DNA from: a virus
IMG/VR virus record: IMGVR_UViG_3300025889_000870
Coordinates: 1 to 25,325 of that record
Length of the DNA: 25,325 nucleotides
Direction: 5' to 3' (one strand)
In this document: positions 1 to 25,325 of the stretch, in pieces
How the letters are laid out: the number at the start of each line of letters is the position of its first letter
Position numbering within the stretch: the stretch's first letter is position 1
The notes under the pieces: model-generated
What the model saw: only the letters and a program-made list of their open reading frames with translations
The model's database searches: none
What the model was told of the DNA's origin: nothing
Translations under genes and position numbers: made by a program

Positions 1-682
1 CCTCAACAACCTTCTGGTTAATCACCTTGCGGTTCATAATCGCTTCGACTTCATCCATGTCAAAGTCGTTGCCCTTGCGCGTGACCTTATCCAGTTGATC
101 TTTGACCCCGCAATCAATCACATAGGTGCGCGGTGCGACAAGAAAGCCCTCGCGGATTAAAGTCGTGATTTCAATCTGGTGTGAGCAATTGCTGAATACG
201 TTGCGCAGTCCCTTGCCATCGCCACGGTTAGGCGTAGCTGTGAAGCCCACGATTTCTGCGTCAGGGTTATCTTCTTTCACTGCGTCGATAACCCGAACAT
301 ATGTATCTGCTGCAGCGTGGTGGCTTTCGTCCACGACGACCATATCGAATACGGGACGATCCCGCAGATTGCGTTCGCGTGAGATTGTTTGCACCATAGA
401 GAATACGGCACTACCGTCCCAGTTTTTCATGGTGCCGTTTACGATGCTTGTTGTGATGTACGGGTTGATGCGCTCGAACTTGGATTTGTTTTGATCAACA
501 AGTTCATCTCTATGCTGCATCACGAGAATCTTTTTGCCATCCTTGAATCTACGCCCAATGAGAGCGGACATCATAATGGTCTTACCTGCGCCTGTGGGGG
601 CGACTACAATTGTATTGCTGTGCTTGTCGAGTGCTTTACATGCATCATCGACAGCCGCCTCTTGATAGGGGCGCAGTAACAT
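1..682 (-). CDS. Superfamily 2 DEAD/DEAH-type helicase, N-terminal part
   Basis: The visible 227 residues form the first RecA-like domain of an SF2 DNA/RNA helicase of the ResIII/UvsW/SSL2 type. A Q-like LRPYQ lies at residues 3-7, Walker A APTGAGKT at 28-35, motif II DESHH at 118-122 and motif III TATP at 148-151. The family unwinds or remodels nucleic acid using ATP; phage members serve replication, recombination or fork restart. The second helicase domain lies beyond the left edge, so the gene is partial at its 3' end. The start is the ATG at 682: GGAG at 690-693 is a well placed ribosome binding site and an in-frame stop lies shortly upstream. It is the last visible gene of the cassette with the ssDNA-binding protein and Sak4-like ATPase, separated by a structured 97-base gap. 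Confidence 0.93.
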   Translation of the reverse strand, partial: MLLRPYQEAAVDDACKALDKHSNTIVVAPTGAGKTIMMSALIGRRFKDGKKILVMQHRDELVDQNKSKFERINPYITTSIVNGTMKNWDGSAVFSMVQTISRERNLRDRPVFDMVVVDESHHAAADTYVRVIDAVKEDNPDAEIVGFTATPNRGDGKGLRNVFSNCSHQIEITTLIREGFLVAPRTYVIDCGVKDQLDKVTRKGNDFDMDEVEAIMNRKVINQKVVE

Positions 683-711
683 GTTGGGACTCCATTTGAT
701 CTAGAAAGTGA

Positions 712-744
712 GGGGGTATTTGGCCCACGGCCCCCTTTCCGTGG
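712..744 (-). promoter_or_regulatory. Candidate H-type RNA pseudoknot in the helicase leader
   Basis: Read on the minus strand, CCACGG (744-739) pairs with CCGTGG (730-725) in a 6-bp hairpin with loop AAAGGGGG. The loop GGGGG (735-731) is complementary to CCCCC (716-712), which follows after the 8-nt linker GCCAAATA. Stem 6 bp, loop 3 nt, stem 5 bp and loop 8 nt fit classical H-type pseudoknot geometry. It ends 18 nt before the Shine-Dalgarno of the helicase gene, so a role in translation control or attenuation is possible. A plain hairpin is the alternative; no U-tract follows, so an intrinsic terminator is unlikely. Pairing was judged by eye; function is inference. Confidence 0.4.
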
Positions 745-779
745 TCTAGCAGGTGCGGAGTGACCTGTGCCGCTAGATA

Positions 780-1391
780 TTACCGATTAGCCCAACTTGG
801 TGCTGCACCTGTTGCCTGTGGTTGAGGCGTTGGTGCTTGCGCTGCCGCTGCAGGTGTCTGCATGACTGGCGCTTGACCAGATGGGATAAAATCCTTTTGA
901 TTCGGCGTTAAGGCTGCTGTTAGCTTGTTGCTATCAGAGTAGCCATTGTTGCCTTTCTTGATGCCAACTTTAGCGCAAATCTCCATTCCATTCAAGTCCA
1001 TGACACCTGAGATATTTCGACGCTGCTGCGCCTCTGGTGACATGTCGCTTGGATCAAGACTATTTGCGCTTTCGATGATTTGACGCAATGTCTGCAAACC
1101 AATCTCTTTGGCCTGTGGAATACCGCTCTGGCCCATCTTGTCTCCATCGACAAAGATGCGATCCCAGAACTTACGGCGATCATGTTCACCGCCCACGATT
1201 GTGAACTCTAGCTCCATCCACTTGGCTTTTGATGATTGTGATTGCTTGAACCACTGACCTGCGCCGAACTCTTGAAGTTCGATGTCGCCCATCTTGACGA
1301 CGATCACGGCACGGCACACTGTGCCTGCAGGGATTAGAGTGCGCTCCATTTGTGGTGCGTCTGATACGGGTGCATTATTTAAATTAAGCAT
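780..1391 (-). CDS. DUF669-like phage ssDNA-binding protein
   Basis: This 203-aa protein resembles the DUF669 family of phage recombination/replication accessory proteins, thought to bind ssDNA. The visible match is a central beta-rich part (KWMELEFTIVGG, then a conserved FWDRIF), a helix with GLQTLRQIIES, and a later segment (ICAKVGIKKGNNGYSDSNK). The C-terminus is a low-complexity Ala/Pro/Gln tail ending PSWANR, without the acidic tip usual in bacterial SSBs. I chose the ATG at 1391, which overlaps the stop of the ATPase gene by 8 bp (ATGCTTAA) and has a GGAG upstream; a TTG at 1433 would add 14 residues but lacks support. Location between a Sak4-like ATPase and a helicase supports a cognate SSB role. 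The family call is from memory of its motifs. Confidence 0.72.
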   Translation of the reverse strand: MLNLNNAPVSDAPQMERTLIPAGTVCRAVIVVKMGDIELQEFGAGQWFKQSQSSKAKWMELEFTIVGGEHDRRKFWDRIFVDGDKMGQSGIPQAKEIGLQTLRQIIESANSLDPSDMSPEAQQRRNISGVMDLNGMEICAKVGIKKGNNGYSDSNKLTAALTPNQKDFIPSGQAPVMQTPAAAAQAPTPQPQATGAAPSWANR

Positions 1392-2256
1392 TTGCGATTT
1401 CTCCTTCGCTAGAATTTTGAACGTTTGGATCAACGAAATCCAATGGACGCTCTGATTGCAATGGGCCTGTTGACATCTTTGCCATCAGTTTACCCAAGTG
1501 CGGTTCTTCCAATGTGTCGAGCCTACCAGACCGATCTTTGGCAGGGTAGCCCCATTCGTTTAGGGCACCGCAGACGAAGGCACGAAATGGTCCATTGTCT
1601 CCCCCAAGGACAGCCATCGTGATCACTTCGTCTACGATTCCCGGCAATTCGCGTCCAGTCTTACTCCCCTCGATCTGTAACGCGTATTGCTTTCTGCCAT
1701 AATCATCGGTAACTTCGTCTAGGATGCCGACGAAAATGACATTCTTTTCGCGAATATGCTGCAAGTGTGTAAGCCATGCCATCATTTCGCGACCGTGCAT
1801 GCCGTAGGCCGCACGAGTGTCCAACTTGCCAGTCCTATCGGATCGTGCTTCTGGCTGTTGTTGGCACCACTGAAAACATAGGCGACCTGCGACTGTGATT
1901 GAGTCAACAAAGATCGTGCTAAACTTCGACATAATCTCTTGAGGATCGCCATATGTTTGCACAACGTAATCGTAATGTGCTTGGCTATATGGCTGATCCT
2001 CTGACAATGATGGGTTTGGCCCACCAATGTAGCATGCAAAGTCACGGCATTCTGCCCATGTTTGAGGACGGATAACGTCGATGGGGTATCCTTCGATAGC
2101 CGCATCACCCGCTTCTAAGTCCATAAAGAGTGTAGTGTTAGGCTCTAGTGTACGAGCCAATGTTGTTTTGCCTACGCCGCTTGCGCCACATACGACGATC
2201 TTATGACCGCGCTTTTCTGCAAGACGTTGTTCGGCTGTGATAATTTGTAAACCCAT
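1384..2256 (-). CDS. Sak4-like/AAA_24 phage recombination ATPase
   Basis: This 290-aa P-loop ATPase has Walker A GASGVGKT at residues 24-31, a DLEAGD segment at 46-51 and a Walker B-like TIFVDS at 114-119. The pattern matches the AAA_24 phage nucleotide-binding proteins that include Sak4, a RecA-core ssDNA annealing protein which works with a cognate SSB. It probably anneals ssDNA for phage recombination or replication repair. The start is the ATG at 2256, which shares one base with the upstream stop (TAATG) and follows a GAGGTGG ribosome binding site. An earlier TTG at 2304 would add a basic, Trp/Arg-rich 16-residue tail that looks like read-through of the neighbour. The DUF669 protein follows with an 8-bp overlap. 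Other RecA-like roles, such as helicase loading, cannot be excluded. Confidence 0.83.
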   Translation of the reverse strand: MGLQIITAEQRLAEKRGHKIVVCGASGVGKTTLARTLEPNTTLFMDLEAGDAAIEGYPIDVIRPQTWAECRDFACYIGGPNPSLSEDQPYSQAHYDYVVQTYGDPQEIMSKFSTIFVDSITVAGRLCFQWCQQQPEARSDRTGKLDTRAAYGMHGREMMAWLTHLQHIREKNVIFVGILDEVTDDYGRKQYALQIEGSKTGRELPGIVDEVITMAVLGGDNGPFRAFVCGALNEWGYPAKDRSGRLDTLEEPHLGKLMAKMSTGPLQSERPLDFVDPNVQNSSEGEIANA

Positions 2257-2654
2257 TAGTCCACCTCTTCGATTGTGAAACCACCAACCTCTACCGTGCG
2301 GCAAGGCTCCAATACTTCTTTGATTGAAGGTGGTGCTGTTGTGTACTTACGCTCTTCTACTGCGAGTGTAAGTTTGCCATAGTGACGAGCTTCGTTCTCA
2401 GGCATTTCTTGCAATGCTCTGCCTAGCTCGTCTTGATCCCACGTAACTTTCTTGCGGACAACAGCTTTTAACTTTCTGTTGCCTGCCACGATGTACGTGG
2501 TGCCAAAGTCTTTGCCATCTGCGCGTAATGCGTCACGCGCTACAGATAGCCACATATCTGAGATTTGTTCTTCAACGTCTTTTAGCTCCGCACGTAGCTC
2601 GGCAACGATGACTTTTAATTCATCTCGACGTTCGAACAGTTCATTACTGTCCAT
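2256..2654 (-). CDS. Small coiled-coil protein of the recombination cassette
   Basis: I do not recognise a family with certainty. The 132-aa protein starts with a charged heptad-like helix (about residues 3-45, rich in Glu, Leu, Arg), followed by a mixed segment with a basic patch (GNRKLKAVVRKKVTWDQ) and an acidic C-terminus (TIEEVD). The start ATG has GGAG seven bases upstream. Its stop codon is fused to the start of the Sak4-like ATPase gene (TAATG), so the two are probably made together. Such short proteins often accompany Sak4/DUF669 pairs in phages; a role as a partner of the ATPase is an inference from position only. Confidence 0.75.
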   Translation of the reverse strand: MDSNELFERRDELKVIVAELRAELKDVEEQISDMWLSVARDALRADGKDFGTTYIVAGNRKLKAVVRKKVTWDQDELGRALQEMPENEARHYGKLTLAVEERKYTTAPPSIKEVLEPCRTVEVGGFTIEEVD

Positions 2655-2711
2655 GTCAGTCTCCGCGTTAAATTTTTCTAGAGACTTAGACTTAGTAAAG
2701 TATGGGATTTA

Positions 2712-2717
2712 TGTCAA
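2712..2717 (-). promoter_or_regulatory. Isolated TTGACA box, possible -35 element
   Basis: A perfect TTGACA reads on the minus strand over the stop codon of the nuclease gene, 58 bases before the 132-aa gene. At 16-18 bp spacing the only candidate -10 is TAAGTC, a poor match that is part of a direct repeat TAAGTCTAAGTC. It could be a weak or activator-dependent promoter for the Sak4 cassette, or chance. Confidence 0.2.
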
Positions 2718-3088
2718 CCACTTTTTTTAGAAAGGTAGATTTCGATGTTGTGAACAGCCTTCATCAACTTCTTTTTTAGTTTAAATTCAGGGGTTTCCAC
2801 GCCTTTGGCATCTTCGATGATGTGTTCCCACTCGCCGTCCTTAGTTTCTTTATCGTACTGAAAGTCAGCAACGTAGGTGCAAATCTTCTGACCATTTACT
2901 GTGATAATAAAGCGCGGCTGCAGTTCTAAATTCTGCACACGACCTGCTCTTTCGAGAGACTTTAGATATAAATACCGCTGCGATTCCCACTTGGAATCGA
3001 ATGTAATCCCATCCACCACGGTCTTCTTGTTACCGTACTTCGGCCTTGACCTTTTAAGTTTGGGATTATATGTTGGTTTTGAGTACAT
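2714..3088 (-). CDS. DUF1064 phage nuclease (PD-(D/E)XK-like)
   Basis: This 124-aa protein has the hallmarks of DUF1064, a phage endonuclease-like family often encoded with recombination genes. It begins with YGNKKTVVDG, then SKWESQRY, YVADFQY and a late IEDAKGVETPEFKLKKKLM. Glu35, Asp75 and the EDAK at 92-95 are likely active-site residues of a PD-(D/E)XK fold. It may cut branched or flap DNA during replication or recombination; this is family-level inference. I chose the ATG at 3088. A GTG at 3151 would extend it by 21 residues and overlap the plus-strand regulator gene more deeply. Neither start has a clear Shine-Dalgarno sequence. The start codon lies one base from that of the divergent regulator. 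Confidence 0.8.
   Translation of the reverse strand: MYSKPTYNPKLKRSRPKYGNKKTVVDGITFDSKWESQRYLYLKSLERAGRVQNLELQPRFIITVNGQKICTYVADFQYDKETKDGEWEHIIEDAKGVETPEFKLKKKLMKAVHNIEIYLSKKSG
3046..3074 (+). promoter_or_regulatory. Candidate sigma70 promoter for the plus-strand regulator
   Basis: TTGACC at 3046-3051 and TATGTT at 3069-3074 are separated by 17 bp; an overlapping TATATG is an alternative -10. A start site near 3081 would leave a leader of only about 9 nt before the ATG at 3090. The promoter lies inside the coding sequence of the divergent nuclease gene. Identified by eye. Confidence 0.4.
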
Positions 3089-3089
3089 T

Positions 3090-3311
3090 ATGGGAGTTAT
3101 GCTAGTGCCTAAGCCATCAAAATACAAGTCTATAGGTGTCAGCACAGACACTTATGAGAAAATAGTTCAAATGGCGGAGAAAGAACGCCGCAACATTTCG
3201 CAGCAATTGTCACTGCTCGTTGATCGTGAATATGAATCTTACGGTATGACACGACAGCCCACACCTGCTCGTGTTATCACAGGTGGGCTATCCGCAATCA
3301 TTGAAGACTAA
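3090..3311 (+). CDS. Ribbon-helix-helix (Arc/CopG-type) regulator
   Basis: This is the only plus-strand gene I can support. The 73-aa product has the order expected of a ribbon-helix-helix DNA-binding domain: a strand (KYKSIGVS, about residues 11-18), helix A (DTYEKIVQMAEKER), a turn and helix B (NISQQLSLLVDREYES). Such dimers bind palindromic operators and usually repress, so this may govern the early/late switch or its own synthesis. Start choice is uncertain: the ATG at 3090 has a weak GAG upstream, while the ATG at 3099 has GGGAG only two bases away. Its stop overlaps the stop of the convergent 1015-aa gene by 2 bp within the shared CTAA at 3308-3311, leaving no room for a terminator. Confidence 0.75.
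   Translation: MGVMLVPKPSKYKSIGVSTDTYEKIVQMAEKERRNISQQLSLLVDREYESYGMTRQPTPARVITGGLSAIIED
3135..3152. promoter_or_regulatory. Short inverted repeat within the regulator gene, possible operator
   Basis: GTGTC (3136-3140) and GACAC (3147-3151) form an inverted repeat around AGCACA, with flanking bases partly extending the symmetry. It lies 45 bases upstream of the nuclease start, where a minus-strand promoter would be expected. A ribbon-helix-helix operator is possible but the repeat is short and inside a coding region. Confidence 0.2.
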
Positions 3312-6300
3312 AGAAGCCCTGCGCTTCCAAGACCCCCTAGTAGTGTAGAAGCTACATAGGGGTTTCTTTTTGCGCGTTCACGCAGGCTTTGCTGCTGCTG
3401 AAAAACGCGTGGGTCTATTGTTCGGGTTATCTGCATATCTTCTGCTGTTACCGGGGGAAGCACTTGCGGAACAGTTGTTCGGCTTGTGCGCGGCTGTTCC
3501 GGGGGAGTTCCGCGAACCTGCTGGGGAGAAGTAAGTAGCTGACCCAACCCCTGACGAGTTGCTACCTGACCGCGATTGATAGCTCCAAGTGTAGCACCTA
3601 CACCCTTTACTGCCCCTGCTGCCCGTTGAGTTAACGGCACACCTTCACCAGTAACTTGCGCTGCTGATTCATTCAGTGCTTGCGTTAGGCTTTGTGCTGC
3701 TGCTTGTGGGCTTGTACGACCTGCTTTAACTTCTAACGCACGGCGCATAACTGTTGGGTTGTTCATCATATAGTTCAGTACACGGAAGCGACCCGCTTTG
3801 GGGATGTTCTTCATTGGGTTTGTGAACTGACCTGTACGAATAGCGTCTGCAGCTAGTGAGCCTGCGCCTCTTGCTCCTGTGTCACGCAAGAAAACAAGAT
3901 CATCTGCTAATTGCTTTATGTCTTTGACTGCTTGCTCTCCAAGAACTTTGTTCAGCATTTCTGGCTTGTAAGAGTCCAGCGCGTTACGAAGAGAGTAAGC
4001 TGCTTTTTCGTTAATGAAGATATCTTCGTCTACAGAACCAAGAATATCATTAACAATTGTTCGTCTTATTGTGTTTTGAGCTTCCGGGCTGTCGTCAAAA
4101 AACTTTAGGATGCGATTCATTTGCGCACGGGTCATGTTGCGATTTGTGATCGCTGCTGCTGCTTCTTCTGGGTCTAGGTTGCCTGAGTTCAAACGGCGCA
4201 AGATGCTAGACTGAGATGCTTCTTCTAGCCCGACTTGTGCATCACGAACGCTACGCAATGTTTGAACAATGCCTGCGTCTGGGTTTTGAGCCACGATGCG
4301 CTGTAGCGTTGCATCATCAATCTTTTTAACGCCACCGTAAGCCAATGATTTTGCTAGATTTTGAACTTCACCCCACTGATCGCCAAACAATAGCTTACCA
4401 GTTTTGTCTTTGTTCATACGCTTGATTTTACCGTAGAACTGAACACCGTTAAACTTCGTTGGGTCTGCAAAGTCTTTGTTGGAATCAAGCAATGCTTCGT
4501 CAAGGTAACGCTTTGCTAGGTCTTGCCGAACAACTTCCTTTTGTCCTTTTGCTGCTTCTAATGCAGCTTCAATCCGCGCTGGACTTTGAATAATTTTGTC
4601 GTAGTTGCGACCAACTTCCAGCTTAACATTCACTCCCGGTTCGCCAAGATTCCGAACAATTCCTAAGTTTTCTAAGCGATTGAACATGCGCATCTCTGCG
4701 CGATAGGCTTTGTTTGCATCTTGCAACAAGCTCATAGCTGTACGCATTTTAGCTGCATTGCCAGAGCCACCAACGCCAGTTAGTTTAACGTTTCCGCTCA
4801 ACATATTGTCAACATTATTTCGTAGATCGACCAAAAGACGGCGAGGCGTAGTATCTGAAATACTTAGGCGTGGGTCCATCAAGGTATCTTGAATGTTTTT
4901 ACGCAACGCACGAAGACCGTTGAATGAAGTGAATCCTACTTCTGATCCTTTATTCACAAGATCGTTAATCTGTGCGCCAATCGCAGTAAATTCATCAGGT
5001 GCCGTAGATGCTGCACCGCCGTATCTGCTATCAATAACATCATCAAAGCGCGTCTTTAACGCACGAATATCAAAGACTGGAAGTTCTCCACCTTCAACCT
5101 GAACTGTTCTGCCATTTATTGTGATAGGGCCAGTGATTTCTGCAAGTTTGTCATCAACAGCCTTGTAGCTTGTATTTGCGCCCTTCGCGAACTCATCATA
5201 ATTATACATGAGGACATCAAGCACCGCGTCATCAATCTCAGTACCTTCTTTCGTTGACTTTGTAAGAAGGGAGATTGTTTCATCAATCGCTTTCATATGC
5301 GCTTCTTGGGCATCATCCAACGCACGTTGCAACTGATTTGCTTTATTCGGCGCAGAATCAGCAATGACTTTCGCAAGATCATCAGTGGTTGCACCTGCGA
5401 CAATCTGTCCAGATTCATCCATGATACCTGCTTCCTTGAGTAGTTTCTCCTTTTTGTTAAGGGCAAAAACTACGTTTTGAACAGCACGTTTTTCTTTTCC
5501 TGAAATTGCTTCTGCGATCTGTGAGGCACGAGATACTGCTGCAGGCATACCCGCTGCTTCGTAGCTCGGCATACCGCCCTCATCCATGATCCGCAGGGCT
5601 TGTTCGGCTTGTGCCTGACCTAACTGACGTTCACCTTGCCCCATAGCACGAGCGGCTGCACTTGCACCTTTACCTGCACCCTGAATCAAGGCTCGGCCTG
5701 CTTTAAAAGTACCCATAGTAACAAGGTCAATGCTACCTGCTAAAGCACCTTCGATAGCTGCTTGCTTGGCAACTTCAGTACCAGTTTGCTTCTGCAGTCC
5801 AAGAATGTTTTCTAGACCTTCCTCAAGAAGCTGACCACCTGCTGCACCTACACCCGCACCAACCGCACCACCGATAAGAGTTGGCGCACCGATGATCCCA
5901 CCGATGATAGAACCGATTGTTTCAGGAGCCAGACCTGCAACATCAGCAAGATCACGACCAAGACGGAAGCCCTCTTCTTCAATGATTAGGTTCTTTTCAA
6001 TTGGTTCGTAGCCTAGCTTTGCTTGACCTTCAGGGGTCAATGCCAAGCGACCTTTGGAATCTTTAGTAAAACCAGACTCGCCAACCTTTTGACGCAGTAG
6101 GTTTTCTTTTTCCTGTGGCGTTTCCATAAAAGAAAGAGCCGCACGAATACCACCCTTTGCGCCAGTGGTGTAATCAAAATTACCTAAGTCTTTGCCAGTA
6201 GATGATGAGCTTAACTCTTCAAAAGATTTTGGACGCGCCATACCTAAAGAACTACCGCGAGACTGAGAAGCACGAAACTTTTTTAATTGTTCTTGCGGAG

Positions 6301-6355
6301 ATAGTTGTTTTTGCTGACTTTCTCTAAATTTGCGTAATTGCTCTTGAGGTGTCAT
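3308..6355 (-). CDS. Large putative internal virion/DNA-ejection protein
   Basis: This 1015-aa protein is the largest in the window. The N-terminus carries two copies of a short motif, PQEQLRKFRESQ and PQEQLKKFRASQ (residues 3-14 and 20-31). About residues 145-175 form a glycine-zipper-like hydrophobic segment (IIGGIIGAP, AVGAGVGAAGG) able to enter a membrane. The rest is mostly helical, Ala/Lys/Glu-rich, with a Pro/Thr/Arg-rich stretch near residue 960 and a final hydrophobic end (STLLGGLGSAGLL). Long helical proteins with one membrane-active segment encoded after the tail genes are typical of internal or ejected virion proteins of short-tailed phages, hence the proposal; no enzymatic motif was found. 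It follows the 621-aa gene by 2 bp with AGGAG as ribosome binding site. A tape-measure-like role is the main alternative. Confidence 0.82.
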   Translation of the reverse strand: MTPQEQLRKFRESQQKQLSPQEQLKKFRASQSRGSSLGMARPKSFEELSSSSTGKDLGNFDYTTGAKGGIRAALSFMETPQEKENLLRQKVGESGFTKDSKGRLALTPEGQAKLGYEPIEKNLIIEEEGFRLGRDLADVAGLAPETIGSIIGGIIGAPTLIGGAVGAGVGAAGGQLLEEGLENILGLQKQTGTEVAKQAAIEGALAGSIDLVTMGTFKAGRALIQGAGKGASAAARAMGQGERQLGQAQAEQALRIMDEGGMPSYEAAGMPAAVSRASQIAEAISGKEKRAVQNVVFALNKKEKLLKEAGIMDESGQIVAGATTDDLAKVIADSAPNKANQLQRALDDAQEAHMKAIDETISLLTKSTKEGTEIDDAVLDVLMYNYDEFAKGANTSYKAVDDKLAEITGPITINGRTVQVEGGELPVFDIRALKTRFDDVIDSRYGGAASTAPDEFTAIGAQINDLVNKGSEVGFTSFNGLRALRKNIQDTLMDPRLSISDTTPRRLLVDLRNNVDNMLSGNVKLTGVGGSGNAAKMRTAMSLLQDANKAYRAEMRMFNRLENLGIVRNLGEPGVNVKLEVGRNYDKIIQSPARIEAALEAAKGQKEVVRQDLAKRYLDEALLDSNKDFADPTKFNGVQFYGKIKRMNKDKTGKLLFGDQWGEVQNLAKSLAYGGVKKIDDATLQRIVAQNPDAGIVQTLRSVRDAQVGLEEASQSSILRRLNSGNLDPEEAAAAITNRNMTRAQMNRILKFFDDSPEAQNTIRRTIVNDILGSVDEDIFINEKAAYSLRNALDSYKPEMLNKVLGEQAVKDIKQLADDLVFLRDTGARGAGSLAADAIRTGQFTNPMKNIPKAGRFRVLNYMMNNPTVMRRALEVKAGRTSPQAAAQSLTQALNESAAQVTGEGVPLTQRAAGAVKGVGATLGAINRGQVATRQGLGQLLTSPQQVRGTPPEQPRTSRTTVPQVLPPVTAEDMQITRTIDPRVFQQQQSLRERAKRNPYVASTLLGGLGSAGLL

Positions 6356-6357
6356 AA

Positions 6358-8223
6358 TTACGCTCCTGATTGATTGAAGTCATCCATTGTGAAACTGGTT
6401 CCAAAAGCTGCATTCATTGCATCTAGTTCTTCTTGGCTTGTTGGAACATCAGACTGAGTAGGAGTAAACTTAATTCCTGCGTTTTCTTCCATCCAACTAA
6501 CCGCACGATCAAGGTTTTGCTGTGGTTTAAGAACGGTAAGATTATAAATCTCTTTGAGTTTCTTTTTAATCAATTCTGCATCACCCGATGCAAATGAAAT
6601 CTCACCAACAAGCTGCTCAACACGCTTACGGTCATTGTCAGAAAGAGTTTTACCAGATTCTTGCAGAATGTTTGTAGCTTCTCGAACTGCAATCTCTTTC
6701 AACATTGTACGGGCTTTCGTAATGTCAGTCGGCTGATCACCAACATCAATTCCCAAGTTACGCATTGCAGTAAATACTGTGCTAACCATTTGTTCTGGAA
6801 TGCTAACACCGCTATCAATTGCGGATATTAACTCCTCAAACTTTGCGGCACCTGAGTTAATGCTTTGCTGTAATTCTCCAAACCTGCGAACAATCGTTTC
6901 TGGTTTCTCTGCAATCTTAAACGCAGTAGGAGTTAAACCTTTATAATTTGCATCTGCCGCCGCTGCTAGAACTTGCAACTCAGGTGGAACATCATCCGCC
7001 TTACCACCGATCAAGGATACACGCTCATATCCTGACCACATATCGCCAAGATCAACGCCCTCTGCACGTTTTTCCAAGATAGACATACGGTCAGATGCAT
7101 CAATAAACTCATATTGACCTGCAAAGTCTTTGTTCTCAATCAGCTTGTTAAGCTCAAATGGGTTTAGATCAACAAACTCTCCATCGTCAAAGTTCGCAAA
7201 CTCTGTGCCTTTGCCGCCCTTTTTATAAACCCAATACTTGCCACGCTTTTTGCCTGCCAAGTCTGCAGCTTCGTCTTTCGCACGATCTGAAGAACGAGAT
7301 TCTAGTGCATATTTACCTGCAGCAAGTACCGCAGTTTGTGCTTTCTCTTTTGCCTTCTCCAATGCAGGCAATGCAGCAGAACCAGCTTTACCAACTGCGC
7401 TCAACATACGACCTACATTGAAACCTGATCCAGCGCGGTTTTGCATCAGTGCTAGTCCCAGCGCCATCAAAGCCGAACTTTTGTCCACCTTACCGCTGAT
7501 ATCTACTCCGGTAGCTTCTGCAAACTCTTTTTTATATTCATCAAGAGTGCGTTCTTTTTTGTCAGGCCCAGCACCACGAACAGAGTTTATGAAGTCATCC
7601 ATTGCACCAGCAAAGGTTTCATCAAGTGCTTTTTGCACATTCTGTGGGTCAGCCCCCATCTCTGGCATCATGCCTTCAGCAATCTTTGCTTCTGCTGCAC
7701 GAAAATCTTCTGCGGTTTGTGCTTTTGCTTTGTCTGCAATAATAGATTGCGCGGCAGCTTCATCACCCGCGCCTTTGCCAGATTCAATTTTATTTAAGTA
7801 TTCTGCAATCTGATCAAGGGGACTCATTTCATATGCTGGACTTTCCTCGGGAAGCTCTGCGGATAATGGAGCAATCTCTAATGGCTTCTCCTGCAGTCTT
7901 TTTATTTTAGCTAACTCAGCTTCTAGACCAGAAGGCTCCATATCTCTTTCACGCCGCTTAGATTCAGTATCGCGTATGTCTTGAATATATGGTTCTAATT
8001 CTGGATAACCGCCAAAATCTTGGCGCAAATCCTTAATTCTACCTGACAAACCTCTTTTAAGAGCAAGAGAGCCGAGGCTTTTATCCATATTAGGTGTTAA
8101 TATGTAATCAGAACTAGGACCAAGACCCGGACCTTCTTCTTGGAATAGATCACCCAGCCCACGGCCTACTTGAGCGGCCTTGTAGCGTTGATATAAACCT
8201 GCTGGGTCTAGAGGATTCGCCAT
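6358..8223 (-). CDS. Putative virion structural/internal protein, 621 aa
   Basis: I do not recognise a named family. The protein is highly charged and mainly helical. Near residues 250-290 lies a more apolar Ala/Gly-rich stretch (SALMALGLALMQNRAGSG, then AVGKAGSAALPALEKAKEKA), followed by a basic segment (KKRGKYWVYKKGG). No enzyme motif is visible. It starts MANP directly after a ribosome binding site segment that is nearly identical to the one before the 372-aa gene. It lies between two other large structural genes in one tight operon, so a particle component, perhaps internal, is likely. Confidence 0.8.
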   Translation of the reverse strand: MANPLDPAGLYQRYKAAQVGRGLGDLFQEEGPGLGPSSDYILTPNMDKSLGSLALKRGLSGRIKDLRQDFGGYPELEPYIQDIRDTESKRRERDMEPSGLEAELAKIKRLQEKPLEIAPLSAELPEESPAYEMSPLDQIAEYLNKIESGKGAGDEAAAQSIIADKAKAQTAEDFRAAEAKIAEGMMPEMGADPQNVQKALDETFAGAMDDFINSVRGAGPDKKERTLDEYKKEFAEATGVDISGKVDKSSALMALGLALMQNRAGSGFNVGRMLSAVGKAGSAALPALEKAKEKAQTAVLAAGKYALESRSSDRAKDEAADLAGKKRGKYWVYKKGGKGTEFANFDDGEFVDLNPFELNKLIENKDFAGQYEFIDASDRMSILEKRAEGVDLGDMWSGYERVSLIGGKADDVPPELQVLAAAADANYKGLTPTAFKIAEKPETIVRRFGELQQSINSGAAKFEELISAIDSGVSIPEQMVSTVFTAMRNLGIDVGDQPTDITKARTMLKEIAVREATNILQESGKTLSDNDRKRVEQLVGEISFASGDAELIKKKLKEIYNLTVLKPQQNLDRAVSWMEENAGIKFTPTQSDVPTSQEELDAMNAAFGTSFTMDDFNQSGA

Positions 8224-8238
8224 AATTGTTCGCCTTAT
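8213..8238. repeat. 26-nt duplicated initiation segment, copy 1
   Basis: The segment covering the stop of the 372-aa gene, the AAGGCG ribosome binding site and the first codons (MAN) of the 621-aa gene matches the segment at 9343-9368 in 25 of 26 positions; the central 20 bases are identical. The similarity stops soon after the MANP codons. It may mark an old tandem duplication or a recombination boundary. Confidence 0.8.
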
Positions 8239-9353
8239 GCAGCTTGGTTAATGCCCTGAAGCGTAGTGTATGCGCCAAGGCCAGACAAGAACGGGTTAGG
8301 TGCAGGAGCATAGTTCTGCTGCGTTTGTGAATAGACGCTTGCTGACGGAGTTCCTGATAGCGCACCGTATGCGTATGTATACGGAAGCAACGCTTGCTCC
8401 GTTGGACGCTGATATTCTTGACGCGCTGTGTCGATCATTTGCTGACGATATGCGCGTTCTGCCTCGCCTACGCCTGTCATAAACGCTAGGTCTGCAGGTT
8501 GTAGTGCAGAGTATACGCGGCCTATATCGGCTGTTGTACCTGCTAGAGAGCCATATTGACCGCCAAGTGTGCCGTATTGTCCGCCAAGCTGACCAACTGA
8601 TTGACCAAGGCCACCCATCAAGCGACCTGCTTCTAAATCACGAGTAGCTGCCTGTTGGTATGCTCCAGATGATGCCGCTAGAGCTTGCTCATAATTCTTA
8701 GCGCGAAGGTCTGCAGTTGCTTTAGTTTTTGCATCTTGGATAGCACGTTCAACTTCCGCAGCCTGAACTCCTTGACGAGAACCGCCAAACGCCCCACGAC
8801 CTACAGCTTCCGCTGAAGCACGTTGCCGCGCTGCGCTGCCCTGACGTTCAATATCAGCAATTGTTTTATCAATGACGGACTCAGTATATGGGTTCATATA
8901 TGCGCCAACATACTGGGATGGGTCATACATGCCACGACCACCAGAAACATATTGTGCTGCAGGCCCGAAGAATGACATGCTGGTTCCTAATGTTCCAAGC
9001 CCACGATTTAAAGCCTCTATGCCGCCAGTGGCTGAACCACTTGCAGTTTCAAAGTAAGGCTGATAGCGACTTAAAAAGTCAGGGATTCCATCGTTATTAG
9101 CGTCCTCAAGCATTGCTTGAGATGCAAATGTCTCAAGCCCAAGGCCAGTAATCGCGCCAGTTTCTGGGTCACGACCCATTTGACCTGCTAGTTTGTAGGG
9201 TGCTACCTGAAACAAATTAGGGTCTTGAAGAAGACCCCCTGCTAAATCGCCTTTTGTTTCTGTGCCGAATATTCCGCTGAGTAGAGATTTTTCAAGACGC
9301 TCAATGTATTCAGGACGGCGCTGGATCGTTTCTGTTGTGTAGGGATTAGCCAT
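8235..9353 (-). CDS. Putative virion protein with AFGGSRQG motif, 372 aa
   Basis: This protein resembles a type common in marine phages that I recognise by pattern but cannot name. It has a YMNPYTESVIDKTIADIER segment, a helical Arg/Ala-rich stretch with GRGAFGGSRQG (about residues 185-200), then a Gly/Gln-rich part with repeated LGGQYG-like units (about 245-270) and a Tyr/Gln-rich C-terminus. DANNDGIPDF near residue 84-93 looks like a calcium-binding loop. There is no signal peptide. It starts MANP, overlaps the end of the 274-aa gene by 8 bp (ATGGCTAA) and shares its initiation segment with the next gene. Probably an internal or tail-associated structural protein. Confidence 0.82.
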   Translation of the reverse strand: MANPYTTETIQRRPEYIERLEKSLLSGIFGTETKGDLAGGLLQDPNLFQVAPYKLAGQMGRDPETGAITGLGLETFASQAMLEDANNDGIPDFLSRYQPYFETASGSATGGIEALNRGLGTLGTSMSFFGPAAQYVSGGRGMYDPSQYVGAYMNPYTESVIDKTIADIERQGSAARQRASAEAVGRGAFGGSRQGVQAAEVERAIQDAKTKATADLRAKNYEQALAASSGAYQQAATRDLEAGRLMGGLGQSVGQLGGQYGTLGGQYGSLAGTTADIGRVYSALQPADLAFMTGVGEAERAYRQQMIDTARQEYQRPTEQALLPYTYAYGALSGTPSASVYSQTQQNYAPAPNPFLSGLGAYTTLQGINQAA

Positions 9354-9368
9354 AATTGTTCGCCTTAT
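9343..9368. repeat. 26-nt duplicated initiation segment, copy 2
   Basis: Partner of 8213-8238 with one mismatch. Here the segment contains the end of the 274-aa gene in another frame, the AAGGCG ribosome binding site and the MAN start codons of the 372-aa gene. Confidence 0.8.
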
Positions 9369-10170
9369 TCTCTAGTTGATTCATCATAGAATAGGCTTTT
9401 TGAATGCCCCGCTGAGAATCACCGTTACCAAGCCCCTTTACCGCGTCTTTCGTTAGGACAAATTCGCCTGCCATTAGCATAGCAGGAACATCATCCTTTT
9501 GACCAGAACCTTCTGACGGCATGATGCCACCGTTACGGCGAGGAAAATACTGACCGTCAATGTAGCCACCTGCGGCTAATCTACGGGGGATGTTAATACG
9601 AATGTCGCCCTCACCGCCAAATGGGCGAGAACCCATGCCAGTTCCTAGCTGTTCTTCCTTATCAAACAACTTAGAACCAAGACCTGATACAAGAGATGTA
9701 GCTAAAGCCTCACCAACGCGAGAGTTCAAGAGACTTGCCATTTTGCTGTTGGGGTCAATCAAATTTGCATCTACAAGAAACTTAGCGTAGCCAAGTGTGT
9801 TTTCGCCCTGCTTGAATACTGGAGCAACTTTAGAAATAGCTTCGGTTGCTTGTTGCCCCAAAGCCCTTCTAGTAGCCGCCTCTGCAAGTTGACGATCAAC
9901 GCCAGCACCAGAGTTAACTAATGGTGTAGCTGCTTTTGCTATCTGACTTTGACTCATTCCTGATGCTGTTTCAGCACCACCACCAAACAAGTTTCCTAGA
10001 TTTAAACCCTCAGAGCCAAGCCCTTGCTGAAGTGCCGTGAGCATTAATGCGTCTTTTGTGTCACCGCCAAGGACTTTTGATGTAATAGCGTTTGCAACAA
10101 GATTGGAGACAAAATCACCACCAGTTAAGGCTCCAACACCCTTTTTAATTAAGTCGCCTATTTTACTCAT
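9346..10170 (-). CDS. Putative virion protein with DDVPAMLMAGEFVLT motif
   Basis: The 274-aa protein starts with a short amphipathic segment (MSKIGDLIKKGVGALTGG), then an Ala/Leu/Gly-rich middle. The C-terminal third has GGYIDGQYFPRRNGGI followed by DDVPAMLMAGEFVLT (about residues 227-241) and AVKGLG. The motif G-x-D-D-V-P-A-M-L-x-x-G-E-F-V is recurrent in phage tail or internal structural proteins, often at the end of tape-measure-like proteins; its function is unknown to me. GGAG precedes the start. It is the first gene after a 51-base gap that holds a hairpin and a possible -10 box, so it may begin a transcript covering the four large structural genes downstream. Confidence 0.8.
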   Translation of the reverse strand: MSKIGDLIKKGVGALTGGDFVSNLVANAITSKVLGGDTKDALMLTALQQGLGSEGLNLGNLFGGGAETASGMSQSQIAKAATPLVNSGAGVDRQLAEAATRRALGQQATEAISKVAPVFKQGENTLGYAKFLVDANLIDPNSKMASLLNSRVGEALATSLVSGLGSKLFDKEEQLGTGMGSRPFGGEGDIRINIPRRLAAGGYIDGQYFPRRNGGIMPSEGSGQKDDVPAMLMAGEFVLTKDAVKGLGNGDSQRGIQKAYSMMNQLENKANNYG

Positions 10171-10181
10171 ATAAACGCTCC

Positions 10182-10198
10182 AAGTATCATTTATACTT
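10182..10198 (-). promoter_or_regulatory. Hairpin with embedded -10-like TATAAA
   Basis: AAGTAT and ATACTT form a 6-bp stem around a 5-nt loop in the 51-base gap between the 235-aa and 274-aa genes. On the minus strand TATAAA (10195-10190) lies within it, 20 bases before the start codon, preceded by an A-run; no convincing -35 is seen. It may be a weak promoter or a leader hairpin near the ribosome binding site. Confidence 0.3.
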
Positions 10199-10221
10199 TT
10201 TTAACACACTATTTGCAGATT

Positions 10222-10929
10222 TCAAAGTACAGACCTATTGAGAAGATTTGTATACCCACTGTTACCAGAGAAGACTTCACCAGTTGATACAGGCGTATTG
10301 GCATACATAAGTCGCTCCGCGCTCGTATAGTTTTCCGAAATAGGAATGTTCACATTAAGAGAAAGTGGATCAATAGTCGTTGAATTTCCAGTTCTAACAC
10401 CATCCTCAAAAGGCACAAGCTGTCTATCTATTGATCCATAAATAGGAGAACCAGAAAATGGATCAACAACGGCATCTAGTCCAGCTTTATAATTTGGGTC
10501 CAGCATATTTGCTGCATAAGTTGTAAATGGCTCTCCTTGTCTAATGCCTTGCTGATTGACTAATTGCCTTGTAATTGTCCCATCTGGATTTGCTCGTTGT
10601 GTCTCATATGTCGGAAGGGCTGATAAAATACCTCCAGACGTTAGCGCATTAGATATAGTTCCACTGGGAGCAATATTTACATTTTGAGAGCCATAGTTCT
10701 GTTTTACGCTCGTAGGGTTTCCACTGACAGAAGACGTAACCATTGCCATCATTCGGTTGAAGTCATCTTGTAATTTTTGTTGGCTGTTATGTTGACCTGC
10801 TTTGTAAGTTGAAACTTGTCCGTCAGGCATTTCAACTATCATAGTCCCCGTGTACAAGTTTTGCCCAGAAAGGGGATGCTTTCCTGCAGAGTCCGTTTTG
10901 AATTTAAACGTTGGTTTCATATCAGCCAT
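10222..10929 (-). CDS. Hypothetical virion-associated protein, 235 aa
   Basis: I recognise no family. The N-terminus is beta-like and basic (PTFKFKTD, YTGTMIVEMPDGQ), then a helix (QQKLQDDFNRMMAMV) and a long low-complexity stretch rich in Asn, Ser, Thr, Gly and Pro. No signal peptide, membrane segment or enzyme motif is visible. AGGAAAA precedes the ATG, 9 bp after the stop of the endopeptidase gene. Position between lysis genes and large structural genes suggests a minor virion protein, but this is only context. Confidence 0.7.
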   Translation of the reverse strand: MADMKPTFKFKTDSAGKHPLSGQNLYTGTMIVEMPDGQVSTYKAGQHNSQQKLQDDFNRMMAMVTSSVSGNPTSVKQNYGSQNVNIAPSGTISNALTSGGILSALPTYETQRANPDGTITRQLVNQQGIRQGEPFTTYAANMLDPNYKAGLDAVVDPFSGSPIYGSIDRQLVPFEDGVRTGNSTTIDPLSLNVNIPISENYTSAERLMYANTPVSTGEVFSGNSGYTNLLNRSVL

Positions 10930-10938
10930 AACATTTTC

Positions 10939-11391
10939 CTATATCATAAGCTCAAAGTGTGGAGCGTCGATGAACGGACGGCGACCTTGTGAGCGACGAG
11001 TGTCGATGTAATCATTCATAGCAGATTCCATATCGCCATCCCACTGCGCAATGTTTGGCACAGTCCATGCCGCGCCCCAACGGACAGGCACATCTACCGC
11101 ACGGGCACCTTCTGCCATCGCATCTGCGATCTCATCATATAAATTCAACTCCCAACGGCCCCCATCCACATAGGCCATGAGGTCTACGGCAATACCATCT
11201 AGGTGCTTTGACTTCATGGTCTGACTCGCGCCTTTAGCAACCAATGCACGTTGCTCTTCAATGGTTCTGAGTCCACAAATCACAGAGAAATCCTGCTTCG
11301 TCACCGAAATAGCGTGGCGGACAATAGCAACCATGCGTTCGTCCACGCCCTCTAGCTTTGCCGCGCTACGTTTTCCTAATTTATAAGCCAT
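10939..11391 (-). CDS. M15-type L-alanyl-D-glutamate peptidase (endolysin)
   Basis: This 150-aa protein matches the M15 zinc peptidases used by phages to cut the peptide of peptidoglycan, usually between L-Ala and D-Glu. The zinc-binding signature is visible as SKHLDGIAVD with His63 and Asp70, and the third ligand His145 in DAPHFEL at the C-terminus. SVICGLRTIEEQ is the usual segment before it, and VRWGAAW also fits the family. There is no export signal, so release through the holin is expected. The gene starts by TAATG coupling to the TM/coiled-coil gene and closes the lysis cassette. Length is normal for a single-domain endolysin. Confidence 0.93.
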   Translation of the reverse strand: MAYKLGKRSAAKLEGVDERMVAIVRHAISVTKQDFSVICGLRTIEEQRALVAKGASQTMKSKHLDGIAVDLMAYVDGGRWELNLYDEIADAMAEGARAVDVPVRWGAAWTVPNIAQWDGDMESAMNDYIDTRRSQGRRPFIDAPHFELMI

Positions 11392-11756
11392 TATTTCATG
11401 CTCCCTTTCATATCAAACATGCCCTCATGGTCACGGTTGATGTATTTAAGTTCGTTTTCAAGCAACGCTACACGTTGTTGCAATGACGTAATTGCATTAA
11501 TAGTCATTGCTAAACCTTCATGGTCATCCCACAATTCGTCTATTTCATCCCAGATATACTCAATTTCCATAAACGCGTCTTTTACATCACGTTTTAGATT
11601 GACGTTATCCTCAATAGCCATTTTTGATCCAAGTTGACTAACGGTTTCTTCTAGGTCAGCAATAGTCGCCGCTTGCTGCGCAGTCCACCAAATAAAGCCA
11701 CCAATCTGTAAGATGATGACTCCAATGATCGTTATGGGCAGCTTAATGTTTTCCAT
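11391..11756 (-). CDS. N-anchored TM/coiled-coil protein, candidate inner-membrane spanin
   Basis: The 121-aa protein has one N-terminal transmembrane segment (about residues 7-25, ITIIGVIILQIGGFIWW) followed by long charged helices of coiled-coil character (TIADLEETVSQLGS; LQQRVALLENELKYI). This is the architecture of Rz-type inner-membrane spanins, which link to an outer-membrane lipoprotein to fuse the two membranes in the last step of lysis. It lies directly between a lipoprotein gene and the endolysin gene, which favours the idea. There is no sequence match to known spanins that I can see, and similar small proteins are found in many phages without proven role. Confidence 0.72.
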   Translation of the reverse strand: MENIKLPITIIGVIILQIGGFIWWTAQQAATIADLEETVSQLGSKMAIEDNVNLKRDVKDAFMEIEYIWDEIDELWDDHEGLAMTINAITSLQQRVALLENELKYINRDHEGMFDMKGSMK

Positions 11757-11759
11757 ATT

Positions 11760-12257
11760 TTAATCACACGAATACGTTGCGTCTGTTACACAAACGGTGT
11801 TTGCCGTTGTGGTATTTGTGCTCGTAACAACCTCTGGGTTTACAATAGTCGCCTCTGCAATAGCAGCCATTGTGCTGTTTGTATCAACAGCAATGTCTTT
11901 GTTGTTATTGCTGTTCGTAGTGGCAATCGTCGTATTATTGTTTGACTGTGTACGAGCTACGTCAGCATTTACAGCAATACCTGTCGCCTGCACTAACGAC
12001 GGAACAAGTATGCCAGCCCAAGCCAACGCACTATCCTTGCCTGAGTTTGGCGCAGCGTGTGCTGTATTTGTGTTTTGCATCATCATTGCAGCCGCCACAG
12101 CCCCAGCCTCACCCTGTTTAGCAATCTCTTTGATGGCTTCCATGCGTGAGTTTTCTTTTGCGATCACAGCAGCCTGATAATGCTCGTTCATCGCAACATC
12201 GTTTTTCGATGAGCAAGCTGCCAGCGCAATCACTGGCAATATGATAAGTTTCTTCAT
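11760..12257 (-). CDS. Phage lipoprotein, candidate outer-membrane spanin partner
   Basis: The 165-aa protein starts with a lipoprotein signal peptide: MKKLIILPVIALAAC, with lipobox LAAC and Cys15 as the lipid-modified residue. Ser16-Ser17 after it favour sorting to the outer membrane. The mature part has an Ala/Met-rich helix, an Asn/Thr-rich low-complexity stretch (about residues 107-140) and two Cys near the C-terminus (VCVTDATYSCD). It overlaps the holin gene by ATGA and precedes the TM/coiled-coil gene by 3 bp. It may pair with that protein as a two-component spanin, although it is longer than usual outer-membrane spanins and not Pro-rich. A host-surface or exclusion lipoprotein is an alternative. 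Confidence 0.8.
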   Translation of the reverse strand: MKKLIILPVIALAACSSKNDVAMNEHYQAAVIAKENSRMEAIKEIAKQGEAGAVAAAMMMQNTNTAHAAPNSGKDSALAWAGILVPSLVQATGIAVNADVARTQSNNNTTIATTNSNNNKDIAVDTNSTMAAIAEATIVNPEVVTSTNTTTANTVCVTDATYSCD

Positions 12258-12658
12258 TTGGTTATTCCCTTAAACTTTTCAAAGGTGCGCATCCCACCTA
12301 AGCCAAGCATTCCCAACAACACCGTCATCAGGCTCTGCATGTCGAACTCTGGCAGCGGTGGGTGTTGTAGGCTAAACCAACCAGTGATGAAAAGTGTAAC
12401 AGGCAATCCTAGAAAATGCCAAAATAAAGCAAGACCACAAGTCCAACCAACAAAAGGTCGCCAACCCGCAATGAATATATTTCGCGACTTAGCTTCTTCT
12501 TTGTTAATGTCGATTTGGCCTTTAGCCAACTCTTGAGCGTGTCGCTCTGCCATAGTTGCAATTTCATGGGCTAACCTCGCTTTCTGGTCTTTGTCCTCAA
12601 CCACCTTGTCGAGTATATTGCTTACTGGGTCTACCAGCTTTCCAAGTAAATCTAACAT
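12254..12658 (-). CDS. GTA-type holin (holin of 3TMs family)
   Basis: The 134-aa protein matches the GTA_holin_3TM family, which permeabilises the inner membrane so that endolysin is released. The hallmark GWRPFVGW is at residues 65-72, at the start of the first strong hydrophobic segment (about 68-95, with LALFWHFLGLPVTLFI). A second one covers about 108-124 (MTVLLGMLGLGGM). The N-terminal half is an amphipathic, charged helix (HEIATMAERHAQELAKG). A basic tail follows. The ATG shares a base with the stop of a tiny upstream ORF (TAATG), suggesting translational coupling. The downstream lipoprotein gene overlaps by ATGA. The family is typical of alphaproteobacterial prophages and gene transfer agents, which hints at the host group. 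Confidence 0.9.
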   Translation of the reverse strand: MLDLLGKLVDPVSNILDKVVEDKDQKARLAHEIATMAERHAQELAKGQIDINKEEAKSRNIFIAGWRPFVGWTCGLALFWHFLGLPVTLFITGWFSLQHPPLPEFDMQSLMTVLLGMLGLGGMRTFEKFKGITK

Positions 12659-12735
12659 TAAACCATTACACTCCCATATAATGTCATTTCAACGCCCAAG
12701 ATGAGTTCTAACAGCTTCACGATAAAGTGTGTCAA
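12658..12735 (-). CDS. Tiny hydrophobic ORF coupled to the holin (25 aa)
   Basis: The 84-base gap between the EF-hand gene and the holin gene is open in one minus-strand frame. A TTG at 12735 is preceded by AAGGTGAG, a strong Shine-Dalgarno match at 7-nt spacing, and the frame ends in a TAA that shares its last base with the holin ATG. The product has a hydrophobic core (FIVKLLELILGVEM) flanked by few charges. An in-frame ATG at 12753 would give 31 residues and overlap the EF-hand gene by 11 bp. It may be a short membrane peptide acting on the holin, or just a coupling leader that sets holin translation. Size alone cannot prove coding. Confidence 0.4.
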   Translation of the reverse strand: MTHFIVKLLELILGVEMTLYGSVMV

Positions 12736-12742
12736 TATTTGC

Positions 12743-13078
12743 TCACCTTGCATCAACTACCATTTCTTTCCGCGTAACTTTTGCTTCCATTGCATTAAAG
12801 CCAAAATACGCTGCCACAACGCCACTGGCACCGATCACATACACACTTGCTATATCTGTGATAAGCTCTGCCGCGCGATCTAATCCTGCCCAAACAGCCA
12901 AAAAGATAACTAGAGGGTACAAAAGCATTCCCGCAGTACAGGCCACTGTGAGCCGCCTCTGTGTGTCTCTCTTTGCGTCTTGATCTTCCATACTCCTACG
13001 GCGATCCTCAAGCATAATTTCACGCTCATCCGGATCAATCTTTCCGTTTCCGTTTAGGTCGTAATCATCTTTTTTCAT
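12743..13078 (-). CDS. EF-hand-like small membrane protein
   Basis: The 111-aa protein has an N-terminal calcium-binding loop of EF-hand/dockerin type, DLNGNGKIDPDE (residues 7-18), with ligands expected at Asp7, Asn9, Asn11, Asp15 and Glu18. A charged Arg/Glu/Asp-rich linker follows, then two hydrophobic helices (about 45-64 and 74-95). I chose the second ATG (13078), 7 bases after AAAGG; the ATG at 13084 abuts that site. Position just before the holin and the two membrane helices make a lysis-related membrane role possible, with calcium as a candidate ligand, but no family with known function is recognised. Confidence 0.78.
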   Translation of the reverse strand: MKKDDYDLNGNGKIDPDEREIMLEDRRRSMEDQDAKRDTQRRLTVACTAGMLLYPLVIFLAVWAGLDRAAELITDIASVYVIGASGVVAAYFGFNAMEAKVTRKEMVVDAR

Positions 13079-13113
13079 TAGCATACCTTTCGGCTATCCG
13101 CTTGTGCGTCGTA

Positions 13114-13141
13114 ATTATAACAACTTTTCCATTTTTGTACA
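13114..13141 (-). promoter_or_regulatory. Candidate sigma70 promoter before the lysis cassette
   Basis: On the minus strand TGTACA (13141-13136) and a perfect TATAAT (13119-13114) are separated by 16 bp in the 80-base gap upstream of the EF-hand gene. Transcription would start near 13107, about 30 bases before the ATG at 13078. It could drive the EF-hand gene, holin and the rest of the lysis genes separately from the tail operon. Found by eye. Confidence 0.45.
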
Positions 13142-13158
13142 CACACCAGACATTCCGC

Positions 13159-13323
13159 TTAATTTCGATCAATTGTGAAGCAGTGGACTGCTTGCCCGGC
13201 ATTTTTAACCATGACCTCCGCTTTGGCTTTTGCTCTGTTGCAGTGCGCCTCAGTCCCGAATGCGCCTAGTTGATAATACTCAAACTGCCCATCAATGAAA
13301 CTTAGCCACACAAGCACCCACAT
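13159..13323 (-). CDS. Small protein with hydrophobic N-terminus, 54 aa
   Basis: The ATG at 13323 shares a base with the stop of the 158-aa gene (TGATG) and has GAGGA upstream. The first residues (MWVLVWLSF) are hydrophobic but short, then comes a polar part with two Cys (residues 38 and 48 approximately), rich in Ala/Lys (NRAKAKAEVMVKNAGQ). It may be a small membrane-attached or exported protein with a disulfide. No family recognised. A longer reading from 13413 is improbable because it would translate the neighbour's coding region in another frame with a Cys/Trp-rich composition. Confidence 0.6.
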   Translation of the reverse strand: MWVLVWLSFIDGQFEYYQLGAFGTEAHCNRAKAKAEVMVKNAGQAVHCFTIDRN

Positions 13324-13799
13324 CACCAACGATTCCTCGCTTTTCCAACAATGTAGATAGCAACCGCCAAGATAACACCGCCAACCGCAAATGCAGTAAG
13401 CCCAATAGCCCAATTTATGCAGTTATCTATAAACTCTTGCTTGCGGTAAGCTGCTTCTTTGCGAATACGCCGCTGTTCGGCCTCAATACGAAGCACTTCT
13501 TCCCAAGCGGACGGACCATATATAAAAGAAATGTGATCTTTCATCTCCTTCCGCATCTGTTCCATTTTCCGCTTTTGATTCCAAATCAAGATAGCCGCTT
13601 CCTCGTCGGAACCTTTAAACGTCTTTTCCCACCAAGGTGGGTTTTTCTGACGTTCCTCTAATCTGTTGAAATCAGAAAATGCTTGGCCCCACGTTGCTAT
13701 CGTGTTGCCCATTTCTTGGATGTCTTTCCCCGTAGAAATAGCTGCCTTGAGCGTTTTGTACGCGCCAGAGGCCAATGCAACGCAACTAATCGGGTCCAT
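13323..13799 (-). CDS. C-anchored membrane protein with coiled-coil body, 158 aa
   Basis: The protein starts with an apolar helix (MDPISCVALASGAYKTLKAA), has a highly charged middle (KRKMEQMRKEMKD; EAEQRRIRKEAAYRKQ) and ends with a transmembrane helix (about residues 126-152, WAIGLTAFAVGGVILAVAIY) and a basic tail. Similar small proteins occur in marine phage genomes near the tail or lysis genes; I know no function. GGCGAGG precedes the ATG, 4 bp after the stop of the zinc-ribbon gene. A role in particle entry or lysis is possible but not shown by the sequence. Confidence 0.75.
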   Translation of the reverse strand: MDPISCVALASGAYKTLKAAISTGKDIQEMGNTIATWGQAFSDFNRLEERQKNPPWWEKTFKGSDEEAAILIWNQKRKMEQMRKEMKDHISFIYGPSAWEEVLRIEAEQRRIRKEAAYRKQEFIDNCINWAIGLTAFAVGGVILAVAIYIVGKARNRW

Positions 13800-13803
13800 C
13801 GGC

Positions 13804-14031
13804 TTACGCCTCGCCAGATATAGCCTCTGGCGAAGTTACTGAAATACGAACACCTTTTGCCTCAGAGCCTGTCCAGCTATTGCCACATTGTGGACAATTG
13901 CCATTAGGATAAGACGCAATCTCTTCGGGGGTATCGACAGCGTTATCGCAAGAAGCACAGTGAATTAAATTTTGGCTGGTTGACGGCTTCCACCTAGAAC
14001 CATTTGGCATTGTAATAATTGTATCGGTCAT
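13804..14031 (-). CDS. Small zinc-ribbon protein
   Basis: The 75-aa protein has two CxxC pairs, Cys25/Cys28 (HCASC) and Cys46/Cys49 (NCPQCG), 17 residues apart, as in a zinc ribbon. The rest is polar with a Ser/Glu-rich tail. It could bind metal in a structural way or contact nucleic acid or protein. The start overlaps the preceding gene by ATGA, so it belongs to the tail operon. Function unknown. Confidence 0.75.
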   Translation of the reverse strand: MTDTIITMPNGSRWKPSTSQNLIHCASCDNAVDTPEEIASYPNGNCPQCGNSWTGSEAKGVRISVTSPEAISGEA

Positions 14032-14324
14032 GGCGTACTCACTGTTACGGAACCCACTGAACCAGTCGAAGTAGTTCCCACTATGTTTGCTCTGTTAATT
14101 AGAGCTATCTTAACAAAACCGTCCTCTTGAAACAAGCTACCTGCCTCTAGACCGTAATCAGAGTTAGGTAGTTGAGTGAGAACCAGCTTTGTATTTCTGC
14201 CTTCTCCCGGATTTCTTTGCTGATCTACAAAAACAGAAAAAGCTCTTGCTAGTTCTGAAAAGTATCTTTGATCGTATTGAACAGGGGGAACAGGAAAATA
14301 AGGAGGAGGAATGTTCCTAGACAT
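14028..14324 (-). CDS. Small tail-operon protein ending in a VTG-type module
   Basis: This 98-aa protein begins with a Pro-rich stretch (MSRNIPPPYFPVPPV), followed by a helix (YFSELARAFSVFVDQQR) and beta-like segments. Its C-terminus (residues 81-95, IVGTTSTGSVGSVTV) is one unit of the 22-residue repeat that builds the 254-aa protein and recurs in the 733-aa protein. The start is TAATG-coupled to the 733-aa gene. I recognise the protein as a common marine phage type without assigned role; a small tail or neck component is likely from context. Confidence 0.75.
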   Translation of the reverse strand: MSRNIPPPYFPVPPVQYDQRYFSELARAFSVFVDQQRNPGEGRNTKLVLTQLPNSDYGLEAGSLFQEDGFVKIALINRANIVGTTSTGSVGSVTVSTP

Positions 14325-16525
14325 TACCGCCTCCCATCTGTTCGTAAATCATACCGTAAAGAACCAAGCCGCCAAGCCACACCCAAATCATCCGACTCGA
14401 CTCGAACACTAAACTGCCGCCCCCGCAATCGCAGGTGAACTTGCTCAGTAGACGACTCAATGTTGCTAATCGTGGACTTAGAATACGATCCACCTACAGA
14501 GTTCTGAATCTCTGTAGTTATATCTACGTTTGGCGTTTCTGCGGTAGAGTCCCTAAACCCAACATCCGGCAACATCCTACGAATAAACGTAAAGTTTTCT
14601 CCGTCTTGGATATCAATCGGGCTAGACTTAACATAGGCAGAAATTGCAGATGCGGGGGACGTTGATCCGTCATCAAACCCTTCTTCGTGATTGTACAAGT
14701 AGTAATCTGTAGATGCAGCGATAGGTCGAGTGAAGATGCCACGGTCTACCCAAGCAGTGCGTTCTAACGTGCCATAATACCAGACTTTTTCTAGGTAATT
14801 ATAGACAACATACCTATCATTTGTTGCACTTGTAGACGAAGGATAGAACCACCAAATCTCTGAGTTTTCGGCATTCAAACCTGCAAATATTTTTTCCGCT
14901 TGTTGTTCGTTTAGATCATCAAAGACATAATCACGAACGCTGCACGGCACCCGCTGAACATTACCACCGTAAAGATAGAACTCAGATGTGCCCATCCAGA
15001 AAATATTGTCGTCTACTGCAACAGCAGCTTTTGGCCCTATGATGGTTATGTTTTGAGAGATAGAGTTAACACCGTAAGTGAACGGTGGCCCTAGATACTG
15101 CATTGCGTAAAGGGATGTGTCAGTGAAGATGATGATTTGCTGGCGTGTTTTAACAGCTTGAATGATTTCAGAACCGCCGCTCAAGCGCAACTCTCCTGCT
15201 GTATTCGTAGCTGTAGTTGCCCAATCCGTTAAAGATTCTTGATCCGAAAACCGAAGAGCCAAAGGGTCTTGTACGCCGGGATTTGTCTCCGTATCACAGC
15301 CAAACGCAATAACATGACGCTCATCCGCAACCATTACTTGTTTACATGTAGTTGGGGTAGAAGTCGCCCCCGTTAAATCTTGCAGCGCAACAGCACGATT
15401 GTTGGCTACTCCATCGCTAGAATCCCAGTAGTAAATGCTTCCGTCACGAGGATTGATTAGCAGGTCTTCACCAAAGTTATCTTGATTCCACAAGCGCAAG
15501 CTATCAGTACCTGTTACAACAACGCTGTCCGCTGCGCTGCCCCATGTGCCTCGTGACCATGTTCCTGCGCCCCAACCGCTGCCGTAAACAACTGTATCAA
15601 TGCCTGTATTTAGCTGATACCGCGCTACTGAAGTAATTCCACCATCGCCAGAGTCTAAAGAGTTTGCGACAACAGGTGTATAAACCAACTCACCATCTAC
15701 GGTAATAGACTGTATTGGGGTATTCGCGGTTCTGGCTGTAAATGTAAAAACAGTGGGGGAAGTAACCGCATCAATTTCATATTCTTGGTTGAGTATATCC
15801 GCAGTAATATTACCACCTAAACCGTTTACTCCACTAAAAGTCACAAAGTCACCTGCAACCGCACCATGCGGTTGGTTCACTGTAACCGTAATCGTAGAAG
15901 AGCCGTCCGTTGCAGCAAACGTAAGATCGTCAAATACGGTAACATCTTTTGTGGAAATGTTTACTGTTCCAACAGAGCCTGTTGTCTCTACCCCTGTGAC
16001 AGAAGCACTAGCATCAATGTCCCCAGAAATAGTTACTTCCCCGACAGAGCCTACCATTTCAGGGGAGGACACCAAAACAAGAGCATCATCATTAACACGA
16101 GCGTACGCCGTACCTACGGCTCCTGTGCCCTCTACCCCTGTTAATGTAGCGATGTTTTCATTTTTAGTGATCGTACCTACCCCTGTAGATGCCGATACAC
16201 CAACAATAGAAACCGAAATGTCTTCGTTTAGTTCGTTCGAAAAACGTATCGGGGTAACATCATAAAAAGCATTACCGTAGTTGATGTAGTATTTCTTGTT
16301 TGTACCCACACCTAAGTATTGATTTCGCTCTAATGTCACCCAAGGGTGCAAGGCACGAGCTACGCCCAAGTAGGACGCAGTGGTTTGCTTTAACCAACCA
16401 CCGATCTTTTCAGGAAAACCAAATCGGAAACGAATCTTGTCTCCATCGAACCAGCCACCTTCGTTTGAATACGAGGTAATTTCTCTGTTAACACCCGGTT
16501 TAAACTGAAGTTTTGTTAGTGGCAT
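14324..16525 (-). CDS. Putative tail structural protein with inserted repeat modules, 733 aa
   Basis: The N-terminal pattern (KLQFKPGVNRE, NEGGWFDGDKIRFR, EKIGGWLK) is frequent in marine short-tailed phages. The rest has many aromatic beta-strands (NQYLGVGTNKKYYINY; SEIWWFYPSSTS; WYYGTLERTAW), consistent with a beta-propeller such as the tail-hub protein P22 gp10, though this analogy is only by fold guess. Residues about 108-190 hold four degenerate copies of the VTG-ETTGSVGTV module, followed by a beta domain (VTVNQPHGAVAGDFVTFSG). The N-terminal and C-terminal parts read on as one protein around this insert. AGAGGTG precedes the ATG. Placed after the fibre and chaperone-like genes, it is probably part of the tail hub or nozzle. 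Confidence 0.82.
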   Translation of the reverse strand: MPLTKLQFKPGVNREITSYSNEGGWFDGDKIRFRFGFPEKIGGWLKQTTASYLGVARALHPWVTLERNQYLGVGTNKKYYINYGNAFYDVTPIRFSNELNEDISVSIVGVSASTGVGTITKNENIATLTGVEGTGAVGTAYARVNDDALVLVSSPEMVGSVGEVTISGDIDASASVTGVETTGSVGTVNISTKDVTVFDDLTFAATDGSSTITVTVNQPHGAVAGDFVTFSGVNGLGGNITADILNQEYEIDAVTSPTVFTFTARTANTPIQSITVDGELVYTPVVANSLDSGDGGITSVARYQLNTGIDTVVYGSGWGAGTWSRGTWGSAADSVVVTGTDSLRLWNQDNFGEDLLINPRDGSIYYWDSSDGVANNRAVALQDLTGATSTPTTCKQVMVADERHVIAFGCDTETNPGVQDPLALRFSDQESLTDWATTATNTAGELRLSGGSEIIQAVKTRQQIIIFTDTSLYAMQYLGPPFTYGVNSISQNITIIGPKAAVAVDDNIFWMGTSEFYLYGGNVQRVPCSVRDYVFDDLNEQQAEKIFAGLNAENSEIWWFYPSSTSATNDRYVVYNYLEKVWYYGTLERTAWVDRGIFTRPIAASTDYYLYNHEEGFDDGSTSPASAISAYVKSSPIDIQDGENFTFIRRMLPDVGFRDSTAETPNVDITTEIQNSVGGSYSKSTISNIESSTEQVHLRLRGRQFSVRVESDDLGVAWRLGSLRYDLRTDGRR
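15956..16204 (-). repeat. Four degenerate VTG modules inside the 733-aa gene
   Basis: Codons 108-190 hold four units with a period of about 21-24 residues: IVGVSASTGVGTI, LTGVEGTGAVGTA, VSSPEMVGSVGEV and VTGVETTGSVGTV. They resemble the units of the 254-aa protein encoded 2 kb away, but are more diverged. Confidence 0.7.
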
Positions 16526-16552
16526 GGTGCACCTCTTTTATTAGAGTATACA

Positions 16553-16939
16553 TCACGCTGGCTTCGTAGGCCAATCAGAATCTGATAGGTTAGGCCAATT
16601 AGCGTGGTTTGTAATGTCTCGTAACGCCTGTCGATATGTAACCCAAGCAGATGTTATTTCATCTGATACGTCTGGAAGCTGGGACCAATCAGATTCGCTT
16701 AGAAGAGCATCTCTTATTTCCCTGTTGTATGCTGCTATTTCTTCAACACTAGGTGGGGGAGGTGGAACATACGCAGCAGCGTTTGGAACCATTTCGTTAA
16801 AAAGGGCTTCCGTATCAAAAATAGGAGCAGTGTCCGTAGGATCACAAGTGAAGGGAATCCATCCATAGTCGGGGTGGTTTATTTCGCAATTTATACGACT
16901 TTCATCTTCTGTTGCAAAAACAGGATTTCTGTATTCCAT
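16553..16939 (-). CDS. Tail assembly chaperone-like protein (Phage_tail_APC type)
   Basis: The 128-aa protein carries the pattern of the phage tail assembly chaperone family found near fibre genes: REIRDALLSESDWSQLPD, then WVTYRQALRDITNH and a Trp/Pro end (WPNLSDSDWPTKPA). Family members assist folding or mounting of tail fibres, or end up in the particle; here the neighbours are fibre genes, which fits. The N-terminal part (NPVFATEDESRINCEINHP) resembles the usual leader, and a run of Pro (residues 58-64) links both parts. The ATG follows directly after the stop of the 467-aa fibre gene. Confidence 0.8.
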   Translation of the reverse strand: MEYRNPVFATEDESRINCEINHPDYGWIPFTCDPTDTAPIFDTEALFNEMVPNAAAYVPPPPPSVEEIAAYNREIRDALLSESDWSQLPDVSDEITSAWVTYRQALRDITNHANWPNLSDSDWPTKPA

Positions 16940-18343
16940 TTATGATATCCTTACCCAGAGTGTGTGCGGATTTTGTCGGTCAGTAGCTGTAGTTGGAACA
17001 GGTTCCCCCATTAAACGCCATGTGCCAGTTAAAGCGGAAGCATTAGTCCCAGCAGACCCGTAAATTGTTATATTTGAAGTCGTGATTATAGAAGTGGAGG
17101 AGGAGTAGGAGCTAAAATTACTTATCGCCGCCGGACGTAAATTGCTACCTAAAGTCGTATCTCCGGCGCTAAATTCAAGTGAGCCATTATACCAAGCAAA
17201 AACATAGGTTCCTATGGCACCAAAAGTAGTGTTTGTGCCAGGGGCGACACTTTGCCATGTGGTGCCATTACTGGTCAGAACATTTCCACTAGCTCCGGGT
17301 CCAATTGTGTTAAATGTATCGCTGCCATTGCCAATAAGAACGGTGTTACTGGAAAACGATGATGCGCCCGTACCCCCGTTAGCCACAGAAAGAACAGTGC
17401 CAGACCAATCATCGTTGTTAATTGCTAATGTTCCGCCTAGCGTCAGGCTTCCGCTAGTTGTGACAGTCCCCGTAAGGTTCAATCCATTAACAGTCCCCGC
17501 ACCGCTGACAGAAGTAACCGTTCCACCTGCGTCCGTAGATGCAATCGTAATTGAGCCAGCAGCATTGGTAACAGTAATTCCGCTTCCAGCGGTTAGTGTC
17601 GAAAGCGTATAACCAGAGCCATCACCAATCAAAAGCTGCCCGTTTGTTGGAACCGTTGAAAGTCCTGTGCCGCCGTCAGCAACGGCAATTTCAGTAATTC
17701 CAGAAATAGAACCACCCGTAATTGTAACACTATCCGATGCTTGTGTTGCAATCGTGCCAAGACCCAGTGTTGTCCGTTGTTCCGCCGCATCAGCATCATC
17801 AAGAATAGCGCGACCCGCAGATGTTAAGTCTGTTACAGCGTAGGTATCTGAACCCGTAGTGTAAATCATTTTATCTGCGGAGGTTGTTAGCCCTGCAATA
17901 GATGTTAGCCCTGCATCTAGTGGCTGAAAGTTAATTGTACTGGTGACATCAACAACATTTGCTGCCGCACCAGTGCCATCTGTATAGACAACTGCACTTT
18001 TTCCTGCGGCAATCGTTACATTGTTACCAGTGCCTTGACTCAATATGACGCTTTCAGATGTAGTGTTCTTAACAAAAAACACACGCTGCAAGTCACTTGG
18101 CTGAATCGTTACCGTATTTGTTCCGCTCGGTGATCCGCTAAACAAAAGAACAGCATACTGTGTATCTGACAACACTCCGTCTGTTGTGGACAGTGTATGC
18201 GTTGTACCACTGAGCGTAATTGTACCAACTCCACTTGTAAGCCTATCGACTATCTGGAGGTTGGTATTTGTTGTATCGCCCCACGTACCAGACTGTTCGC
18301 CCGTTCCTATAAGTTCGATACCTGTATTTGCATATGTACTCAT
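16940..18343 (-). CDS. Putative tail fibre protein, 467 aa
   Basis: The N-terminus (MSTYANTGIELIGTGEQSG, then WGDTTNTNLQIVDR) is a recurrent start of fibre-type proteins in marine phages and probably anchors it to the tail. The middle is Ser/Thr/Gly/Ala-rich with repeated ANGGTG-like turns (VADGGTGLST; VANGGTGASS), typical of trimeric beta-structured fibre shafts. The C-terminus (LTGTWRLMGEP, TLWVRIS) resembles a capping tip that may touch the receptor. AGAGG precedes the ATG, 8 bp after the 254-aa gene. The tail chaperone-like gene follows at once. No enzymatic residues are visible. Confidence 0.82.
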   Translation of the reverse strand: MSTYANTGIELIGTGEQSGTWGDTTNTNLQIVDRLTSGVGTITLSGTTHTLSTTDGVLSDTQYAVLLFSGSPSGTNTVTIQPSDLQRVFFVKNTTSESVILSQGTGNNVTIAAGKSAVVYTDGTGAAANVVDVTSTINFQPLDAGLTSIAGLTTSADKMIYTTGSDTYAVTDLTSAGRAILDDADAAEQRTTLGLGTIATQASDSVTITGGSISGITEIAVADGGTGLSTVPTNGQLLIGDGSGYTLSTLTAGSGITVTNAAGSITIASTDAGGTVTSVSGAGTVNGLNLTGTVTTSGSLTLGGTLAINNDDWSGTVLSVANGGTGASSFSSNTVLIGNGSDTFNTIGPGASGNVLTSNGTTWQSVAPGTNTTFGAIGTYVFAWYNGSLEFSAGDTTLGSNLRPAAISNFSSYSSSTSIITTSNITIYGSAGTNASALTGTWRLMGEPVPTTATDRQNPHTLWVRIS

Positions 18344-18351
18344 AATAACCT

Positions 18352-19116
18352 CTAAGCCGCTATCTCAACCCAAGTGGTTTCTTGATCAGGTTCTATCTCA
18401 GTATAGCTTGTTCCCGGATTTGGTTCAATATTACTGTAGCTCGTACTTGGAGATGGCGTGATTTCCGTAAAACTTGTGCCCGGAGCAGGTATAATAGGCG
18501 TGTATGCCGTGCCCGGAGCAGGAATAATATTGCCCCAAACAATAACGCTGCCCACAACGCCTGTGGCCTCTAAGCCAGTGACATTAACAATCGCAGACGC
18601 ATTTACCGTTACGCTGCCCACATTGCCTGTAGCTTCCAAGCCAGTGACAGGAACGTTTGCGTCAGCCTCAACCGTTACAGTGCCAACGGCTCCCGTGGCC
18701 TCCAACCCAGTTACAGAAACAACAGCACTTCCTGTTACGGATACGTCACCAACAGCCCCTGTAGCCTCAAGACCCGTGACATTAACAATAGCATCAGCTT
18801 CGACAGTTACGTCACCAACGTTACCTGTGCCAGCAACGCCCGTAGGAGATACAACCGCCTCTCCAATTACGGTCGCCGTTCCAACGCCACCCGTTGCTTC
18901 TAAGCCCGTAGGAGATACAACCGCAGATGCAGCGACTGTAACGCTGCCTACACCACCAGTCGCCTCTAATCCTGTGACGGGTACATTGGCATCAGCTTCA
19001 ACCGTTACGCTGCCCACGGCTCCCGTGCCAGCGACACCCGTTACTTCAACAACAACGTTTGGATCAACACCACTATCCGCGAGTGGTGCGGAAGCTAATG
19101 GTGTAAATCCAAGCAT
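18352..19116 (-). CDS. Repeat protein of eight 22-aa VTG modules, 254 aa
   Basis: After a short head (MLGFTPLASAPLADSG, common in marine phage proteins) the product is almost entirely repeats. Residues about 20-194 hold eight 22-residue units with consensus VTGLEATGxVGxVTVxA/ExA. Residues 197-254 hold five 11-residue units with consensus IxPxPGTSYTE, exactly half the length. The regular alternation of Val/Thr strands and Gly turns suggests a beta-solenoid or a stack of strands forming a fibre-like or decoration element. It lies between two fibre genes, so a tail or fibre component is likely. GGAAG lies upstream of the ATG, 3 bp after the 80-aa gene. Function is not known to me. Confidence 0.8.
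   Translation of the reverse strand: MLGFTPLASAPLADSGVDPNVVVEVTGVAGTGAVGSVTVEADANVPVTGLEATGGVGSVTVAASAVVSPTGLEATGGVGTATVIGEAVVSPTGVAGTGNVGDVTVEADAIVNVTGLEATGAVGDVSVTGSAVVSVTGLEATGAVGTVTVEADANVPVTGLEATGNVGSVTVNASAIVNVTGLEATGVVGSVIVWGNIIPAPGTAYTPIIPAPGTSFTEITPSPSTSYSNIEPNPGTSYTEIEPDQETTWVEIAA
18355..18528 (-). repeat. Five tandem 33-nt coding repeats
   Basis: These encode the C-terminal 11-residue units of the 254-aa protein: IIPAPGTAYTP, IIPAPGTSFTE, ITPSPSTSYSN, IEPNPGTSYTE and a diverged last unit. The order Pro-x-Pro-Gly-Thr-x-aromatic is kept. Confidence 0.85.
18544..19060 (-). repeat. Eight tandem 66-nt coding repeats
   Basis: The repeats keep exact 66-nt spacing and differ mostly at third positions and in the variable linker, so selection is on protein. 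Adjacent units share blocks at the DNA level, for instance around the GTAGGAGATACAACCGC segment, suggesting recent unit exchange. There are no spacers: this is a coding repeat. Confidence 0.88.
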
Positions 19117-19119
19117 GTG

Positions 19120-19362
19120 TTATGACTTCCAGTAAGTACGGCCTGAAGTAATAGTGCTGTTGATGCGCGTCATGTCTTTGCCGCCATCTGTGTACTTGCT
19201 GTCTAGCACTTCCATTTCCAAGTGCATGACCATGTTACCGACTTGCTTTTTCTTTTCAGCATCGCTTTCATGTTCCATCTTCATGCCATTTTGGATGTTT
19301 TCTACCTGATCGCACATATGTAACAGCTTCAGGTAGTCACGGTCTAATTCATTTACAGCCAT
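19120..19362 (-). CDS. Small charged helical protein, 80 aa
   Basis: A hydrophilic, Met-rich protein with helical character (DYLKLLHMCDQVENIQNG; KKKQVGNMVMHLEMEVL). No membrane segment, signal or known motif. It sits between the S74 fibre and the repeat protein in the same operon, 2 bp after the former (TAAATATG). It could be a fibre accessory or assembly factor; this is context only. Confidence 0.7.
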   Translation of the reverse strand: MAVNELDRDYLKLLHMCDQVENIQNGMKMEHESDAEKKKQVGNMVMHLEMEVLDSKYTDGGKDMTRINSTITSGRTYWKS

Positions 19363-19364
19363 AT

Positions 19365-21908
19365 TTAGGTTCCTTCTAACTCAGCTATACGCGCCTCAAG
19401 CGCATCACATTTTGCCGACAGTTCTTGTACGGCTTTCACAAGAATAGGATATGAACGAACATAATCCGCCTCTAACTTTTCAGGGTTTGACCAATTCACC
19501 AAGCGTGTGCGCGATGAAGATGAGTGGTCTAGCTCAACATCGTGCAACTCTTGAGCAATAAAGCCGATATCTGTCTTTGCACCCAACGATCCATCACGGC
19601 GGTTCCAAGTGAACTGCACTGGGCGCATGTCGTTGATGAAGTCTAACCCATAGCTAATATCTGTAATCGCAGTTTTGTCGCGCTCGTCTGATAGACTGCT
19701 TATAGTCTGAACATTACAGCGCAGTGATGTGATATTATTATCACCAAGCGTAATTTCGTTTGTAGCTGTCGCGCCACTAGGCATAGCTTCATTGCCAACA
19801 CAGGTAACATTAGAACCTGTTGTCAGTGCGTTTGTTGTAGAGCCGCCCTGTGAATACCCTGCGTTATATCCTAGAAAAGTGTTGTTGGCTCCAGTGTTTA
19901 CGCTGCGACCTGCATATGCTCCAAAAGCTGAATTATCATCACCCTCAGTCAAGCTATAGAGAGCTTCATTTCCTAAAGCAGCGGCATAAGACGCTGATGT
20001 TAAGCTGTAAAGACTTCTATAACCGCTACCTACATTATAACTTCCAGAACCGCCATTATACCCACTCTGATAGCCCAAGAAGGAATTATAATCGCCACCG
20101 TCTACGTCATACCCAGCTTGATAACCAATATAAACGTTATATTGTGAAGTGCTTAAAGCACTAGCCCCAGCTTGATAACCAATAGAAACGCCGCCTGCTG
20201 CTGATTGTGCATTCCCACCGATGCAAACAAAGTAACTTGCCGTGTTATCGGCTGTATCTGTATTATATCCTACAAGTGTATTGTAGTCTCCAGAATATAC
20301 ATTATCACCACTATCATAACCAATTGCGACATTATAATATGGATTACTTGTGGTTGATCTGCCTAACGCATCATAGCCAATAGCAACTGAACGCTGATGA
20401 TTTCCATCTGACATTGCATCATAGCCAATAGCCACACTATAATCACCATCACAGTCATTCATGGCATTATAGCCAATAGCGACTTGGTAGTCTTTACTGC
20501 TTACGGCATAGTTCCCTGCCAAAGAACCTACATAAGTGCCGCCTGTTAGAAAAGTGCCGCGACCTGCGTTACTACCGACAGCCACTGAATTTGTATCAGT
20601 CGCGTTATCATACATGGCGGAAACGCCAATAGCGACATTATTACTCGCTGTAGTTAAGTTAAAACCCGCTTGATAGCCTAATGCTGTGTTATAATTGCCA
20701 CTGGTTACATCTAAAAGAGCTTGGTGTCCAGCACCTACGTTGCCAGTGCCTGCTCCTGTCCCACCCACTGCGCCATAACCGACTGCTATGTTACTTGATC
20801 CCGTGTTAACAGTTAAAGCATAACCACCAACAGCGATATTTTGAGAACCTGTGGTTGTGTCAGCGCCTGCCTCTCGTCCAATGGCGATATTATGAGCGCC
20901 AAAGGTTACGCTTTCACCCGCTTGCCTTCCTACTGCAATATTATTACTGCCTGCAAAACTGCTGCTGGTTAATGCTTGATAACCAACTGCTACGTTAGCA
21001 TCACCATTACCACCATCAAGAGCCTGAGCGCCAACTACAACATTATAATTTCCTGTAGTTATATTAAATCCAGCACTCCTACCAACTGCTGTATTATATT
21101 CTCCAGAAGTTGTACTACCTAATGAAGCTCTGCCAACTGCTGTATTGCTTATTCCCGTTAATGCGCCGTGCAATGCTTGATAACCAACTGCTACAGAGCT
21201 TGCAGCTCCAGTATTGTTATCAAAGGATTGAAACCCTATTGCTACGTTGTTAGTAGCAGTGGTTAAATCATTTCCTGCTTCATGACCAACTAAAACATTC
21301 GCGTCACCACCCGTTATTGCGGCTCCTGCGCCTGAACCTATGGCTACATTCCAAAAAGAAGAACCATAAGCCATTGAGCTTAAAGCGTCATCGCCTATAG
21401 GAATATTAAAGTAGTTATCGTCGCTATCGCCTTGCAAAAAATTATTCTGCCAAAGCATTACCTGACCGCTTTGGTCTGGCAGGGAAATTGTGCGATCAGC
21501 TTCGGGGTCTACCACTGTAAGTGTGGTTTCAAAATCGTCAGCAGTTGATCCTTCAAAGACAATGTTAACATTGCTTAATGCAATATCACCAGAAAATGTG
21601 CCGCCACTTTCTAAGATTAAATCTTCTGCCGCAGCCGTAATAAACACGACCGCGCTGCCAGACAGGTTAAGCAAAGAGCCTGTTGAACTTTCAGTCAATG
21701 TGCGTGAAAGCGTTGTGCCAGTGGCGGTATAGGTGCCAGTGCCAATTTCCCAAGCGTCACCATCTTCTATCGTGTAACGCACAACATCAGCATCAGACAC
21801 CCCGCCATCCGCAAACGACTGATAGCCTGTCTCAGCAGCTCCAAGCGTTATCGTGCCTGTGCCTGTGGTTGCCGTAGCGACCTTAACTCTATTGGCTAAA
21901 ACAACCAT
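19365..21908 (-). CDS. Self-cleaving tail fibre with peptidase S74 chaperone, 847 aa
   Basis: Residues 1-100 form a tail-attachment domain type ([33 protein letters not shown]). About residues 168-725 carry some 30 units ending NVAIGYQAG or similar, as in the head of YadA-like trimeric adhesins. The C-terminal domain is an intramolecular chaperone of the peptidase S74/endosialidase family. SDERDK (740-745) supplies the Ser740-Lys745 dyad (Ser and Lys five apart as in endosialidases), followed by GFIAQEL and a coiled coil ([18 protein letters not shown]). Family knowledge predicts that trimerisation is followed by cleavage before Ser740, releasing a 108-residue chaperone. It likely binds the host surface. 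The ATG follows the 149-aa gene by 2 bp. Confidence 0.92.
19740..21410 (-). repeat. About 30 degenerate adhesin-head coding repeats
   Basis: The units, roughly 14-23 residues apart, share N-x-A-[IV]-G-x-x-A-[GL] with variable linkers. At the DNA level they are diverged and cannot recombine easily except for short stretches such as the ATAGCCAATAGC blocks near 20380-20480. Confidence 0.75.
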
Positions 21909-21910
21909 AT

Positions 21911-22360
21911 TTAAGCAATTCTGATAATCGCGTTAGTCGCATCCGCTGTAGGGAACACAATCTGGAAATCTCCAGATGTCGAAGATTTATCGGAACCAAA
22001 GTCCAAAACAACAACGGTGTCTGTTGTGCTAGACCCGCCACCTGTTGTGGTGTTGTAAATCAACGCTCCACGCGCAGTGATTGTCGCAGACGTAAACGTT
22101 AAATCACCGAAATCAGTAAACGCTGTAGTTCCTGAAGTCGTTGGGGTTACGTTAGTCAACGTGCCACCACCTGCTGAATACGACCCAGACGCGCTTACTT
22201 CGTCTGTTGCCGTGTAATCAGTAGTTGCTGCCGTAAAAGACGCATTGTTGTCATAAAGAGCCAACTTAAAAGTGTGCCCAGTTGACGCTGTGAAGTCGTG
22301 TTGCGCTTGAAGCAGTTCCTGCTTAAACGATGTACACATGTAGTTTCCAGTAAAGGCCAT
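21911..22360 (-). CDS. Putative tail/virion protein, 149 aa
   Basis: The N-terminus ([19 protein letters not shown]) and the following [21 protein letters not shown] and Gly-rich [10 protein letters not shown] belong to a type common in marine phage structural regions, which I recognise by pattern only. The rest is Ser/Thr-rich beta sequence ([19 protein letters not shown]). No catalytic motif. AGGAG precedes the ATG, which directly follows the upstream stop. Probably a tail or decoration protein encoded between adaptor and fibre genes. Confidence 0.78.
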
Positions 22361-22657
22361 TTAAAGTCTCCTTATAAGTTCAGCCAGTTCGGGATGTCCC
22401 GCATCATTAAGTGCATTATACACTGTTGTGCGGTCGCTGCGAATAGCCTGCCGCATATAATTTGCAACAAGCATTTCTATGTGCTTTTGAAAAGCACGAG
22501 CTTGGTCCCGTATGCCGGGATGGGCATCATCGGAAACCGAAATAATTTTCTCTACGCATTGCTGCGCAAGTTCTTCAGGGGTAAACCCCCTGTTCTCTGT
22601 TGTGCGAACTCCAACAACCGGACCATCTTTTTGAATATCTAAACCAAACTCAAACAT
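22361..22657 (-). CDS. Small helical protein of the adaptor region, 98 aa
   Basis: A short beta start (MFEFGLDIQKDGPVVGVRTT) is followed by mostly helical sequence (TPEELAQQCVEKIISV, IEMLVANYMRQAIRSDR, HPELAELIRRL). No signal or membrane segment. It is TAATG-coupled to the adaptor-like gene, which suggests a joint role in neck or tail assembly. The type seems widespread in marine phages; function unknown. Confidence 0.75.
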   Translation of the reverse strand: MFEFGLDIQKDGPVVGVRTTENRGFTPEELAQQCVEKIISVSDDAHPGIRDQARAFQKHIEMLVANYMRQAIRSDRTTVYNALNDAGHPELAELIRRL

Positions 22658-23307
22658 TATTGTTTCGCCCTTATAACTTTACCAGTGCGGTATTCATCCG
22701 TTGTTTCTTTGGCTTCGCCTAGCATCTTGAGGCCAGAAAGCGATTCAGTAAACCTTTTATCGTAATACGCCATCATATCTTGCTCACCTTTCATAAATAG
22801 ATAAGCCTCGACAAGAGAGCCATAAAGAAGAGTTAACTCTGCATTTATACTTAACCAAGTGGTTCCGCTATCTGTACCTGCAGTCAAACTTGCAGGTCTA
22901 TAGAAGTAATGAAGTTCTGCAGTGTATGTAGTATCTGGAGTTGGAGCTAACATAAAATTATCCACATCAAACTGTGAATAATAACGAGGCGCACCAGTTG
23001 TAGTTGAGTCAGGAGTATAGCTTTGCAAAAAGCTAGGGTCTTTAAAATCAATAAAGAACTTATCCCCATCAGCACCTGCTAGACTTAAAGAAAACGGAGC
23101 TAAAAAGTCACTTGGACACGCTAAGTATTTATTGCTTGCCGTAGTTGCCGCTGTTGCGTTTTTTCTGAATAGACTAAGTTGAACGCTTTTTAAAATACGT
23201 TCTTCAGCTTGTCGAATAAACAAAGGCAAGTTTGTGACGAATGTAGTTTCATCATTTTCAGTGTAATCCTGAATTGCCTGTTTAAGCTGTGCGTATGTAA
23301 AACTCAT
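22657..23307 (-). CDS. SU10-like head-tail adaptor protein
   Basis: The 216-aa protein opens with a helical pattern (SFTYAQLKQAIQDYTEND, then FVTNLPLFIRQAEERILKSV) seen in phage adaptor proteins of the SU10 type, which form the ring between portal and tail. A beta-rich middle (APRYYSQFDVDNFMLAPTPD; YTAELHYFYRPASLT) and helical end (MMAYYDKRFTESLSGLK) follow. It overlaps the 108-aa gene by ATGA. Together with the 222-aa protein it probably makes the neck. A tail tubular protein of similar fold is the alternative. Confidence 0.75.
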   Translation of the reverse strand: MSFTYAQLKQAIQDYTENDETTFVTNLPLFIRQAEERILKSVQLSLFRKNATAATTASNKYLACPSDFLAPFSLSLAGADGDKFFIDFKDPSFLQSYTPDSTTTGAPRYYSQFDVDNFMLAPTPDTTYTAELHYFYRPASLTAGTDSGTTWLSINAELTLLYGSLVEAYLFMKGEQDMMAYYDKRFTESLSGLKMLGEAKETTDEYRTGKVIRAKQ

Positions 23308-23630
23308 GTCGTCACCACCGTAACTGCTCCCACAGAGCCTGTCATTTTTAATCTATTAGGAGTCAAGCCACCATCAGAGGGTCCGCCAATAGGATTCCAA
23401 CTCCACTGAATGTTTCTTTCTTGATTCAAATCTGGCTCTGGTCTTGCATCTTTAATAGCCTGTGGGTCTGGGGGGACTCGTAAAGGCTCTAATTGTGGAT
23501 GCTTTTCTTCCCATTCATCTTTACCAACAAGAAGGCCATTCCACTCTTTACGCATGTCTTTTAACCGATATCTGAAACCAGATCGGTCTGAAATGCCGTA
23601 GGCCCATTTACCTGTTGCGAATTTAGACAA
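23304..23630 (-). CDS. Small neck-region protein ending in a VTG-type module
   Basis: The 108-aa protein (KWAYGISDRSGFRYRLKDM, then LVGKDEW and a Pro-rich middle) is a type found next to adaptor genes in marine phages. It ends with LKMTGSVGAVTV (residues 94-105), a partial copy of the 22-residue module of the 254-aa protein. The start codon is TTG (23630), supported by AAGGA at 9-nt spacing and an 8-bp overlap with the stop of the 222-aa gene; no in-frame ATG exists before residue 27. Function unknown. Confidence 0.75.
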   Translation of the reverse strand: MSKFATGKWAYGISDRSGFRYRLKDMRKEWNGLLVGKDEWEEKHPQLEPLRVPPDPQAIKDARPEPDLNQERNIQWSWNPIGGPSDGGLTPNRLKMTGSVGAVTVVTT

Positions 23631-24291
23631 TGCGATAATTCCTTAAACTTGGTGTTATCTGGAATGATGCGCGATCTCTATCTTCATCAATCGCACGGCG
23701 CATTTCTTCTTCATACACCGCCTTTAGCATTTGAACACGTTCAGGCGCACGTTTTAGAGCAATGTAATATGCAAGCCCTGCAGAAAGGCAGGGATAAAAT
23801 CGGAATGGAACATCTGCAGTGTTTGTTTGCGTGTCTGCATCATCAATACGAGTCAGGCAGTCATACACAATGACATCTGTATCGTTATCTGGAACAGGCC
23901 AAACCTTCAAAACGGGCGTTATCTGACGATCAACAAAAAACTGAGTAATGCGACCAGTCGTTGTTTTTGTTGGAATTGCTAGATATTCGTCACGGCTGAT
24001 GCGATCTATTGTGTAATCTGTACCGCTACGACGAACAACTGCGGACAAAATGTCTATAACATCGCCATCTAGAGTGTAATCGCCATCAGATTCTACCGCT
24101 GTGATGGTTCTTTGCTTGATTGTCCACTGATTTAAGCCACGGTTAGCCCAATCTGCAAACATAAGGTTCAAAGAACGCTTTGCTGTGCGCAAATCATAAC
24201 CTGTACGGGCTTCCAAGCCACAACGCTCAAAAGCCTCTTCGATGTACTCTGCGACATCTAATTCAAAGTCTGTTGAACCTGATACGGTCAT
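23623..24291 (-). CDS. P22 gp4-like head-tail adaptor / tail accessory factor
   Basis: The 222-aa protein has the pattern of P22 gp4-like tail accessory factors: an N-terminal helix (VAEYIEEAFERCGLEA), RTGYDLRTAKRSLNLMF, DWANRGLNQWTIKQ, a beta domain with VRRSGTDYTIDRISRDEYL and a C-terminal helix pair (FYPCLSAGLAYYIALKRA, EEEMRRAIDEDRDRA). Such proteins bind the portal and close the head before tail assembly. It overlaps the basic protein gene by ATGA and the next gene by 8 bp. Its presence implies that portal and capsid genes lie beyond the right edge. Confidence 0.82.
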   Translation of the reverse strand: MTVSGSTDFELDVAEYIEEAFERCGLEARTGYDLRTAKRSLNLMFADWANRGLNQWTIKQRTITAVESDGDYTLDGDVIDILSAVVRRSGTDYTIDRISRDEYLAIPTKTTTGRITQFFVDRQITPVLKVWPVPDNDTDVIVYDCLTRIDDADTQTNTADVPFRFYPCLSAGLAYYIALKRAPERVQMLKAVYEEEMRRAIDEDRDRASFQITPSLRNYRIV

Positions 24292-24566
24292 TTCTTTTTC
24301 CTTCTAAGCGACTTAACGCGCTTCGGTTTTCCTGCAGGTTGCCCAAGACGCTTCTTTTGAGCTATTCTACTACGCTTTTCAGTCGATGTCATCTCTGACG
24401 CTGTTTTTGGTGTTTTAGAACTCACACGCTTTGTTGGTCTGCAATATGGTGTGCCTCTTTTTTCTCCCTTTTTGCGACCACAAGCCTTGCCAGTGCGGAC
24501 ATCTTTCCAGTCCTCTTTAAACCAACGCTTGAGTGCAGCACCTTTTTTTGTCTTACGAACAGCCAT
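24288..24566 (-). CDS. DUF5872-like small basic protein, 92 aa
   Basis: The protein begins MAVRKTKKGAALKRWFKEDW, then KACGRKKGEKRGTPYCRPTK, resembling the DUF5872 pattern of phages and large viruses (RWFKExW, CGR, YCRP, KR). It is extremely basic, with a tail of Lys/Arg (KSLRRKKK). Two Cys (in ACGRKK and PYCRP) may bind metal. Start at 24566 is TAATG-coupled; an earlier ATG at 24614 lies inside the previous gene. Nucleic acid binding or packaging into the particle is likely by charge, not shown. Confidence 0.75.
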   Translation of the reverse strand: MAVRKTKKGAALKRWFKEDWKDVRTGKACGRKKGEKRGTPYCRPTKRVSSKTPKTASEMTSTEKRSRIAQKKRLGQPAGKPKRVKSLRRKKK

Positions 24567-24841
24567 TAGCTCAACTTTGTTACCTTGCGACGATTTGTCA
24601 TTACTTTGCCGCATCCATTTGCAATCGCCTCTCCGCCACCTAACATACGGCGCACTGGACGCTTGCGAAACTCGTTTGATGGCATCATAACACCACCTTG
24701 AGCAGCTTTTTTAACTTTACTTTTGTTTCCCCAGTTTTTCGCCCCAACTTTACGACATTTTGCGATTGCTCCGCTTGCGTATGCGCTTGGAAACACTTTG
24801 TACCTTGCTTTTACCTTTTTGTAGCATGCGTCTTTTGGCAT
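24566..24841 (-). CDS. Small basic Cys-containing protein, 91 aa
   Basis: The N-terminus (MPKDACYKKVKARYKVFPS, then YASGAIAKCRKVG) and the C-terminal GGVMMPSNEFRKRPVRRM and GGGEAIANGCGKVM belong to a type frequent in phage structural regions; it looks like two short modules joined. It is strongly basic. Its start overlaps the 53-aa gene in another frame. A DNA-binding or virion-internal role is conceivable. No characterised relative known to me. Confidence 0.75.
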   Translation of the reverse strand: MPKDACYKKVKARYKVFPSAYASGAIAKCRKVGAKNWGNKSKVKKAAQGGVMMPSNEFRKRPVRRMLGGGEAIANGCGKVMTNRRKVTKLS

Positions 24842-24911
24842 TTTTCTTTACCTTTCTCTTCATAGGTGGCTTAGACACCTGTTGAGACATTTGAGAGCGA
24901 CCAATCGCCAT
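24750..24911 (-). CDS. Short basic protein overlapping the next gene, 53 aa
   Basis: The ATG at 24911 shares a base with the stop of the 72-aa gene (TAATG), and the frame starts MAIGRSQMSQQVSKPPMKRK, an N-terminus like that of small proteins in related phage regions. It continues, Lys/Arg-rich, to a stop at 24750, overlapping the start of the 91-aa gene by 92 bp in another frame. The first 24 residues fill the gap between both genes, so translation is likely, but the overlapped part may be incidental or mark a shortened gene. Confidence 0.5.
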   Translation of the reverse strand: MAIGRSQMSQQVSKPPMKRKVKKNAKRRMLQKGKSKVQSVSKRIRKRSNRKMS

Positions 24912-25129
24912 TATTTACCAATCCCCAAGATGAGTTCCATAAAAAGCTCACTATTCATCAGGCCAGCGAAAACAATAGCACCAACAATCATCCATTTTGC
25001 TTGAAATACTGCAATCTTGATCTCTTTCATGTCAGATTGCAGCTTATCAACGCTAGTCACAAGATGATCTTGCTGGGCTTGAAACTTGACCATTTCTAGC
25101 TCAATTTCGTGAACAGTTTTCTCAGCCAT
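24911..25129 (-). CDS. Small coiled-coil membrane protein, 72 aa
   Basis: The protein has a helical, charged N-terminal half (EIELEMVKFQAQQDHLVTS, DKLQSDMKEIKIA) and a C-terminal hydrophobic helix (residues 46-58, WMIVGAIVFAGLM) followed by an apolar end. The ATG at 25129 is TAATG-coupled to the upstream gene and preceded by GGAAG; an ATG at 25141 lies in the upstream gene. The layout recalls small hemolysin XhlA-like or spanin-like membrane proteins, but it is far from the lysis genes. Function unknown. Confidence 0.75.
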   Translation of the reverse strand: MAEKTVHEIELEMVKFQAQQDHLVTSVDKLQSDMKEIKIAVFQAKWMIVGAIVFAGLMNSELFMELILGIGK

Positions 25130-25325
25130 TAGCACTTCCATCTTTTCCTTGCTTGTCTTAGGCGTGAATTAGGGTCTTTCGCCGCTTTTGGAAACTTTTT
25201 CATTTGGCCTGCAGAACGTGCGCAGAACGATTTACGCCGCTTTGCTGCTTTACTTCCGGGCTTTACCTTTCCTGTTACAGCAGTTTTTAGCTTAGAACCG
25301 GGATTTGCTTTACGATACGCGGCAA
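25129..25325 (-). CDS. DUF6321-like basic protein, C-terminal part
   Basis: The frame is open from the right edge to the TAA at 25131-25129 and encodes 64 residues: AAYRKANPGSKLKTAVTG, KVKPGSKAAKRRKSFCARSA and a final RLRQARKRWKC. The KRRKSFCAR segment and the Trp-Lys-Cys end are typical of the DUF6321 pattern seen in phages and giant viruses. The start is beyond the edge. Strong positive charge suggests nucleic acid contact, perhaps within the virion; unproven. The stop is fused to the start of the 72-aa gene. Confidence 0.75.
   Translation of the reverse strand, partial: AAYRKANPGSKLKTAVTGKVKPGSKAAKRRKSFCARSAGQMKKFPKAAKDPNSRLRQARKRWKC

Follow-up and report, generated by a model that had tools for sequence, protein, structure and literature searches.

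Pseudoknotted mRNA operators of ribosomal proteins, such as that of E. coli S15, place a compact knot near the start codon. In phage T4, gp32 binds a pseudoknot in its own leader, 67 nt upstream of the start codon (PMC3014915, in which S15 is also mentioned). Class 1 exoribonuclease-resistant RNAs (xrRNAs) of flaviviruses combine a three-way junction with a pseudoknot between a loop and the 3' flank, and a flaviviral xrRNA stops bacterial RNase J1 (PMC5760640). The element that we describe here is a structured RNA of ~80 nt, a three-way junction locked by a pseudoknot, which lies on the sense strand behind the stop codon of an SSB-like gene in a large group of phages, uncultured and for the most part marine. 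An earlier note had proposed a compact pseudoknot; the knot is real, but it forms only part of this roughly 80-nt RNA.

The window (the whole 25,325-nt stretch of viral DNA that was analysed) carries the element within a recombination cassette, where the minus strand is the coding strand for all genes (Table 1). AlphaFold predicts an OB fold for the SSB-like protein (pLDDT 82), and in a structure comparison this model matches PrgE (E 1.4e-4), a plasmid-encoded OB-fold ssDNA-binding protein (PMC11137577); judged from the predicted model, SSB-like is a reasonable label for this phrog_2300 protein. From its stop codon (780) to the ATG of the helicase gene (682) there is a gap of 97 nt with the pseudoknot inside (779-683, minus-strand letters TATCTAGCGGCACAGGTCACTCCGCACCTGCTAGACCACGGAAAGGGGGCCGTGGGCCAAATACCCCCTCACTTTCTAGATCAAATGGAGTCCCAAC), so that the knot is indeed upstream of the helicase ribosome-binding site and beside the SSB-like gene, as the earlier note had placed it. 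That this was the only long gap of the cassette held in part: the upstream genes mostly abut or overlap, but a 59-nt gap at 2655-2713 is also present. Read along the minus strand, the knot consists of CCACGG (744-739), AAA (738-736), GGGGG (735-731), CCGTGG (730-725), GCCAAATA (724-717) and CCCCC (716-712), with 0 nt at the S1-S2 junction, an exact match to the geometry first proposed (a 6-bp S1, a 3-nt L1, no junction, GGGGG/CCCCC and 8 nt between the stem and the C-run). In the window the P2 loop (ACTCC) is also complementary to the ribosome-binding site of the helicase gene (GGAGT), a pairing that we set aside as the loop is not conserved.

Elsewhere in the window, a 254-aa open reading frame (18352-19116, minus strand) repeats a motif like VTGLEATGxVGxVTV about ten times, and an antisense reading frame of 225 aa stays open across these repeats. 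One or a few copies of the same motif are also present in otherwise different minus-strand genes at 14324-16525, 14028-14324 and 23304-23630. An 847-aa protein (19365-21908, minus strand) is rich in AVGYxAL-type repeats, and its C-terminal region resembles an intramolecular chaperone; judged by eye from its sequence, it is probably a tail fibre.

Table 1. Positions of the cassette genes and of the parts of the RNA element in the window.
Feature	Position	Strand	Basis or remark
Sak4-like AAA recombinase (phrog_124, AAA_24)	1384-2256	minus	
SSB-like gene (phrog_2300)	780-1391	minus	OB-fold model resembling ssDNA-binding protein PrgE
5' TCTAGC, a few nt from the SSB stop in relatives; potential partner of central GCTAGA	772-777	minus	position
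P3, closing stem of the three-way junction, GGC 771-769 with GCC 724-722	722-771	minus	pairing cells and tree events
P2 hairpin, CAGGT 767-763 with ACCTG 754-750, variable loop	750-767	minus	covariation
Central GCTAGA, complementary to the 5' and 3' copies	745-750	minus	invariant in 63/63 distinct rows (some loci were fetched with a pattern requiring this linker; protein-fetched loci show the same invariance)
S1 hairpin, CCACGG 744-739 with CCGTGG 730-725	725-744	minus	compensatory changes
H-type pseudoknot, S1 6 bp, L1 3 nt, S2 5 bp, L3 8 nt	712-744	minus	sequence and covariation
S2 pseudoknot helix, GGGGG 735-731 with CCCCC 716-712	712-735	minus	99.2% of cells paired; double changes
3' TCTAGA, third CTAG copy, mostly 14-20 nt ahead of the downstream start codon	700-705	minus	position
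GGAG, likely helicase ribosome-binding site	690-693	minus	sequence
DEAD/ResIII-type helicase (phrog_16)	2-682	minus	runs off the window

A pseudoknot seen in one sequence is not beyond chance, because dinucleotide-shuffled windows average ~2 comparable H-type knots of 6+5 bp. The nested fold of the region is likewise no more stable than that of shuffles (z = -0.27). It is the comparative evidence, not single-sequence statistics, that is decisive for the predicted pseudoknot. Because MAFFT by itself placed S1 and S2 wrongly in part of the rows, the 63 distinct rows were aligned with a covariance model (alignment A3), with four rows shifted by hand. Over the whole structure, 97.2% of the cells in this alignment are paired, as compared with 89.0% in shuffles and 42-55% in slid controls, and changes on both sides were found at 13 pairs.

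When changes were placed on a tree, S1 had 17 compensatory double changes and 4 breaks, and P2 had two double changes, eight single changes that keep the pair and one break; A3 was fitted to P1, P2 and S1, so these counts lean towards the model, while S2, P3 and P0 were outside it. S2 had three double changes (G-C to A-U), four pair-keeping single changes and two breaks, so the compensatory stem changes in related phages that the earlier note had named as a check are present in both helices of the knot. For P3, one double change and three pair-keeping single changes were found with no breaks, and its cells comprise 172 Watson-Crick pairs, 6 G-U pairs and 0 mismatches. Against a tree-simulated null, our own simplified version of the R-scape idea, two S1 column pairs (52-71 and 54-69) had E values of about 0 and a third (55-68) an E of 0.1, while the C-G/U-A change at P2 column pair 20-39 had an E of 0.03. 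The pairs of S2 and P3 are mostly invariant and individually not significant in this test (E 1.3 for S2 column pair 66-83). The fold is thus kept while the letters change, and the structure is therefore real and works as RNA, probably by setting the expression of the SSB-like and helicase genes from the message that they share. Across all helices there are 39 G-U cells and 8 A-C cells, an excess from which we conclude that the selected molecule is the coding-strand RNA, rather than DNA or the opposite strand.

With both S1 and S2 conserved and covarying, the knot belongs to the H-type class. The surrounding junction is closed by P3, its arms are the P2 hairpin and S1, and S2 links the S1 loop to the nucleotides that immediately follow P3. 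In most rows the 3' strand of S1 runs straight into that of P3, and no nucleotides are left to form a junction. P3 is a 5-bp stem in the other clade (GCGGC/GCCGC), and in three loci (L026, L029 and L066) it is shifted in register yet still complementary (CGC/GCG). Three segments vary across rows, namely the loop of P2, L1 and the L3 tail. The related loci carry the motif with drifted stems.

Three CTAG segments frame this core. The 5' and 3' copies are nearly invariant, and both are complementary to the central GCTAGA that links P2 to S1. Pairing of the 5' TCTAGC with GCTAGA (750-745) would form a further helix, P1; on the tree it had 8 breaks and 0 compensations, and it is broken in L121, L130, L207, L205 and L275. 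No covariation was found in the alignment for the pairing of the 3' copy with GCTAGA, and this copy is lost or altered in L181, L276, L104 and L308. The P1-hairpin and P3-junction forms have equal mean nested energies (-18.3 vs. -18.5 kcal/mol).

To follow the element among phages, we scanned IMG/VR with the SSB-like protein, which gave 80 loci, and later scans added more. The element was directly behind the SSB-like stop codon in 207 of the 207 loci with an intact junction, out of 215 loci of the close clade, figures that include repeat fetches of the same contigs and are not a count of independent phages. In several junctions (L085, L105 and L133; L121, L130, L205 and L207) the stop codon overlaps or abuts the 5' strand of the element (TAGCTAGC or TAACGAGC), and the coding end and the element are therefore fused. 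A scan with a DNA pattern, independent of the protein, again found the motif only behind the SSB-like gene, the remaining matches having no fold by eye, and the covariance model found one copy per record in 30 long records. When each species was represented by one genome, a scan found a close relative of the SSB-like protein only on two metagenome-assembled genome (MAG) contigs, assigned to a Rhodobacteraceae (L281) and to Thalassolituus (L282). The element is present on both; MAG contigs are a weak guide to the host, and the occurrence in two unrelated bacterial MAGs suggests phage contigs binned with hosts or with bystanders. Among 397 Rhodobacteraceae genomes scanned, that Rhodobacteraceae MAG was the only one with the element.

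Cultured phages had no similar DNA. Their only relatives of the SSB-like protein are in Wolbachia phage WO and Acidithiobacillus phage AcaML1, with identities of about 30%, and the covariance model had no match in the two loci that were read from these phages. In distant homologues from Alphaproteobacteria genomes and the AcaML1-like phage clade the SSB-helicase order is kept with a gap of 1-15 nt (18 loci), and the element is absent from these junctions. A helicase gene without the pairing, which the earlier note had taken as evidence against a functional knot, was thus encountered in none of the 207 close loci and only in this distant clade, whose SSB proteins are about 26-34% identical to that of the window. 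Because the distant homologues have near-gapless junctions that lack the element, we infer from its distribution that the element was probably added in this clade. The near-gapless junctions also make possible a clean natural comparison between replication/recombination operons that have an RNA device and those that lack one.

The element was first proposed as part of the helicase leader, an assignment that did not survive the comparison, as the element goes with the 3' end of the SSB-like gene. Of 62 distinct variants, 53 have the helicase as the next gene and the other 9 a PDDEXK_14 endonuclease; where read, the endonuclease gene abuts the helicase start. Since either gene may follow, the constant neighbor of the element is the SSB 3' end and not one target gene. 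Gene content switches immediately past the 3' CTAG copy, as seen on comparing L031 with L032 and L015 with L016. L031 and L032 are identical up to this copy and then diverge, which places the 3' boundary of the element at the 3' CTAG copy. The endonuclease gene (phrog_7141, 138-142 aa; found behind the element in L016, L025, L031, L068, L086, L104, L243, L276 and L280) comes and goes among junctions that are otherwise almost identical, as a mobile or exchangeable gene would.

What might such an RNA do? The reading that we prefer, which we hold as a real possibility short of a probability, is that the element is a cis-acting barrier on the polycistronic message. It would separate the ribosome terminating on the SSB-like gene from the next start codon, breaking translational coupling between SSB and helicase, and it would stall exoribonucleases, so that the SSB and helicase parts of the message would be held at different levels. 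The outcome would be much SSB and little helicase, and a ligand would not be required. In favor of this reading are the compensatory changes that keep the fold, the coding-RNA strand, the single copy always directly behind the SSB stop, the indifference to which gene follows, and the absence of the element where the genes almost touch. Two negative results also count for it: there is no obvious conserved single-stranded ligand pocket in the alignment, and a terminator scan found none in the SSB-helicase gap. Against it, a plain barrier would not need S2, P3 and the three CTAG segments to be as conserved as they are, a hint of alternative pairings or of a specific partner, and an effect on translation initiation was not supported by the calculation of ribosome-binding-site accessibility.

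A specific partner could be the neighboring protein. The SSB-like protein (or Sak4), once in excess of free ssDNA, would bind the pseudoknot, spread over the next ribosome-binding site and shut off the helicase in the manner of gp32. The strict linkage to the SSB family (207/207 close loci), the match of the AlphaFold model to an OB-fold ssDNA-binding protein, the strongly conserved helix residues and the T4 precedent are all consistent with such an operator. However, the knot is 3' of ssb, making T4-style repression of ssb initiation impossible; T4 requires an A+U-rich unstructured repeat tract over the ribosome-binding site, and the tract here is short and mixed; and distant SSB homologues do without the element. 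We regard protein sensing of this kind as unlikely.

If the partner were instead a metabolite or an ion, for example a nucleotide signalling the state of replication, the junction and pseudoknot would form a small-molecule riboswitch setting replication gene expression. The architecture fits (a junction plus a pseudoknot in about 80 nt), and core segments are strongly conserved. Yet a conserved unpaired pocket is not obvious, the gap has no terminator, and no change in ribosome-binding-site accessibility was computed, in a calculation that cannot model the pseudoknot itself. The restriction to one gene family in one phage clade and the lack of an Rfam match also speak against a riboswitch, which we consider quite unlikely.

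An exonuclease block would leave a protected helicase message: the knotted junction would halt a 5'-3' exonuclease, RNase J in Alphaproteobacteria, past ssb, as flaviviral xrRNAs do. A three-way junction with a loop-to-3'-flank pseudoknot is common to the element and class 1 xrRNAs, the stop of RNase J1 by a flaviviral xrRNA provides a bacterial precedent, and RNase J is present in R. sphaeroides (PMC7866481). The Rhodobacteraceae MAG with the element encodes an RNase J homologue, which scores below the curated cut-off of the family. What is missing is the xrRNA PK1, in which the 5' flank pairs with nucleotides between P3 and P1, a junction of about 0 nt here; the other 5' pairing that could take its place, to the linker of P2 and S1, lacks compensations, as described above, and the host is uncertain. 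A full isomorphism with class 1 xrRNAs, considered at one point, was scaled down given the location of PK1 and the failure of P1 to covary. An exonuclease block of this kind seems improbable, and we give only a slim chance to the stronger proposal that a phage-encoded exoribonuclease-resistant RNA would mechanically stop RNase J on a DNA phage message, convergently with flaviviral xrRNAs. Such an RNA would, to our knowledge, be the first natural example in bacteria.

Alternative pairings are the basis of a translation-sensing switch, in which a ribosome at the SSB stop would cover the 5' TCTAGCGGC and GCTAGA would swap to the 3' TCTAG, altering access to the next gene. The 5' CTAG strand sits where a terminating ribosome would cover the mRNA, starting within a few nt of the stop codon in all rows, GCTAGA does not vary, and the computed pairing of GCTAGA with the 3' copy increases from 0.18 to 0.69 once the 5' strand is masked. 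However, the computed accessibility of the helicase Shine-Dalgarno sequence is the same in both states (0.49 vs. 0.51, with the pseudoknot entered as a constraint only), the 5' pairing or the 3' copy is lost or altered in several rows, and neither pairing covaries. We find this switch hard to credit, and the idea that alternative pairings hide or expose the helicase ribosome-binding site was not supported by the calculation. Programmed frameshifting or readthrough is also unlikely from the sequence, as the SSB frame does not end in a slippery heptamer and ~35 nt separate its stop codon from the start of the knot. A DNA-level element, such as a replication or recombination site or a mosaic joint with an incidental RNA fold, would suit the change in gene content right behind the 3' CTAG copy, but is very improbable given the G-U excess (39 vs. 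8 A-C) and the compensatory changes in the pseudoknot, both signatures of selection on sense RNA.

How does the element relate to known RNAs? No match to Rfam 15 was found in the window at gathering scores, nor at E values up to 10 in 560-900. We found no paper describing the element in a literature search that left most subscription papers outside, and an earlier description is possible. The RNA that the favored barrier and its rivals all concern is short, at about 80 nt, closely conserved and suited to probing; if SSB binding or an exonuclease block were true, it would represent a new way for phages to balance replication proteins. Like the T4 gene 32 autoregulatory pseudoknot, the element has an H-type knot in a phage message, linked to the gene of an ssDNA-binding protein and upstream of a ribosome-binding site. 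Unlike that operator, whose knot is upstream of the ssb start codon, it is behind the ssb stop, within a three-way junction and before a helicase or endonuclease gene. Operators of ribosomal proteins such as S15 also place a compact pseudoknot in the message near a start codon, and differ in gene family and architecture; the sequence relation was compared via Rfam only. With class 1 flaviviral xrRNAs the element shares the three-way junction, a third-hairpin loop that pairs just 3' of the closing stem (PK2, here the P3/P2/S1 junction with S2) and a conserved core, but the sequence, host and genome type differ, there is no Rfam match, and PK1 is absent, for which reason we do not file the element as an xrRNA. 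Finally, a covarying structure and defined boundaries are properties of families in Rfam release 15, and the comparison of sequences strongly supports a new structured-RNA family, one that Rfam 15 does not contain, at one fixed site in the replication/recombination operon.
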